This document shows positions 1-64,000 of a stretch of 64,000 nucleotides of DNA, one piece after another. The notes under the pieces are model-generated. The model was not told where the DNA came from. It searched no databases and saw nothing but the letters and a program-made list of their open reading frames with translations. The stretch spans positions 1-64,000 of the forward strand of contig JANQLK010000025.1 of NCBI GenBank assembly GCA_028280615.1, in the 5' to 3' direction. The position numbers were made by a program, and so were the translations under genes. Positions within the stretch are counted from its first letter, which is position 1; the number at the start of each line of letters is the position of its first letter. The DNA is from Woeseiaceae bacterium (GTDB lineage: Bacteria; Pseudomonadota; Gammaproteobacteria; Steroidobacterales; Woeseiaceae).

Positions 1-69
1 CGCGGATTGATCTTTAGTGGCGTGCGTATTCGGGCGGTGAGCCGAGATGTTTGAAATGAGCGTAAGGGG

Positions 70-146
<77 letters not shown>

Positions 147-416
147 TTCTGCGTGAGGCTGCGCGATTCTAGCAAACATCGGCGCTTCGAGCGTGGGGGC
201 GCACCGGCCGGCATGAGGCTGGCGCGGGCCGCGGCCGAGCCTGCCCAATTCTCTGATAATCCAGCAATTTGGAGCAGTCGGTATGAGGTTCTATCCCGTG
301 ACGCGCATCACCGTAGTCTCCGCCGAAGCCCGATAATATCCGCGCCATCAGGGAATAAGGCATCGCTTGCTGGTCTATCTATTCGCTTGGGACCACATGA
401 AGCGTGCAAGAGGCTA
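147..416. other. Non-coding stretch upstream of the tRNA and of the small ORF
   Basis: No convincing gene is seen here. It must hold the minus-strand promoter of the tRNA and the plus-strand promoter of the small ORF and GGDEF-EAL pair. I could not single out a promoter with confidence. An open frame runs back to 153 in the frame of the downstream small ORF, but its residues before 417 look unlike protein. Confidence 0.4.
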
Positions 417-809
417 ATGGATCGGCTTCGGGATTACTCGCTGCTTGCGCTCATGAGCGTCGCATCTCGATCTGCGGCGTACACAGGACCGGAGCGTCGC
501 AAGGAAGATCGTGGCATCGGGGCCCGTGCCGCGGGCAACGACAACGCGCATGCGATGTGCGGCAAACGTGCGCGCTACACGATTGCCGCGCAGTCGATTG
601 GCGAGGCGGCCGCCCGGCTCAAACCGGTCACGGTCGGTTTGGACCCGATGGGCCGCCCAGTCGTGGTGCCGTACATCGCCGACGGCGCATCTCCCGACGA
701 CTGGCCAGCACCTGCACGCCTCGAGCCGCGCGCCGCGGGCGGTGCCTGTCCCGATTTCGCATCGACGGTGATCCTTCCAGCCTCGGCTGGTCCCGGTGGA
801 GCCGCCTGA
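417..809 (+). CDS. Small protein of unknown function, coupled to the GGDEF-EAL gene
   Basis: A 130-residue frame starts at an ATG 4 bases after an AGAGG-type ribosome site. It ends in TGA overlapping the ATG of the next gene (TGATG at 807-811), the usual signature of translational coupling. The N-terminal half carries the string YTGPERRKEDR; short TGPERR-type motifs occur in many small proteobacterial proteins of unknown role. The second half (about residues 50-100) is a run of hydrophobic and small residues with VTVGLDPMGRPVVVPYIAD. No membrane segment or signal peptide is evident. Third-codon GC rises after about residue 20, consistent with coding. If real, it is probably made stoichiometrically with the c-di-GMP protein and might modulate it; that role is only inferred from the overlap. 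Confidence 0.5.
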   Translation: MDRLRDYSLLALMSVASRSAAYTGPERRKEDRGIGARAAGNDNAHAMCGKRARYTIAAQSIGEAAARLKPVTVGLDPMGRPVVVPYIADGASPDDWPAPARLEPRAAGGACPDFASTVILPASAGPGGAA

Positions 810-3661
810 TGGTCATGCGACAGGTGTCGACGACGATTACGCGGGGCGTCGGCCGACGCATTCTCGTCCTGTTCCTGCTCGCCGGAATACTGCCCGTTCT
901 GTTTACGGCCGGACTGTCCCACTACGAATACGGCCGCGCCAGCTACGCAGAGTCGGCGCTGAAGCTACGCGGCGGCGCCAGGCACTACGGCTCCGAGATC
1001 CTCATGCGGTTCGATGACGCGGTCCGCAAGGCCGGCTACATCGGCGAACTCTACCGTGACTCAGCGCCGGTAAGCCTGGATGAGCATGCCTACCTGCTCG
1101 AGAACGTCGATGCGGTCTGGCTGTCTGCGACGGATCAACCGATCCGGATTCCCTACGGCAGGCCGACCGAGGCGATGTTGTCGATACTGCCCGACCGTGC
1201 TTTCCTCGCCGGGGGCAATACCCAGCTATTCATCGATGGCGAAGGCGCGAAGACGCAGATCGTCCTCCTGCGCACGCTCGCCGCAGACGAACAGCGTCTC
1301 GAGACGCTCGGCCTCGCGCTCAACGTCGAGTCCATACTGGGACCGCGCGAGAGCGCCGCGTTCGCATCGGATTTCTGCGTATTCGCCGCCGCCTCGGGCG
1401 CCTCGCTCTACTGCGCCGACGATCGCCGCCGGCCGAACTACGCGCTGCTCGCCCAATCGGCACTGGAGGAGGGCGCGAGCCCGGGTGTCGAGTGGACGCT
1501 AAAGGGCGAGCCACAGCTCGCGGCGATTTGGCGGCAGTCGTTGAGCGGCATCGCCCGCGGGCCGGCGCTCGACATCGTAGCCAGTCAACCCAAGGCGCTT
1601 GCCGTTGAGTCGATGGTCAACTATCGCCACGTGCTTCTGCCGGCAATCGTGCTCGTGTTCGTGCTCGTCGCGGTCCTGAGTCTCAACATGATCGACCGCA
1701 GTCTCGTACCGCTGCAGCGCCTCATGACGGCCGCGAAACAGCTCGCTACGGGCGATCTCGGCCTGCGCGTAAGGCTTCGTTCGGGCGACGAATTCGAGGA
1801 ACTCGCCGAAGCCTTCAACAACATGGCCGATCGGCTCGGCCAGCAGTTTGACGCCCTCAAGGCCATGTCCGACATCGACCGGCTGATACTGTCCGGCGCC
1901 GAATCGTCGGAACTCGCGCGCTGCCTGGTGCGCAACCTGACCGGGATTCTCGACATCAATACCGCGGCCGTAATAGCGCGCGAGAACAAGAGCAGCCGCC
2001 AGGCCACGATGATTACAAGCCGTGGCGGCAAGCTCTCGGAAGACGAGATCGAGTTGCCCGAGGATCTGAACCGAACCTGGTACCAGCCGCGGCAAGTGTC
2101 GATCGAAGAGGTCGAGCTGTCGGAGGCACCTTACGCCGAGCGGTTCCGCGAGCTTGGCATCGCCTACGCCATCGTGATCCCGGTCGTGCTCGAGAAAGAT
2201 CTCATGGGCATGATCCTGCTGGGCTCGTCGACGCGCCTGAGCCTGAACGATTTCTCGACGCAGCGCTGCGTGGAGCTCGCGGGCCGCTTCGCCGTCGCGC
2301 TGTCCAGTGCGGAACGCGCAGATGCGCTGTTTCGCAAGGCGAGCTTCGACGACCTCACGGGCTTGCCGAACCGCCAGCTCCTCAATGAACGGCTGGGCGA
2401 CATGATCGATGCGGCGCGCCATGAGAAATACTCGGGCGGCATCCTGTACCTCGATCTCGATCGCTTCAAGGAAATCAACGACGCTTACGGCCACTCGGTC
2501 GGCGACATCGTTCTGAGCCAGGCCGCGGAACGCGTCCGCAGCGAAGTGCGCGACGACGACCTCGTTGCGCGGCTGGGCGGCGACGAATTCGTGATCGTGC
2601 TGCCGCGCATTGCGGGCAACGAGCGTCTCAAGGCGACGGCCTCGCGCATCCTCACGCGCATGAGCGAGCTGTTTTCGGTGTTCGGCGTCAACCACTTCGT
2701 CGGTGCGAGCATCGGTATCGCGCTGTTTCCGGATGACGGCGACAGCGTCGAAACGCTGCTCAAGAACGCCGACTCGGCGATGTATCGCGCCAAGGAAGCC
2801 GGCCGCAGCCGTTTCGAGTTCTACAACGTGGCCCTGAACGCCGAGAGCCGGCGCAAGATCGAGCTCGAACGCGACCTGCGCGCGGCCTGTCACGCCGAGG
2901 AACTCGACGTTTACTACCAGCCGCTGTTCAGTCTGGAGAACGGTGTAATCAGCGGCGCCGAGGCGCTGCTACGCTGGGAGCATTCGGAGCATGGTTTCGT
3001 GTCGCCGCGCGAGTTCGTGCCGCTGGCCGAGGGCTCGGACCTGATCGTCAGGATTGGCCGCTGGGTCGTCGAACAGGCCTGCGCCGACCTGCGCCGAATC
3101 CTCGACGCGAAGCTGCATCCCGGACCCGTCTCGATCAATGTCTCGGCGCGCCAGCTCGGCGACCCGGGTTTCGTCAACGACGTCATCGAGTCGCTGCAGC
3201 GGCACGCCATTCATCCCTGCTATCTGCAGCTCGAAGTTACCGAGACGACGGTCGCACAGAACCGCGATATCGCCATCGATATCCTGAAGCGCCTGCGCAA
3301 TCATGGCATTCGCATCGCGATCGACGACTTCGGTACGGGATATTCTTCCTTAAGCTACCTGCAGAACCTGCCGTTCGACGTCATCAAGATCGACAAGTCG
3401 TTCGTCGATCTCATCGGTAAGGACGAGTCCTCCGACAACATCTGCCGTACGATCATCCGCATGGCGCGTGAGCTCGGCAAGGCGTCGATCGCCGAAGGCG
3501 TCGAGGAGGAGGCGCAGGTCGAGTTCCTCGAAGCCAACGGCTGCGATATCGTGCAGGGCTACCACTACAGCCGGCCGCTGCCGATGGACGAGTTCTTCAA
3601 GTTCATCGAGGATCAGGATTTCCACACGCTGCGTCGCCAGGCGCTGCACCTGGTGCGCTAA
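809..3661 (+). CDS. Membrane sensor protein with HAMP, GAF-like, GGDEF and EAL domains
   Basis: This is a 950-residue predicted c-di-GMP turnover enzyme. The start at 809 is chosen because GGTGGA lies about 8 bases upstream and residues 18-36 then form a first membrane helix. A periplasmic sensor region follows (about 37-270), then a second helix (272-292), a HAMP linker and a GAF-like region (about 365-500). The GGDEF domain starts near 513 with an intact GGDEF (about 589) and an allosteric RxxD site (RDDD) five residues before it. The EAL domain has intact EAL (about 718), the DDFGTG motif and KIDKSFV. Both the synthase and phosphodiesterase halves therefore look catalytic, and which one dominates cannot be read from sequence. 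It ends 6 bases from the convergent rpoD stop. Confidence 0.93.
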   Translation: MVMRQVSTTITRGVGRRILVLFLLAGILPVLFTAGLSHYEYGRASYAESALKLRGGARHYGSEILMRFDDAVRKAGYIGELYRDSAPVSLDEHAYLLENVDAVWLSATDQPIRIPYGRPTEAMLSILPDRAFLAGGNTQLFIDGEGAKTQIVLLRTLAADEQRLETLGLALNVESILGPRESAAFASDFCVFAAASGASLYCADDRRRPNYALLAQSALEEGASPGVEWTLKGEPQLAAIWRQSLSGIARGPALDIVASQPKALAVESMVNYRHVLLPAIVLVFVLVAVLSLNMIDRSLVPLQRLMTAAKQLATGDLGLRVRLRSGDEFEELAEAFNNMADRLGQQFDALKAMSDIDRLILSGAESSELARCLVRNLTGILDINTAAVIARENKSSRQATMITSRGGKLSEDEIELPEDLNRTWYQPRQVSIEEVELSEAPYAERFRELGIAYAIVIPVVLEKDLMGMILLGSSTRLSLNDFSTQRCVELAGRFAVALSSAERADALFRKASFDDLTGLPNRQLLNERLGDMIDAARHEKYSGGILYLDLDRFKEINDAYGHSVGDIVLSQAAERVRSEVRDDDLVARLGGDEFVIVLPRIAGNERLKATASRILTRMSELFSVFGVNHFVGASIGIALFPDDGDSVETLLKNADSAMYRAKEAGRSRFEFYNVALNAESRRKIELERDLRAACHAEELDVYYQPLFSLENGVISGAEALLRWEHSEHGFVSPREFVPLAEGSDLIVRIGRWVVEQACADLRRILDAKLHPGPVSINVSARQLGDPGFVNDVIESLQRHAIHPCYLQLEVTETTVAQNRDIAIDILKRLRNHGIRIAIDDFGTGYSSLSYLQNLPFDVIKIDKSFVDLIGKDESSDNICRTIIRMARELGKASIAEGVEEEAQVEFLEANGCDIVQGYHYSRPLPMDEFFKFIEDQDFHTLRRQALHLVR

Positions 3662-3667
3662 ACCGGG

Positions 3668-5479
<1,812 letters not shown>

Positions 5480-5553
5480 AACGGACCAACCTCCATTCAA
5501 AAAATGCAAACCGGCAATGGTACTTGTTTACCTTGCCTCAATCCAGTAGTTTC

Positions 5554-5568
5554 CGCGGCCTCGCCGCG
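5554..5568 (-). other. Short GC hairpin in the dnaG-rpoD spacer
   Basis: CGCGGC, a 3-base loop and GCCGCG form a 6-bp stem two bases after the dnaG stop codon, on the transcribed strand. No T-tract follows, so it is not a normal terminator. In E. coli the dnaG-rpoD junction is cut by RNase E, and a stem here could mark or protect a processed end. That role is inference. Confidence 0.35.
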
Positions 5569-5570
5569 CT

Positions 5571-7307
5571 TCAGCTCAGTTGCCTGAGCTCGCTCAGCTC
5601 CTCGTCGCTTAGAGCTTCAAGCCGCTGTTTTTCAATCAAAAAGTCTATTCTTTCGCGGCGTCCGGCCGCGGCGATCTGATCCAGGCACTCGGCGAGCTCC
5701 GCCGCCGGGTCGAAATCGTCGTCCGCGGGCAGCTCGACGGCCGCCAGCTTGCCAAGGTGGCGCCCCTGCTCGTCGTGCCGCCAGCGCTCCAACAGCCCTG
5801 CCGTGCTGATGTTGGGTTCGTCTTGTGCGGTTTCAATCAGTTTCTCGAGCAAATCGATGCCCGGACGCCGGATCCCCGCGAGCTTTTCGACGTCGAGCCG
5901 CGCGCCGGCCCCGGGATGATTCAACAGCAGCGTGATGGCTCGCCGCACGACCGACGGCCGGCCGCTCTTGGCCCGCGAGCGAGCAAATGCCGACGGCCGT
6001 CGGCCCGCTCCTGGCGCTCGAGCAGCCGCCGCGCCGAGGTTCGCCTCGAGCCGGTCGGGCGGCAGGCCCACCGTCTCCGCCAGCGACTGGAGCAGCAGGT
6101 CGCGGTACACTCCCGCGCCGACCTTGCCAAGCAGCGGCCTGGCCTGCTCGGCGAACCGCGCCTTGCCGTCGACGGTCGAGAGATCCACCTCGCCCGCCAG
6201 CTCGCGGATGATGTAGTCCGACAGCATCAGGCCGCGGTCGAGTTCGGCGATGAACGCGTCGGCGCCTTTTTCGCTGACGAAGGTATCCGGGTCTTCCCCC
6301 TCGGGCAGAAACACAAAGCGCACCTGGCGGCCCTCGCGAATGTGCGGCAGCGTCGTTTCCATGGCGCGCCAGGCCGCCTTCTTGCCGGCGCGGTCGCCGT
6401 CGAAACAGAAGGCTATGTCGTCGGTCAGCCGGAACAGGCGGTTCAGGTGTTCCGGCGTCGTCGCGGTGCCGAGCGTCGCCACGGCGAAGTCGATACCGTT
6501 TCGCGCCAGCGCCACGACGTCCATGTAGCCCTCGACGACCACGAGCCGGTCGATGCTGCGCAGGGCCTGCCGCGCCTCCCAGAGGCCGTAAAGCTCGCGG
6601 CCCTTGTGAAACAGGACGGTCTCGGGTGAATTCAGGTATTTGGGCTCGCCGTCGCCGAGCGTGCGGCCGCCGAATGCAATAGCTCGGCCGCGCGCGTCCC
6701 GAATCGGGAACATCAGCCGATCGCGGAAGCGATCGTAGTGGCCGCCGTTGTCCTTGCGGATGACGAGGCCCGCGGCGAGCAGGCGGTCGATTTTCTCCTC
6801 CGAGGTGCCGTGCCTGTCGAGTAGCACGCTCCAGCCGTCAGGGGCGTAGCCGATGCCGAAGCGCTGCGCCGTCGCGCCGTCGATTCCGCGGCCCTTCAGG
6901 TAGTCGACGGCACCCGGATGCTCTTTGAGTTGGCGTTGCCAGCCTTTCTCGACCTGGTTCAGGAGCTCGAACAGTTCGTCGTAGCGCCGTGACGGCCGGT
7001 CGTCCGCGCTGCGCGGCACCTCGACACCCATGGACTGCGCAAGGCTCTCGACGGCCTGCGGGAAGTCCATGTGGTCGTACTCCATGAGAAAGCCGAGCGC
7101 CGTGCCGTGCGCACCGCAGCCAAAGCAGTGATAGAAGCCCTTGCTCGGGCTCACCGTGAACGAGGGCGTCTTCTCGTCATGGAACGGACAGCAGGCCTTG
7201 AACTCCCGGCCGGCTTTCTTGAGCGGCACGCGACGGCCGATGATCTCCACGACGTCCGCGCGAGCGACGAGATCATCGATGAAGTCCTGGGGAATCAGTC
7301 CTGCCAT
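5571..7307 (-). CDS. dnaG: DNA primase
   Basis: This 578-residue primase makes RNA primers for the replication fork and binds DnaB through its C-terminal domain. The N-terminal CHC2 zinc finger is complete (CCPFHDEKTPSF about 39-50, then YHCFGCGAHGTA). The RNA polymerase core follows. The TOPRIM domain has VVVEGYMDVVAL with its catalytic glutamate, and the acidic CFDGDRAG. The C-terminal region (after about 430) is divergent, as usual. Length matches E. coli DnaG (581). It sits between yqeY and rpoD in the macromolecular synthesis operon, so initiation of replication, transcription and translation genes share a transcript. Confidence 0.98.
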   Translation of the reverse strand: MAGLIPQDFIDDLVARADVVEIIGRRVPLKKAGREFKACCPFHDEKTPSFTVSPSKGFYHCFGCGAHGTALGFLMEYDHMDFPQAVESLAQSMGVEVPRSADDRPSRRYDELFELLNQVEKGWQRQLKEHPGAVDYLKGRGIDGATAQRFGIGYAPDGWSVLLDRHGTSEEKIDRLLAAGLVIRKDNGGHYDRFRDRLMFPIRDARGRAIAFGGRTLGDGEPKYLNSPETVLFHKGRELYGLWEARQALRSIDRLVVVEGYMDVVALARNGIDFAVATLGTATTPEHLNRLFRLTDDIAFCFDGDRAGKKAAWRAMETTLPHIREGRQVRFVFLPEGEDPDTFVSEKGADAFIAELDRGLMLSDYIIRELAGEVDLSTVDGKARFAEQARPLLGKVGAGVYRDLLLQSLAETVGLPPDRLEANLGAAAARAPGAGRRPSAFARSRAKSGRPSVVRRAITLLLNHPGAGARLDVEKLAGIRRPGIDLLEKLIETAQDEPNISTAGLLERWRHDEQGRHLGKLAAVELPADDDFDPAAELAECLDQIAAAGRRERIDFLIEKQRLEALSDEELSELRQLS

Positions 7308-7431
7308 AGCTCCAGTAAACGCACAGGCTTAAGCGGGCGGGTTCAATACGGGCTCGGCGCTCTGCCGGCCCGCCGCACCGGGGAATACGAAAGCATAGCT
7401 TGAAAACCGGCGTGCGCCAGTCAAGCAATAT

Positions 7432-7875
7432 TCAGGCCAGTTTGGCCTTGACGCGCGCGCTCACGGCGCCCATATCCGCCTTGCCGGCGGCCTTCGACTT
7501 GATCGCCGCCATGACCTTGCCCATGTCGCGAAGGCTCTCTGCGCCCGTCTCGGCGATCGCCGAATCGACGAGCGCCTCGACTTCAGCCTCGGACAGCGGT
7601 TCGGGCAGGTAGCTCGAGATGACGTCGAGTTCGGCCCTCTCGATCGCCGCCAGGTCGTCGCGGCCGCCTTTCCGGAACTGCTCGATCGAGTCGCGGCGCT
7701 GCTTGACCGCTTTCTCGACTACCGCGAGCAGGGCGGCCTCGTCGAGCTCACTGCGGCTGTCGACCTCGACGCGCTTGATGTCTGCGAGAAGCAGGCGAAC
7801 GACCTTGAGTCGGTCCTTGTCGCCTGCCTTAAGGGCAGACTTCATATCGGCGGTCAGCGTGTCTTTGAGCGACAT
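7432..7875 (-). CDS. yqeY: GatB/YqeY domain protein
   Basis: A 147-residue helical protein, MSLKDTLTADMKSALKAGDK at the start and VKAKLA at the end, matches the YqeY family. That family resembles the tRNA-binding tail of GatB amidotransferase subunits. Its function is not settled. The frame extends upstream to 7998, but the part before 7875 is proline- and alanine-rich and does not look like protein, so the ATG at 7875 is used. The ribosome site is weak (GAAGA). YqeY between rpsU and dnaG is a common gammaproteobacterial arrangement. The 124-bp gap to dnaG shows no obvious terminator. Confidence 0.93.
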   Translation of the reverse strand: MSLKDTLTADMKSALKAGDKDRLKVVRLLLADIKRVEVDSRSELDEAALLAVVEKAVKQRRDSIEQFRKGGRDDLAAIERAELDVISSYLPEPLSEAEVEALVDSAIAETGAESLRDMGKVMAAIKSKAAGKADMGAVSARVKAKLA

Positions 7876-8038
7876 GAGATCTTCGGTGAGGATGGTGAGG
7901 CCGGAATCCGCAGCAGCGTCCGGCCGCGGAGTGCCGGCACGGTAGCCGGCCGGGGCGCATGCTGCAGGCAGCGGGAGGGGAGGGCCACGGTCCACCACCG
8001 CCGATGCGCGGCGGCTCCCGGCCGTGACCCGGCCGTGA

Positions 8039-8254
8039 CTAGTAGAGCCGCTTGCGCTTGGCTCCTTCGCGCGACAGTCGCTTCATGTGCCGCTTTACGG
8101 CAGCGGCTTTCTTGCGCTTGCGCTCCTGAGTCGGCTTTTCATAGAACTCGCGGCGGCGAAGCTCGGTCAGGACGCCGGCCTTTTCGCAGGCGCGCTTGAA
8201 GCGGCGCAGCGCGGCGTCGAAGTATTCGTTTTCCTTTACACGTACGCTTGGCAT
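8039..8254 (-). CDS. rpsU: Ribosomal protein bS21
   Basis: This is a 71-residue, very basic small-subunit protein ([20 protein letters not shown]... KRLY), the full length of bS21. It binds near the anti-Shine-Dalgarno end of 16S rRNA and helps initiation. It is the first gene of the operon and has a strong AAGGAAGG ribosome site. The promoter lies in the 160-bp gap shared with divergent tsaD. The 163-bp spacer to yqeY is GC-rich with a repeated GGCCGTGAC that could form weak structure. Confidence 0.98.
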
Positions 8255-8276
8255 GTAGGACTCAGCCTTCCTTTAA

Positions 8277-8311
8277 GACGTTGATAATCACTCTAGGACG
8301 TTGATATTCAA
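8277..8311 (-). promoter_or_regulatory. rpsU promoter with two 14-bp direct repeats
   Basis: On the minus strand, TTGAAT (8311-8306) is followed after 17 bases by ATTATC (8288-8283), a plausible sigma70 promoter 29-57 bases before rpsU. The plus strand shows GACGTTGATAATCA at 8277-8290 and GACGTTGATATTCA at 8297-8310. These are 13 of 14 identical and exactly 20 bp apart, so the two promoter hexamers fall inside the two repeat copies. The repeats may be a regulator site on one helix face, or may simply reflect hexamer similarity. Confidence 0.5.
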
Positions 8312-8415
8312 GTCGTGTACACAATAATCCCGGCCGCGGCCGGGAAAGAACTCGACATTTTAGCGGGCCGGAGACGGCGATGCAACGCCCCCGTAACGGC
8401 GCTATCATCGCCGCA

Positions 8416-9429
8416 ATGAAGGTCCTGGGCCTCGAGACTTCCTGTGATGAGACAGGAGTCGCCGTGTACGACACGGGCGACGGCCTCGTGGCGCACGCGC
8501 TGCACAGCCAGGTGGATCTGCACGCGCTGTACGGCGGCGTCGTGCCCGAGATCGCCTCTCGCGACCACCAGAAACGGCTGTTGCCGCTGATACGGGGCGT
8601 ACTTCGAGAGGCTCGGATCGACCGTCCGGACGCGATTGCCTACACGGCCGGTCCCGGCCTGGTCGGCGCGCTGATGGTCGGCGGCGGCATGGCGGCAGGG
8701 CTCGGCGCGGCCTGGAACTGCCCCGTCGTTGCCGTGCACCACATGGAGGGCCATCTGGTCGCGCCGCTCCTGGAGCCCGATCCGCCGGCTTTTCCGTTCC
8801 TCGCGCTACTCGTCTCGGGCGGGCATACGCTGCTCGTCCACGTGCGTGAGCTTGGCGACTACATCCAGCTCGGCACTACGCTGGACGATGCCGTCGGCGA
8901 AGCCTTCGACAAGACCGCGAAACTGCTGGGCCTCGGCTATCCCGGCGGTCCCGCGCTTGCGTCGCTCGCCGGGGACGGCGACGACGCGGCCTTTTCGTTT
9001 CCGCGGCCGATGATGAACCGAGCCGAGCTCGACTTCAGCTTCTCGGGCCTAAAAACCGCCGTTATGATCGAAGTCCGCAAGGCCGAGGCCGCGGGCACGC
9101 TGGACGCGAGGCGCGCGGACATCGCCGCGAGCTTTCAGCGCGCCGCGATTGATACGCTGGTCGGCAAGGCCGTGAAGGCCGCCGAGCGGGTGGGGCTCGA
9201 TCGCGCCGTCGTGGCGGGAGGCGTCGGCGCCAACCGCCTGCTGCGCGAGAAAATGGCCGAATGCTTTCCGGGTGACGTGTATTATCCGCGGCTCGAATTC
9301 TGCACCGATAACGGTGCCATGATCGCGGTTGCCGGAGCGCTCAGGCTCGCGGACGCGGCAGAGTGCCGCGAGATAATCGCCCGAGCCCGCTGGCCGCTGG
9401 CATCGCTTGAACGACCTGCTCGCCGCTGA
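8416..9429 (+). CDS. tsaD: tRNA N6-threonylcarbamoyladenosine transferase catalytic subunit
   Basis: TsaD transfers the threonylcarbamoyl group to A37 of ANN-decoding tRNAs, working with TsaB and TsaE. The start at 8416 gives [19 protein letters not shown] and a length of 337, as in E. coli. The metal-binding HHMEGH is present (about residues 110-115), along with the ATP-binding SFSGLKTAV and the [11 protein letters not shown] loop. It is transcribed divergently from rpsU, the standard arrangement. The frame extends 12 codons upstream but lacks conserved residues there. Confidence 0.97.
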
Positions 9430-9454
9430 CGCCAGGGCCCAGAGATTACGACGT

Positions 9455-9814
9455 ATGGACACCATCTTTCTTCACGATCTCAAGATCGATACCGTCATCG
9501 GCATCTGGGACTGGGAGCGCCGCATCCGCCAGACCGTGATCATCGACCTCGACATGGCGACGGACATCCGCAGGGCGGCCGAGTCGGACGGCGTGGACGA
9601 TACGCTGAACTACAAGGACGTCGCCAAGCGCGTGCAGCAGTTCGTCGGCGAATCCGAGTTTCAGCTCGTCGAGGCGATGGCCGAGCGTATCGCGGAGCTC
9701 GTCCGCGGCGAGTTCGACGTGCCATGGGTTCGCGTTCGCGTCGCCAAGCCCGGCGCGATTCGCGGCGCCGGCGATGTCGGCGTGCTGATCGAGCGCGGCG
9801 AGCGGCCGGCCTGA
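9455..9814 (+). CDS. folB: Dihydroneopterin aldolase
   Basis: This 119-residue enzyme of folate synthesis cleaves 7,8-dihydroneopterin to 6-hydroxymethyl-dihydropterin. The start MDTIFLHDLKIDTVIGIWDW and the LNYKDVAKRVQQFV segment are typical of FolB. VEAMAERIAELV and VRVAKPGAIRGAGDVGV close the tunnel fold. The reading frame is open upstream into tsaD, but the family begins at 9455. folK follows after 23 bases, so consecutive pathway steps are co-transcribed. Confidence 0.95.
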   Translation: MDTIFLHDLKIDTVIGIWDWERRIRQTVIIDLDMATDIRRAAESDGVDDTLNYKDVAKRVQQFVGESEFQLVEAMAERIAELVRGEFDVPWVRVRVAKPGAIRGAGDVGVLIERGERPA

Positions 9815-9837
9815 TACACGCTGCCGGGAGTCGGGCG

Positions 9838-10341
9838 ATGGCAAGGGTCTACCTCGGACTGGGCAGCAACATCCATCCTGTCCGGAATCTCGCGCTCGCG
9901 TACCGCGAACTCGCGGCGCGCTACGGCGCGCTCGAGCTCTCGCCCGTGTTCCGCAGCGCCGCCGTCGGCTTCGAGGGCGATGACTTTCTGAATCTCGTGG
10001 CCGGTCTCGATACGGACGACGCACCCGAGGCGATCCATGCGGCCATCGAGCGCATTCACGATACGGCCGGCCGGAATCGCGGCAGCCAGAAGTTCGGCGC
10101 GCGGACGCTCGACATCGACCTCCTGTTGTACGACGACGAGATCATCGACCATCCGCGATTCTCGATCCCGCGCAAGGACATACTCGAGTACAGTTTCGTG
10201 CTCAGGCCGTTGGCGGAGCTGGCGCCCGACCTCGTGCACCCGGTGACGAAGCAGCGTATCGTCGACCATTGGCGAGCTGCCGGGCCGACGGCGGAGCCGC
10301 TCGAGCGCGTCGACGTCGACATTCGTCCCGCATCGGCCTGA
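9838..10341 (+). CDS. folK: 2-amino-4-hydroxy-6-hydroxymethyldihydropteridine pyrophosphokinase
   Basis: FolK transfers pyrophosphate from ATP to the FolB product, the step after FolB in folate synthesis. The 167-residue product starts MARVYLGLGSNIHPVRNL behind GGGAG at 7 bases. The signature RTLDIDLLLYDDE carries the two metal-binding aspartates, and HPRFSIPRKDILEYSFVLRPL matches the active-site loop. Its length is standard. It is the end of the tsaD-folB-folK run. Confidence 0.95.
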   Translation: MARVYLGLGSNIHPVRNLALAYRELAARYGALELSPVFRSAAVGFEGDDFLNLVAGLDTDDAPEAIHAAIERIHDTAGRNRGSQKFGARTLDIDLLLYDDEIIDHPRFSIPRKDILEYSFVLRPLAELAPDLVHPVTKQRIVDHWRAAGPTAEPLERVDVDIRPASA

Positions 10342-10487
10342 AAGTAGGCGGCATTTTCCGGGTGGAAACGGGTCCAAAAACGGTACCTGATCCGCAGTAT
10401 GCCGGCGGTTTATTGGATAGACTCCCGCCGTGCCTGCACACTTTTCACGGCATTCGGCACCCTGCGTCGGCCGAAACGAGGTAGCGT

Positions 10488-11825
10488 ATGCGCAAGCTCT
10501 GGGTAGTTCTCGTCGCCGCTTTGCTGGCGGCCTGTGGCGGCGGCGGCGGCAGCGGCCTGGCGCCGGGGCTCGCCGATCCGCCCGACGGCGGCGACGTCGG
10601 TGATTGCTCGATCGACGACCAGAAGCAGTTCGTCCTCGAGGCGATGCGCTTCTGGTATTTCTGGAATACGTCGCTTCCCGCGGACGTGAACCTTGGCAGC
10701 TTTGCGACGCCGGACGAGGTGCTGTCGTTCCTCGCGTCGTTCAGTCCGAATGGCGTCGATAGGTTCAGCTTCCTGACCACCGCCGCAGCCGACCAGGCCT
10801 TTTTCGGCGAAGGCCAGTTCGAGGGCTATGGATTCGGCAGCCGTTTCGAGGCCGACGACGACCTGCGTATCACCCGCGTGTTCTCGGGCAGCCCGGCTGA
10901 CAATGCGGGCTTCGAACGCGGCCAGCGCATCCTGTCGCTGAACGGTACGTCGATCGCGGACCTTGGGCCGTCGGGCTTCGATGCGGCGCTCGCCGCGCCA
11001 CCCGTCGAATTCGCCATTCGCAATCTCGACGACAGCGAATTCACGGTCAGCGTCAACACGGCGACGGTCACGATTGATCCGGTTCCTCAGTACCGGATCA
11101 TAAACAACAACGGCACGCCCACCGGCTACATCGAGCTCGAGACCTTCGTCAGCACGGCTGATGCGAAGCTCGGCGCGGCATTCACCGACTTCGTGAGCGC
11201 GGGCGTGCAGGACGTGATCCTCGACCTGCGCTACAACGGCGGCGGGCTCGTCAACACGGCAGAGCTGCTCGGCGATCTTCTCGGAGGCGCCATCGTTCCG
11301 GCCGGGCTGCTGTTCTCGGAGACCCTGTTCAACGCGCAACGGTCGGACAACAACACCTCGGAACTCTTCGAGACCCGAAGCGCGTCGCTGAGTCTCATCA
11401 ATCTCGCGATCATCGCCTCGCAGAACACGGCCTCGGCCAGCGAACTCGTCACGAACAGTATGGAACCGACGTCGGCCGACGTCGTCATCATCGGCGATCG
11501 CACCTTCGGCAAGCCCGTCGGCCAGATCGGCCTGGAGTTCTGCGAACTGCTGCTGCGGCCGACCGCGTTCCAGACCGTCAACGGCGAGGGCTTCGGCGAC
11601 TACTTTAACGGCCTGCCGGCCGATTTCTCTGTCGAAGACGACCTGACCGTGGCGCAGGGTTCGGACCAGGACCCGAATGTGATCGCGGCACTGAACTACT
11701 TCGCCACCGGCAGTTTCCCGGCGTCGCTGGTGCTTGACGGCAAGGCCGGCGGCGAGCTGCGCGACGTCCGGCCCGAGACCGGCACCGGCAATACGCCCGC
11801 CCGGGTTTACGCGGGCGCGCGTTAG
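10488..11825 (+). CDS. S41-family (C-terminal processing-type) protease lipoprotein with PDZ domain
   Basis: This is a 445-residue predicted periplasmic serine protease. The N-terminus is a lipoprotein signal ending in LLAAC (Cys16), followed by a glycine-rich linker. A helical region, a PDZ domain (about 115-190: GYGFGSRFEADDDLRITRVF) and the S41 core follow. The serine in NTASASEL (about 316) and a lysine in RTFGKPVGQ (about 340) fit the Ser-Lys dyad of the CtpA type. The start has GAGGT 5 bases upstream. Its substrate is unknown; tail-specific trimming of envelope proteins is the family role. It ends 3 bases from the convergent pteridine reductase stop. Confidence 0.88.
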   Translation: MRKLWVVLVAALLAACGGGGGSGLAPGLADPPDGGDVGDCSIDDQKQFVLEAMRFWYFWNTSLPADVNLGSFATPDEVLSFLASFSPNGVDRFSFLTTAAADQAFFGEGQFEGYGFGSRFEADDDLRITRVFSGSPADNAGFERGQRILSLNGTSIADLGPSGFDAALAAPPVEFAIRNLDDSEFTVSVNTATVTIDPVPQYRIINNNGTPTGYIELETFVSTADAKLGAAFTDFVSAGVQDVILDLRYNGGGLVNTAELLGDLLGGAIVPAGLLFSETLFNAQRSDNNTSELFETRSASLSLINLAIIASQNTASASELVTNSMEPTSADVVIIGDRTFGKPVGQIGLEFCELLLRPTAFQTVNGEGFGDYFNGLPADFSVEDDLTVAQGSDQDPNVIAALNYFATGSFPASLVLDGKAGGELRDVRPETGTGNTPARVYAGAR

Positions 11826-11828
11826 AGA

Positions 11829-12575
11829 CTACCAGCCGGCCGAGCGGCCGCCGTCGACCGCAATGATCTGCCCCGACACGTAGTCCGCGTCGCGCAGGAG
11901 GTACAGCACGCAGCCTGCGATGTCGGCCGGCTTGCCGGCGCGCGCGAGCGGTACCTGGTCGAGGATCGCCTGCTTGGTCTCGCCGTTCATACCGTCTTCG
12001 GGCCACAGGATCGCGCCGGGCGACACGCCGTTGACGCGGATGTCGGGGCCCAGGTCTTTCGCGAGCCCGCGGGTCAGCATCGCCAGGCCCGCCTTGGCCG
12101 GTCCGTACACGTGGTGATCCCTGAGCGGTCGCTGCGCATGGATGTCCACGAGGTTGATGATCGCGCCGCGGGACTTACGCAGGGCAGGCACGGCCGCCTG
12201 TGACAGGAACAGGGGCACCTTGAGATTGGTGCCCATGAGGTCCTGCCAGTGCGCCTCGGTGATCTCGCCCATGGGTGTCGGGTAGAACGTTGACGCGTTG
12301 TTGACCAATGCGTCGAGGCGCCCGCCCCAGTCGAGCACCGCGGTCACGAGCGCGGGCAGGGCCCCGGTGTCGAGCAGATCGGCCCTGAAGGCCGCCGCGG
12401 AATCGCGGCGCTCGGCGTTCAGGCGTGCCGCGAGTGCGTCGGCCTCGCCAGCCGACCCGCGGAAGTGAATCGCGACGCGCGCGCCGGCCTCGTGCAGCGT
12501 TTCCACAATGCAGGCGCCGATGCGGCGGGCCGAGCCGGTCACGAGCGCGACCTGTCCTTCGAGCGTGCGGGTCAT
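11829..12575 (-). CDS. Pteridine reductase / dihydromonapterin reductase-like SDR
   Basis: A 248-residue short-chain dehydrogenase. The cofactor motif TGSARRIGA (an RR-type NADPH site), NNASTFYPTP, an aspartate in LVDIHAQRPLRDH, and the YGPAKAGLAML active-site Tyr-Lys are those of pteridine reductase 1 and FolM rather than of general SDRs. It probably reduces dihydrofolate or dihydromonapterin with NADPH, which fits the nearby folB-folK pair. GAGG lies about 8 bases before the ATG. Divergent from the methyltransferase gene across 157 bp. Confidence 0.9.
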   Translation of the reverse strand: MTRTLEGQVALVTGSARRIGACIVETLHEAGARVAIHFRGSAGEADALAARLNAERRDSAAAFRADLLDTGALPALVTAVLDWGGRLDALVNNASTFYPTPMGEITEAHWQDLMGTNLKVPLFLSQAAVPALRKSRGAIINLVDIHAQRPLRDHHVYGPAKAGLAMLTRGLAKDLGPDIRVNGVSPGAILWPEDGMNGETKQAILDQVPLARAGKPADIAGCVLYLLRDADYVSGQIIAVDGGRSAGW

Positions 12576-12732
12576 GTTTCGATCCTCGAGCTGTCGTGTC
12601 TGCGCTCAGGTTGCGCAATCGGTCATAGGCACCGGGCTTCGCAATCGTTACGATCTGCGCCAGCCGGCCCATAGCCCGTCGTGTACGGCGATAGCGGACA
12701 GGCGCGCCATTCTTAGCGACCCGAGTACCACC

Positions 12733-13914
12733 ATGCAAGCGAGCACGAAATCCGGACTGCCCGAAGTCGACGCGGTCAGCCGTCAGCACAGTGCCCGGGT
12801 CGGCGCCTACCTCCGCGACCGGATCGACGAGGCAGGCGGCGCATTGGGTTTCGCCGAGTTCATGCACCATGCGCTGTACGCGCCCGGTCTCGGCTACTAC
12901 GCGGCGGGCAGCACCAAGATCGGCGCGGCCGGGGATTTCGTCACGGCGCCGGAGCTATCGCCGCTTTTCGGGCGTGTCGTCGCGCGCCAGTGCGCGGCCG
13001 TTATCGAAAACACCGCCGGCGCCGCGATCCTCGAGCTTGGCGCCGGCACGGGCCGGATGGCAATCGACGTCCTGCGCGCGCTCGACGAACTCGGGTGCCC
13101 GCCTCGCGAATACCTGATCCTGGAAGCGTCGCCCGAGCTCGCCGAACGGCAGCGGCTTGCAATCGAGGCAGAGGTCCCCGCGTTCGCGGACCGCGTTCGC
13201 TGGCTCGACGAGCTGCCCGAGGCGCTGACCGGCGTCATTCTCGCCAACGAAGTCCTCGATGCGCTGCCGGTTGAACGATTCACTCGCCGTGATGCCGTTC
13301 GGCGGCTGGCCGTCATCGCCGACGGCAACGACTTTGGCTGGACCGAAGTCGATGCGCCCGTCGTGCTCACCGAAGCCGTCGAAGCCATTGAGGCAAGCCT
13401 CGGCCGCCGACTGCCCGAGGGTTACACCTCGGAGGTATGCGTCGCGCTGCCGGCATTCGTCTCCAACGTGGTCGATTCGCTGTCCGAGGGCGTCGTTCTG
13501 TTCTTCGACTACGGCCTCGCCCGGCACGACTATTACGCACCCGAACGCGCAGGCGGAACGCTACGCTGCCACTTCCGGCATCACGCTCACGACGACCCGC
13601 TCGTACTACCGGGCATCCAGGATATCACGGCATGGGTGGACTTCAGCGCTGCCGCAGCCGCCGGCGTCGCCGCGGGCGCAAGCGTCGTGGGCTATACCAC
13701 GCAGGCCGGCTTCATGCTGGCCGGCGGTCTAGCCGAGGAACTGGCATCGCTGGAATCCCTGGGCGACGCCGAGCGCTTCGAATTGTCGCGGCAGGTCAAA
13801 ATGCTTACCCTGCCCGGCGAGATGGGCGAGCGCTTCAAGTGTCTGGGCTTCGTACGCGGCGGCGCGACACTGCCGCCGGCCCTTGCCGCCGCCGACAGGA
13901 CGCATACGCTATGA
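12733..13914 (+). CDS. Class I SAM-dependent methyltransferase (COG1565/NDUFAF7-like)
   Basis: A 393-residue protein in the family whose mitochondrial member NDUFAF7 methylates an arginine of complex I. The N-terminal FAEFMHHALYAPGLGYY and FVTAPELSPLFG are family signatures. ILELGAGTGRMAIDVL is the SAM motif, and VILANEVLDALPVERF follows. The bacterial substrate is unknown. The frame is open upstream, but homology begins near 12733. Its TGA overlaps the ATG of uppP (ATGA), so the two are translationally coupled. Confidence 0.9.
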   Translation: MQASTKSGLPEVDAVSRQHSARVGAYLRDRIDEAGGALGFAEFMHHALYAPGLGYYAAGSTKIGAAGDFVTAPELSPLFGRVVARQCAAVIENTAGAAILELGAGTGRMAIDVLRALDELGCPPREYLILEASPELAERQRLAIEAEVPAFADRVRWLDELPEALTGVILANEVLDALPVERFTRRDAVRRLAVIADGNDFGWTEVDAPVVLTEAVEAIEASLGRRLPEGYTSEVCVALPAFVSNVVDSLSEGVVLFFDYGLARHDYYAPERAGGTLRCHFRHHAHDDPLVLPGIQDITAWVDFSAAAAAGVAAGASVVGYTTQAGFMLAGGLAEELASLESLGDAERFELSRQVKMLTLPGEMGERFKCLGFVRGGATLPPALAAADRTHTL

Positions 13915-14708
13915 CCTGGCTGCAGATCATTGTGCTCGCCATCGTGCAGGGACTGACCGAGTTCCTGCCGATCTCGAGCTCCGGGCATCTCGTGCTCGTG
14001 CCGACGTTCTTCGGCTGGACCGACCAGGGCCTGTCCTTCGATGTCGCCGTCCATTTCGGTTCGCTGCTCGCGGTCTGCTTGTTTTTTCGCCACGACATCC
14101 GCGCCCTCCTGCGCGGCAGCCGGCAACTCGCGACGTTCAGCGTCAATACTCCCGAGTCGCGGCTCGCGCTCGGCCTGGCGCTCGGTACGATTCCCGCTGC
14201 GGTCGCGGGGCTGACACTTGCGGGCTGGATCGAGACAAACCTGCGGGATCCGGCCATCATCGTATTCACGCTGAGCGGCTACGGTGTGCTGATGTACCTG
14301 GCCGACCGCTTCGGTCCGCGCCGGCGCAACATCACGGACGTGCGGATCGCCGACGCGTTCCTCGTCGGCTGCGCACAGGCGCTGGCGCTGGTGCCGGGAA
14401 CGTCGCGCTCGGGCGTTACGATCACGGCGGGCCGCCTGCTCGGATTCGCTCGACAGGACGCCGCACGCTTCTCGTTCCTTCTGTCCGTCCCGGTCATCCT
14501 GCTGGCGTCCGTCTACAAGGGAGGGGAGCTGATCTTAGGCGACGCGGCCGTGGCGTGGGCAGAACTCGGCCTGGCCGTACTCGTTTCGGCGATCGTCGCC
14601 TACCTGAGCATCGAGTTCTTCATGCGGTTTGTCACCCGGATCGGCCTGCTTCCCTTCGCGATTTACCGGCTGGTACTCGCCGGGATCATCGTTTACGTGT
14701 TGTTATAG
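13911..14708 (+). CDS. uppP: Undecaprenyl-diphosphatase (bacitracin resistance protein)
   Basis: This inner-membrane enzyme dephosphorylates undecaprenyl diphosphate to recycle the lipid carrier of peptidoglycan and other glycans. The 265-residue sequence has the two hallmark motifs: GLTEFLPISSSGHL (about 13-26) and VPGTSRSGVTITAGRLLG (about 160-177). It has about eight membrane helices. The start overlaps the methyltransferase stop. Length matches BacA/UppP. Confidence 0.97.
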   Translation: MTWLQIIVLAIVQGLTEFLPISSSGHLVLVPTFFGWTDQGLSFDVAVHFGSLLAVCLFFRHDIRALLRGSRQLATFSVNTPESRLALGLALGTIPAAVAGLTLAGWIETNLRDPAIIVFTLSGYGVLMYLADRFGPRRRNITDVRIADAFLVGCAQALALVPGTSRSGVTITAGRLLGFARQDAARFSFLLSVPVILLASVYKGGELILGDAAVAWAELGLAVLVSAIVAYLSIEFFMRFVTRIGLLPFAIYRLVLAGIIVYVLL

Positions 14709-14753
14709 GCACATTGAGACATTCCCGCATAGGCCCGGCGCGAGCGACGAACA

Positions 14754-15653
14754 GTGATAACATATCGACAGCAGAGCATTGCCGACCTCGCAGGGCGATT
14801 GCGGAGCATGGCGGGCCGAGCAGCTCCGGCGCTCATGATGCTTTTGCTGTCCACGCCGGGCCTCGGCGACGATCGCGCCTACATAGTCGGCGGCGGCGCG
14901 CAGTTCGATTCGGCCGACGGCATCGCCGGCAGCGCATTCGGCAGCTTCGAGACGGGCGAGAAGACCTGGCTGTCGGCGTCGCTCGGCCGAACCAACGTCG
15001 AGTTACCGCGCCGGCAGACCGCCAGGACCTGGTATGGCGATGTCGGTATCGACCACCATTTCGATCCGCTTGGCCTGCGCCTGGGCGTCGCCTACTGGGG
15101 CGACAACGACTTCTTCGATTCGCTTGACCTGCGCGGCAGCCTGTACGTGCGTGGCGACCGGGGCTCGCTCAGCGTCGACATGGAGCATCGCGCTTTCGAA
15201 CTCGACGTGCCACCGATCTTCGACCGCCCGCGGCGCGACGTGACGTTCAACGCGCTCGGCGCGGGCTTGACGGCCCGCTACTCGGCCACCGAGGATCTCG
15301 ACTTCAAGGCGTCGTTCATGAGCTACGACTACGACGTGGAACTGGCCCTCGATGCCTCGAGCCGGCTCCTGAGCCTGTTGACCATCAGCCGACTGTCGCT
15401 GCTGTCGACCCTGATCGACTGGCGCGTGTCGGCAGGGATCGGCAGAGACTTTGGCGCGAGTCGGCTCGAGTTCGACGTCGCCCGCTGGCAGGGGGCGATC
15501 GACGGCAGCGACAACGTATCGGCCACCGTGGGCTTCGTCACGCCGGTCGGCAACCGTGCGGACGTCGAACTCAGGCTTGGCTTCGACGATTCCGACCTGT
15601 ACGGCGACGTTACGGTGCTGTCGGTGTTCGTGTACTTCTACGGTCTGCTATAG
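14754..15653 (+). CDS. Predicted outer-membrane beta-barrel protein, unknown function
   Basis: The frame starts at a GTG (14754), with an ATG at 14808 just before the hydrophobic APALMMLLLSTPGLGDD that looks like a signal peptide. I cannot decide between the starts, since neither has a strong ribosome site. The mature part (about 260 residues) consists of alternating polar and aromatic strands such as WLSASLGRTNVEL, WYGDVGIDHHF and FKASFMSYDYDVEL. The C-terminus VTVLSVFVYFYGLL is barrel-like. No family is recognised. Its 3' end overlaps the convergent cca gene by 44 bp. Confidence 0.65.
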   Translation: MITYRQQSIADLAGRLRSMAGRAAPALMMLLLSTPGLGDDRAYIVGGGAQFDSADGIAGSAFGSFETGEKTWLSASLGRTNVELPRRQTARTWYGDVGIDHHFDPLGLRLGVAYWGDNDFFDSLDLRGSLYVRGDRGSLSVDMEHRAFELDVPPIFDRPRRDVTFNALGAGLTARYSATEDLDFKASFMSYDYDVELALDASSRLLSLLTISRLSLLSTLIDWRVSAGIGRDFGASRLEFDVARWQGAIDGSDNVSATVGFVTPVGNRADVELRLGFDDSDLYGDVTVLSVFVYFYGLL

Positions 15654-16845
15654 CCTTGACGCGTGCTTCGCGTATCGCCGTGCCCGCGGCCGGCCCGTCG
15701 AGGCCCGCGGCGATCGAGGCCGTGTCGAGAGCGCTCGCGGCCGCGAACGCCTCGCGAAACAGCCCGGCCTGGGGATAATCCCGCTCCTCGAGGCCGGCCC
15801 GGCCACGCGCATCGGCTTCGCAGGTCAGTAGAAAGCGTTCGAAGCGATCCGGCCGGCGAAACGCGTCGCTGCGTTCGAGGACCTTGAGCACCGTAGCGTC
15901 ACGGAGTTCCATCGCGCGGTGCACGTGCGTGTGGAACTCCGACACGAGCATGCCGAGGTCGCGGCAAGCGCGCGGCACGGGCAGCCGCTGGCTAAGCTTC
16001 CTTATGATGCGCACGCCGCGCTGTTCGTGGCCCGGATGGCTCGGCAGTTTGTCGACCGGCGTCGTGGCCTTGCCGAGATCGTGCACCAGCGCCGCGAAGC
16101 GCACGTCGAGCTCGGCGGAGAGCTGCTCGGCCTGATCGAGCACCATCATCGTGTGCAGCCCCGTATCGATCTCGGGATGCCAGCGCTCGGGCTGCGGCAC
16201 GCCGAACAGCGCGTCGACTTCGGGCAGCACGGCCTTGAGCGCACCGGCCGCGCGTAGCGTTTCGAAGTACACGCGCGACCGCGGTCCCAGAAGTGCGGCG
16301 GCCGTTTCCTTCCAGACCCGATCCGCCACGAGCGTGTCTGCCTCGCCCGACTCGACAATGGTACGCATGAGTTCGAGGGTTTCGTCGGCTATCGTGAATC
16401 CCAAAGCGGCGAATCGCGCCGCAAACTTGGCGGCCCGCAAGATCCGAACCGGGTCCTCGACGAAGGCGTCCGACACGTGGCGCAGTTTGCGCGCTTCGAT
16501 ATCTCTCCGTCCGCCGTGCGGGTCGACGAGCGTGCCACCGGTGTCCCGCGCCATGGCGTTGATCGTAAGGTCGCGACGCGAGAGGTCCTCTTCGATCGTA
16601 ACGTCCGGCGACGTGTCGAACTCGAAGCCGTGGTAGCCCGCGCCGGTCTTGCGCTCGGTACGGGCGAGGGCGTACTCCTCGCCCGTTTCGGGGTGCAGGA
16701 ACACCGGGAAGTCCTTGCCAACCTGCCTGTAGCCGCGCTCGCGCATCGCCCTAGGCGTCGCCCCGACCACGCACCAGTCGCGTTCGGATGCTTCAAGTCC
16801 CAGGAGTTCGTCCCGAACCGCGCCGCCTACGAGGTACACCTGCAT
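15610..16845 (-). CDS. cca: Multifunctional CCA tRNA nucleotidyltransferase
   Basis: This 411-residue enzyme adds and repairs the CCA tail of tRNAs. Similarity to E. coli Cca (412) runs throughout: YLVGGAVRDELLGL, KDFPVFLHPETGEEYALART, RRDLTINAMA and VWKETAAALLG. The HD phosphohydrolase domain follows (LVHDLGKATTP, about 255). The acidic pair near residue 22 reads ERD rather than DRD. The ATG at 16845 has only a weak ribosome site. Its 3' end lies inside the convergent barrel gene. Confidence 0.97.
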   Translation of the reverse strand: MQVYLVGGAVRDELLGLEASERDWCVVGATPRAMRERGYRQVGKDFPVFLHPETGEEYALARTERKTGAGYHGFEFDTSPDVTIEEDLSRRDLTINAMARDTGGTLVDPHGGRRDIEARKLRHVSDAFVEDPVRILRAAKFAARFAALGFTIADETLELMRTIVESGEADTLVADRVWKETAAALLGPRSRVYFETLRAAGALKAVLPEVDALFGVPQPERWHPEIDTGLHTMMVLDQAEQLSAELDVRFAALVHDLGKATTPVDKLPSHPGHEQRGVRIIRKLSQRLPVPRACRDLGMLVSEFHTHVHRAMELRDATVLKVLERSDAFRRPDRFERFLLTCEADARGRAGLEERDYPQAGLFREAFAAASALDTASIAAGLDGPAAGTAIREARVKAIADRRSTRTPTAP

Positions 16846-16972
16846 CGCTGAAGTCTATCAGCCCGAATTGTTGAGTGGCGCGACATCGACGTGCCGTGTG
16901 TGGCGGACGTAAACTGCATCGCTTAGGCCGCGAGGCCGCTGTGGAATAGCCCCTCGAGATCCCGCCCAGGCA

Positions 16973-18022
16973 ATGCCCGCCCAGCACATCACAACCCGGC
17001 TCGTCGCGACGCTCCTGTGTGCGTCGCTCGTCGGCGGCTGCTACTACGGCCAGGCCGCCCGCGGCCAGTTCGAGGTCATTTACAAACGCGAGCCGATCAT
17101 GAAGCTCATCGACGACCCAGACACCCCGCCCGAGCTCGTCAGACGGCTCGAGGTCGTCACGGCGGCGCGCGACTTTTCAGTCGAAGAGCTCGGCCTGCCC
17201 GACAACAAGAGCTATCGCGGCTACACGGATCTCGAGCGCGACTACGTCGTCTGGAACGTCTTCGCCGCGCCCGAATTCTCGCTCGAGCCTGAAACATGGT
17301 GCTTTCCCGTGGCGGGCTGCGTCGCCTACCGCGGCTATTTCAGGCGCGAAGCCGCCGAGCGCCAAGCGCGAAGGCTTAAGAAGCGGGGGCTCGACGTCCA
17401 CGTCGGCGGCGTGACGGCGTATTCGACGCTCGGCAAGTTCAACGACCCGGTCCTCAACACGATGCTCAAGTGGGACGACGTCCAGCTCGCATCCGTTTTG
17501 TTCCACGAACTCGCGCACCAGCGCCTGTACGTCAAGGGCGATTCGGCCTTCAACGAGTCGTTCGCCACGGCCGTGGAGGAATTTGCCATCGAGCGGTTTC
17601 TCGATCGTGAGCAGTCCGGCGACTCCATGGCCGTCTACCGCGAGCGCAAACGCGTAAGAGCCAGGCTGATGGGTCTTGTTGATAGGGCACGGCGGGACCT
17701 CGAAGCGCTGTATTCGAGCGGTGGGGCCGACATGCGTGCCGCAAAACGTGCCCGGCTCGACGCGCTAACGGCGGAGATTCGCGAACTGTATGCGGGCGAG
17801 GGACTCAGCGTGAATGAGGAATGGCTCGGCGCACCGTTCAATAACGCGCGCATCGCATCCATGGTCCTCTATGACGGCAGGCTGCCGGCGTTTCGCGCCC
17901 TGCTTGCGGACTGCGATGGCGATCTCGAGTGCTTTTATTCCGAGGCAGAGCGCCTGGCCGAGCTGTCGAAGGCGGAGCGAGACGCCGCTCTCGATGCGCT
18001 AGGTGCCGTGTCCCGCAAATAG
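16973..18022 (+). CDS. Predicted lipoprotein aminopeptidase (zinc metallopeptidase)
   Basis: This is a 349-residue protein with a lipoprotein signal ending in LVGGC (Cys23). The metalloprotease motif HELAHQRLYVKGDSAFNESF (about 181-200) places it in the predicted aminopeptidase family (DUF/PF10023). The zinc ligands would be the two histidines and a downstream glutamate (FNESFA). It is therefore probably exported and membrane-anchored. The start at 16973 is the only one giving a signal peptide. It overlaps the convergent tetR-type gene by 24 bp at the 3' end. Confidence 0.85.
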   Translation: MPAQHITTRLVATLLCASLVGGCYYGQAARGQFEVIYKREPIMKLIDDPDTPPELVRRLEVVTAARDFSVEELGLPDNKSYRGYTDLERDYVVWNVFAAPEFSLEPETWCFPVAGCVAYRGYFRREAAERQARRLKKRGLDVHVGGVTAYSTLGKFNDPVLNTMLKWDDVQLASVLFHELAHQRLYVKGDSAFNESFATAVEEFAIERFLDREQSGDSMAVYRERKRVRARLMGLVDRARRDLEALYSSGGADMRAAKRARLDALTAEIRELYAGEGLSVNEEWLGAPFNNARIASMVLYDGRLPAFRALLADCDGDLECFYSEAERLAELSKAERDAALDALGAVSRK

Positions 18023-18631
18023 CTTGAGGAACAGCCTTGTTGCGTAGTCGACGTGGCCGCGCCGCTCGGCGTCGTCGACGCCGTCGTCGATGCTGAGCAT
18101 GATCCTCGACTGGTAGTGGTCTGCCACGATGCCGTAGAACGTCCTCGCCGTCCGCGCAAGGTCGTCGCTGTCGAGTTCGTCCTCGTGATGGGCAAGAAAC
18201 CGCGTCAGCGAGTCCAGCGATTGCCGCGGGCCGGTATCGTAAAAGACCCTTGCGACGTGCGCGTGCTCGACCGACTCCGCCATGATCAGACGCCACATGC
18301 TGACGACCCGCGGGTCGGACAGGATGCGCAGGTAGCCGTCAGCGAACGCACGCAGCCCGGCTTCGAGCGTGTGGTATTCGGAGGGCTCGACGGTCAGGTC
18401 GTATTCGGCGACCTTCGACGCGATGCATGAGCGGAACAGCTCGTCCTTATTCGCGAAGTGCGAGTACACGGTCTGCTTGGAGACACCGGCGGCCTGCGCA
18501 ATGCTGTCCATCGAGGTCCGCTCGAAGCCCTCGGTCAGGAACAGGTTCGCGGCCGCCTCGCTGATCTGCTGGCGTTTTTCTTCACTTTTGGGCCGCCCGC
18601 GGCGCGCCGATACACTGTGTTTCAATTCCAT
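17999..18631 (-). CDS. TetR-family repressor of the efflux operon
   Basis: With the ATG at 18631 the product is 210 residues; an upstream TTG at 18667 would add 12. The N-terminal helix-turn-helix is clear (ISEAAANLFLTEGFERTSMD then IAQAAGVSKQTVYSHFANKD). The C-terminal ligand domain is AefR-like in length and contains FYGIVADHYQSRIM. It is divergent from the efflux operon, with operator-like repeats between them, so it probably represses both directions until a pump substrate binds. Neither start has a Shine-Dalgarno sequence, and each lies directly after one copy of the repeated operator. Confidence 0.9.
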   Translation of the reverse strand: MELKHSVSARRGRPKSEEKRQQISEAAANLFLTEGFERTSMDSIAQAAGVSKQTVYSHFANKDELFRSCIASKVAEYDLTVEPSEYHTLEAGLRAFADGYLRILSDPRVVSMWRLIMAESVEHAHVARVFYDTGPRQSLDSLTRFLAHHEDELDSDDLARTARTFYGIVADHYQSRIMLSIDDGVDDAERRGHVDYATRLFLKLFAGHGT

Positions 18632-18682
18632 ACTGGACAGTCTAGTTTTATCGTGCTTTAATTTCAAACCGTACAGTCTAGT
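18632..18682. promoter_or_regulatory. Two operator-like repeats between tetR and the efflux genes
   Basis: ACTGGACAGTCTAGT at 18632-18646 and ACCGTACAGTCTAGT at 18668-18682 are 13 of 15 identical and 36 bp apart. Each is an imperfect palindrome around GACNGTC or GTACAGTC, as expected for a TetR dimer site. The second copy overlaps the minus-strand -10 hexamer. Binding by the adjacent regulator is inferred. Confidence 0.7.
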
Positions 18683-18708
18683 ATATAGACGAATACGGTA
18701 TAAACCAA
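18680..18708 (-). promoter_or_regulatory. Sigma70-type promoter of the tetR-type gene
   Basis: On the minus strand TTGGTT (18708-18703) and TATACT (18685-18680) are separated by exactly 17 bases. The -10 lies inside the second operator copy, so bound repressor would block it. Transcription would begin close to the first candidate start codon (TTG 18667), giving a very short or absent leader. Confidence 0.6.
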
Positions 18709-18747
18709 CTGAAATTCAAAGAGAAATTGCCTTTCGAGGGTTCCGCG

Positions 18748-19881
18748 ATGAGTCGTGCAGTATACGCGTTTTCCAGCCTGATGATGGCCTCGGCGCTGGT
18801 CGCCTGCGGCAACGAAGGGGGCGAGGCCGAGCTCACGCCCAGGTACGTCCACACGATCCGGGTCGAAGCCGCTTCGGGTTACGCCGAGCAGCAGAGCTAT
18901 ACGGGCCGGGTCGAGGCGGCGGCTTCGAGTGCGCTCGGTTTCGAGGTCGGTGGCCTGCTCGTCGACGTCACCGTAGATGACGGCGACAGGGTCAGCGCGG
19001 GCGAGGTGCTGGCGCGGCTCGACACGGCGCGGCTCGAGGCAAGTCACGCCGAGGCCGAGGCGGCGGTTGCGCTCGTGGGCGCCGACCTCGACCTGGCGCG
19101 GGCGACGCTCGCGCGCACCGAGGAGGCTTTCGACTACAAAGGCGTCTCGAGCCAGCAGCTTGATGAAGCCCGGCAGCGCGTGTCGGCGCTCGTGGCCCAG
19201 CAGCGGGTCGCCGAAGCGCGGCTCAAGCGCATCGATGTCGATCTCGACAAGTCGTCGCTCAGGGCGCCGTTCGACGGCACCGTCGTCAGGCGCAGCGCCG
19301 ACCCGGGCGCCGTGCTGGCCGCCGGGCAGGCCCTGATCGACATCCAGAGCGACCGCCGGCCCGAGGTGCGCGTTGGCATAACGCCGGAGGCCGCCGGCTC
19401 GCTCGAGGTCGGCGAGTCGTACCGGCTAACGATCAATGGCCGGGAGACACATGCGAGCCTGCGCGGCGTGGTGCCCCGGCGAGATGAGGTGACCCGTACG
19501 GTCGACGCGCTGTTCGTCATCGGCGGCGACGGGCAGGATGCGCGGCCCGGCGATGCCGCCGAACTCGAGAACACACGTTTCATCGAAGCGCCGGGCTACT
19601 GGGTGCCTGTCGCCGCGCTGGCCGAGGGACCGCGCGGGCTCTGGCAGGTGCTCGTCGCAGAGCAGGCAGCCGGCGGCGGCCATACGCTCGGTGCAAGAAC
19701 GCTCGAGGTGCTGTACTCCGACGGCGAGCGTGCGTATACGCGCGGCGCGCTCTCCGGTGGTGAGCGGGTCGTGGCGACCGGTACTCAGCGCGTCGTCGCC
19801 GGTCAGGCCGTGCGGCTCGACCGAAGCGCCGACGGCGCACGCGTTGCGCTCGCCGGCGAGGGAGAGGGCGATGACGACTGA
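18748..19881 (+). CDS. RND efflux periplasmic adaptor (membrane fusion protein) lipoprotein
   Basis: This is a 377-residue adaptor of the HlyD/AcrA type that links the RND pump to the outer-membrane factor. GAGGG lies 7 bases before the ATG. The N-terminus is a lipoprotein signal (SALVAC, Cys20). A lipoyl half-motif follows (ALGFEVGGLLVDVTVDDGDR, then VSAGEVLARLD), then a coiled-coil hairpin (about 85-150) and the second lipoyl half (LRAPFDGTVVRR). Beta-barrel and membrane-proximal domains complete it. Its stop overlaps the pump start by 11 bases. Confidence 0.93.
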   Translation: MSRAVYAFSSLMMASALVACGNEGGEAELTPRYVHTIRVEAASGYAEQQSYTGRVEAAASSALGFEVGGLLVDVTVDDGDRVSAGEVLARLDTARLEASHAEAEAAVALVGADLDLARATLARTEEAFDYKGVSSQQLDEARQRVSALVAQQRVAEARLKRIDVDLDKSSLRAPFDGTVVRRSADPGAVLAAGQALIDIQSDRRPEVRVGITPEAAGSLEVGESYRLTINGRETHASLRGVVPRRDEVTRTVDALFVIGGDGQDARPGDAAELENTRFIEAPGYWVPVAALAEGPRGLWQVLVAEQAAGGGHTLGARTLEVLYSDGERAYTRGALSGGERVVATGTQRVVAGQAVRLDRSADGARVALAGEGEGDDD

Positions 19882-22800
19882 ACCCGGTGTCCTCCGCGAT
19901 CTGCTGTTCCGCAATTCTCACCTGCTCGTGCTCGCCGTGCTCGTCATCGCGCTGGCGGGCCTGTCCGCCTTGTCCAACCTGCCGCGGATCGAGGACCCGC
20001 GGATCACGACCCGCAATGCGCTCGTGCTGACCCAGTTCCCGGGCGCGTCGGCCGAGCGTGTCGAGGCGCTCGTTACCGAGCCGCTCGAGGAAGAGCTTCG
20101 CGGCGTCGAGGAGATAAAGGAGATCAAGTCGACGTCGCGCGCCAATATCTCCATCTTGAGCATCGAGCTCGTGGACAGCATCGATGCATCGACCAACGAG
20201 CAGGCGTTTTCACGTATTCGCGACCGGCTTGCGGAGGCCGAGGCGGCGCTTCCCCCGGGCGCCGGTAAGCCGTCGTTCGACGACGAGCGCGGCGCCTCGG
20301 CCTTCGCGCTGGTCGTCGCGCTGTCGAGCACGGCCAACAATCAGCAATCGCTTGGCATGCTGAGCCGGCTCGGCGACGAACTGGCCGACCGGCTGCGCAA
20401 TCTGCCTGGCGCCGAGCGCGTGAGCGTGTACGGCGACACCGAGGAGGAAATCACGGTCACGCTGGACCGTGGCGAACTCGCCTCCCAGGGGCTCACGGCA
20501 GCCTCGATCGCCCAGCTCGTCGGCGCGGCCGATCCGAAAGGGGCGGCCGGCGCGCTGCGCGCAAGCGATCGCGACCTGTATCTCGAGGTGGGCGGTGAGC
20601 TCGACTCGGCCGCCCGCATCCGTGGCCTCGTGCTCAGGCAGGGCGCGGACGGCCGGCAGCTCAGGCTCGGCGACATCGCCCGCGTCGAACGTCGCTGGCG
20701 GGAGCCGCCCGAGAGCTACGGCTACGTAAACGGCGTCCGCAGCGTGTTCGTCGCGGCGGCGGCATCCGAAAACGTGCGCATCGACCGCTGGCAGGTCGCC
20801 GCCGATGCGGTTGTCGAACGCTTCGCGGCGTCGCTCGACGGCAGCGTCCGCGTCGAAGAGGTTTTCCGCCAGAGCGAGTACACGCGCGACCGGCTGTCGT
20901 CCCTGGGTAACAACCTCGCCATGGGTGCGGCCGTCGTAATGCTCGTCGTGCTCGTGGGCATGGGCTGGCGGGCGGCGCTGATCGTCGGCAGCGCTCTGCC
21001 GCTCTCGGCCTTCGCGACGCTGTTCGGGCTGACGTTCTTCGGCCAGCAGATTCACCAGATGACGATCTTCGGCATGATCATCGCGATCGGGCTCCTGATC
21101 GACAACGCGATCGTGGTGACCGACGAAATCCACAGGCGACTGCGCGCCGGCAGCGGCCGTCGCGAGGCCGTCGCCGGTGCCGTATCGCACCTGTCCGCGC
21201 CGCTGCTCGCGTCCACGGTCACGACCATCCTCGGCTTCATGCCGATCTTCCTGTTGCCCGGCAACATTGGCGACTTCGTCGGCCCGATAGCAATCAGCGT
21301 CGTGCTGGCGCTGTCGGCGTCGTTCGTGATCTCGCTGACGATCATCGCCGCACTCGCGGGCCGTTTCCTGGACCGCGACGGTGGGCCCGCCAGTCACGAT
21401 CGTCGCTGGTGGCGCGACGGCATCGAGGCCCGGCGACTCACCGCGTTAAGCCGGCGGCTGCTTACGCGCCTGTTCCAGCGTCCCGTTGCGGCAATCGGCT
21501 TGGCGCTGGTCCTGCCCGTGCTCGGCTTCGTGCTGGCCGGGACCTTGCGCCTCGAGTTCTTTCCGCCCGCCGATCGCGACCAGTTCGAGATCGAGGTCTG
21601 GATGGCCGACGACGCATCGGTGAGCCGCACCCGGGACCTGGGCCTCGAGATCGAGCAGGCTTTAAGAGAGCGCCCGGGCGTGCGCCAGGTGAGCTGGCTG
21701 GTCGGGGGCAGCCATCCGCAGCTCTACTACAACCGCATCATGAAGCAGGACAACAATGCGGCCTACGCGCATGCCATGGTCCTGGCCGAGTCGACGGCCG
21801 CCGCGAACCGGCTCGTTGTCGAACTGCAGGATGAGCTCGACGAGCGTTTCCCGGGCGCACAGATCATCGTTGCTCCGTTCGCGCAGGGGCCGCCCGTCGA
21901 TGCGCCGGTCGGCTTTCGCATCGTCGGACCGAGTTCCGCCACGCTGACCCGGCTCGGCAACGAACTGCGCCGGGTCATGCACGAGGTGCCCGGCATCCGC
22001 CACACGCGCGCATCGATCGCAAGCCGCGCCAAGCTGACCTTCGACGCCGACCAGGGCATGGCCGGCCGCGCGGGGCTGACGCTCGACGGCATCGCCGCCG
22101 AACTGCAGGGCAATCTCGAGGGCTTTACAGGCGGCTCCGTGCGCGAGGATCTCGAGACGCTGCCCGTCAGGATTCGCTACGACGGCGACGTTCGCGGCTC
22201 GTTCGCGAGCATCGCATCGATGCCGCTCACGGCCGGCTCGGGCGAGCGCTGGGTACCGGCCGATGCGCTCGGGGAGATGCGGCTCGAGCCCGAGAGCGCG
22301 AGCATCACGCGGCGCAACGGGGAGCGCGTCAACACGGTGCACGGCTGGGTGCGTCCCGGCGTGCTGCCGATCGAAGCGGCCAACGCGGTGCTGGCCAGGC
22401 TCGACGCCGCGGGCTTCGAACTGCCGCCCGGCTACCGGCTCGAGCTTGAGGGCGATAGCGACGCACAGCAGGATGCCGTCGCCGCGTTGACGACCTACCT
22501 GCCGGTTTTGCTCATGCTCATGGTGACGACGCTCGTGCTGTCGTTCAGGAGCGCCGCCGCGGCCGGCGTCATCGGCGCCGTCGCGCTGCTGTCGGCCGGA
22601 CTCGGAATGCTGTCGCTCAAGCTGTCGGGCTTCAACTTGGGCTTCAATCCGCTGATCGGCAGCGCCGGCCTCATCGGCGTCGCGATCAACGGCGCGATCG
22701 TCGTGCTGGCGGCGCTGCGTGCGAACCGCGAGGCACGGCAGGGCAGCGTCGCGGCGATCGTCGAGATCACGATCGGCGAAGCGCGCCACGTGCTCGCGAC

Positions 22801-24370
22801 GACGGCGACGACGATCGGTGGATTCCTGCCGCTGTTCGTGTTCTCCGGCGGGGAATTCTGGCCGCCGCTCGCCGTCGTGATTGCAGGTGGCGTCGGTTTC
22901 TCGGTAATCCTGTCACTCGTGTTCACACCGGCCGTGTTCGCGCTCATGACTCGCCCTTCGCCGCGGCTGGCGGCGTTGCCGGCCGGTTCGTCCGTGGCGG
23001 CCGTCCTGTTGCTGTTCCTCGGCGGCTGCGCAGTCGGGCCCGACTACGAAGCTCCGGATGCGGGCGACAGCGGCGAGTGGATCGACACGGCCGCGGAGGC
23101 CGGCGCCGGTCAGGCCGGCTGGTGGCGGGATTTCGACGATCCGCTGATCGAGGCCTACGTGACGACGGCGCTCGATACGAACAACGACGTCGCCGTCGCC
23201 CGTGCGAACCTTGCCGAGGCGCGAGCGCTGGCTCTCGTCGCCCGCTCCCGGCTCCTGCCGACGTTGAACGCGAACGGCAGCGTGACGGACTTCAAGCTCA
23301 GTGAGGAAAACCCCCAGTTCGCGAACGCCGCCGGTCTCGCGCCGCTCACGGGAGAACTGTACGACGCGGGCTTCGATTCGCGCTGGGAACTCGATGTGTT
23401 TGGCGGCAACCGTTCGAGGACCGCGGCGGGTTATGCGCGCGGCGAGCAGAGCGCGCATTTGCTCGAGGCCGTGCGCCTGAGCGTGGCAGCGGAGGTGGTA
23501 CGCGCTATCGTGGAACTCCGCGGACTGCAGCGTCGTCTCGACGTTGCGGAGCGGAACGAGGCCAACCAGACCGAGACGCTCACGCTCGTCGAGTCGCGGC
23601 AGCAGAGCGGGCTCGCGCCCGAACTCGACGTCCTGAATGCGCGAGCGCAGCTCGAGGGCACGCGGTCGAGCCTGCCGCAGCTCGAGGCGGGCATCCGTAC
23701 CGCCGCATTGCGCCTGGCGACCCTGACCGCGACCGATGCCGCGGCCGTGGTCGCGGACTTCACGCCGCGGAGGCCGATCCCGACGCTCGATCGAACGCTC
23801 GAACCGGGTCTGCGCGGCGACGTGCTGAGACGACGCCCCGACGTGCGCGCGGCCGAGCGTGCGATGGCTGCCGCTACGGCGGACCTCGGCGTGGCCGTCG
23901 CCGATTTCTATCCGAAGTTCACGCTCAACGCGAACTACGGCTGGCAGGCGCTGAGCACGTCGTCGCTCGGGGACCCGGCAACCGAGACGTCGGCGCTGCT
24001 CGGCATCGTCAGCGTGCCGCTGTTCGCGGGCGGCAGGCTCCGCGCCAATCGCGATGCAGCCGACGCGCGGCTCGTCGCGAGCGAGGCGCGCTACCGACAG
24101 GCCGTGCTGCTCGCGATCGAGGAGTCGGAGGGCGCGATCAACCGCTACCGCCGCAGCCAGGCAAGCGTCGCGCATTTGAGTGAGTCGGCATCGGCAAGCG
24201 CGGACGCGGCAGTCATCGCACGTCGACTCTACGAATCGGGACTGCGCGGCTTCCTGGCCGTGCTCGATGCCGAGCGACGCCGACTCATCGCCGAAGAGGC
24301 GCTGGCGAGCCGCCAGACCGAGGCGGTACTGAACCTGGTCGCCGTTTACAAGGCGCTGGGTGCGATCTAA
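19871..24370 (+). CDS. In-frame fusion of an RND efflux pump and a NodT-type outer-membrane lipoprotein
   Basis: This is one uninterrupted 1499-codon frame. Residues 1-1025 are a complete RND permease: TM1 from about 17-37, porter loops, the TM4 segment FGMIIAIGLLIDNAIVVTDE, a second half with GLTLDGIAAELQG, and TM12 ending VFTPAVFALM. Residue 1026 is a methionine (ATG at 22946) that opens a perfect lipoprotein signal: MTRPSPRLAAL, a hydrophobic run, then FLGGC with Cys1053. The NodT hallmark CAVGPDYEAPD and an outer-membrane factor of about 445 residues follow (RRRPDVRAAERAMAAATADL, VPLFAGGRLRANRD). No stop or frameshift separates them. It could be cleaved by signal peptidase II at Cys1053, or the outer-membrane part could be made from the internal ATG, although no Shine-Dalgarno precedes it. 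The TM4 motif has Asp-Asn where AcrB has Asp-Asp. Confidence 0.92.
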   Translation: MTTEPGVLRDLLFRNSHLLVLAVLVIALAGLSALSNLPRIEDPRITTRNALVLTQFPGASAERVEALVTEPLEEELRGVEEIKEIKSTSRANISILSIELVDSIDASTNEQAFSRIRDRLAEAEAALPPGAGKPSFDDERGASAFALVVALSSTANNQQSLGMLSRLGDELADRLRNLPGAERVSVYGDTEEEITVTLDRGELASQGLTAASIAQLVGAADPKGAAGALRASDRDLYLEVGGELDSAARIRGLVLRQGADGRQLRLGDIARVERRWREPPESYGYVNGVRSVFVAAAASENVRIDRWQVAADAVVERFAASLDGSVRVEEVFRQSEYTRDRLSSLGNNLAMGAAVVMLVVLVGMGWRAALIVGSALPLSAFATLFGLTFFGQQIHQMTIFGMIIAIGLLIDNAIVVTDEIHRRLRAGSGRREAVAGAVSHLSAPLLASTVTTILGFMPIFLLPGNIGDFVGPIAISVVLALSASFVISLTIIAALAGRFLDRDGGPASHDRRWWRDGIEARRLTALSRRLLTRLFQRPVAAIGLALVLPVLGFVLAGTLRLEFFPPADRDQFEIEVWMADDASVSRTRDLGLEIEQALRERPGVRQVSWLVGGSHPQLYYNRIMKQDNNAAYAHAMVLAESTAAANRLVVELQDELDERFPGAQIIVAPFAQGPPVDAPVGFRIVGPSSATLTRLGNELRRVMHEVPGIRHTRASIASRAKLTFDADQGMAGRAGLTLDGIAAELQGNLEGFTGGSVREDLETLPVRIRYDGDVRGSFASIASMPLTAGSGERWVPADALGEMRLEPESASITRRNGERVNTVHGWVRPGVLPIEAANAVLARLDAAGFELPPGYRLELEGDSDAQQDAVAALTTYLPVLLMLMVTTLVLSFRSAAAAGVIGAVALLSAGLGMLSLKLSGFNLGFNPLIGSAGLIGVAINGAIVVLAALRANREARQGSVAAIVEITIGEARHVLATTATTIGGFLPLFVFSGGEFWPPLAVVIAGGVGFSVILSLVFTPAVFALMTRPSPRLAALPAGSSVAAVLLLFLGGCAVGPDYEAPDAGDSGEWIDTAAEAGAGQAGWWRDFDDPLIEAYVTTALDTNNDVAVARANLAEARALALVARSRLLPTLNANGSVTDFKLSEENPQFANAAGLAPLTGELYDAGFDSRWELDVFGGNRSRTAAGYARGEQSAHLLEAVRLSVAAEVVRAIVELRGLQRRLDVAERNEANQTETLTLVESRQQSGLAPELDVLNARAQLEGTRSSLPQLEAGIRTAALRLATLTATDAAAVVADFTPRRPIPTLDRTLEPGLRGDVLRRRPDVRAAERAMAAATADLGVAVADFYPKFTLNANYGWQALSTSSLGDPATETSALLGIVSVPLFAGGRLRANRDAADARLVASEARYRQAVLLAIEESEGAINRYRRSQASVAHLSESASASADAAVIARRLYESGLRGFLAVLDAERRRLIAEEALASRQTEAVLNLVAVYKALGAI

Positions 24371-24531
24371 CAGTCTGTTGAAAAAGCCATCCATGGCTTT
24401 TTCAACCTCACGAACTGAAAAGCGCGGTTTTCAGTTCGCTCGCATTTTCAATGGCTTACCGCCATTAAAAATGTCGGCACGTCCCTGTGCCGGTCGCAGA
24501 CAGTCGAAAAACTGCGTTTTTCAACAGCCTG
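24371..24531. repeat. 161-bp five-hairpin element with terminal inverted repeats
   Basis: The element begins on the base after the pump TAA and ends on the base before the convergent transglycosylase stop. Its ends, CAGTCTGTTGAAAAA (24371-24385) and TTTTTCAACAGCCTG (24517-24531), are inverted copies with one mismatch. Inside are a 14-bp perfect stem (24377-24390/24393-24406), a 10-bp perfect stem (24412-24421/24428-24437), a 12-bp stem with one mismatch (24444-24455/24461-24472), a 6-bp stem (24475-24480/24487-24492) and a 7-bp stem (24506-24512/24516-24522). The T- and A-rich arms suit a bidirectional terminator. The terminal repeats look like a miniature mobile element. Confidence 0.8.
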
Positions 24532-26544
24532 CTAGTCCAACCGGGCGAGCCGCGTATCCGCCCTTTCGATCGGCGCGAGCTGCTCGCTCAGGCGCTTCGT
24601 CTCGCCTGTCATCCGCCAGTGGAAGATGGCTTCGGCGGCCATGACCCGGCGCACGTAGGCGCGTGTCTCGTTGAACGGGATGTTCGCGATCCACACCCGC
24701 GCATCGACGGGGCCGGTCTCGGGCAGCCAGGCATCGACGCGCCTCGGTCCCGCGTTGTATGCCGCCGTCGCGAGAATCGTGTTGCCGCCGTAGCGCTCGG
24801 CCATCTGGCCCAGGTACGTCGTGCCGAGACGGATGTTGGCCGAAGGATCGGTCAGCGTGTCGATACCGCGGTAGGGCAGGTCGAGCGCGCGCGCAACGCG
24901 CCGTCCGGTCGCCGGCATGAGCTGCATCAGTCCGATCGCGCCGGCCCGCGAGCGGATGTCACGCATGAACAGGCTCTCGCTACGTGCGATACCGTAGGCC
25001 CAGGTCGGGTCGATCTCGGCGGCTCCGGCGGACCGCTCGAACTCGCCGCGATACGGCAGCGGATAGCGCAGGCCGAGATCGTCGTACTCACCGATGTCGG
25101 CGACGGTCGCGATCGCCCGCGAATGCCAGCCCCAGCCGTGGGCGAGGATCGCGGCGTGGTATTTCTCGTCGGTCGTGAGCCTCGCGATGGCCGCGGTCCA
25201 CTCCGAGCGGCCGCGCCCGTCGAGCCCGACCAGGAAGAGTTCCCGCGCGCGGACGAGATCCGCCCGGCCGGCCATCTCGGCCAGCACATCGGGGTCCGGA
25301 TTGCTGACCGCTTCATCGAGCGGGTACGGCGCGCCGATCGCATCGGCCGCCAGGAAGCCGTGATAGCTCCGGTCGCGGGCGAGCGTCTCGTAGAGTTCGA
25401 GAGCACCGGCTTCATTGCCCGTCTTCTCGAGGGCCACCGCGCGCCAGTACTGCCAGTCCGTCAATGATCGCTCCGCGTCGGGCATGTGCCCGATGTCGCC
25501 GAGCAGCCGCGGCCATCGGGCCTCGCGGATGCTGGTCCTCGCGCGCCAGCGCAACACTTCGAGATCCTGTGCCGCATCCGGCAGCGCCGCGAGCAGCGCA
25601 TAGGCGCCGTCCAGCCCATCCCGGGCGGTCCACAGCGCGATGTGCCTGTCCACGTCCGCGATCGACTCGGCGCCAAGCTCGAGTGATCCCTTGAACGGCT
25701 CCCAGCGCCTGGCGGCGGCGACCGGGTCGCGGTAGGTCAGCCGCTCGACCGCGTACACGATCTGGGCTGCGGCGCTTGAGTCCCCGGACGAGGCGACGCG
25801 CTTGAGGAAGGCCTCGGGATCCGACTGTGCGGCGAGCCAGCGGCGCGCCTCGCGGACGTGGTCGTCGTCGATGGACTTGCCGAGCCAGTGCGCCAGCGTG
25901 AAATTGCGCGCCTCGATGGCGAGCTCGTAACGGCGCTCGTGGTCTTCCCGGTCGATGACGCCGCGCGCCTTGAGGGCGTCGAACAACGGGTCGCACTCGT
26001 CGACCTGGCTCATCGGAACGAGCCACAGCTCCTTGGCACGCAGCGCGACGCTACGGGCATTGCCGGTTTCGATCTCGGCGCTCAGCGCGAGGCAGTCGAG
26101 GCGGGCGATGCCGCGGCCCTGGTAGTAGCTGCGATAAACGTCGTTGAAGTTCGCGACGTCATTCTGCCGCCCGAGCCTGAGCGCGTAGCGGTAACGCAGC
26201 TCGCGCGCGGGCCGGGTGGTGCCGTATTCGTCGAGGTAGGCGTCCACCTCGGTGTTGTCGGCGCTACCGAGCGTCGCGCGCAGATACGCGGCGCGAAGGT
26301 CCGGCCAAAGGACGTACCGCTCGAGCAGTGCGCGCTCGTCGGCTTCGAGCGCCCAGACCGGTGACCAGTCGCCGAGTTCGGCGGCTTCGAAGACCTCGAG
26401 GAACAGCGTGCGCTGCTTTGTGATCGTGGCCTCGTCGACCGGACGCTCGTCGGCATTCGACATAGCGCCCGCGGCGATTGCGGCGAGCGCCAGGAGCACC
26501 GGGGCGGCGGTCGTCGTTCGCAATCCGTTGCGGCCCACGGGCAA
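24532..26544 (-). CDS. slt: Soluble lytic murein transglycosylase (Slt70-like)
   Basis: A 670-residue periplasmic enzyme that cleaves peptidoglycan glycan strands and leaves 1,6-anhydro ends. After a signal peptide (about 1-31, APVLLALAAIAAGAMSNADE) comes a long alpha-superhelical U domain. The C-terminal SLT domain contains YGIARSESLFM with the catalytic Glu (about 523), GLMQLMPATGRRVA, and ATAAYNAGPRRVDAWL. The start is uncertain: TTG at 26544, or GTG at 26538, neither with a ribosome site. It follows the Do-like protease gene by 9 bases and is probably co-transcribed with it. Confidence 0.92.
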   Translation of the reverse strand: MPVGRNGLRTTTAAPVLLALAAIAAGAMSNADERPVDEATITKQRTLFLEVFEAAELGDWSPVWALEADERALLERYVLWPDLRAAYLRATLGSADNTEVDAYLDEYGTTRPARELRYRYALRLGRQNDVANFNDVYRSYYQGRGIARLDCLALSAEIETGNARSVALRAKELWLVPMSQVDECDPLFDALKARGVIDREDHERRYELAIEARNFTLAHWLGKSIDDDHVREARRWLAAQSDPEAFLKRVASSGDSSAAAQIVYAVERLTYRDPVAAARRWEPFKGSLELGAESIADVDRHIALWTARDGLDGAYALLAALPDAAQDLEVLRWRARTSIREARWPRLLGDIGHMPDAERSLTDWQYWRAVALEKTGNEAGALELYETLARDRSYHGFLAADAIGAPYPLDEAVSNPDPDVLAEMAGRADLVRARELFLVGLDGRGRSEWTAAIARLTTDEKYHAAILAHGWGWHSRAIATVADIGEYDDLGLRYPLPYRGEFERSAGAAEIDPTWAYGIARSESLFMRDIRSRAGAIGLMQLMPATGRRVARALDLPYRGIDTLTDPSANIRLGTTYLGQMAERYGGNTILATAAYNAGPRRVDAWLPETGPVDARVWIANIPFNETRAYVRRVMAAEAIFHWRMTGETKRLSEQLAPIERADTRLARLD

Positions 26545-26553
26545 CGCGGGCCG

Positions 26554-27891
26554 TTACCGGATCTGCAGCATTAGCGGCCGATCGCCGCGGACGATCGACA
26601 AAAACAGGATCGGGTTTTCGCTCGCTGTCGCAATCAGATCCGCGATCGAGCGAACGGGCTGGCGATTGACCGCAACGATCACATCACCGGCCCTTAAGCC
26701 CCGCTGCGCCGCCGGGCTGCCGGGTTCGACCTCGGTCGTCTCGACGCCGTTGAGCTGTGCCGCCGTGTTCGAGGCGAACTGTGCGCCGGCCAGGCCCGGA
26801 TGGATGTCGCCGCCGCTGCCCGTGGCCGCGACGCGCTGACCCAGTTCGGCGCGCGCCGTGCGCCGGTCGCCGTCGCGAAGGTAGGTGATCGATACCTGGT
26901 CGCCGGCTGACATCAAGCCGATGGCGTTGGATAGCTCACGCGCGTTCTTGATCTTCTTTTCGTCGACCTCGACGATGATGTCCTCGACCCTCAAGCCGGC
27001 TTTTTCTGCCGCCGACTCGGGCAGTATTTCGGTGATCAGCGCGCCGGAATCGACGCTTGCGCCGAGCGCTTCGGCGGCGGCGCGGTCGATCGGCTGGATC
27101 GTAACCCCGAGCAGGCCGCGGCGCACTTCGCCGAAATCGAGAATCTGGTTCATGATCGAACTCGCGATCTCGGTCGGCACGGCAAAACCGATGCCGACGT
27201 TGCCGCCGGTTCGGCTGATGATCGCCGAGTTGATGCCGATGAGTTCGCCCTGCATGTTGACGAGCGCGCCGCCCGAGTTGCCCGGGTTGATCGACGCGTC
27301 GGTCTGGATGAAGTCCTCGTAGCCGTTGCCGATGCCCGTACGGCTCAGGGCGCTGACGATGCCCGACGTAACCGTGTGGCCGAGGCCGAAGGGGTTGCCG
27401 ATCGCGATGACGAAGTCGCCGACGCGCAGGCTGTCGGAGTCGCCGATCGGCATGTCGACGAGGTTGTCGCTGTCGACCCGGATCACGGCGATGTCGGTCG
27501 CGGCGTCCGAGCCGACGACCTCCGCGTCGAGCGAGGTGCCGTCCTGCAGCGTGATCTGGATTTCGTCGGCGTTCTCGACGACGTGATGATTGGTCAGGAT
27601 ATAGCCGTTGTTCGCATCGACGATGACGCCCGAACCGGCGCTGGCCACCTGGCGAGAGCGGCCGCCCTGTTCGGGGATGCCGAAGAAGCGGCGAAAGGCG
27701 TCGTCGGCATACGGTGAGCGGCCGGCGACGGTTTGCCGGACCGCGATGTTGACGACCGCCGGCGAGGCAGCCTCGACGATGGGCGCCAGGCTCGTGACGG
27801 GCTGGCCGTTGACCTCGGACGGCAGGGCGGCGTTGGCCACCGCGGCGCAGGCAAGTAACCAGCCGAGCAACAGAATTCGCAAACTGCTCAT
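26554..27891 (-). CDS. Do-like periplasmic serine protease (DegQ/DegP family)
   Basis: This 445-residue protease and chaperone handles misfolded envelope proteins. The start at 27891 has AGAGGT 6 bases upstream and gives a signal peptide ending AAVANA. The catalytic triad is visible: His in LTNHHVVENA (about 102), Asp in SDAATDIAVIR, and Ser in NPGNSGGALV (about 205). Two PDZ domains follow (about 265-340 and 365-440). The Q-linker loop is short, closer to DegQ and MucD than to DegP. The upstream frame continues to 28113 without protein-like content. A 12-bp palindrome lies in its promoter region. Confidence 0.93.
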   Translation of the reverse strand: MSSLRILLLGWLLACAAVANAALPSEVNGQPVTSLAPIVEAASPAVVNIAVRQTVAGRSPYADDAFRRFFGIPEQGGRSRQVASAGSGVIVDANNGYILTNHHVVENADEIQITLQDGTSLDAEVVGSDAATDIAVIRVDSDNLVDMPIGDSDSLRVGDFVIAIGNPFGLGHTVTSGIVSALSRTGIGNGYEDFIQTDASINPGNSGGALVNMQGELIGINSAIISRTGGNVGIGFAVPTEIASSIMNQILDFGEVRRGLLGVTIQPIDRAAAEALGASVDSGALITEILPESAAEKAGLRVEDIIVEVDEKKIKNARELSNAIGLMSAGDQVSITYLRDGDRRTARAELGQRVAATGSGGDIHPGLAGAQFASNTAAQLNGVETTEVEPGSPAAQRGLRAGDVIVAVNRQPVRSIADLIATASENPILFLSIVRGDRPLMLQIR

Positions 27892-27952
27892 AGCGTACCT
27901 CTGGACGTATCTTCCTAACGTTAACTCTGCGCGAGCACGCCTGAATAGACCG

Positions 27953-27964
27953 TGAACCGGTTCA
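27953..27964. promoter_or_regulatory. 12-bp perfect palindrome upstream of the Do-like protease gene
   Basis: TGAACCGGTTCA is an exact palindrome 62-73 bases before the start codon. It could be a dimer-type operator. I found no convincing sigmaE promoter (GGAACTT/TCTGA) beside it, so the envelope-stress control expected for this family is not shown here. Confidence 0.4.
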
Positions 27965-28137
27965 AGAGCGCTCTCCCTGGCCCGTATATCGGTGACGGAT
28001 GCGAGCCAGCGCCGCTTTCGGTCCGGACTCGGCTTGGAGTATAGAGAATCCAGCCGCAGGCGCCGCGGTTTCAATCCATAATCCCGTATGCAAACGATGC
28101 CCGGTTGCGACATAAGGTCGCAACCGGGCGATCACTC

Positions 28138-28578
28138 CTAGCTGGCCTCGACCGTGATCCGGCGAGACTGCACGACCGGCAGCTTCGGAATCGACACTTC
28201 GAGGATGCCGTTGCTGCTCTTGGCCGTGATGCTCTCGGCGTCGGCCGTGTCCGGCAGCGTGAAGCGGCGCAGGAAGCGGCCGTGCGAACGCTCGATTCGG
28301 CGGTAGCCGTTCTCTTCGCTGGTTTTCTCACTCGAGCGCTGGCCCGAGACGCTCAGTACGCCGTTGTCCATGCTGACGTCGATGTCTTCGGCGTTGACAC
28401 CCGGCACGTCGGCGTGCAGGACGAATCGGTCGTTTTCCTCGACGATGTCGACGGCGGGCACCCAGTCGGCCACCGAGTTCTCGTTGTCACCGAGTCCCAG
28501 CCGACGGCCGGCCATGCGGTCGAGGTCGCGATGCAGGAGGTCCACGACGGACCAGGGTTCGAAACGTGCAATATTCAT
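28138..28578 (-). CDS. Small heat-shock protein of the Hsp20/alpha-crystallin family
   Basis: A 146-residue holdase chaperone that keeps unfolded proteins soluble. The start at 28578 has GGAGGAAA 6 bases before it. The N-terminal arm (MNIARFEPWSVVDLLHRDLD) is followed by the alpha-crystallin domain (about 38-130: WVPAVDIVEENDRFVLHADV ... SNGILEVSIPKL). The C-terminal tail VVQSRRITVEAS lacks a classical IXI motif but ends in the usual ITV. A sigma32-like promoter lies 81-109 bases upstream. Confidence 0.96.
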   Translation of the reverse strand: MNIARFEPWSVVDLLHRDLDRMAGRRLGLGDNENSVADWVPAVDIVEENDRFVLHADVPGVNAEDIDVSMDNGVLSVSGQRSSEKTSEENGYRRIERSHGRFLRRFTLPDTADAESITAKSSNGILEVSIPKLPVVQSRRITVEAS

Positions 28579-28658
28579 GAGACTTTCCTCCGGTATATGC
28601 TTGTCCGATGGACTTCTTGAGCCCTCACGGACAGTGATTTGAGCCGTTAGTGTCGGCG

Positions 28659-28687
28659 AGATAGGGCCGACCGGGGAGCAAATCAAG
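28659..28687 (-). promoter_or_regulatory. Sigma32-type heat-shock promoter of the hsp20 gene
   Basis: On the minus strand, CTTGATT (28687-28681), a 14-base spacer and CCCTATCT (28666-28659) match the sigma32 consensus CTTGAAA-N(13-15)-CCCCATNT closely. The location upstream of a small heat-shock gene supports it. Confidence 0.65.
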
Positions 28688-28721
28688 CGTGGTTTCCGCT
28701 TAGATTCGGTTTAACCTAATG

Positions 28722-28737
28722 CCACTAGATGTAGTGG
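28722..28737. promoter_or_regulatory. NrdR-like palindrome, distal copy
   Basis: CCACTAGATGTAGTGG has 6-bp perfect arms and matches the NrdR-box pattern acaCwAtATaTwGtgt at most positions, as I recall that consensus. It lies 164 bp before the better copy at 28901 in an otherwise gene-free interval. The distance is unusual for a cooperative NrdR pair, so this is tentative. Confidence 0.35.
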
Positions 28738-28858
28738 TTCCGGGATTTCGCAAAACTGTCATATTTTTTCGCTGATTTTTAAAGTATTGTTTCGGAGTTA
28801 TTTCATAAATTCTTGTTTTATATAAATAAAGTATCTAGTACAAATTTGCCGCAAACCC
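28738..28858. other. AT-rich gene-free stretch upstream of nrdJa
   Basis: About 120 bp of A/T-rich DNA (for example TTTTATATAAATAAAG around 28815-28830) sits in a genome that is otherwise near 64 % GC. It resembles an UP-element or bent-DNA region before the nrdJa promoter. No gene, no RNA structure and no cobalamin-riboswitch core was recognised. Confidence 0.5.
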
Positions 28859-28887
28859 TTGACAGTGCTACGCAACGGGCATAACCT
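28859..28887 (+). promoter_or_regulatory. Sigma70 promoter of nrdJa-nrdJb
   Basis: A perfect -35 TTGACA (28859-28864) is followed after 17 bases by TAACCT (28882-28887). The start point would fall near 28894, giving a leader of about 165 bases. The strong NrdR-like box lies just downstream of the predicted start point. Confidence 0.65.
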
Positions 28888-28900
28888 AGTGATCACTCGG

Positions 28901-28916
28901 ACACAACATCTTGTGT
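28901..28916. promoter_or_regulatory. NrdR box at the nrdJ transcription start
   Basis: ACACAACATCTTGTGT has perfect 5-6 bp arms (ACACAA/TTGTGT) and fits the NrdR-box consensus well. NrdR represses ribonucleotide reductase genes when dATP is plentiful. Centred about 14 bases after the likely start point, it is well placed to block transcription. A second palindrome, AGTGATCACT (28888-28897), is centred 16 bp upstream but does not fit the consensus. Confidence 0.65.
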
Positions 28917-29061
28917 CCTGTCAATTGGGGAATCGAGGCCACTTCTGGCTCTCGCCGCAGAAAAATCGACGCGCGGCGAGCGGGTCGCTGTTCCCTTGAA
29001 GCAATGCGGGTCATGGGACGTCAACGGTCTCTGCACGGAGCACAGGGGAGAACTCACGCCA

Positions 29062-31209
29062 ATGAAATCAGCCGTTCAACTGGATACACACACGGTGTCT
29101 GATATTCAATTTCAACCGGCCAGCCTGGACATTTGGGACTCGAAATACCGACTTTCGGCGAAGGATGGCTCAAACATCGATCAAAACATCGACGACACCT
29201 ATGCGCGCGTCGCCAAGGCGCTGTCGGACGTCGAGCCTGAGAGCAAACGCGAACACTTCTACAGGGAGTTTCTCTGGGCGCTCCGATCGGGCGCCATTCC
29301 GGCCGGGCGCATCATGTCGAACGCCGGGGCGCAGGAGCACAAACCGGCGACCTCGACGATCAACTGCACCGTATCGGGCACGGTCGGCGATTCCATGGAC
29401 AACATCCTGAACAAGGTCCACGAGGCCGGCCTGACGCTCAAGGCGGGCTGCGGCATCGGCTACGAGTTCTCGACGCTCAGGCCGAAGGGCGCCTACGTGA
29501 CCGGCGCCGGCGCCTACACGTCGGGGCCGCTGTCGTTCATGGATATCTACGACAAGATGTGCTTCACGGTGTCGTCGGCGGGCGGCCGCCGCGGCGCACA
29601 GATGGGCACCTTCGACGTGAGCCATCCCGACGTCGAGGATTTCATCCGCGCGAAGCGCGAGGACGGCCGGCTACGACAGTTCAACCTGTCGCTGCTCGTC
29701 ACCGACGAGTTCATGCAGGCCGTCATCAACGAGGAAAACTGGCAGCTCGCCTTCCCGGTCACCGAGAAAGAGCTCGAGGAAGACGGCCTCGACATCGACG
29801 ATACCTCGCAGTTCGTCTGGCGCGAGTGGCCCGAGGCCGGTAACTACGTTAGCAACGGCGAGGGCCTCGTCGCATGCAAGATCTACAAGACGATGCCGGC
29901 CCACCGGCTGTGGGATCTGATCATGGCGTCGACCTACGATTTCGCGGAGCCGGGCTTCGTGCTGATCGACAAGGTCAACGAGATGAATAACAACTGGTTC
30001 TGCGAGAACATCCGCGCGACCAATCCCTGCGGTGAGCAGCCGCTGCCGCCGTACGGTTCCTGCCTCCTGGGCTCGGTTAACCTGACGCGTTTCGTACTCG
30101 ACCCGTTTACCGACGAGGCACGCTTCGACTGGGAGCAGTTCCGCAAAGTCGTGAAGGTATTCACGCGCATGCTCGACAACGTCGTCGAGATCAACGGCCT
30201 GCCGCTGCCGCAGCAGCGCAACGAAATCCAGCGCAAGCGCCGCCATGGCATGGGTTTTCTGGGCCTGGGCTCGACGACGACGATGCTCCGCATGCGCTAC
30301 GGCGAGGCCGATGCGGTGGCGTTCACCGAACGCGTGGCGCGCGAACTCGCGCTCGCGGGCTGGGAAGAGGCCCTCGATCTCGCGCGGGAAAAAGGCCCTG
30401 CGCCGATCATGACCGAGCAGTTCGAAGTGACCGAGGAAATGCTGCGCAAGCGCCCCGAGATGCGCGCCGACGGCTACAAGGCCGGCGACAAGGTCCCGGG
30501 CCGCATCCTGCACGCGCGCTACAGCCGCTACATGCAACGCGTCGCCGCCGAGAACCCCGAACTCGTCGAGGCGCTGGCCGAGACCGGCGCGCGGTTCACG
30601 CACCATTCGTCGATTGCGCCGACGGGCACGATTTCCCTGTCGCTCGCGAACAACGCCTCGAACGGCATCGAGCCGAGCTTCGCACACCACTATTTCCGCA
30701 ACGTGATCCGCTCGGGCAAGAAGAGCAAGGAGAAAGTGGACGTGTTTTCGTTCGAGCTGCTGGCCTACCGCGAGCTCGTCGACAAGCAGGCCATGCCGGA
30801 CGCGGGCGAGGACGGCACGGCGCTGCCCGACTACTTCGTGGCGGCCGACGACATCACGCCGAAGGAGCACGTGGACATCCAGGCGGCCGCTCAGAAGTGG
30901 GTCGACTCGTCGATCTCGAAGACGGCGAATGTGCCGACCGACTACGCCTATGGCGACTTCAAGGACATCTACAAGTACGCCTACGAACAGGGCCTGAAAG
31001 GCTGCACGACGTTCCGATTCAACCCGGAGGCGTTCCAGGGCGTGCTCGTCAAGGAGAAGGACCTCAAGAACACGACCTACGAATTCACGCTCGCGGACGG
31101 TTCCAAGGTCGAACTCAAGGGCGACGAGGAGGTCGAATACGACGGTGAGGTGCATACGGCCGCGAACCTCTTCGACGCGCTCAAGGAAGGCTACTACGGC
31201 AAGTTTTGA
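29062..31209 (+). CDS. nrdJa: Adenosylcobalamin-dependent (class II) ribonucleotide reductase, large part
   Basis: This is the 715-residue catalytic part of a class II reductase that makes deoxyribonucleotides using a B12-derived radical, with or without oxygen. The N-terminal SNAGAQEHKPATSTINCTVSG holds one active-site cysteine. ENIRATNPCGEQPLPPYGSC holds the NPCGE radical-site motif and GSCLLGSVNLTRF follows. HHSSIAPTGTISLSLANNAS is the conserved late motif. The redox-active C-terminal cysteine tail found in one-piece NrdJ is absent here and lies in the next gene, as in the split NrdJa/NrdJb of Pseudomonas. The start is the ATG before KSAVQLD; GGGGAG lies 13 bases upstream. Confidence 0.94.
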   Translation: MKSAVQLDTHTVSDIQFQPASLDIWDSKYRLSAKDGSNIDQNIDDTYARVAKALSDVEPESKREHFYREFLWALRSGAIPAGRIMSNAGAQEHKPATSTINCTVSGTVGDSMDNILNKVHEAGLTLKAGCGIGYEFSTLRPKGAYVTGAGAYTSGPLSFMDIYDKMCFTVSSAGGRRGAQMGTFDVSHPDVEDFIRAKREDGRLRQFNLSLLVTDEFMQAVINEENWQLAFPVTEKELEEDGLDIDDTSQFVWREWPEAGNYVSNGEGLVACKIYKTMPAHRLWDLIMASTYDFAEPGFVLIDKVNEMNNNWFCENIRATNPCGEQPLPPYGSCLLGSVNLTRFVLDPFTDEARFDWEQFRKVVKVFTRMLDNVVEINGLPLPQQRNEIQRKRRHGMGFLGLGSTTTMLRMRYGEADAVAFTERVARELALAGWEEALDLAREKGPAPIMTEQFEVTEEMLRKRPEMRADGYKAGDKVPGRILHARYSRYMQRVAAENPELVEALAETGARFTHHSSIAPTGTISLSLANNASNGIEPSFAHHYFRNVIRSGKKSKEKVDVFSFELLAYRELVDKQAMPDAGEDGTALPDYFVAADDITPKEHVDIQAAAQKWVDSSISKTANVPTDYAYGDFKDIYKYAYEQGLKGCTTFRFNPEAFQGVLVKEKDLKNTTYEFTLADGSKVELKGDEEVEYDGEVHTAANLFDALKEGYYGKF

Positions 31210-31259
31210 TCTCGAAGCCCGCCGTGAGTCGGCGGGGCTCATTGAGGGAAGTGACCAGC

Positions 31260-31961
31260 ATGATCAAGATCGACAAGAAAATCGTCGGCTACGACGTACA
31301 GAAAGCGGAAATACCGGCCGAGAAGCCCGAGTACAGGCGCGAGGGCGGCGGCGACCGGGGTGCCGAGGTCATTCGCATGCACGAGAAGCTCGAGCGTCCG
31401 GAAATGCTCATCGGCTCGACCTACAAGGTCAAGACGCCCGTGTCCGACCACGCGATGTACGTCACGATCAACGACATCGTGCTCAACGAGGGCACAGAGT
31501 TCGAGAAACGCCGGCCGTTCGAGATCTTCATCAACTCGAAGAACCTCGATCACTACCAGTGGATCGTCGCGCTGACGCGCATCATCTCGGCCGTATTCAG
31601 GAAGGGCGGCGACGTCGCTTTCCTGGTCGACGAGCTCAAGGCCGTGTTCGACCCGCGCGGCGGCTACTGGCAGCCCGGCGGCAAGTTCATGCCGTCGATC
31701 ATCGCCGAACTCGGCTACATCGTCGAGCGCCACCTGCAGTCGATCGGCCTTCTGGCCGAGGACACGCTCGACGCGGGCCAGAAGGCGCTGATCGCCCAGA
31801 AACGCGCCGAGTTCGAGGAATCGCAGAAGCAGCAGGACGCGTTTTCGGAGTCAGAGTACCCCGACGGGGCACAGCTCTGCGGCAAGTGCAACACGACCGC
31901 CGTGGTCATGATGGACGGCTGCATGACCTGCCTGGCATGCGGCGAGTCGAAGTGCGGATGA
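31260..31961 (+). CDS. nrdJb: Class II ribonucleotide reductase, C-terminal TSCPD/cysteine-tail subunit
   Basis: A 233-residue protein that completes NrdJa. A TSCPD-type domain (about 70-165: HYQWIVALTRIISAVFRKGG) is followed by a linker and a tail with CGKC, GCMTC and CGESKCG. In one-piece enzymes this cysteine tail re-reduces the active-site disulfide, so it must act in trans here. The ATG follows GAGGGA by about 10 bases. It lies 50 bases after nrdJa and shares its promoter. The 145-bp region after it contains the first copy of the cassette-flanking repeat. Confidence 0.92.
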   Translation: MIKIDKKIVGYDVQKAEIPAEKPEYRREGGGDRGAEVIRMHEKLERPEMLIGSTYKVKTPVSDHAMYVTINDIVLNEGTEFEKRRPFEIFINSKNLDHYQWIVALTRIISAVFRKGGDVAFLVDELKAVFDPRGGYWQPGGKFMPSIIAELGYIVERHLQSIGLLAEDTLDAGQKALIAQKRAEFEESQKQQDAFSESEYPDGAQLCGKCNTTAVVMMDGCMTCLACGESKCG

Positions 31962-31991
31962 TGTCCGGCTAAGCCCGGCGACACAGCGTGT

Positions 31992-32043
31992 GAGGAGCCG
32001 CAGATCCAATTCGGGTTTGCGGCTTATTCTCAGTACCGAAGGC
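31992..32043 (+). repeat. Flanking repeat, copy A
   Basis: This is a 52-base sequence containing AGCCG, TTCGGG, TTGCGGCTT and TCTCAGTACC in the same order as copy B (35667-35719), about 80 % identical by eye. AGCCGCA and TGCGGCT form a 7-bp stem followed by TATTCT, so it may also act as a terminator after nrdJb. Confidence 0.65.
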
Positions 32044-32106
32044 CGATAGCACGCATAAGGGCTTTATGTAACGTGGCCGCCGCCGGAAGTCGGCTGCAAC
32101 CAGAAT

Positions 32107-33618
32107 CTATTTCAGGCTGTCGGGCCAGGCGATCCGACTCCAGAACTTTGAATACACGCTGTCCTGTTTCATACGCATGGACCTTCCCCACAGCCACGCA
32201 AGAAATCCGACGGCGACGACGGGGACAAGCAGGAATGGGCTGCTGAGCACGCGCGGCAAAAGATCCGCCGCCCATTCAGGCAGAACGAATCCGACTGCAG
32301 AATCGACTATCGCTGACTCTTCCTCTTCGTGATCCGAAGTCCAGAGTGCAGCGGCGATGCCCATGGCCGTGACAAACATAAAGACTCTTTGTACGTTCTG
32401 CCTGCGAGTCACGAGGTTCTTGTTGCGCGCAATCAGCGTATGAGACCCGTCCCCTTCGTTCTCATAAGCCGCCGTTATCACGTCGGTGGACAGTTGATCG
32501 AGATCAGGTTGGGGAGTCCGAGTGAACTCCGTTCGAAATTCTCCCGGGATTCCACCAGGCGCATAACCCTCCGTTCCCACGGCAATGCGCCGGAACACAC
32601 TGTCATGGAGCAAAGGTGTGTTGATCCCTGCTTCTGACGAAATATCGTTGATGTCACGTGGCTGGTAGAAATAGTACGTCGCGAGTCCCGTGCGCGAGTT
32701 GTAGCATTTGTCATTGACATTATGCGTGTCTCGATAGGTATTCCTGCTCGACGCGACGAATTCCAGACCGGCCTGGCTCGCTTCTTCCATCATCCAGTCG
32801 AGAGTGACGAGCGACATCCCTTGCTTGGGGTATCCACCGCCGACGTTCGAGTGCACGCCGGCGAACCAGACCTGTTTGATTCGGTCGTCACGCTCTTCGG
32901 ATTCATCCCACATCACGGGCTTGAAGGCGCGTCGTTCGTCGTCGATCGCAATGGCGTGCCGGCCCGTCATCACTCGGCTGCTCAGTGTCTGATCGGAAAA
33001 CTTGAAGTGGGCGACCGCATTCAGCGCGTCTGTCAATTCGTCCCAAGGCGTACCGACCGCATCGACCGTATCCCATACACCGATGAACCGGACCTGGATC
33101 GTAGCCCAGTTGGGATGGCAGTGATCCTGACAAAACTCTTTCACCCGCTGTTCGGCGCGCTCATACTTCCTCTGGTCCTTGGGACTTCGTTTGCTCCCAG
33201 GCGGAAGCCCGGCGAATGCCCGATAGAGACCGTATGCCTTCCTAACGAGTCGCCGGATTTCTTCGTCGTTGAGGTTTTCAACCTTGATCACGCCGAACTT
33301 CAAAATGAATCCTGCGAGCGTCCGTACGGTGAACGCGCCGCGGCTGAATCCGAACAGGAAGATCTCGTCTCCGGGGCTGTAGGCTCGGCAAAGCGATGTA
33401 TAGAGCTGTCTGACGTTCCGAGCGAGGCCGTATCCGAACGCGCCGCCGAACAGTTTCACTGGCTTCCATCGTTCCGTCCCCACGCCGTCATCGTAGAACG
33501 CAAATTGCCTGCCGTCTTTCGTGTCGACAGCTTCGTAGAGCTTGAAAACGTTGGTTCCCCGACCTTTGTTGGCTGAGTTGCCGGTGCCGTCCGAGCACAA
33601 CACGATGTTCTTATTCAC
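32107..33618 (-). CDS. DUF2235-family alpha/beta hydrolase with two C-terminal membrane helices
   Basis: A 503-residue protein in the DUF2235 family, which includes Tle1-type phospholipase effectors and fungal and bacterial relatives. The early NIVLCSDGTGNSANKGRGTN motif and the nucleophile elbow LFGFSRGAFTVRT (Ser92) are diagnostic. An aspartate in GVWDTVDAVGTPWDEL and a His in WFAGVHSNVGGGYP complete a plausible triad. Two hydrophobic helices (about 405-425 and 463-480) would anchor it in the inner membrane. The start is a GTG with GGGAG 8 bases upstream. No type VI secretion genes are nearby, so an effector role is not supported. Confidence 0.88.
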   Translation of the reverse strand: MNKNIVLCSDGTGNSANKGRGTNVFKLYEAVDTKDGRQFAFYDDGVGTERWKPVKLFGGAFGYGLARNVRQLYTSLCRAYSPGDEIFLFGFSRGAFTVRTLAGFILKFGVIKVENLNDEEIRRLVRKAYGLYRAFAGLPPGSKRSPKDQRKYERAEQRVKEFCQDHCHPNWATIQVRFIGVWDTVDAVGTPWDELTDALNAVAHFKFSDQTLSSRVMTGRHAIAIDDERRAFKPVMWDESEERDDRIKQVWFAGVHSNVGGGYPKQGMSLVTLDWMMEEASQAGLEFVASSRNTYRDTHNVNDKCYNSRTGLATYYFYQPRDINDISSEAGINTPLLHDSVFRRIAVGTEGYAPGGIPGEFRTEFTRTPQPDLDQLSTDVITAAYENEGDGSHTLIARNKNLVTRRQNVQRVFMFVTAMGIAAALWTSDHEEEESAIVDSAVGFVLPEWAADLLPRVLSSPFLLVPVVAVGFLAWLWGRSMRMKQDSVYSKFWSRIAWPDSLK

Positions 33619-33900
33619 TATTCAATCTCCCAGTCCGGATCTCGCAAGCTGGCCCGAGGCGGACACCCAAGCCTACCGGTGTCGCTGTACTCAACACATA
33701 TAGGACATTCGGGCCAAATGGCAAATTGGAGCCGGGCGGCACTCTTCCACAGGAATGGGCAATCTCGGGCTTTTTCTTCGACGCTAGTTGAGGCGTACCC
33801 GACAACAAGACACCCCTGTGGACCTGGTGAGACAAGTGGCGGACGTCGTTGACGAGTGTGGCCTGTCAGGACCATTTAGTGAGCTATACTTTATGCATCC

Positions 33901-34704
33901 GTGCGTAGCGAAATAAGAAAAACCGGCTTCCGCGCTTTGGCAGCGATCAGTCTGTTGGGCCTCAGCGCATGTACGGCACTGGAGATCATGCCTATCCAGC
34001 TGGCACGCACGACCCAGCTCGAGAGCTACGAGCAGACTTTCTACTTCAGCGAGGCGACCGGCGACTTCGACGATCTCGAAACGCAGATGAAGATCGGCCG
34101 TCAGATCGACGACTACTTCCTCCGCATGATCGGGGAAGACAACTGGCAGGTTGTGAAGGACAAGTACGGCTTCGGACCGCTGCGGGACGAGCTCCTCTCA
34201 GGATCGCTCAAACTCAAGGGCGTCCTGGTCTCCGTGCTCTCGGTCGACGCTTACGACCAGGACCGGTTTTTCTTCGAAGGCAGCGGTCGATTCTTCCTGG
34301 TCCGCGAGGCGAACGGCGAGATTCTGTTGGCAGGCGATTTCCTCATCTCGCCGAAATCGCATTCGATCGACAGCCTGCAGGCCGGCTCCGTACACGTCGA
34401 CGTCCAGCTCTTCATTTCCCGGATCCCGAACGAGATCACGCGTTTCCACAACTCGGTAGTGCGATACGAGATTCAGCTCGATACTTCCCGCGCTCGCTAC
34501 GATGTCTATTCGTTGGATTACGCCGCGGAGCACCCCGTATACCTTCTGGGCACCGATCGCGCCGGGCGCCCCACCGAAGACCGCATCGGGAGTCTTCAGT
34601 TCGAAGGCAGCATCGGCGCTTCGAAGATCCTCGATCTGCGCGGCCGGGAGTTCCTCCGCAAAGACTACGGGCGGTTGCCTCGTTCGACGGACGGCGCGAA
34701 TTGA
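33901..34704 (+). CDS. Lipoprotein of unknown function
   Basis: This is a 267-residue protein starting at GTG with a lipoprotein signal ending in LGLSAC (Cys24). The mature part is mixed alpha/beta with an LKGVLVSVLSVDAYDQDRFF strand-rich centre and a C-terminal LDLRGREFLRKDYGRLP. I do not recognise the family. No Shine-Dalgarno sequence is seen. TATACT (33885-33890) lies only 10 bases before the GTG, so the mRNA may be leaderless. It is divergent from the DUF2235 gene across 282 bp and is followed after one base by the coiled-coil gene. Confidence 0.8.
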   Translation: MRSEIRKTGFRALAAISLLGLSACTALEIMPIQLARTTQLESYEQTFYFSEATGDFDDLETQMKIGRQIDDYFLRMIGEDNWQVVKDKYGFGPLRDELLSGSLKLKGVLVSVLSVDAYDQDRFFFEGSGRFFLVREANGEILLAGDFLISPKSHSIDSLQAGSVHVDVQLFISRIPNEITRFHNSVVRYEIQLDTSRARYDVYSLDYAAEHPVYLLGTDRAGRPTEDRIGSLQFEGSIGASKILDLRGREFLRKDYGRLPRSTDGAN

Positions 34705-34705
34705 C

Positions 34706-35497
34706 ATGAACGATGCCATCGACGAAAAAGTCACCGAGGCGATCGCACGGATCGAGCACGAAGCCAAACGCATCGAGATCGATACACGGATAGCGATCCA
34801 GGAGAAGAGCAAACGCTGGGCGTCGGCGTCCGCAGGCTTCTTGTTGTTCTTCGTTGGGCTCCTTGCGCTGGTCGGTGTCCGTGAAGTTGTCAACATCCGC
34901 AACGAGGCCGCCGAACTGCGCCGGACGGCCGCTGAGGCATACACGGAACTGCAGACCGATCTGGAACAGATCACTGATGAAATCGAGTCGATACGCGCGA
35001 AAGTGATCGCCGATGGCGACAGCTTCACGGAGGACTTGGAGGTGCTGAGTGACGATCTCGAGGAGCGAAAGGAACAGGTTGCAGGAATCGATCGCATCCT
35101 GAATATCGCGCAGCAGAGCCTGAGGAGGGCCGACGAGGTTGCAGAAGCACAGGAGCGGGTGCGCGAGGAGCTCGACAACATCGAGAGACTGCAGAACTCG
35201 TTTTTCAACGTCATCGTGATGTACCCGGGCTCGGCAGACGAAATCCGGCCCGTCATTTCGGGTCTTCGTGCGCGAGGCTACACGGTGCTCCCGGAGAATG
35301 TCCTGAACGTGTCGGTCGATCGAGCAGAGGTGGTCTACTATGACGCCGACGAACCCAAGCAGGTCGAGGACGTGCGCCAGATTCTCGAGGCTGCACTGAA
35401 TGACATGAATGACTCGGACGATCTCCAAGCTGTTTCCGCGCGGCACATAGTCCGAAACGCCCCGCGAGATATCCTCGTCAAAGTCCTGCTCAATTGA
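34706..35497 (+). CDS. Membrane-anchored coiled-coil protein with a LytR_C-like domain
   Basis: A 263-residue protein whose ATG comes one base after the lipoprotein TGA. A charged cytoplasmic N-terminus (about 1-40) precedes one membrane helix (about 42-60: AGFLLFFVGLLALVG). A long heptad-like region follows (about 62-170, rich in E, L and R: ELQTDLEQITDEIESIRAKV). The C-terminal 90 residues (RGYTVLPENVLNVSVDRAEV, YDADEPKQVEDVRQIL) resemble the LytR C-terminal domain by pattern. Function is unknown. The layout suggests a spacer between the inner membrane and the partner lipoprotein. Confidence 0.8.
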   Translation: MNDAIDEKVTEAIARIEHEAKRIEIDTRIAIQEKSKRWASASAGFLLFFVGLLALVGVREVVNIRNEAAELRRTAAEAYTELQTDLEQITDEIESIRAKVIADGDSFTEDLEVLSDDLEERKEQVAGIDRILNIAQQSLRRADEVAEAQERVREELDNIERLQNSFFNVIVMYPGSADEIRPVISGLRARGYTVLPENVLNVSVDRAEVVYYDADEPKQVEDVRQILEAALNDMNDSDDLQAVSARHIVRNAPRDILVKVLLN

Positions 35498-35666
35498 TCC
35501 AGATACCTCACTGGAATCAGCGCGGAACAACTGATTGACTGGCTCTGATACCTACGATGCGCTAGTCGTCGGCTCCCGCGCCGGCCGACAATGCGTATGA
35601 GGGGCCGGAAGTGACATGGACGAGTGGCCTATTGGCCAAACCGCGAAACGTAGAACCGCAACGTCC

Positions 35667-35719
35667 GAAGAGCCGTGAGTCCGGTTCGGGATTGCGGCTT
35701 TTCTCTCAGTACCAAAGGC
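35667..35719 (+). repeat. Flanking repeat, copy B
   Basis: This is the second copy of the sequence at 31992-32043, in the same orientation. AGCCG pairs with CGGCT around TTCGGG, and TTTTCTCT follows, so it resembles a terminator for the coiled-coil gene. Together the copies bracket the 3.6-kb DUF2235-lipoprotein-coiled-coil cassette. The whole 35498-35776 interval is otherwise empty of genes. Confidence 0.65.
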
Positions 35720-35776
35720 GCAACCGTGCGTCCAAGCGGCCGTAACGCCAGGAGCGAAGAGGACACGTCCGTCAGT

Positions 35777-37159
35777 TCACCACGTGCAGAAGCCGGAAGC
35801 CTCCATGAACCGGTACAGCCACTTCCGGATGATCGATCGCGTCCGGTAGTGTTCGTAGGGCACCGAGAAATGCCGCCCCGGCTGCCCGTACCACAAAAGG
35901 TCGAATCCGATCTTCGCGTCCCTGAAGACCTTCGACGAGGGATCGGCGCGGACCAGGACGCTCGTCTCGAGGTTGAAGTCGTCGAGGTTGCGGCGCGTCA
36001 GGTTGGCCGAGCCGGCGAGGAGTTCGGCATCGCCCGACATCGGCTCTTTCAGCATCATCTTCGTGTGGCTTTGCTCGCCGTGCGTATGTGCCCACCGGAT
36101 CTCGACGCCCTCCCGGGAAAGCTCGTCGGCCACCTGCCGGTTCGGGATGCCGAACTTCGGATTGCCGAAGGCATCCTTGTTCGGGTCCAGCAGTAACCTG
36201 AGCGCGACGCCGCGATGCCGGGCCTCCTTCAGCGCCGTGACGACGGCACGGTCGGACAGGTAAAAAGTGGACACGCTGAGTCGCTCGCTGCGCCGCGACG
36301 TCTCGATCATCCGAATCGCTGCCGCCTTGATCGCGCTCTCGGTCAGGACCTGCACGGTGTGAGCGTCGCTCTGTCGGTCGCATTCGATCGCGAGTTCGAC
36401 CGGCTCCATGCCGGAGAAGCGCAGCACGGCATTCTCCGACGCGAGCAGGTCGCATACGGCCCGGCCGCCGAACCGCAACGCGACGTTGGCATGCGCGCTG
36501 CTCGCGTCATGTGGGTTGGCCGACGTGACGATCGCCTGCCAGTCGCCGCCACAGTCGGCGATGACGGTCTTGCGATGATTGGCCTTGAAGTTGATCGCGT
36601 CGAGATAGCTTCGGACTGTCACCTTACGATTACCGCCGATCGGGCTCGGCATCCAGCCGTGCGTGGAATTGCCCAGCGGCCGGATCAGGAGACGCCAGAA
36701 AAACGAGTACAGCGGGTTCGGGTCCCTGAGCTTCGTCAGGTCGGTGAAGACGACGTCGATGCCGGCCCGTCTCAGGCGCTCGAACTGTGCAGACGGCAGC
36801 GAGCCGTAGACGGTATTGATCGGGTCGGTGATCACGATCGCACGCAGTCCGGGATGATCCGATTTCTGCCGGACGAGACGCTCCGTCAATTCGGACGACA
36901 GCAGCCGGGTCGTCTCCGGATGCCGGCCCTGGAAATCGTTGTAGAGAAAGAAATCGAGCAGCACGAAGCGGCGCGAGCGGCCGATCATATCGAACACGGC
37001 GTCGAAGATCCGCTGCTCGACGTGACGAGCGCCTTCGTCGTCGACCCAGGTCTTGTCGGCCAGGAAATCGATCCGCGAGGCCGCGTGCGCGCCGCCGGTC
37101 AGGGCCAGGCCGGCTGGCAGCGGGCGGCGCCAGGATCGATGACGGGTCGCCCTGGTCAT
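35777..37159 (-). CDS. Phospholipase D-like protein (cardiolipin synthase family)
   Basis: With the ATG at 37159 the product is 460 residues; an upstream TTG at 37195 is possible. Two PLD catalytic motifs are present: FKANHRKTVIADCGGDWQAI (about 195-215) and QSHTKMMLKEPMSGDAELLA with GSANLTRRNL. The first has the expected H-x-K pair, while the second uses HTK. VDDEGARHVEQRIFDAVFDM precedes them, and an N-terminal hydrophobic stretch with ALTGGAHA may be a cleaved signal. It probably transfers or hydrolyses phosphatidyl groups. It is in the same orientation as the thioredoxin-like gene 117 bp upstream. Confidence 0.85.
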   Translation of the reverse strand: MTRATRHRSWRRPLPAGLALTGGAHAASRIDFLADKTWVDDEGARHVEQRIFDAVFDMIGRSRRFVLLDFFLYNDFQGRHPETTRLLSSELTERLVRQKSDHPGLRAIVITDPINTVYGSLPSAQFERLRRAGIDVVFTDLTKLRDPNPLYSFFWRLLIRPLGNSTHGWMPSPIGGNRKVTVRSYLDAINFKANHRKTVIADCGGDWQAIVTSANPHDASSAHANVALRFGGRAVCDLLASENAVLRFSGMEPVELAIECDRQSDAHTVQVLTESAIKAAAIRMIETSRRSERLSVSTFYLSDRAVVTALKEARHRGVALRLLLDPNKDAFGNPKFGIPNRQVADELSREGVEIRWAHTHGEQSHTKMMLKEPMSGDAELLAGSANLTRRNLDDFNLETSVLVRADPSSKVFRDAKIGFDLLWYGQPGRHFSVPYEHYRTRSIIRKWLYRFMEASGFCTW

Positions 37160-37276
37160 GCATCGATAGTGCAGTCGATCGGCGCGTTCGACCAACAGGC
37201 CTGCCCGACGCCTACGTCGTTCAGGCCCATGCCTCTTGCCGTTTCAGCCGGAATTGCCGGCGCAACACGCCAAGCC

Positions 37277-38197
37277 CTAGTCGTCGTGCATGCGAACAAA
37301 CGCAGCCAGCGCCTCGACCGACCCCAGCTCCGTCGACCGGCCGACTTCCCGCCCGTCCTTCATGACGATGAGGGTCGGCACCGACTTGACGTTCAGCGCG
37401 AAAAAGGTCTCGTTGCTCGAATCGACGCTCATCGGGAACTCGACCGCGTACTTTTCGATGTACTCGTCGAGCTCCTTCTCACCGGTCCAGAGACGCGTCG
37501 CCACACCCTGAATCCCGAGCTCGGGCTGGCGCTCGTACAGCTGATTGATGCTCCGCTGTGCATCGACGCAGGCGGCTGACATCGACGGCCGGCTTTCCTC
37601 GAGGTACCAGTCGCACCACGTGGCCGTGAAGAACAGCAGCGTCGTGCCCTCGGAGGACGCGAGCATCGACGGCGCCGTGGTCTCCGTCGGTTCGGGGACG
37701 ATGGGCACGAGCCCCGACGCGCGGCTCGACGCCAGCAGCTCGATCTTCTGATCGAGATCGAGGTCCGCGTCGGAGCCCGTGTGCACGACGTCGCCGTGGC
37801 CGTCGATCAGCACGTGGTACGGCGTGCCGACGATCCCGAAACCCTGCGTGAGCCCCCCGCGCCGGTCGATCGCTACCGGCACCGTCAGGCCGAATTCGTC
37901 GATCGTCGCGTCCACGGCCTGTTCGGACTCGTTGACCCAGATGTTGACCGAGACGATCGTCAGGTCGTCACCGTACTCCCTGAAGATGCGTTCGAGGTGG
38001 GGCATCTGCTCCATGCACGTGCCGCACCACGTCGCCCAGAACTTGAGATAGACCGGCTTGTCGCCGACGACATCCGCGAGCTCGAGCGCCCCGCCGCCAT
38101 GCAGCTCGACCGTCTCGTCGAACACGGATGCGGATTCGGCCGCCGAAGCGTGACAGGCCAGCAGCAAGCACAGGATGAACAACAAACGATGACGCAT
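37277..38197 (-). CDS. Periplasmic protein with two thioredoxin-fold domains (TlpA/DsbE-like)
   Basis: A 306-residue protein with a signal peptide (LFILCLLLACHASAA). The first domain (about 25-155) carries a TlpA-type active site, FWATWCGTCMEQMPHL. The second (about 185-300) starts TLLFFTATWCDWYLEESRPS: its CxxC is reduced to a single cysteine followed by DWY. It keeps the cis-proline loop KSVPTLIVMKDG. It may combine a redox-active domain with a binding domain. No cytochrome c maturation genes are nearby, so the substrate is unknown. Confidence 0.85.
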   Translation of the reverse strand: MRHRLLFILCLLLACHASAAESASVFDETVELHGGGALELADVVGDKPVYLKFWATWCGTCMEQMPHLERIFREYGDDLTIVSVNIWVNESEQAVDATIDEFGLTVPVAIDRRGGLTQGFGIVGTPYHVLIDGHGDVVHTGSDADLDLDQKIELLASSRASGLVPIVPEPTETTAPSMLASSEGTTLLFFTATWCDWYLEESRPSMSAACVDAQRSINQLYERQPELGIQGVATRLWTGEKELDEYIEKYAVEFPMSVDSSNETFFALNVKSVPTLIVMKDGREVGRSTELGSVEALAAFVRMHDD

Positions 38198-38362
38198 TTC
38201 GGTCGCCTCCCATCGGACGTACGAGAATCAGGCTAACACTATAGAAGTGGTCGCGACCCTTCGTAAAAACCGTACTCTGCCCGGTAATCTTTCGAATAGA
38301 AAACCGAAGAACATGCACAAATAATAAAGTTTCCTCGAACTATTCGTATAGGAGTGCGAATC

Positions 38363-38833
38363 ATGAATCTGAAGTTAGCAGGACTCCGGACAAGCATTGT
38401 CTTCGCGCTGGCAGGCTCGTTCTTGCTTTCGGGCTGCGCAACTATGGATCGTGGAGACCAGGGACAGATCATCGGTGGCGTCGTTGGCGGCGTTCTCGGC
38501 TCCCAGATCGGCGACGGCAGCGGCCAGACGATCGCAATCATCGTCGGCACCATGGCGGGCTCCATGATCGGCCGGCAGATCGGCGACAGCATGGACGCAA
38601 CGGACCGGCTCAACACGGCGGTTGCGCTGCGCGACTCCCGCACCGGACAGCAGACGACCTGGGTCAATCCGGACAACGGCACCCGCTACACCGTTACTCC
38701 GACGCGCACGTTCGAGCGGCAGGACGGTCCCTGTCGCGACTTCCAGGTCGACGCCAACGTGAATGGCGAACCCGACCGGGTCAACGGCACGGCGTGCCTG
38801 CAGGCCGATGGCACCTGGGTAATCGTCGGATAG
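38363..38833 (+). CDS. Glycine-zipper 2TM lipoprotein (17-kDa surface antigen-like)
   Basis: A 156-residue protein with AGGAG 8 bases before the ATG and a lipoprotein signal ending LLSGC (Cys25). A glycine-zipper segment follows (about 33-75: GQIIGGVVGGVLGSQIGDGS and AGSMIGRQIGD). The C-terminal domain (RDSRTGQQTTWVNPDNGTRY, CRDFQVDANVNG) is that of the rickettsial 17-kDa antigen and related envelope proteins. It is expected at the outer membrane. A rho-independent terminator follows 55 bases later. Confidence 0.9.
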   Translation: MNLKLAGLRTSIVFALAGSFLLSGCATMDRGDQGQIIGGVVGGVLGSQIGDGSGQTIAIIVGTMAGSMIGRQIGDSMDATDRLNTAVALRDSRTGQQTTWVNPDNGTRYTVTPTRTFERQDGPCRDFQVDANVNGEPDRVNGTACLQADGTWVIVG

Positions 38834-38888
38834 CTTGCCGCCAATTGACCACCGGGTTTCCCCGGAAGCAGCTTGAACCGGCAACAGA

Positions 38889-38922
38889 GGGCCAGGCCGT
38901 TCTCCACGTCTGGCCCTTTTTT
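38889..38922 (+). terminator. Rho-independent terminator
   Basis: GGGCCAG (38889-38895) and CTGGCCC (38910-38916) form a 7-bp stem followed directly by TTTTTT. It ends transcription of the glycine-zipper gene and is the cleanest terminator in the window. Confidence 0.85.
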
Positions 38923-39039
38923 AAGCTCGGATTGAACGAACTCCCACGATCCACGCCATTCGGTATGCGGGATGACGCGATAGCGAAAGTCACCCCGATA
39001 CCGGGACGGCCAGCCTGAGAGATTCCGTTCTGCGTAGTT

Positions 39040-40197
39040 CTAGAGCTCCGGCCACCCCTCGTCGTCTCCGACTCCCATTACCTGTTGCAGGCATTTCAAA
39101 AACTCGCCGGCCTCCTTTGGAATCTCATCGACTCCAGGCTTGGTGGCGTCCGTCAAAGACATCCGAAGCGTGTTTCGGTCCTCGCCGCGAGTGTCAATAT
39201 CCGACGTGATACTCAGGTCATATTGAACTCCATCAGGTAAGTACTCGTGGCACTCGATCAGAGACGGTCTCTTCTCGAAATCATCGTCCGCAAAGCTGTT
39301 GCTGGCAACGGCAATGGGCAATGCGCCGAGAAACATCGCTGCGACATGCTTCGCCTTTAGTGAATACTTCATTCCTAGTCTCTCCATTCGTTTCGTGATG
39401 AGCGTGCTGCGTCCGAGTGGTAACTCCAAGGCGGATTCCATCGAATTCTGATCGAGGTAGAGCGACGCCAGGGACCTTCGGTATTCAGGCTCGCCGAGCA
39501 AAGTCCGGCATCGTGAATCGCAGGCGTACTCCATCTGCTGTCTGGCACGTCGGCCCAGGAGCCAAACCATCGGGTTCCACCAGAGCAGGCGCTCGAGCGT
39601 GACAATAGCGAATAGCGTGAGCTGATCCCCCGATGCGACATGCGACAACTCATGAGCTAGTGCGGCTGCCAGCTGTCCTTCGTGTTTGACTCGGCTACCG
39701 ATCCAGACCTCCGGACGCAGTAGGCCGGTTGAAGCGACAAACGAGGTCCCCGGCAGTCTCCGAATTCGAACACGTTGCACGGTCCTGGAATGCTCTTCAT
39801 GGGCCAGCTTTTGCAGCGATTGGCCGCAATACGAGGCGCTTCGCCATTTCCTCCGAGTGCGAGCGGCCGAGACGAATGTCGACAGCGTCCACAGCGCACC
39901 GACGGCGAACACGAGGGGAAGAGGATCGGGTGCCGGGCGGTGGATATCCACGCCAAAGGACGATGCAATTCTCGACATCGCCTCTCCACCAAGTTGCAGC
40001 GAAGCGAACTCCGGCAAGGCTACGGCGCCGCCGTCGATCGGAGATGTCCAGGGCACGAAGATTGCCGCCATACTGAGTATGCTGACCCATAAGACGAGAC
40101 GAGGGGGCGCGGATCGCAGGGATGCAACGACCAGTAGCCCAACGGCGTTGACGACCATGCTGATCAGGATCTGCTCTATGGACAGGTACTCAGTCAT
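39040..40197 (-). CDS. M56-family (BlaR1/MecR1-type) membrane metallopeptidase
   Basis: A 385-residue protein with four predicted helices (about 10-30, 34-52, 95-113 and 285-305). The zinc motif AAALAHELSHVASGDQL (His about 182) is followed by WWNPMVWLLGRRARQQMEYA and CDSRC. In BlaR1 this protease domain is activated by a penicillin-binding sensor and cleaves BlaI. Here the sensor is missing: only about 85 residues follow the last helix (ECHEYLPDGVQYDLSITSDI and on), so the signal must differ. Its start overlaps the stop of the BlaI-type gene by 8 bases. Confidence 0.88.
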   Translation of the reverse strand: MTEYLSIEQILISMVVNAVGLLVVASLRSAPPRLVLWVSILSMAAIFVPWTSPIDGGAVALPEFASLQLGGEAMSRIASSFGVDIHRPAPDPLPLVFAVGALWTLSTFVSAARTRRKWRSASYCGQSLQKLAHEEHSRTVQRVRIRRLPGTSFVASTGLLRPEVWIGSRVKHEGQLAAALAHELSHVASGDQLTLFAIVTLERLLWWNPMVWLLGRRARQQMEYACDSRCRTLLGEPEYRRSLASLYLDQNSMESALELPLGRSTLITKRMERLGMKYSLKAKHVAAMFLGALPIAVASNSFADDDFEKRPSLIECHEYLPDGVQYDLSITSDIDTRGEDRNTLRMSLTDATKPGVDEIPKEAGEFLKCLQQVMGVGDDEGWPEL

Positions 40198-40558
40198 TGG
40201 CCTTTTCGGACAGCAATCGCTTGAGGTATTCGATATCGGACTCGGTCAGCTTCGTGTCCCTTATCAACGTGTTGAAAAGCGGCGTCTTGTCCTCCGGATA
40301 GACCTGTCGAATGAAATTCTGTAGCGCGGAGGCCTGGACGGCGTCCCTGGTGACTTTTGCCGCGTAGAGGGTTGTCCGTCCAACACGGGACTTGCGGAAT
40401 ATCGCCCCCTTCTTCTCCAGCCGATCGAATACCGTTTTGATCGTCGAGTACGCCGTGTCTCGCTTCGTGCATATCTGCGCATGCACATTCGGTGCGGTTA
40501 CGGTCTCCTCTGCGCAGATGTATTGCAGTACCTCGAGTTCCAGCGGTGACAGCTTCAT
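40190..40558 (-). CDS. BlaI/MecI-family transcriptional repressor
   Basis: A 122-residue winged-helix repressor: LSPLELEVLQYICAEETVTA, then TKRDTAYSTIKTVFDRLEKK with GAIFRKSRVGRTTLYAAKV, and a C-terminal dimer helix. In the family, cleavage by the partner M56 peptidase relieves repression. An exact 16-bp palindrome of the TACA/TGTA type lies just upstream, indicating autorepression. No strong ribosome site is seen. The stop codon lies within the peptidase start, so the two are translationally coupled. Confidence 0.92.
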   Translation of the reverse strand: MKLSPLELEVLQYICAEETVTAPNVHAQICTKRDTAYSTIKTVFDRLEKKGAIFRKSRVGRTTLYAAKVTRDAVQASALQNFIRQVYPEDKTPLFNTLIRDTKLTESDIEYLKRLLSEKAND

Positions 40559-40579
40559 AGACTACATCGGTAGCGATAT

Positions 40580-40595
40580 CACTACAATTGTAGTG
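40580..40595. promoter_or_regulatory. BlaI-type operator
   Basis: CACTACAATTGTAGTG is a perfect 16-bp palindrome with the TACA/TGTA core of BlaI/MecI sites, 22-37 bases before the repressor start. A weaker CTAC-ATCG-GTAG half-palindrome lies at 40562-40573, next to the start codon. I found no equal site before the large hydrolase gene. Confidence 0.75.
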
Positions 40596-40710
40596 TTAAT
40601 GTGTCCGGTGTCAAGCCGGGATCGATCCAGCCGCGGACCAGATGAGGCTCATGGAGTTGACCCTAAGGCCGCCGCACGCCACCAGGCATCCAGTGCTTCC
40701 GATTTCCGGA

Positions 40711-43128
40711 TCAGGGCGTCTTCGGCCGCATCATGTCGATCCATGCGGCATTGTCGTAAAACGCTGCGACGATGGGGTAGATGACATGGAAGCCGTTTTG
40801 TCCATTGGCGAACAGCGTCATCCCGAAATTCCGCTCGGGGACGTAGAAGGCGAGGCTGCGTAGTCCATCGTTGCCTCCGGTATGGAACAGGACACGCTCG
40901 TTGCCGAACTCGTAAACGTTCCAGGCGATTCCGCGCCCGGCGGTGCTCGGGCAACGCTCCGTCGCCAGTGCACTGTCCGAGCAGATGGCATCCGCACGGT
41001 TGTCGGCGACCCGAAAACGCTCCCGGGCCAGGTCGGGATGCAGACCGTCCGGGTGCATGGCGAACAGCATGAAACGAGCGAAATCCGCACTGGTGGTTCG
41101 CAAATCTCCCGCGGCATTGGGCTCGTCGTACACGAACGGCTCGCGGAAGCGACCATCAGCATACAATGGGGCCGCGAGACGATTGGCGAACCACGGTTTC
41201 TCGATGTGCGAGGACGTCACCATGCCCGCGGGCTCGAAGACGTACTCGTCGACCAAGGCGTCGAAAGGCCTGCCGAGCTTTCTCTCCATGAACCGTCTGA
41301 CGTATTCGAATCCTTCACCCGAGTAGCCGTAGCGTTCTCCCGGCTCGTGGTGAAACCGCAAGACACCGTCCGAGTAGGGCGGACGGCGCCAGTTGCTGAA
41401 GCCCGTAACGTGCGTGAACGCCGAACGAGGCGTCAGGCGATGATGGCGGGGGTCGTCCTCCAGGTCCGGGTCAACCCAAAACCCGGACATCGGTTCATCG
41501 AGCTCTACCTTGCCTTCGTTCATGAGCCGCATGAACAACTCCGCTGTCACGAGTTTGGTCAGTGACGCCGCGTTGTAGAGCGTGCTGTCATTCGCCCAAT
41601 GCTCGGCGTCGCGGCGGCCTATGGTGCGTGTCCACTTGATTTCCCCGCCGCTTATCAGGCTGACCTGGACACTGGGCACCGAGAACTCCTCGAGAAGATC
41701 CGGAACACCGGCGGGCAGACCGTCGGCGCGCTGGAGAGCCAGCGGATAGGACACGGCATTGCCGATCCGCTCGCGCGTGGGGCGCTCCTGCGCGGTGACG
41801 TAGCCTCCGAGATGGCCATCGACGGATGCAAACGAGAATCTCAGCCCGTGCGTGTAGCTCGCTGCCTCACCGACGTCCAGGCGGGAGCCGCGGAGCGTCA
41901 GACCGTACAAGCCGTTGGAGAAAATCTGTGGCTGCGCGACGGGAAGAGACTTCCCGTTCAGCTCCACGCGCTCCAGCTTTCCGCCCTCCGCGAATTCCAT
42001 TGACAGAGCCAAAGGCGGTTCGTCTTCCAGTTCGACTTGCCCCAGCCAGAGTCCCTCCAGAGGTGCGATTTGCCCGGCGTCGTCTGCGGCGAAGAGTCGA
42101 GGCTGGAATTCTCGCAGCATGCGCACGGCGGGATACCAGGAATCGCCACCTGCGTTCATCAGGAATACAACCGCAACCCCGGTACGCGGCACGAACATCA
42201 ATCGCGCGGATACGCCGGGCATTCCACCGCTGTGGTGAACGATGGTCTCGCCGTCCTTGTTCCATACCGAGAAGCCAAGTCCGTAGCTGTCCTCCTCCTC
42301 CGACCTCGGCCACATTTGGGATGCCCCGGTCGATGAAACGATGCTACGGGCGTCGCTCGGCGACATTAACGCATCGGCAAAGTTCAGCAGGTCTGTCGCC
42401 GTGGCGAATACCGCTGATGCTCCGCGATGATCGAAATCGTAGAAGGGCACCGGCTCATCGAAGTGTCGGTAGCGCTCGGCAACCGGACCTCGCGCCTGTT
42501 GCTCCGGCGGTACGAATGCCCCGCTCATGCCGGATCGAGAGAAGACCTGGTCACGCAGGAACGATGAATAGTCTTGTTCGGATACGTGTTCGACGATGCG
42601 CTCGAGTATCCCGTAGCCGATGTTCGAGTAGTCGAACACCGTTCCCGGGCTGAGCATGGCGCGACCGTATCGCCGAATGAACTGGTCTTCCGGAAGTCGC
42701 GTCTGTCGATCGGTGTAGTAGAACTTGTAGTGTCGCGGCAGACCGCCGGTGTGATTGAGCAACATGCGAACGGTGACATCGTCACCGTCACCGTAACTCG
42801 ATTTCAGCGGCGAAGGCAGATAGCGATTGGCCGGCGCGTCGAGCTCGATGTGGCCCTGTTCGACCAGCCGCATGATCGCCGCCGCGGTGATCGGTTTTGT
42901 CACCGAGGCGATGGAGTAGGCGGTATCGATCGTGGCGAGCCGACGTTCGGCAACGTGCGCATGGCCGGACGCCCAGGCCCAGACGATCCTGCCGTCGATT
43001 GCCACGGCAGCCACGCCGGACGGCGCATTGCTCTCGACGATATGGTCCTGAAGATAGGCTTCGAGTTCGCGGTGTTCGCTGGCGTGGGCGACACCAAGAA
43101 ACAGGGCGTAGACAAAGAACATCCGCAT
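40711..43128 (-). CDS. Tandem serine hydrolase with two beta-lactamase (class C/PBP4*-type) domains
   Basis: An 805-residue exported protein; the ATG at 43128 has GGAG 6 bases upstream and leads into a signal peptide (FFVYALFLGVAHA). Domain 1 (about 20-340) has the nucleophile motif SVTK (Ser75, Lys78), the YSN triad in VFDYSNIGYG, and HHSGGMPG. A beta-sandwich linker follows. Domain 2 (about 470-800) has SLTK (Ser about 520), then YGYSGEGFEYV where YSN is expected, and FHTGGNDG. Both halves thus keep Ser and Lys. Roles in this family include D-aminopeptidase, esterase and beta-lactamase, and which applies is unknown. Confidence 0.88.
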   Translation of the reverse strand: MRMFFVYALFLGVAHASEHRELEAYLQDHIVESNAPSGVAAVAIDGRIVWAWASGHAHVAERRLATIDTAYSIASVTKPITAAAIMRLVEQGHIELDAPANRYLPSPLKSSYGDGDDVTVRMLLNHTGGLPRHYKFYYTDRQTRLPEDQFIRRYGRAMLSPGTVFDYSNIGYGILERIVEHVSEQDYSSFLRDQVFSRSGMSGAFVPPEQQARGPVAERYRHFDEPVPFYDFDHRGASAVFATATDLLNFADALMSPSDARSIVSSTGASQMWPRSEEEDSYGLGFSVWNKDGETIVHHSGGMPGVSARLMFVPRTGVAVVFLMNAGGDSWYPAVRMLREFQPRLFAADDAGQIAPLEGLWLGQVELEDEPPLALSMEFAEGGKLERVELNGKSLPVAQPQIFSNGLYGLTLRGSRLDVGEAASYTHGLRFSFASVDGHLGGYVTAQERPTRERIGNAVSYPLALQRADGLPAGVPDLLEEFSVPSVQVSLISGGEIKWTRTIGRRDAEHWANDSTLYNAASLTKLVTAELFMRLMNEGKVELDEPMSGFWVDPDLEDDPRHHRLTPRSAFTHVTGFSNWRRPPYSDGVLRFHHEPGERYGYSGEGFEYVRRFMERKLGRPFDALVDEYVFEPAGMVTSSHIEKPWFANRLAAPLYADGRFREPFVYDEPNAAGDLRTTSADFARFMLFAMHPDGLHPDLARERFRVADNRADAICSDSALATERCPSTAGRGIAWNVYEFGNERVLFHTGGNDGLRSLAFYVPERNFGMTLFANGQNGFHVIYPIVAAFYDNAAWIDMMRPKTP

Positions 43129-43252
43129 GCGTGTCTCCGACGAATCAGCGAACGCAGTGTAGCGGAGCGAATTGAACACGAGTGGCGAAAAACGCCATCA
43201 GAGGACGTATTTTGCTAATATTGGGCAGAATTGTGACGAAAAAAGGCGTTTC

Positions 43253-43717
43253 GTGGACCAGTTCGATCACGCGATTCTTCAGATCGTTCAGGAAGACAGC
43301 TCGCGAGGCTACGAGGCGATCGCCGAACAAGTGGGCCTCTCGGCCAGTGCCGTGCGGCGCAGGCTGGTCAACCTGAAAAGGTCGGGTGTCATCGTCGCTG
43401 AGCGCGCGATTGTCGATCCGTCCCGGATCGGCGTTACGCTGATTGTCTCGGTGACCCTGGCGAAAGAAGACACGCCCACTTACCGGCGTTTCAAGGTGAA
43501 GTTCGCGGGCGTCCCCGAGATCGCGCAGTGCTACATCGTCACGGGGCAGGCCGATTTCATTCTCGTGGCTCACTTGAGCAAGATGGAAGACTACGAGGCT
43601 TGGCTCGATGAGCACTTGCTGTGCGAGCCGGTAATCAAACGGGTCAAGACCAATGTTGTCTACAGCCGCGTCAAGTTCGAGACGGCCATATCGACGGGCC
43701 GAGCAACGGAGTCCTGA
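43253..43717 (+). CDS. Lrp/AsnC-family transcriptional regulator
   Basis: A 154-residue regulator from a GTG with AAGG 7 bases upstream. The helix-turn-helix (YEAIAEQVGLSASAVRRRLV, then NLKRSGVI) is followed by the RAM ligand-binding domain (VTLAKEDTPTYRRFKVKFAG, ... QCYIVTGQADFILVAHL). It is divergent from the tandem hydrolase gene across 124 bp, which contains a TGGCG-aaaaa-CGCCA palindrome at 43183-43197. It may therefore control that gene and itself. The ligand (often an amino acid) is unknown. A longer upstream frame exists but lacks family residues. Confidence 0.92.
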   Translation: MDQFDHAILQIVQEDSSRGYEAIAEQVGLSASAVRRRLVNLKRSGVIVAERAIVDPSRIGVTLIVSVTLAKEDTPTYRRFKVKFAGVPEIAQCYIVTGQADFILVAHLSKMEDYEAWLDEHLLCEPVIKRVKTNVVYSRVKFETAISTGRATES

Positions 43718-43864
43718 ATTTGGCTCCAGGGCTGCCCGCCTGCACTGGTCACGCTCTCATGGCGATGCGAACATCGTCCTGTCGGCCGGGGAGGTTCGCG
43801 TCCGCACACGTCTCGCGCGGTGTTTTTGTCCGCGACGTCACGCCACGATTGGAGCGATCGCAAC

Positions 43865-44101
43865 GTGAAGTACGACACCAGAATCGACGAGAGCATCCTG
43901 CGCTGTAGTAGCCAGCGCTTCAGAAAAGTGTCCGCGGTGGCCGCCAAGGTGCTGTTCATGACTGACGCCGATCTGGCGGACGTGACCGATCGGGATATTG
44001 GCGAACGGGTCAGGGCGCTCGTTGCCGAAGGTCGGCTGGAGTCCCGGGGCGACCTGAATGACATACGGTCGGGTGAGATTCGTCTGCCGGTCGAGGAATG
44101 A
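43865..44101 (+). CDS. Small conserved-looking protein of unknown function
   Basis: A 78-residue product from a GTG with GGAG 10 bases upstream. The sequence MKYDTRIDESILRCSSQRFR begins it, ADLADVTDRDIGERVRALV continues, and LNDIRSGEIRLPVEE ends it. The pattern of an N-terminal helix, a winged-helix-like middle and a short strand end resembles small proteins sometimes placed in DUF3658, but I am not sure of the assignment. It is not obviously in an operon: 147 bp separate it from the Lrp-type gene and 70 bp from hldE. Confidence 0.6.
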   Translation: MKYDTRIDESILRCSSQRFRKVSAVAAKVLFMTDADLADVTDRDIGERVRALVAEGRLESRGDLNDIRSGEIRLPVEE

Positions 44102-44171
44102 ATCGCAACGGCGCCATCCGGACGCTCCTACCGGCTCTGGCGGCTCGTCGGCAACGTGCTAAAGTCGCGCC

Positions 44172-45590
44172 GTGACACTCGCAATACCAGATTTCTCCAA
44201 CACTCGCCTCGTGGTCGTGGGCGACGTCATGCTCGACCAGTACCTGTTCGGCGCCACGAGTCGAATATCGCCTGAAGCGCCCGTACCGGTGGTGCACGTC
44301 CAGCGCACGGACGACCGGCCCGGCGGCGCGGCCAACGTGGCCGTGAACCTGGCGGCGCTCGGCGCTTCGACCGAGCTGATCGGGGTCGTCGGCCGGGACG
44401 CGCCGGCCGATTCGCTCGAGAATATCCTGTCGAAACAGGGCATCGGCTGCGAGTTCGAGCGCGTCGACGATCGACCGACGATCACCAAGACGCGCGTGCA
44501 GAGCCGCGGTCAGCAGCTCATCCGGCTCGACCGGGAGAACGCGTCGGCGCTGCCCGGCAGGGCACTCGTCGAGCGGCTGGCGGCGGCCATCGACGGCGCG
44601 GGGGCGGTCGTACTCTCGGACTACGGCAAGGGTGCGCTGGGCGACGTCCGCGCCATGATCGACGTCTGCCGCCAGGCCGGCGTGCCGGTCCTCGTCGACC
44701 CGAAGGGCAGCGATTTCTCGAAGTACAGAGGCGCTACGTTGATCACGCCGAACCAGTCCGAGTTCGAGACCGTCGCGGGCGTTGCGAGCGACGACGACGA
44801 TCTCGTGCGCCGGGCGCGGCACATGCTCGACGATCTCGAACTCGCCGCGCTGCTCGTGACGCGCAGCGAGAAGGGCATGCTGCTCATCGAGCAGGACGCC
44901 GAACCCCTGTTCCTGTCCACGCAGGCGCGCGAGGTTTTCGACGTAACGGGCGCCGGCGATACCGTGATCGCAACGCTCGCGGGCTCGCTCGCGGCGCGCG
45001 CCGACCTGCCGTCGGCGGCGGCGCTTGCCAACGTCGCGGCCGGGCTCGTCGTGCGCAAGATCGGTGTGGCGACTGTGACGCCGGCCGAGATTCGCATCGC
45101 ATTGCACCAGCGCGGCCAGGGCGGCCGCGACCTGGTCGGATCCGACGAGCTCGTCGACATCGTGCGCGATGCCCGCGAGCGCGGCGAGCGCATCGTCATG
45201 ACCAACGGCTGCTTCGATATCCTGCACGCCGGCCACGTCACCTACCTCGAGGAGGCCAAGAGCCTGGGTGATCGCCTGATCGTCGCCGTGAATGACGATG
45301 CGTCGGTCAAGCGGCTCAAGGGCGCGTCGCGGCCCGTCAACGCGCTCGAAGACCGCATGCTCGTGCTGGCAGGACTCGCCGCGGTCGACTGGGTGGTGCC
45401 GTTCGCCGACGACACGCCCGCGGCGCTGATCGAGTCGGTCATGCCCGACGTGCTCGTCAAGGGCGGCGACTACGCGCCCGAGGAAATCGCGGGCGGCAAG
45501 GCCGTGCTCGAGAACGGCGGCGAAGTCAGGGTGCTCAGATTTCGCGACGGGCACTCGACGACCAAGATCATCGAACGGCTCAAAGCGTAG
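44172..45590 (+). CDS. hldE: Bifunctional heptose-7-phosphate kinase / heptose-1-phosphate adenylyltransferase
   Basis: This 472-residue enzyme makes ADP-heptose for the lipopolysaccharide inner core. The N-terminal ribokinase-type domain (1 to about 315) has GDVMLDQYLFG, PGGAANVAVNLAALG and the catalytic DVTGAGDTVIATLA. The C-terminal nucleotidyltransferase (about 340-472) has MTNGCFDILHAGHVTYLEEA with the HxGH motif and GHSTTKIIERL. Length matches E. coli HldE (477). The start is a GTG at 44172. waaA follows, so LPS core genes cluster here. Confidence 0.97.
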   Translation: MTLAIPDFSNTRLVVVGDVMLDQYLFGATSRISPEAPVPVVHVQRTDDRPGGAANVAVNLAALGASTELIGVVGRDAPADSLENILSKQGIGCEFERVDDRPTITKTRVQSRGQQLIRLDRENASALPGRALVERLAAAIDGAGAVVLSDYGKGALGDVRAMIDVCRQAGVPVLVDPKGSDFSKYRGATLITPNQSEFETVAGVASDDDDLVRRARHMLDDLELAALLVTRSEKGMLLIEQDAEPLFLSTQAREVFDVTGAGDTVIATLAGSLAARADLPSAAALANVAAGLVVRKIGVATVTPAEIRIALHQRGQGGRDLVGSDELVDIVRDARERGERIVMTNGCFDILHAGHVTYLEEAKSLGDRLIVAVNDDASVKRLKGASRPVNALEDRMLVLAGLAAVDWVVPFADDTPAALIESVMPDVLVKGGDYAPEEIAGGKAVLENGGEVRVLRFRDGHSTTKIIERLKA

Positions 45591-45598
45591 ACGCAATC

Positions 45599-45634
45599 GT
45601 GTCTGTCCCTAGTGTCTGTCCTAGTGTCCTGTCC
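45599..45634 (+). repeat. Degenerate tandem repeat between hldE and waaA
   Basis: Three consecutive units start with GTGTC: GTGTCTGTCCCTA, GTGTCTGTCCTA and GTGTCCTGTCC. The AGTGTCCTG core recurs in the waaA-tolC hairpin (47006-47041) and at 49426-49436. The function is unknown. Confidence 0.5.
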
Positions 45635-45691
45635 GGCTAATTCGTTGAACAAGTCGCCGCGGCTGGCGACCTCCGTACGCGTGCGTGGGCC

Positions 45692-46990
45692 ATGCGCTTC
45701 CTCTACAACCTGCTGACCTATCTGTTGTTCGTGCCGTATGCGGGCTACTGGCTGTTCCGCGCCGCGGTGAACCCGGTATACCGGCCCAAGACCCTGCAGC
45801 GCTTCGGCGCCGGCTACCCGAGGCTGGACAGGCCGATCTGGGTGCACGCCGTCTCGGTCGGCGAGGTCGTCGCGGCCGCGCCGCTCGTGCGCGCGCTCGC
45901 GCGCGAGTATCCGGACAGGCAGATGATCGTCACGACCGTAACGCCGACCGGCGCGGCGCGGGTCGAGGCGCTGTTCGGCGATTCGGTGCATCACGCCTAC
46001 ATACCGTTCGAGTTTCCGCATGCCGTGTGGCGGTTTTTCGCGCGCGTCAACCCGGCCATCGCACTCATCGTCGAGACCGAGATATGGCCGAACCTCTACT
46101 CGGGCTGCGGGCGCCGCGGCATTCCGCTGGTACTGGTCAGCGCGCGGATATCGCCCAAGTCGGTCAGGAACTACCGCAAGCTCTTGCCGCTGTTTCGCGA
46201 GACGCTGTCGCACGGCATCGTCATCGCGGCCCAGAGCCAGATCGATGCGGACCGGTTTCTGTCGCTGGGTGCGAGTCCCCAAAGAACGCGTGTGACTGGC
46301 AACATCAAATTCGACATCGAGCTGCCGCCAGACATCATCGAGCGCGGCGAGGCGCTGCGCCGCGACACGTTCGGCGAGCGGCCAGTGTGGATCGCCGCGA
46401 GCACGCACGACGGCGAGGAAACCACCGTGCTCGATGCGCACGAGCGGCTGCTCGATCGCCGACCCGACCTGTTGCTGGTACTCGTGCCGAGGCACCCGGA
46501 GCGATTCGCGGCCGTCCGCGAGACCATCGGGCGGCGCGGACTCGCCGCCGTCTCACGAACGGAAGACCGCCCTGCCGAGGCGGGCACGGCCGTGTATTTG
46601 GGCGATACGATGGGGGAGGTGCCGCTGTTCTATTCGGCCAGTGACGTGGCCTTCGTCGGCGGCAGCCTCGTGCCGGTCGGTGGCCACAATCTGCTCGAGC
46701 CCGCGGCGCTCGGCCGCCCGATCGTCACCGGGCCTCACCTGTACAACGCGCAGGAGATCGCCGATCGATTCATCGCCGAGGAGGCCTGCCGGATCGTGAC
46801 GAACGCAGCCGAACTCGAGGGCAGCGTCGCCGCGCTGCTCGACGACGCGTCGCTCGGTGAGACGTTGGGGGAAAACGCCCGAACGCTAGTCCAGAACAAC
46901 CGCGGCGCGCTCGAGCGTCTGCTCGAACTCGTGCGGCCGCTGATCGGTCGGCCTCATTCCTGGCCCGCATCGGCGACCGATGCGGGCTGA
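45692..46990 (+). CDS. waaA: 3-deoxy-D-manno-octulosonic acid transferase
   Basis: WaaA (KdtA) adds Kdo to lipid IVA on the cytoplasmic face of the inner membrane. The 432-residue product has an N-terminal anchor (YNLLTYLLFVPYAGYWLF), the GT30 domain (IWVHAVSVGEVVAAAPLVRA, ETEIWPNLYSGC) and the C-terminal nucleotide-sugar domain (AASTHDGEET, VGGSLVPVGGHNLLEPAALG). Length fits the family. It is convergent with tolC, and a hairpin lies between them. Confidence 0.96.
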   Translation: MRFLYNLLTYLLFVPYAGYWLFRAAVNPVYRPKTLQRFGAGYPRLDRPIWVHAVSVGEVVAAAPLVRALAREYPDRQMIVTTVTPTGAARVEALFGDSVHHAYIPFEFPHAVWRFFARVNPAIALIVETEIWPNLYSGCGRRGIPLVLVSARISPKSVRNYRKLLPLFRETLSHGIVIAAQSQIDADRFLSLGASPQRTRVTGNIKFDIELPPDIIERGEALRRDTFGERPVWIAASTHDGEETTVLDAHERLLDRRPDLLLVLVPRHPERFAAVRETIGRRGLAAVSRTEDRPAEAGTAVYLGDTMGEVPLFYSASDVAFVGGSLVPVGGHNLLEPAALGRPIVTGPHLYNAQEIADRFIAEEACRIVTNAAELEGSVAALLDDASLGETLGENARTLVQNNRGALERLLELVRPLIGRPHSWPASATDAG

Positions 46991-47005
46991 CCTACGTGTG
47001 TCCTG

Positions 47006-47041
47006 GTGTCCTGAGTCACGCGAACTCATGACGCAGGACAC
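47006..47041. terminator. Bidirectional hairpin between waaA and tolC
   Basis: GTGTCCTGAGTCA (47006-47018) pairs with TGACGCAGGACAC (47029-47041) with one mismatch and a 10-base loop. It fills most of the 50-bp gap between the two convergent stops and touches the tolC stop codon. No T-tract follows, so termination efficiency is uncertain. Confidence 0.55.
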
Positions 47042-48504
47042 TAGCTCCGGTTGTTGCCGCCGCTCGCGGCCGCTTCTTCCGAGGCGCGCTCCTCCGGCGT
47101 TCCACGATCCTCGAGAAACGGCTCGAGGCGCTCGAGGTCCTGGACTTCGAGCGTGCCGGCCGCCTGCTTCAGGCGCATGACGTTCAGCACGTAGTCGTAG
47201 CGGCTCTGGTAGTAGTTGGTGATGGCTTCGTAGAGCTGGAACTGGGCGTTCAATACCTCGACGATCGTTCGCGTGCCGACGTCATAGCCGGCCTGGGTCG
47301 CCTGCAGCGCAGTCTGATTGGACTCGACGGCGCGAGCGAGGGCGGACACGCGGCTCATTTCCGCGAGCACGCCGAGGTAGGCATCGACGGTCTGGCGTTC
47401 GGTCTCGCGCGTAACCCGATGCAGGACCTCGCGCGAGGCGCGGTGCAGGTATACCGCTTCCTTGACCCGCGAAGATACGGCGCCGCCTGCGAACAGCGGG
47501 ATATTGAACTCGATGCCAATGCTGTCCGAGTCGAAGTCCGAGTTCGCCGGCAGCGGACCGAGCCCGTTGAACGTGTCTTGGTCCGATGTCACCTCGCGAT
47601 TGCCCGTCGATGCGACCAGGTCGATCGTCGGGTAGTGTCCCGTGCGGCGCAGGGAAATCTCGTCGCGCGCGAGCTTCTCGTCGATTCGACTGGAGACCAG
47701 CGTGAGATTCTGCCCGAGCGCCAGGTCCACCCACTCCTGCTGGTTGTTGGGCGCCGGTTCCTGCAGCGGCAGCTCTTCGCTCGGTGCCTGCAGATCGCTG
47801 ACGTACTCGCCCGTGATTTCGCGCAGGAACTGTTCGGCGGTGGCGAGCACGCGCTTGGCCGCGATCTCGTCGGCAATGGCCGAGTCGTAGCGCGCCTGAG
47901 ATTCCTGCACGTCCGTAATCGCAATGAGCCCGACCTCGAAACGCTGTTTGGCCTGCTCGAGCTGGCGAGCGATCGCACGCCGGTTCGCCATGTTCGCGGC
48001 GAGCCGGTCCTCGGCAGCGAGAACGTCGAAATACCTCTGCGTAACGCGCACAATCAGGTCCTGCTGTGCCGCCTCGCGGTCCGCTTCGGCCCGGGCGACC
48101 TGCTTGTCGGCTCGCTTCAGTCCCACGATCTGGTCCCAGCGAAACAGCGTCTGGCGCAGCGTGAACTGCCAGTCCGTCGTTTCGGCGTCGGTCAGTACCT
48201 GGAAAGGGAACGGTACGATCACCAGTTCGCCCGTCGTCGGATCCGGAATCGCCGTGTTCTGCACGCCGGAGCCGTCGGTCTCAGACTCCGTGTAGCTGCC
48301 GCCAAAGCCGATCTGCGGGAACAGGACGCCGCGTGCCTGCGGTTCGGCCTCGAGGGCCGCGAGCCGGCGCGCCTCCGCTTCGAAGATGCGCGGGTCGCTC
48401 TGCAGCGCCTGCTGGTAGACCTCGAGCAGGGAGGCGGCCTTGACCGGCTGTGCCCAGGCGCTTGCGAGGATACTTAAGGCAATGATTCTAATCACATTTT
48501 TCAT
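47041..48504 (-). CDS. tolC: TolC-family outer-membrane channel protein
   Basis: A 487-residue outer-membrane factor for type I secretion and drug efflux. It has a signal peptide (IIALSILASAWAQPVKA), a first repeat starting ASLLEVYQQALQSDPRIFEA and a second starting EWVDLALGQNLTLVSSRIDE, each a helical-barrel half. GIEFNIPLFAGGAVSSRVKE and the late VGTRTIVEVLNAQFQLYEA are TolC signatures. The protein-isoaspartate methyltransferase gene lies upstream in the same direction, the common TolC neighbourhood. Its own promoter is probably in the 213-bp gap, which also holds ATCACT-AACTC-AGTGAT (48568-48584). Confidence 0.95.
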   Translation of the reverse strand: MKNVIRIIALSILASAWAQPVKAASLLEVYQQALQSDPRIFEAEARRLAALEAEPQARGVLFPQIGFGGSYTESETDGSGVQNTAIPDPTTGELVIVPFPFQVLTDAETTDWQFTLRQTLFRWDQIVGLKRADKQVARAEADREAAQQDLIVRVTQRYFDVLAAEDRLAANMANRRAIARQLEQAKQRFEVGLIAITDVQESQARYDSAIADEIAAKRVLATAEQFLREITGEYVSDLQAPSEELPLQEPAPNNQQEWVDLALGQNLTLVSSRIDEKLARDEISLRRTGHYPTIDLVASTGNREVTSDQDTFNGLGPLPANSDFDSDSIGIEFNIPLFAGGAVSSRVKEAVYLHRASREVLHRVTRETERQTVDAYLGVLAEMSRVSALARAVESNQTALQATQAGYDVGTRTIVEVLNAQFQLYEAITNYYQSRYDYVLNVMRLKQAAGTLEVQDLERLEPFLEDRGTPEERASEEAAASGGNNRS

Positions 48505-48717
48505 GCTACTCGAGTTCCGCTAGATGTCGGCCCCGGGGACCGTTGGGGAGGTGTTATAGTCAACTATATCACTAACTCAGTGATGGCGAGAACCCCCAAA
48601 AAATCCCGCCATCGAGCCCTCCGACTCGATACTGACATCTACTAGATGCAGCAGGTTCCCATGTGGTTTCGCCGATACAGAAATTTCCCGAGCGCGTATC
48701 CCTCACCCGCTGGCCGC

Positions 48718-49368
48718 TCAGAATTCGAATTGCGGCGGCAGCGCCCCGTTGACGAGCGGCTTCAAGTCGGTTTCGAACAGGCTTTCGCCGCGCCACTCGC
48801 TGTCGTTCGCGCGGACCACACGCCGCGCGTCCATGACCGGGCTGTCGCCTACAACGATGAACAGCCGGCCGCCGGGCTTGAGTGCGTCGACGAACCGGGG
48901 GTCGAAACGCTGCAGCGAGCCGGTTACGGCGATCGCGTCGAACGGGCCCTCGGGCAGCTGCCGGGTCGCATCCATCTCGTCGAGCGTGACGTTATCCAGG
49001 CCCAGCGACGCGAGCCGGCGCCCGGCCGTCGACAGGAAGTCGGTGTGGATGTCGATGCTCGTGACGTTTCGCGCAAGCCGCGCAAGGCAGGCCGTCAGGA
49101 ACCCCGAGCCCGTGCCTACCTCGAGCACCAGCTCCGAACCGACGAGTTTCAGCGCCTGCAGGATGCGGCCCTCGACCGTTGGCGTCAGCATCGATTCGCC
49201 GTGGCCGATCGGAATTTCGGTATCCGCGAACGCCAGTGCGTCGTAGCGGGACGGCACGAATCGCTCCCGGGGCATGACGGTCATGACCCGCAGCACGTCT
49301 TCATCGAACACGTCCCAGGCGCGAACCTGTTGTTCGACCATCTTCTCGCGGGCGCTGTCGAAGTTCAT
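48718..49368 (-). CDS. Protein-L-isoaspartate O-methyltransferase-family protein
   Basis: A 216-residue SAM-dependent methyltransferase of the PCMT family. MVEQQVRAWDVFDEDVLRVM and MPRERFVPSRYDALAFADTE are typical of the version encoded beside tolC. VLEVGTGSGFLTACLARLA is the SAM motif. This TolC-linked subgroup differs from classical Pcm, and its repair activity is not certain. The start at 49368 is chosen by family length, and the ribosome site is weak. Confidence 0.9.
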   Translation of the reverse strand: MNFDSAREKMVEQQVRAWDVFDEDVLRVMTVMPRERFVPSRYDALAFADTEIPIGHGESMLTPTVEGRILQALKLVGSELVLEVGTGSGFLTACLARLARNVTSIDIHTDFLSTAGRRLASLGLDNVTLDEMDATRQLPEGPFDAIAVTGSLQRFDPRFVDALKPGGRLFIVVGDSPVMDARRVVRANDSEWRGESLFETDLKPLVNGALPPQFEF

Positions 49369-49631
49369 CTCGAGAGACTCTGATTGTTCTGAACGGAGGG
49401 CGGGCAAAAAGGATACGGTTGAGCCAGTGTCCTGTCGTGCCATCGGGCGCGGCCACGGCCTCTGGAATTATGGTGAATCAAGCAAGCGTACCTCGGCGGC
49501 TGGGATATCCTAAGCCGTGCCAAACAGTCCGGGGTGGTTTCCTTACCTCGCGCCTCCGTTGGGGAGGTGCCAAAAGGGCTCATAATAATAACAAATGATC
49601 GATACACGGCAGCAACCGGGAAAGCACTTTG

Positions 49632-51980
49632 ATGGCGTCGATTGAATCGCTGGCGCTGCCGCTTGCGATCGGCCTCGCCATCCTTCTCGTCGGCGCCGTC
49701 GCTGTCGCCTACCGGCTGTGGCGGCGACGGCAGTCCGACATCCGCCGGGCGAAGCGCCTGAACGAAGAACTGTTCGCGGTCTCCGGCGACGCATCCGTCG
49801 GCCGGCGGCTTCCCGTGCCCGACGATCCGGACGAGGCCGTCCTCGCCAAGTTGATCAACCGACTGTTCGACGCGCTCGAGGAGCGGGACCAGAAACTCGC
49901 AGGCGGCGATCGGCTGTTCCGCGATTTCTCGCGGACGCTGCCCGAAATCGTGCTGGTCCACGATGAGAAAATCCTCCTGGCCAACGAGTCGGCTGCCGGG
50001 CTGGTCGGGCTCGAGCCCGACCAGCTCAAGGGCCGCGAAGCCGTCGACCTCGTCAAACCGGCTTACCGGGCGCTGTTTCGCAAACACTTAAGTAAACGCA
50101 TGGCGGGCGAAGACGTACCCCGCCGGCTCGAGATCCAGCTGATCAACGGCGGCGAGGGCGGACTGTGGGTCGAAGTCCAGAGCGCCAACGTCGAATTCCA
50201 CGGCCAGCCGGCCATCCTGACGATCGCCCGCGACATCAGTCACCGCAAGAGCCTCGACGTGTCGCTGTCGCGCAGCAAGCGTCAGGCGCAGTACACGCTC
50301 GAGTCGATCTCGGAGGGAGTCATCACGACCGATAACGACGGCCGTATCGACTACATGAACCTGGCGGCCGAAGCGTTGATCGGCACGAGCCGCGATGCCG
50401 CCATCGGTCACCGCATCGGCGGGCTGTTCACGCTCGTCGACGATGCCGACCGGCGGCCGCTCGGCGACCCGGTCGAACGCTGCCTGTCGATGCGCCGCCG
50501 GGTCAACATGGGCCGACGTGCCGTGCTCGTGACCCCCGACGGCGAACACGAACACTCGGTGGAGATCACGGCGTCACCGATACGCGGTCCCGGCAACAGC
50601 ATCTCCGGCAGCGTCGTCGTCTTCCACGACGTCTCCGAGCTGCGCGGCCTGACGCGCAAGATGAGCTACCAGGCGACCCACGATCCGCTGACCGGCCTCA
50701 TCAACCGCCGCGAATTCGAGCGCCGCCTGGACGAAGCCATGGATGCCGCGCACGCTGAGGAGGCCGTGCACATGCTGTTCTACATGGACCTGGACCGCTT
50801 CAAGGCCGTCAACGACAGCTGCGGGCACATGGCCGGCGACAACATGCTGCGCGAGGTGGCGGCGCTGATAAAGGACCAGGTCCGCGACTCGGACTTCGTC
50901 GGCCGGCTCGGCGGCGACGAGTTCGGCGCCCTCCTGATCGGCTGTCCGATCGACAAGGCCCGGCAGATCGCCGCGGACATCGGCAACGCCGTCGACGAAT
51001 ACCGCTTCGTCTGGAAGAACAAGATATTCAACATCGGCATCTCGATCGGTCTTGTCGAGATAAGCCATACGAGCGGTTCGCTGCAGGACGTCATGAGCGC
51101 GGCCGATTCGGCCTGCTATGTCGCCAAGCAGGAGGGTCGCGGCCGCATACACGTCTACTCCGCCCGCGACGAAGCCGTCGCGCGCGAGCGCGGCGACATC
51201 CAGTGGCTCAGGAACCTGCAGGCGGCACTGCACGAGGACAGTTTCGAGCTGGCCGTGCAGCCGATCCTCGCGATGGGCGGTGGCATCGACACGGGTCCCG
51301 CGGTCGAGGTACTCATTCGGCTGCCCGACGAGAGCGGCCGAATCGCGGACACGGCGGAATTCCTGCGGCCCGCGGAGCGCTATCAGCTCATGCCGCAGAT
51401 CGACCGCTGGGTCGTGAATGCGACGCTCGCGGCGATGGCGGGCGGCGAGATTCGCCTCGCGGCCGGCCGCAGCTGCGCGATCAATCTGTCCGGCCAGACG
51501 ATGGCCGACGAAGGTTTCTTAAGTTTCGTCGTCGATGCGCTCGACCGCTCCGGCGTGTCGCCGTCCTCGGTCTGCTTCGAGGTGACCGAGCGTGCGATAC
51601 TCGACAACGTCCAGCACGCACAGCGCTTCATAGAAGTGCTGCATGGCATTGGCTGCGAATTCTCGCTCGACGACTTCGGCTCGGGCTTGGGGTCGTTTTC
51701 GAGTCTCAAGCACCTGTCGATCGACTACCTCAAGATCGACGGAACCTACACGCGCAACCTGCCATCAGATCCGGTCAACCAGGAAATGGTGCTTGCGATG
51801 ATCAAGCTCGCCCGTACGATGGAATTCCGGCTCGTGGCGGAACAGGTCGAGCATCAGGAAGACTTCGACTGGCTGCGCGAGAGCGGCATCGATTTCATTC
51901 AGGGCCATTTCGTCGATGCGCCCGTGACGCTCGGCGCCAGCATTTCCACGACCGGTACGCACCGCCTGCTGAACTCGTGA
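49632..51980 (+). CDS. PAS-PAS-GGDEF-EAL protein with altered EAL motif
   Basis: A 782-residue signalling protein: one membrane helix (about 9-28), two PAS domains (about 90-200 and 220-345), a GGDEF domain and an EAL-type domain. GGDEF is intact (RLGGDEFGALL, about 426) with RxxD (RDSD) five residues before it. In the last domain the signature reads EVL (AVEVLIRLPDE, about 558) instead of EAL. DDFGSGLGSFSSL, YLKIDG and AEQVE are kept, but AEGVE has changed. It is probably a cyclase with a weak or regulatory c-di-GMP phosphodiesterase domain. The ATG at 49632 directly follows an in-frame TTG. Confidence 0.93.
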   Translation: MASIESLALPLAIGLAILLVGAVAVAYRLWRRRQSDIRRAKRLNEELFAVSGDASVGRRLPVPDDPDEAVLAKLINRLFDALEERDQKLAGGDRLFRDFSRTLPEIVLVHDEKILLANESAAGLVGLEPDQLKGREAVDLVKPAYRALFRKHLSKRMAGEDVPRRLEIQLINGGEGGLWVEVQSANVEFHGQPAILTIARDISHRKSLDVSLSRSKRQAQYTLESISEGVITTDNDGRIDYMNLAAEALIGTSRDAAIGHRIGGLFTLVDDADRRPLGDPVERCLSMRRRVNMGRRAVLVTPDGEHEHSVEITASPIRGPGNSISGSVVVFHDVSELRGLTRKMSYQATHDPLTGLINRREFERRLDEAMDAAHAEEAVHMLFYMDLDRFKAVNDSCGHMAGDNMLREVAALIKDQVRDSDFVGRLGGDEFGALLIGCPIDKARQIAADIGNAVDEYRFVWKNKIFNIGISIGLVEISHTSGSLQDVMSAADSACYVAKQEGRGRIHVYSARDEAVARERGDIQWLRNLQAALHEDSFELAVQPILAMGGGIDTGPAVEVLIRLPDESGRIADTAEFLRPAERYQLMPQIDRWVVNATLAAMAGGEIRLAAGRSCAINLSGQTMADEGFLSFVVDALDRSGVSPSSVCFEVTERAILDNVQHAQRFIEVLHGIGCEFSLDDFGSGLGSFSSLKHLSIDYLKIDGTYTRNLPSDPVNQEMVLAMIKLARTMEFRLVAEQVEHQEDFDWLRESGIDFIQGHFVDAPVTLGASISTTGTHRLLNS

Positions 51981-52022
51981 TGGGCACGGCTGCTCGTCGT
52001 CTGGCGAAAACTCCGAAACTAT

Positions 52023-52097
52023 CGTAGGAGCGGCTTCCAGCCGCGATCGGGCGCCAACATCGTGAACGGCTTATCGCGGCAAGATGCCGCTCCTACG
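52023..52097. repeat. REP/BIME-type palindromic repeat
   Basis: CGTAGGAGCGGC (52023-52034) is inverted exactly as GCCGCTCCTACG (52086-52097). The inner arms AGCCGCGAT and ATCGCGGC pair too. The GTAGGAGCGGCTTCCAGCCGCGA string is the familiar extragenic palindrome of Pseudomonas and Xanthomonas-type genomes. It lies between the GGDEF-EVL gene and the convergent pyrophosphatase gene and may stabilise or end both transcripts. Confidence 0.85.
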
Positions 52098-52113
52098 GTA
52101 GGTATTGGAGCTC

Positions 52114-54258
52114 CTACATGAACTTCAGCAGGATGCCGCCGTACTGTACGAAGAACGGCACGAAGACGAGCGATAGAATGGCCGACAGCTTGATCAGGAT
52201 ATTCAAGCTTGGGCCGGACGTGTCTTTCAGCGGATCGCCCACCGTATCGCCAACCACCGCCGCCTTGTGATTTTCGGTGCCCTTGCCCCCGAGATTGCCG
52301 GCTTCGATGTACTTCTTTGCGTTGTCCCAGGCGCCGCCGGAGTTCGACGACGAGATCGCGAGAACGCCGCCGGCGACCAGCGAGCCGGCCAGCAGTCCGG
52401 CCGTAGCCTGGATGCCGAACAGGAACCCGGTGACGAGCGGTGCACCCATGATAAGGATGCCGGGCGCAACCATTTCACGAACGGCAGCCTGCGTCGAGAT
52501 CGCGACGCACTGTGCGTAGTCGGGATCGCCGGTGCCTTCCATGATGCCCGGAATCTCGCGGAACTGACGCCGCACTTCCTCGATCATCTTGAAGGCGGCC
52601 GAGCCGACTGACTTCATCGTCATGGCCGTGAACAGCGCCGGCAGCACGGCACCGATGAACAGGCCGCTGAAGACCATCGGGTCTAGCAGGTTGATCGAGC
52701 CGAGCAGATCCGAGGTCGGGTCCTGTTCTTTTAAGAGAAGATCGGCACGGGTCAGGAACGCGGCGAACAGAGCGAGCGAGGTCAGAATGGCAGCGCCGAT
52801 CGCGAAGCCCTTGCCGATGGCGGCCGTGGTGTTGCCGGCCGAGTCCAGGACGTCCGTGCGCTCTCGCACGTGTTCCGGCATGCCGGCCATCTCGGCGATG
52901 CCGCCGGCGTTGTCAGCCACCGGGCCGTAGGCGTCGATCGTCAGCGCGATGACCAGCGTGCCGAGCATGCCGAGCGAGGCGATGGCCACACCGTACATGC
53001 CGGCCAGCATCCACGGAATGTAGATGGCAAGACCGATCGCGAGATAAGGACCGACGGCGCTCTTGTAACCGAGTGCCAGTCCGAAAATGATGTTGGTCGC
53101 GGTGCCGGTCTGACAGGATTCGGCCACTTCGCGAACGGGGCTGTACGCGTCCGACGTGTAGTACTCGGTGAGCAGGCCCACGACGAGGCCGGCGATCAGT
53201 CCGGTCAGGAAGCACAGGTATACGCCCAGCGAGGTATATCCGACGCCGTTGATGACGAACTCCGCCGGCACCAGCATCTCGGTCACGAAGTACATGACGA
53301 CGGCCATGACTGCGCTCGATATGATCAGCATGCGTTTCAGCGCCGGGCCCACCTGGGCTTCGGTGTTGACGCGGACCAGCAGAATCGTAAGCAGGCTGAC
53401 CGGAATGCCGATTGCGGAGATGACGATCGGATACAGCAGCGCATCGACGTTGCCGCCGAAGGCAATCGCGCTGATGACCATGGCGGCGCAGGTGCTCTCG
53501 GCACAGGAGCCGAACAGGTCGGCGCCCATACCCGCGACGTCGCCGACGTTGTCGCCGACGTTGTCAGCGATAACGGCCGGGTTACGCGGATCGTCTTCCG
53601 GAATTCCCGCCTCGACCTTGCCAACGAGATCGGCGCCTACATCGGCTGCCTTCGTGAAGATGCCGCCGCCCACGCGTGCGAACAGCGCAATGGCGGAACC
53701 GCCGAGGCCGAAGCCGGCAATCACTTCCATCAATACGTGCGGTGGCAAGTCGTCAGGCAGCACATATTTGAGGCCCAGGTAGATCAGCAGCATGCCGAGC
53801 GAGGCCAGGCTGACCAGCGCGAAGCCCATGACGGCGCCGGAGTGCAGCGCGAGGTTGAACGCGCTGGAGAGCGACTGGTTGGCCGAAACCGTCGTGCGAG
53901 CGTTGCCCGCGGTCGCGATCTTCATGCCGATGAAGCCACTGGCGATCGAGATGATCGCACCGAAAACGAACGCGACGGCCGTGTAGATGCCTTCATTGAC
54001 GTTTTCGGTGTGGTGATCATCGATCAGGAGGGCGATGACGATGCCGAACAAGACCATGAAGATGGCCATGAACTTGTATTCCTGCTTGAGGAACGCCATC
54101 GCTCCCTCGGCGATCGCCGCATGAATCTTGCGCAGTTTGCCGCGCGTGTCGGCGTCTTCGACACCCATATCGACCGCAACGCGGCTGACCGAGCGCGAGT
54201 AGTAAAAGGCCACAGCGAGTCCAAAAAGGGACAGGGCCAGGATAATCGCAACTGACAT
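52114..54258 (-). CDS. hppA: Membrane-bound proton-translocating pyrophosphatase, K+-dependent type
   Basis: A 714-residue integral membrane enzyme with about 16 helices that pumps protons (or Na+) using PPi hydrolysis. The PPi-binding motifs [20 protein letters not shown] and [20 protein letters not shown] are intact. Near residue 476 the sequence is [10 protein letters not shown], with Ala where K+-independent enzymes have Lys. By known family rules this marks a K+-dependent enzyme; H+ versus Na+ specificity is not decided here. GGAGTAA precedes the ATG by 8 bases. It follows the PPi-phosphofructokinase gene. Confidence 0.96.
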
Positions 54259-54318
54259 ACTTTTTGTTACTCCGTCATTGTCGTCCTTAAGGGAGTGGGC
54301 GCGGCACACAGGGCTCTA

Positions 54319-54338
54319 AGGTGCAATGGGCTGCACCT
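54319..54338. other. Short hairpin between PPi-phosphofructokinase and hppA
   Basis: AGGTGCA (54319-54325) and TGCACCT (54332-54338) form a 7-bp stem with a 6-base loop, about 61 bases upstream of hppA. It may be an operator or leader structure. The two genes lie 199 bp apart, so hppA probably has its own promoter as well. Confidence 0.4.
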
Positions 54339-54457
54339 CAAGCTTGAAGAACGCGTTCGGGATCCCCCCACAGAATGAAATCTGTCTTTTTGATGCTTGC
54401 CGACCGCACGGTTATCAGGACTATTCGTCCGCTTACCCGGTCACGAAAGCGCGCGCA

Positions 54458-55720
54458 TCATACCACAAATTTCGTGCCCAGCCGGGGCTTCACCGAGACG
54501 TTTTTGAGCGTCGGGTATTTCGGTAAGCCTTTGACATATGGCGGATAATCTTCGCCCTTGATCAGGGGCTCCAGATACTGCCGGCAGGCCTTGGTGATGC
54601 CGAAGCCGTCCTTGCGGATGTAGCGTTTCGGCACCATCTTTTCCTTGTTGGCGATGCGGGACAGCGGCGCCGACTCGATCGTCCAGCGGTATGGAGAGTC
54701 GGAGGTGCGCTTGATGACGGGCATGACGGCCGTCTTGCCGGCGATTGCGAGTTTGACGGCCTCCTTGCCCACCGCGTAGGCCTGCTTGAGGTCCGTCGCC
54801 GAGGCGATGTGCCGGGCCGAACGCTGCAGGTAGTCGGCGATTGCGTAGTGATACTTGTAGCCCAGATTGTCCCTGACCATCTGTGCGACGACCGATGCGA
54901 CGCCGCCGAGCTGGGCGTGGCCGAAGGCGTCGCGCGTGCCGGCTTCCGCGAGGAAGCGGCCGTCCTTGTACGCCGCGCCCTCGCTGACGACGATGACGCA
55001 GTATTCGTAGGCTTCCACGCACTGCCTGACCCGTTTGAGGAACGCCTTCTGGTCGAACGGTACTTCGGGGAACAGGATGATATGCGGCGGCTCGCCGGCA
55101 CCCTCGCCCGCGAGGCCGCCCGCGGCCGCGATCCAGCCGGCGTGTCTGCCCATGACCTCGAGGATGAACACCTTGGTGGACGTCTTCGCCATCGAGGCGA
55201 CGTCGCAGGCGGCCTCGCGCGTCGACACGGCAACGTACTTTGCGACCGAGCCGAAGCCCGGACAGCAGTCCGTGACCGGTAGGTCGTTGTCGACGGTCTT
55301 GGGAATGCCGAGGCAGGTCACGGGGAATCCCATTTTGCGCGAGATCTGCGATACCTTGTGCGCCGTGTCCATCGAGTCGTTGCCGCCGTTGTAAAAGAAG
55401 TAGCCGATATCGTGTGCCCGGAAGACTTCGACGAGCCGCTCGTACTCGGCACGGTTTTCCTCGATGCCCTTGAGCTTGTAGCGCGCGGAGCCGAAGGCGC
55501 CGCCCGGCATGTTCCTCAAGGCCGCGATGGTCGCGGCCGACTCGCGGTTCGTGTCGATCATGTCTTCGGTCAATGCGCCGATGATGCCGTTGCGGCCGGC
55601 ATACACGCTGGCGATCTGCTTCGGGTACTTCCGCGCGGTCTCGATGACGCCGCTGGCCGACGTATTGATCACGGCAGTCACGCCACCGGACTGGGCGTAG
55701 AACGCATTCATGGCAGGCAT
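54458..55720 (-). CDS. pfp: Pyrophosphate-dependent 6-phosphofructokinase
   Basis: This 420-residue enzyme phosphorylates fructose 6-phosphate reversibly with PPi instead of ATP. YNGGNDSMDTAHKV carries GGND, where ATP enzymes have GGDG. GIPKTVDNDLPVTDCCPGFG carries the PKTxDND catalytic motif with the PPi-specific Lys. MGRHAGWIAAAGGLA follows. AGGAG is 7 bases before the ATG. With hppA and adk nearby it forms a PPi-centred energy module, known from methylotrophic gammaproteobacteria. Related enzymes also act on sedoheptulose 7-phosphate. Confidence 0.93.
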   Translation of the reverse strand: MPAMNAFYAQSGGVTAVINTSASGVIETARKYPKQIASVYAGRNGIIGALTEDMIDTNRESAATIAALRNMPGGAFGSARYKLKGIEENRAEYERLVEVFRAHDIGYFFYNGGNDSMDTAHKVSQISRKMGFPVTCLGIPKTVDNDLPVTDCCPGFGSVAKYVAVSTREAACDVASMAKTSTKVFILEVMGRHAGWIAAAGGLAGEGAGEPPHIILFPEVPFDQKAFLKRVRQCVEAYEYCVIVVSEGAAYKDGRFLAEAGTRDAFGHAQLGGVASVVAQMVRDNLGYKYHYAIADYLQRSARHIASATDLKQAYAVGKEAVKLAIAGKTAVMPVIKRTSDSPYRWTIESAPLSRIANKEKMVPKRYIRKDGFGITKACRQYLEPLIKGEDYPPYVKGLPKYPTLKNVSVKPRLGTKFVV

Positions 55721-55987
55721 GGACAGCTCTCCTGGCTGGTTTTTTGTCGGGGTCGAGTCTGGCTCGGCACGCCGGAGGACTGCTCGGCATTGCCGCGGTC
55801 AGAGCATAGCGAATACGCCGGCAGGCTTCACGGGCCATCACCGATCCGCGGCCGGCGGCGCGAGACGGTCAGCCTTCCGAGGTGCAGGTTTGACCTCCGT
55901 GACTATTGTGGGTAGCTTACGTCGCCCCGACCGGTCACCCCGCCGGCGGGCTCAGGTTTCCCAAGGGGAGTAATCGAGAATCGAGCA

Positions 55988-56629
55988 ATGCGAATCGTTC
56001 TGCTGGGAGCGCCGGGTTCGGGCAAGGGAACCCAGGCCAAGATACTTTGCGAAGCCAGGGGCATCCCGCACATCTCGACGGGCGACATGCTTCGCGCCGC
56101 CGTTGCCGAGGGCACCCGCTTCGGACAGAAGGCCAAAGCCATCATGGATGCCGGCAACCTGGTTCCCGACGACGTCATGCTCGGGATCATAGCCGAGCGC
56201 CTCGCGGCGCCCGATGCAGCCGACGGCTTCATACTCGACGGCTTCCCGCGGACCCGGCAACAGGCTGCCGACCTCGATGAACTGCTCGACCAGCTCGGCG
56301 TTCCGCTCGATGCGGCCATTCTCATGAACGTCGATTTCGACGTGCTGATGAAGCGCCTGACGGGCCGCCGGACCTGCTCCAAGAGCGGCCAGCTGCTCAA
56401 CGTGTACTACTCGTCGCAGTCGGACATCGATGCCGTGGCCGAGCGCGGCGGCGAGCTGTTGCAGCGCGAGGACGACAACGAGGAGACGATCGAGAATCGC
56501 CTGAATGTCTACCGCGAGCAGACCGAGCCCGTGATCGATTTCTACAGGAAACGCGGCAATCTCACGAACGTCGACGCCGCGGGCTCCATTGACGAGGTCA
56601 ATGCGCGACTCGTGAGCGCCCTCGGGTAG
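55988..56629 (+). CDS. adk: Adenylate kinase
   Basis: This 213-residue enzyme interconverts AMP, ADP and ATP. The P-loop GAPGSGKGTQA, ISTGDMLRAAV and the DGFPRTRQQA motif are all present. The LID domain is the long type but lacks the four zinc cysteines (only one, in RRTCSKSG), as in most Gram-negatives. It is divergent from the PPi-phosphofructokinase gene across 267 bp, and its stop is 3 bases from the convergent rnd stop. Confidence 0.97.
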   Translation: MRIVLLGAPGSGKGTQAKILCEARGIPHISTGDMLRAAVAEGTRFGQKAKAIMDAGNLVPDDVMLGIIAERLAAPDAADGFILDGFPRTRQQAADLDELLDQLGVPLDAAILMNVDFDVLMKRLTGRRTCSKSGQLLNVYYSSQSDIDAVAERGGELLQREDDNEETIENRLNVYREQTEPVIDFYRKRGNLTNVDAAGSIDEVNARLVSALG

Positions 56630-56632
56630 CCG

Positions 56633-57706
56633 CTAAATCAGCGACAGCAAATCATCGCCGACCAGTTCCCGGCGCCAGCCCGCCAGCACCTTCGATTCCC
56701 GGCCCTCATTCGTCAATATCGCGGTCAGGTCCTTGCGCGAGGCAATCGTTTCCGCGGCAACGCCCAGGTCGTCCGCGCATTCCGAGACCCGCCTCTGCAG
56801 CGCCTTGAGCTGTTGCTTCTGCGCCTCCGTGGGCGCGGCCGGCGGTTGGTAGTCGTGGCTGTCGTCGTCGGCGCCCTCGATCGCAGCGAGTATGGCCTTG
56901 CCCGAGCGTTTGACGACTTTGTCGGGCAACTCGTCGACTCGTCCCAGTTCGCGCAGGTTGCCCGGGGCCTTGAATGCGATGTCGATCAGCACATTGTCGC
57001 GCAGGATCCACTGCCGAGGCCGATCGAGGCGTACGGCCTCCTGTTCGCGCCAACCGGCGAGCCGCGCCGCCACGGCGCGCCGCCGGCCGCGCAGGTTGCG
57101 CGCGCCTTTCAGCCGCTCCACGGCCCGGCTTGCGTCGACCTCGTACAGGGCCGAGTCCAGCAGCTCGGCCGAGTCGGCTTTGGCCCACTGCAAACGACCC
57201 TTGGCGTCGAGCCTTTCGGACAAGACGTCGCGGGCCTCGAGCAGGTATTCGACGTCCTCCGCGGCGTACTCGAGTAGCTCCCTCGGCAGCGGCCGCCGCG
57301 ACCAGTCGGCGCGTGTATGCGATTTCGGCAGTTTGACATCGAACAGCGCTTCCACGAGTCCCGCGTAACCAATCTGCGTCTGAAAGCCCAGCAGGCCCGC
57401 AGCGACCTGCGTGTCGAACAGCGCATCGGGCATGCGTCCCGACGCCTGGTAGATCACCTCGATGTCCTGGCGGGCCGAATGGATGACCCAGGTCCGCGCG
57501 CAGAGGATCGTCCAGAAGTCCGCGAGGTCGTCGCCCGCCAGCGGGTCCACGCAGTAGATCTCGTCGGGCGTCGCGAGCTGCACGAGGCATAGCTGAGCGA
57601 AGTAGGTACGTTCGCGCATGAACTCGGTATCCACGGCGACCGGGTCGTGCGATTCAATGCGGGAACTTAGGTGATCGGGGCGATCGACGGTCATGAGCGC
57701 GGGCAT
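56633..57706 (-). CDS. rnd: Ribonuclease D
   Basis: A 357-residue 3'-5' exoribonuclease involved in tRNA 3' maturation. The DEDDy exonuclease domain has VAVDTEFMRERTYFAQLCLV, HSARQDIEVI and LEYAAEDVEYLLEARDVL with the catalytic Tyr/Asp. HRDC-type helices follow (about 205-285: RQWILRDNVLIDIAFKAPGN). Length is near E. coli RNase D (375). It starts at 57706 without a clear ribosome site; an ATG at 57694 is also possible. Confidence 0.93.
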   Translation of the reverse strand: MPALMTVDRPDHLSSRIESHDPVAVDTEFMRERTYFAQLCLVQLATPDEIYCVDPLAGDDLADFWTILCARTWVIHSARQDIEVIYQASGRMPDALFDTQVAAGLLGFQTQIGYAGLVEALFDVKLPKSHTRADWSRRPLPRELLEYAAEDVEYLLEARDVLSERLDAKGRLQWAKADSAELLDSALYEVDASRAVERLKGARNLRGRRRAVAARLAGWREQEAVRLDRPRQWILRDNVLIDIAFKAPGNLRELGRVDELPDKVVKRSGKAILAAIEGADDDSHDYQPPAAPTEAQKQQLKALQRRVSECADDLGVAAETIASRKDLTAILTNEGRESKVLAGWRRELVGDDLLSLI

Positions 57707-57736
57707 GCCGGGAGGTTAACATGCGATCATTGACAC

Positions 57737-58225
57737 ATGGTCACACTGATCCAAACGCTGCTGGACATTACGCTGTTGCGCAAGGGTCCCGAGGCGATTC
57801 CGGCCTCCTGGTTCCTGTTCGGCGTAACCGTCCTGTTGCGCACCTTCGCGGTGATTCTGCTCGTCGTCGCCATCGAGCAGTTCACGCTCAAGTCGGTGCG
57901 ACTCGACCTGGTCGTCTGGCTCGTCGGGCTGCTGTGCTTCGGTACCGTGCTGGTCATGGCGGGGAAACGCGAGCGGCTGGCGCCGACCATGACGGCGCTG
58001 GTCGGTATCGGCGCTATTGTCACCTTTGCGATGCTGGTCGTGACCGTCGTCGGCGGTGCGCTGTTCGCGGACCAACCCGTCGCAACGGTCGCCCAGCTCG
58101 TGCTGCTCTGGTCGGTGATCGTCAAAGGCCATATCATGGCGCGCGCGACCGGCTGGCACTGGTATGCCGGCCTGCTGATTTCGCTGGGCGTGCTGCTGTT
58201 GCAGCTGATCGCGGGCCAGCAGTGA
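57737..58225 (+). CDS. Predicted inner-membrane protein of unknown function
   Basis: A 162-residue, very hydrophobic protein with four or five helices (about 24-43, 52-73, 85-107, 117-135 and 141-158). It resembles small YIP1-like or DUF-type membrane proteins, but I do not recognise it. It is divergent from rnd across 30 bp and 23 bases before mpl, so it is probably co-transcribed with mpl and the Lon-N gene. Confidence 0.75.
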   Translation: MVTLIQTLLDITLLRKGPEAIPASWFLFGVTVLLRTFAVILLVVAIEQFTLKSVRLDLVVWLVGLLCFGTVLVMAGKRERLAPTMTALVGIGAIVTFAMLVVTVVGGALFADQPVATVAQLVLLWSVIVKGHIMARATGWHWYAGLLISLGVLLLQLIAGQQ

Positions 58226-58248
58226 CACCCGGGAGACACTGAGCGGGC

Positions 58249-59619
58249 ATGCACGTACACATCCTAGGCATCTGCGGCACGTTCATGGGCGGCGTCGCGG
58301 CCCTCGCCGTCAAGGCCGGCCACAGGGTTACCGGCTGCGACGATAACGTCTATCCGCCGATGAGCACGCAGCTCAGGAACCTGGGCGTCGACATCCATGA
58401 GGGTTTCGATGCGGAGCAGCTCGACAAGGCTCCGGACTGCGTCGTCGTCGGCAATGTCATGAGCCGCGGCAGCCCGGTCGTCGAGGCGATGCTCGAGCGC
58501 GACATGCCCTACCAGTCGGGCCCGCAGTGGCTGGCCGAACACGTCCTGCGCGGCCGCCATGTGTTCGCAATTTCCGGCACGCACGGCAAGACGACGACGG
58601 CGAGCCTGCTTGCCTGGATACTCGACGATGCCGGCATGAAGCCCGGGTTCCTGATCGGCGGCGTGCCGGCCAACTTCGGTGTCTCGGCCCGCTACGGCGA
58701 AGGCGCACCGTTCGTCGTCGAGGCGGACGAGTACGACACGGCGTTCTTCGACAAGCGCGCGAAGTTCGTTCACTACCGGCCGCGTACGCTGGTCCTCAAC
58801 AATCTCGAGTACGACCACGCCGACATCTACGCGGATCTCGACGCGATCAAGTGGCAATTTCACCAGCTCATTCGGACCGTGCCCGGCAACGGCCGGATTT
58901 TCATGAACGGCGCCGACGAGAACCTGCGCGCATTGCTGGAGATGGGCTGCTGGACGCCGGTCGAGCGATTCGGGCTCGACGAATCCCACGACTGGCAGGG
59001 CACGTACACGGATGCGGTCGAGCGTACGCTCGAGATTCGCGACCCGAAAAATCGTCGCGCGGATACCCGCTGGCAGCTGGGCGGCCGGCACAACCTCGAG
59101 AATGCCGTCGCGGCCGTAGCGGCCGCCGTGAGGGCGGGCGTGAGCGTCGATCGCGCGGTCAGCGCACTGTCACGCTTCGACGGCGTCAAGCGGCGCATGG
59201 AACGGACGGCCACCGTGGCCGACATCGCGATCTACGACGATTTCGCGCATCATCCGACCGCGATCCAGAGGACCATCGAGGCGATGCGCCGGCGTCACCC
59301 GGGGCAGCGGATCATGGTCGCCGTCGAGCCGCGCTCGAATACGATGAAGCTGGGCGTCCACAACGACGAATTCGCCGCGTCTCTGGCCGGCGCCGACCAC
59401 GTCTATCTCTATCGTCCCGCCGACATGGGCGCGGACTTCGACCTGGCGCTCGAGCCGCTGGGCGATAAAATCGATGTATTCTCGGACTACGACCAGCTCG
59501 TCAACGGTCTGGCGACAGGCGTCGCCACGGGCGACCGGGTCGTGTTCATGAGCAACGGCGGCTTCGGCGGGGCGCGCCAGACGCTGACCGCCGTCCTGCA
59601 GAGAACGCGGAGCCGCTGA
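58249..59619 (+). CDS. mpl: UDP-N-acetylmuramate:L-alanyl-gamma-D-glutamyl-meso-diaminopimelate ligase
   Basis: Mpl attaches recovered tripeptide to UDP-MurNAc in peptidoglycan recycling. The 456-residue protein opens with HVHILGICGTFMGGVAALA, typical of Mpl rather than MurC. FAISGTHGKTTTASLLAWIL is the ATP site. VVEADEYDTAFFDKRAKFVH and DDFAHHPTAIQRTIEAMR are Mur-ligase motifs. Its presence together with Slt suggests active wall recycling. Confidence 0.96.
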   Translation: MHVHILGICGTFMGGVAALAVKAGHRVTGCDDNVYPPMSTQLRNLGVDIHEGFDAEQLDKAPDCVVVGNVMSRGSPVVEAMLERDMPYQSGPQWLAEHVLRGRHVFAISGTHGKTTTASLLAWILDDAGMKPGFLIGGVPANFGVSARYGEGAPFVVEADEYDTAFFDKRAKFVHYRPRTLVLNNLEYDHADIYADLDAIKWQFHQLIRTVPGNGRIFMNGADENLRALLEMGCWTPVERFGLDESHDWQGTYTDAVERTLEIRDPKNRRADTRWQLGGRHNLENAVAAVAAAVRAGVSVDRAVSALSRFDGVKRRMERTATVADIAIYDDFAHHPTAIQRTIEAMRRRHPGQRIMVAVEPRSNTMKLGVHNDEFAASLAGADHVYLYRPADMGADFDLALEPLGDKIDVFSDYDQLVNGLATGVATGDRVVFMSNGGFGGARQTLTAVLQRTRSR

Positions 59620-59637
59620 GCTCCGTCCGGAGAGCGC

Positions 59638-60231
59638 ATGAGAGTACCGCTGTTTCCGTTGAATACCGTCCTGTTTCCGGGTGGCCCGCTGCCGCTCAGA
59701 ATCTTCGAGGCGCGCTATGTCGACATGATTAGCGAACGGATGCGCAGCGAGGGACCGTTCGGCGTCCTCTTGATCAGGGAGGGCAAGGAAGCGCAGGGGC
59801 CCGCGTCGACGGTCGACGTCGGCACCCTGGCGCGCATCACGGACTTCTACCAGGGTAGCGACGGGCTGCTCGGCGTCACGGCGATCGGCGACCAACGGTT
59901 TCGGCTCAAGTCTGCCCAGCTCGAGGCCGACGGGCTCAATGTCGGTGACATCGAACTGCTGCCGGACGATCCGGAGATTGCGGTGCCCGACGCCTACCGC
60001 GGCGTCGCCGACATCCTGGAGGGCGTGCTCGACGACCTCGGACGCCTGTATGAATCGCTGCCTCGACGCTACGAAGATGCCGGCTGGCTCAGCTACCGCT
60101 TCGTCGAGATTCTGCCCATCGACCTCGAGCAAAAGCAGATCTGCCTCGAGATGAGCGATCCGCTCGAACGGCTCAAGCTCGTCGTCGAGCTGCTCGAAAG
60201 CGTCAAGGGGCCCGGCCGCGAGGCGTCCTGA
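59638..60231 (+). CDS. Stand-alone Lon N-terminal (substrate-binding) domain protein
   Basis: A 197-residue protein that is essentially the LON N domain: VPLFPLNTVLFPGGPLPLRI, FEARYVDMISERMRSEGPFG, then a helical end LERLKLVVELLESVKGPG. It has no AAA+ or protease part. GGAGAGC lies directly upstream of the ATG, 18 bases after mpl. Such proteins are widespread in proteobacteria; their role, perhaps adaptor-like, is unknown. Confidence 0.93.
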   Translation: MRVPLFPLNTVLFPGGPLPLRIFEARYVDMISERMRSEGPFGVLLIREGKEAQGPASTVDVGTLARITDFYQGSDGLLGVTAIGDQRFRLKSAQLEADGLNVGDIELLPDDPEIAVPDAYRGVADILEGVLDDLGRLYESLPRRYEDAGWLSYRFVEILPIDLEQKQICLEMSDPLERLKLVVELLESVKGPGREAS

Positions 60232-60259
60232 GCCCGCGAATCGGTGACGGATTCGGGCT
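60231..60259. terminator. Hairpin between convergent Lon-N and hemL genes
   Basis: AGCCCGCGAATC (60231-60242) and GATTCGGGCT (60250-60259) pair with a two-base bulge around a 7-base loop. This lies in the 31-bp gap between the two stop codons. It has no T-tract on either side. Confidence 0.45.
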
Positions 60260-60262
60260 GGC

Positions 60263-61531
60263 TCAGATGCGGCTCAGGACCGTCTTCGCCGCTTCGAGGG
60301 TCTGGTCGATTTCGGCGTCGCCGTGCTGGGCCGAAACGAAGCCCGCCTCGAAAGCCGACGGTGCGAGGTAAACGCCTTCGTCCAGCATGCCGTGGAAGAA
60401 CGCGCGGAAGCGGTCGATATCGGCGCCGGCGACCTCATCGAAGCTCTGCACCGGGTCCGCATCCGTGAACACGAAGCCGAACATGCCGCCCTCGCAGTCG
60501 ACGGTCATGGGAATGCCCGCGCTGTCGGCCGCAGCCTTCAGGCCCTCGGCGAGCCGCCGGGTTTGCGCACCGAGCCGGTCGTAAAAGCCGTCGACATCGA
60601 TGTTGTCCAGTGTAGCGAGGCCCGCAGCCATCGCCACCGGATTGCCCGACAGCGTGCCCGCCTGGTAGACGGGTCCTTCCGGCGCGATGCTCGACATGAC
60701 GTCCGCGCGTCCGCCAAAGGCCGCCGCCGGCATGCCGCCGCCGACGATCTTGCCGAGCGTCGTCAGGTCGGGCTCGATGCCGAACACTTCCTGCGCGCCG
60801 CCCCTGGCGACACGGAAGCCCGTCATGACCTCGTCGAAGATCAGCAGTGCGCCCGCCCCGGAGCATTCGTCTCTTAGCGTCTCCAGGAAACCGGGCGCGG
60901 GCCGCACGAAATTCATGTTGCCCGCGACGGGTTCGACGATGACGCAGGCGATCTCGTCGCCCAGCTCCGAGAATGCCGCGCGGACCTCGTCGGCGTCATT
61001 GAAGGTCAGCGTGATCGTGTGCTCGGCGAGCCCCGCCGGGACGCCGGGCGAACTCGGCACGCCGAGCGTCAGCGCGCCCGACCCGGCCTTGATGAGCAGC
61101 GAGTCGGAATGACCGTGATAGCAACCTTCGAACTTGATGATCTTGTCGCGCCCGGTGTGGCCTCTCGCCAGGCGGATGGCGCTCATCGTTGCCTCCGTGC
61201 CCGAGCTGACCATGCGGATCTTTTCGATCGACGGTACGAGTTTGCGCACCTTCCGCGCCATCCGGGTCTCGAGAACGCAGGGCGCCCCGAAGCTCAGGCT
61301 GTTTCGGGCCGTGGAAGCGACCGCTTCGATGACGGCCGGATGGGCGTGGCCGAGGATCATGGGTCCCCATGAGCCGATGTAGTCGATCAGCTTACGGCCA
61401 TCCTCGGTTTCGAGCCACGCGCCCCTGGCGCTCTTGAAGAAGATCGGCTCGCCGCCGACGCCGGCGAACGCCCGGACCGGCGAGTTTACGCCGCCCGCGA
61501 TGACCTCACGGGCATCATCGAAGAGATTCAT
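60263..61531 (-). CDS. hemL: Glutamate-1-semialdehyde 2,1-aminomutase
   Basis: This PLP enzyme forms 5-aminolevulinate in the C5 route to haem, and possibly to the B12 that NrdJ would need. The 422-residue sequence has [57 protein letters not shown] and the PLP lysine in [18 protein letters not shown]. The start overlaps the stop of the TraB-family gene by 17 bases. Confidence 0.97.
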
Positions 61532-62402
61532 GCATCTGGCCTATGTCGATTCCACGGGCGGATAGTAACGCGGGCACGCCTTCGTCCCCAACAAGATGCA
61601 GCGCGCCGACCACGACGAGGTAGTCGTGCTTCTCGTCGAGCAGGTCGACGATCGTTTCCGTCCAGCGGCGATTCCGGTCGACGACGATGGTCTCATAGAG
61701 TTCGCGAGACTCGGCCATCTCATCGAGCATCGTCGCTTCGAGGAAGCCGACGTCGCCGTGCCGCCAGGCGCGCACCATGTCGTCCATCATCGCCTCGACC
61801 TCGGCCCCCTCGGCGAGCGTCCGCATCAAAAGCTCGGTCTGCGCCGCGAGCGTCAGGCCGTCGAGGAACGCAAGTTGCTCTTCGATGGTCTCGAAGCCCT
61901 CGATGCGTTTGCCGTCCTGCGACGCCTGCATGGCCATGTGCATCTCGATGCCGTACAGCGGATTGAAACCGATCCTCAACAGCACCATTTGCTCGAGCGT
62001 CACGGCGGCCAGCCAGGGCTCCGTCTTGCTGAGCAAATCGAGCGGCAGGTCCATCTCATCGGCCAGCCGGCTCGCCTCGGCGTACTTCTCGACGCCAACG
62101 AGCGACTCGAGCGATTCGTCGCCCCGGATGAGGCCCAGGCGATTACTCGCCGCCTGCACGTCGGCCGGGTTCAGGTCGTCCATGTCGAGTTCCATGTACA
62201 GGAACTCGGCATCCTCGTAGGCGGCCTCGATGACGGCCGGCAGCGGGTGATCCTCGCGCCTCAAAAGGTGCACGGAGCCGAGCAGGTAGACGACGTTGTC
62301 GCGGCCCTCGGCCTTCCACATCGAGACGGGATGCGTTTCCGCGGCGGCCGAGGACGACAGCAGGGCCCAGGCGAGCATCGGTGCAAGTGAACGCAGGCTC
62401 AT
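61515..62402 (-). CDS. TraB/GumN-family (TIKI-like) predicted metalloprotease
   Basis: A 295-residue exported protein (signal: [17 protein letters not shown]). The two family motifs are [16 protein letters not shown] near the N-terminus and [18 protein letters not shown] near the C-terminus, with the GxxH residues that bind metal in TIKI proteases. The central Glu pair is also present. The start is the ATG at 62402, which overlaps the cpdA stop as ATGA. A GTG two codons upstream is possible. The substrate is unknown. Confidence 0.88.
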
Positions 62403-63175
62403 ATCCACACCAGTGTCGTGTCGAAGCGGCCGTCGGGCTTGAGCTCGATCCGCCGGTACGCCGGTGGCCGATCGTCGACCGCGAATTCGTCGCTCATCGG
62501 CTTGAATTGCCGGCAGGTCGACGGGGTGCCGATGACCTGCAGATCGCCATGGCGTTTGTCGTAGGCCTGGTGGACATGCCCGAACAGGACGGCACGGGTC
62601 TTGGAGTTACCGGCAAGGCGCTCGAGCACGGCGTCGGCCGCTTCCATGCCCACCGAGTCGAGCCAGCGGCTGCCCACATCCACGGGCGCGTGGTGCATGA
62701 ACACCAGGGCATGTTGCGGCTCGGCAGCCGCAAGCGCCGCCTCGAGGCGCTCGAACTCCGCGTCGGCGATGGCGCCGCTCGCGAGGCCTTCGACGCGCGT
62801 GTCGACGCCGGCGAGTATCCAGTCGTCCTGTGCGGCAATCGACGTGATCTGGAAGGGCGGGCGTGGCAACGTCTCCTCCATCAGCGCAGGAACGTCGTGG
62901 TTACCGGGCACGACGTGCACCGGAAGCTCGAGCGCGCCGAGTTGCGCGGCGAAGCGCCGGTAGGCGCCTTCGGAATCGTCCTGGACGAGGTCGCCCGTGG
63001 CGATGACGAGGTCGGCCGTCCAGTCGGCGTCGCGGTAGTGATCGAGGACGCGTGCGAGGGATTCCGCCGTGACCACGCCGCGGAGCTCGCCGTCCGCGTC
63101 GGCGAACAGGTGCGGGTCCGTCAAATGCAGGACCCGCACCGTCGTGTTCCCGCTGCTCGGGTGGGATACCGACAA
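62399..63175 (-). CDS. cpdA: 3',5'-cyclic-AMP phosphodiesterase
   Basis: A 258-residue calcineurin-type metallophosphoesterase of the CpdA type. The metal ligands are in order: VLHLTDPHLF (D-x-H), VIATGDLVQD, VVPGNHDVPAL, LVFMHHAP and LFGHVHQAYD. The C-terminal GTPSTCRQFKP is a CpdA signature. The frame opens with TTG at 63175, one base after the ahcY stop. A GTG at 63139 before RVLHLTD is an alternative start with weak support. It is coupled to the TraB-family gene by ATGA. Confidence 0.92.
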   Translation of the reverse strand: MSVSHPSSGNTTVRVLHLTDPHLFADADGELRGVVTAESLARVLDHYRDADWTADLVIATGDLVQDDSEGAYRRFAAQLGALELPVHVVPGNHDVPALMEETLPRPPFQITSIAAQDDWILAGVDTRVEGLASGAIADAEFERLEAALAAAEPQHALVFMHHAPVDVGSRWLDSVGMEAADAVLERLAGNSKTRAVLFGHVHQAYDKRHGDLQVIGTPSTCRQFKPMSDEFAVDDRPPAYRRIELKPDGRFDTTLVWI

Positions 63176-63176
63176 A

Positions 63177-64000
63177 TCAGTAGCGGTAGTGCTCTGACTT
63201 GTACGGGCCGTCCTTGGCGACGCCGATGTATTCGGCCTGATCGTCCCGCAGCTCGGTCAGGTCGGCGCCGATCTTCTCCAGGTGCAGGCGGGCGACTTTC
63301 TCGTCCAGCCGCTTCGGCAGCACGTAGACCTTCTTCTCGTAGCGGTCGGCGTTCTGCCAGAGTTCGATCTGCGCGATGACCTGGTTCGTGAACGAGGCCG
63401 ACATGACGAAACTCGGATGGCCCGTGGCACAGCCCAGGTTAACGAGCCGGCCCTCCGCGAGCAGGATGATGCGCTTGCCGTCCGGGAAGATGACGTGGTC
63501 GACCTGGGGCTTGATGTTGTCCCACTCGTATTGGCGAAGATGCGCGACGTCGATCTCGTTGTCGAAATGGCCGATGTTGCAGACGATGGCGTTGTTCTTC
63601 ATCCGTTCCATCTGCTCGCCGGACACGATCTTGTAGTTGCCGGTCGCCGTGACGAGAATGTCGATCTGGTCGATGACGTCGTCGAGGCGGACGACACGGT
63701 AGCCTTCCATGGCCGCCTGCAGCGCGCAGATCGGATCGATCTCGGTCACCCAGACCGTGGCGCCGAGGCCGCGCAGCGACTGCGCCGAGCCCTTGCCGAC
63801 GTCGCCGTAGCCGCAGACCACGGCGACCTTTCCGGCCACCATGACGTCGGTCGCGCGTTTGATCGAGTCGACGAGCGACTCGCGGCAGCCGTAGAGATTG
63901 TCGAACTTCGACTTCGTGACCGAATCGTTCACGTTGAAGCTCGGGCAGCCCAGCGTACCGTCCTTGGTCATCTCGTACAGGCGCTTGACGCCCGTCGTGG
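63177..64000 (-). CDS. ahcY: Adenosylhomocysteinase (partial, N-terminal part beyond the window)
   Basis: This enzyme hydrolyses S-adenosylhomocysteine to adenosine and homocysteine, recycling the by-product of methyltransferases. The 274 codons visible contain [20 protein letters not shown], the NAD site [29 protein letters not shown] and the C-terminal [11 protein letters not shown]. The frame stays open to position 64000 ([15 protein letters not shown]), so the methionine near 63971 is internal and about a third of the gene is missing. cpdA begins one base after the stop. Confidence 0.97.

Follow-up and report, generated by a model that had tools for sequence, protein, structure and literature searches.

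An RND efflux pump and its putative outer-membrane factor in a single reading frame with an internal lipobox in a Woeseiaceae bacterium

In a 64,000-nucleotide stretch of a Woeseiaceae draft genome (GenBank assembly GCA_028280615.1, contig JANQLK010000025.1; hereafter the window), we found an RND efflux pump and an outer-membrane factor (OMF) in one open reading frame, with a lipobox between the two domains. A single polyprotein with an internal lipobox, which would be cut there by signal peptidase II, fits the sequence data best, and we regard this reading as very likely. An OMF usually has a gene of its own with an N-terminal signal; here, the signal lies inside the pump frame. A shared frame for the two domains, interrupted by a likely peptidase site, was found in seven of seven gammaproteobacterial genomes and in 16 of 16 Bacteroidota proteins fetched.

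The frame stays open from the ATG at 19871 to the stop codon at 24368-24370, and this direct reading bears out the first-pass annotation, which had reported neither a stop nor a frame change between pump and OMF. The ATG overlaps the end of the adaptor gene by 11 bases. The adaptor scores 165.7 bits against TIGR01730 RND_mfp (cut-off 94.9; the search frame was run from 18745, the translation starts at 18748) and carries a lipobox-like LVAC of its own. A TetR-family neighbour, as in the window (Table 1), was also confirmed by Pfam beside the pump genes in two of the genomes discussed below (L002 and L003). On the strand opposite to the OMF part, a 493-aa open frame (window 22913-24394, minus strand) is probably a by-product of the high G+C content.

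Table 1. Features of the efflux locus in window coordinates.
Feature	Position	Strand	Basis or remark
TetR-family regulator, AefR-like C-terminal domain	17999..18667	-	Pfam TetR_N and TetR_C_7; transcribed away from the efflux genes
Periplasmic adaptor (membrane fusion protein), 377 aa	18748..19881	+	TIGR01730 RND_mfp
Fused RND pump and OMF, 1499 aa	19871..24370	+	Stop-free open reading frame; Pfam and NCBIfam
RND pump part, residues 1-1025	19871..22945	+	ACR_tran 18-1026
Junction, with TPAVF at the end of TM12, then a basic stretch (net +2) and a hydrophobic one ending LGG	22925..23026	+	Predicted 13th helix
Met1026 codon, candidate internal start	22946..22948	+	Shine-Dalgarno energy -4.1
OMF, predicted mature from Cys1053 to residue 1499	23027..24367	+	outer_NodT and OEP; alignment to OprN, OprJ and OprM

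Both domains passed the curated threshold of a family model: the pump part matches Pfam ACR_tran with 454.4 bits (cut-off 28, residues 18-1026) and the OMF part TIGR01845 outer_NodT with 293 bits (cut-off 210.05, residues 1045-1497). Against the CusA/CzcA heavy-metal model TIGR00914 the pump stays below the cut-off (272.8 bits, cut-off 701.45), and among the 25 NCBIfam models listed it scores under the cut-off of every RND permease model. The best-scoring solved sequences are those of TriABC/MexJK-type pumps for the pump half, i.e. MexK (9xwg/20yy) and TriC (6vej; the entry title reads probable RND transporter), and of an OprN-type OMF for the other half; unlike the window fusion, these are separate proteins. 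An AlphaFold model of window residues 861-1499 (the C-terminal 639), made with six sequences, was too poor to support the predicted 13th helix (mean pLDDT 54.8, pTM 0.34).

The junction runs from the TPAVF at the end of TM12 through a basic and a hydrophobic stretch to LGG/C1053. Every detail of the first-pass annotation that we checked here was correct: Met1026 opens a signal of 27 residues, up to Gly1052, and the lipobox LGGC ends at Cys1053 (23027-23029). In alignments with the solved OMFs OprN, OprJ and OprM, Cys1053 falls on the first residue of the mature proteins, and thus the OMF part has its lipobox Cys where OprM-type OMFs have theirs, at the predicted mature N-terminus. LspA is encoded in the source genome.

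The pump itself belongs to a subfamily with altered candidate proton-relay residues. Its motifs read GLLIDNAIVV (window 21089-21118, from residue 407) and GVAINGAIVV (window 22676-22705, from residue 936). Of the 25 aligned rows that cover the site, none has the second Asp of the AcrB-type pair (Asn in 24, Ala in one), and none of the 26 rows with the TM10 site has a Lys in this stretch, where K940 is found in AcrB. With the second Asp and the TM10 Lys both missing, the proton relay of this subfamily should differ from that of AcrB.

How widely is the fused frame distributed? All seven genomes with a pump part of 68% identity or more in the aligned region, the window genome among them, carry the in-frame, stop-free junction and the lipobox. 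The six others are L001 (= L017, G021), L002 (= L046, G176), L003 (= L018, G005), L009 (= L054, G030), L010 (= L019, G006) and L011 (= L051, G185), where the equalities among L- and G-labels rest on matching alignment statistics; by their titles, all six are metagenome-assembled genomes assigned to Woeseiaceae or Gammaproteobacteria from three sample sets (IP29b, PL23b and MO_074). The contig of L010 ends inside the OMF, with the remaining part matched on another contig, and in G030 and G185 the gene is split across two contigs, while the junction itself is contiguous. At the family level, matches at E ≤ 1e-140 were present in 11 of 107 genomes, and six of the 107 carried the fusion; at the order level there were matches in 19 of 396 genomes, seven of them fused. 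The class sample gave matches in 8 of 369 genomes, and for the seven besides the own genome we found a pump stop in six and a contig that ends too early in one (L080).

Starting from the OMF, a sample of 114 Gammaproteobacteria genomes, the own genome among them, gave 50 NodT matches at E ≤ 1e-85, spread over 37 genomes; only one of the 50, the window frame, lies in an open frame longer than 900 aa. Two further candidates for a fusion were rejected: an OMF elsewhere in the own genome (G000:C3) lies in an 881-aa open frame that merely runs upstream across a separate pump gene, and the pump of L029, in an open frame of 1393 aa, ends in a stop. Among the best 60 of 1289 plasmid matches to the window protein and the best 60 of 3286 to its OMF, no resolvable row was fused; three rows that span both parts but carry no gene names (H5, H11 and H13, all below 31% identity) were left out of this count.

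A tree of 27 pump sequences groups the seven fused rows in a single clade (SH-aLRT 100), which requires one change, and none of the remaining twenty, at 59.2% identity or less, was seen fused. The tree was built by a quick method, with a long-branch warning for L014, L081 and L056; L009 and L011 enter it as fragments (26% and 30% of columns), and L080 (G494), which ends at the end of the pump, was left out. Among the twenty rows labelled as separate, L026 ends with its contig at pump residue 879, short of the junction, and in nine the pump ends in a stop and the sequence retrieved showed no OMF (L004, L005, L007, L014, L025, L056, L077, L079 and L081), the contig of L005 ending soon after the stop.

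The other ten (L006, L013, L022, L023, L024, L048, L049, L050, L076 and L078) are two-gene relatives that share with the window the pump subfamily, at 51-59% identity, and an adjoining OMF. Unlike in the window, this OMF is a gene of its own, whose start overlaps the pump stop in 10 of 10 parsed cases (nine ATGA and one GTGA), and which is therefore in another frame. Shine-Dalgarno energies at its start range from -3.5 to -15.3 (mean -9.6), and 7 of 10 are strong, at -8.8 or lower. Judged by these sequences, the fused clade has lost the stop, the frame offset and the Shine-Dalgarno sequence of the two-gene arrangement. It counts against the polyprotein reading that the lipobox and its Cys could in part be a legacy of the ancestor with two genes. 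The first-pass annotation had named two separate genes with a stop in all close relatives as one finding that would refute it; the close relatives turned out to be fused, and two genes were found only in more distant ones. One fused row (L002, G176) and one two-gene row (L048, G122) share the genus code g47 and stand apart on the tree, which suggests transfer or differential loss behind the mixed forms in this genus.

Within the fused clade, the linker from TPA to the Cys measures 34-36 residues in all seven genomes, and the net charge of its n-region lies between +2 and +5. The lipobox takes the forms LGGC (four genomes), ITGC, LAGC and LSGC, i.e. [LI]-x-G-C in 7 of 7, and the linker is otherwise poorly conserved around it (alignment of six of the seven). 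These are the features that a cleaved lipoprotein signal behind TM12 should have. The distance from the Cys to the first conserved WW is 31-41 residues in the seven fused proteins versus 31-43 in ten separate OMFs (the value of 43, from L023, was counted from the first Cys, possibly not the lipobox Cys), so that no extra tether has been added.

One of the other explanations is translation of a separate OMF from an internal start. Here, the cell would make two products, or only the second: the pump-OMF chain and an OMF that begins at Met1026 and has an ordinary lipoprotein signal of 27 residues. In the window, L009 and L011, an ATG is indeed fittingly placed, 26-27 codons ahead of the Cys, and an in-frame GTG inside TM12 has a fair Shine-Dalgarno energy in L010 (-8.9) and L011 (-7.6), which counts against the polyprotein reading. 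However, the energy at the window ATG equals the background (mean -3.5, SD 2.4, from 400 positions of the window's pump alone), with values of -1.9 and -5.5 at the junction ATG of L009 and L011. Furthermore, three of the seven fused genomes (L001, L003 and L010) lack an ATG in the interval from TPA to the Cys, L010 lacks GTG and TTG there as well, and the sole ATG of L002 in this interval sits within the hydrophobic stretch. The second start that the first-pass annotation had offered as an alternative is thus weakened both by the loss of the two-gene arrangement and by the three genomes that lack a junction ATG, and we consider it quite unlikely.

Could the chain be made as a whole and stay whole? 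An uncut 1499-aa protein would bridge both membranes, with the OMF tethered to its pump, and no sequence feature forbids the insertion of a 13th helix without cutting. Against this speaks that all seven genomes retain the lipobox Cys although the linker around it varies, and that the Cys-to-WW distance is no longer than in separate OMFs, whereas residue 1 of known OMFs lies at the outer membrane; the Bacteroidota fusions described below carry a signal peptidase I type site instead. We therefore hold an uncut bridge to be very improbable. Still less credible is a stop masked by faulty sequencing or assembly, or a pseudogene in decay: the window assembly is a draft in 58 contigs, but the in-frame junction is common to six further genomes from three sample sets and both halves, pump and OMF, are conserved among the fused genomes. 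We reject such an error because seven genomes share the junction.

For the polyprotein with an internal lipobox, we propose the following course. Pump and OMF would be translated as a single chain, for which the open frame is observed in seven genomes. TM12 would end on the cytoplasmic side and the basic linker would remain inside, so that the hydrophobic stretch may insert as an outward-pointing 13th helix, with the OMF part being exported through the Sec channel. Cys1053 would then be lipidated by Lgt and the chain cut by LspA between Gly1052 and Cys1053, as the conserved lipobox suggests, and the released lipoprotein OMF would be carried by the Lol system to the outer membrane. The pump would keep an extra C-terminal helix that ends in the periplasm, unless this is degraded. 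Pump and channel would thereby be produced in equal amounts, as required for a 3:3 complex.

Is such a fusion confined to this clade? A Flavobacterium fusion protein used as a query matched 38 plasmid records at a cover of at least 80%, of which we fetched 16 (L071-L074 and L082-L093); the Hymenobacter rows H340, H341 and H343 cover the pump only. Each of the 16 is a single CDS of 1436-1492 aa that is named only as a CusA/CzcA-family pump. Pfam ACR_tran and OEP were both found in 4 of the 4 proteins run, and the other 12 were assigned by tblastn and alignment. Behind the internal hydrophobic stretch, all 16 have Ala-Gln (15) or Ser-Gln (one, L089), where the Q column was located by alignment and not by a signal predictor. 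A fixed rule, [AVSTILGN]xA|Q just past the hydrophobic stretch (the bar marks the predicted cut), was matched by 15 of 16, compared to 3.0 on average and at most 8 in 2000 shuffles, in which the shuffled stretches were 20 residues long and the observed count took sites within 17. Excerpts of a paper on the Q-rule (PMC5837995) report an enrichment of Gln directly behind signal peptidase I sites and note that inner-membrane proteins were not tested for pyroglutamate; RND is not mentioned in them.

The Bacteroidota proteins (e.g. WP_264563277.1, ~1450 aa) thus resemble the window protein in having pump and OMF in one frame, joined by a short stretch with an internal signal and a likely peptidase site. 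They differ in that the pump is a heavy-metal pump, no lipobox was seen, the site is signal peptidase I-like with Q at +1, and the adaptor gene lies downstream (16 of 16). We take the Bacteroidota fusion to be of separate origin because the pump family differs. Two pump families in two phyla thus carry an OMF joined on after TM12, and in both the internal signal suits the local peptidase. Going further, we tentatively suggest that RND-OMF polyproteins arose at least twice, with signal peptidase II here and signal peptidase I and the Q-rule in Bacteroidota, and that the uncut remnant might persist in the mature pump as a stable 13th helix, ending in the periplasm and serving in assembly or regulation; this is a possibility that we would rate below even. 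In the Bacteroidota records L065-L070, TolC is a separate gene; the fused forms came from a narrower CusA search. As a separate observation, a second RND permease on the Bacteroidota plasmids is annotated as two abutting or overlapping genes of about 425-450 and 630-644 aa. This split recurs in four records from four genera (L066:4001-7218, L067:3902-7119, L069:4679-7916 and L072:1-2182), and in L070 the permease is in three pieces.

A comparable case comes from respiration: fbcH of Bradyrhizobium encodes a cytochrome b-c1 polyprotein, in which an internal signal behind a polytopic membrane protein is cut and the exported protein is freed. It differs from the window protein in belonging to a respiratory complex, in being cut by signal peptidase I and in having no part in an efflux system; a full-text search gave no paper with the word fbcH. 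We found no description of a natural RND-OMF fusion, of the gammaproteobacterial or the Bacteroidota kind, in the full-text literature searched, whose coverage leaves out most subscription journals. The excerpts of PMC8277102, PMC4446572, PMC3548706 and PMC11213822 mention fused adaptor pairs and CusB-CusF fusions and, in these parts, no pump-OMF fusion. A pump-OMF fusion is nevertheless not unprecedented, because the Bacteroidota CusA/CzcA proteins are a separate fusion of this type that is already present in public annotation, as a pump only. Hence, of the interpretation given in the first-pass annotation, the polyprotein with an internal lipobox is best supported and the internal start is weak, while the remark that the arrangement is unusual for a tripartite efflux system holds for the sampled Gammaproteobacteria and not for the Bacteroidota CusA/CzcA proteins, in which such fusions recur.

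Tripartite pumps span two membranes and need their inner and outer components in matched amounts; how this balance is set is an open question. If our reading is true, a pump-OMF polyprotein would fix the balance of pump and channel by construction, and it would constitute a natural system in which the export, lipidation and sorting of an OMF are tied to the insertion of its pump. It would also mean that signal peptidases can cut a signal that lies behind twelve membrane helices. Entries named only CusA/CzcA (16 of the 16 fetched) hide an outer-membrane channel, which affects both annotation and topology models. The single locus by itself is a clade-specific fusion; the pattern of two origins, if it holds, would be the more surprising result.
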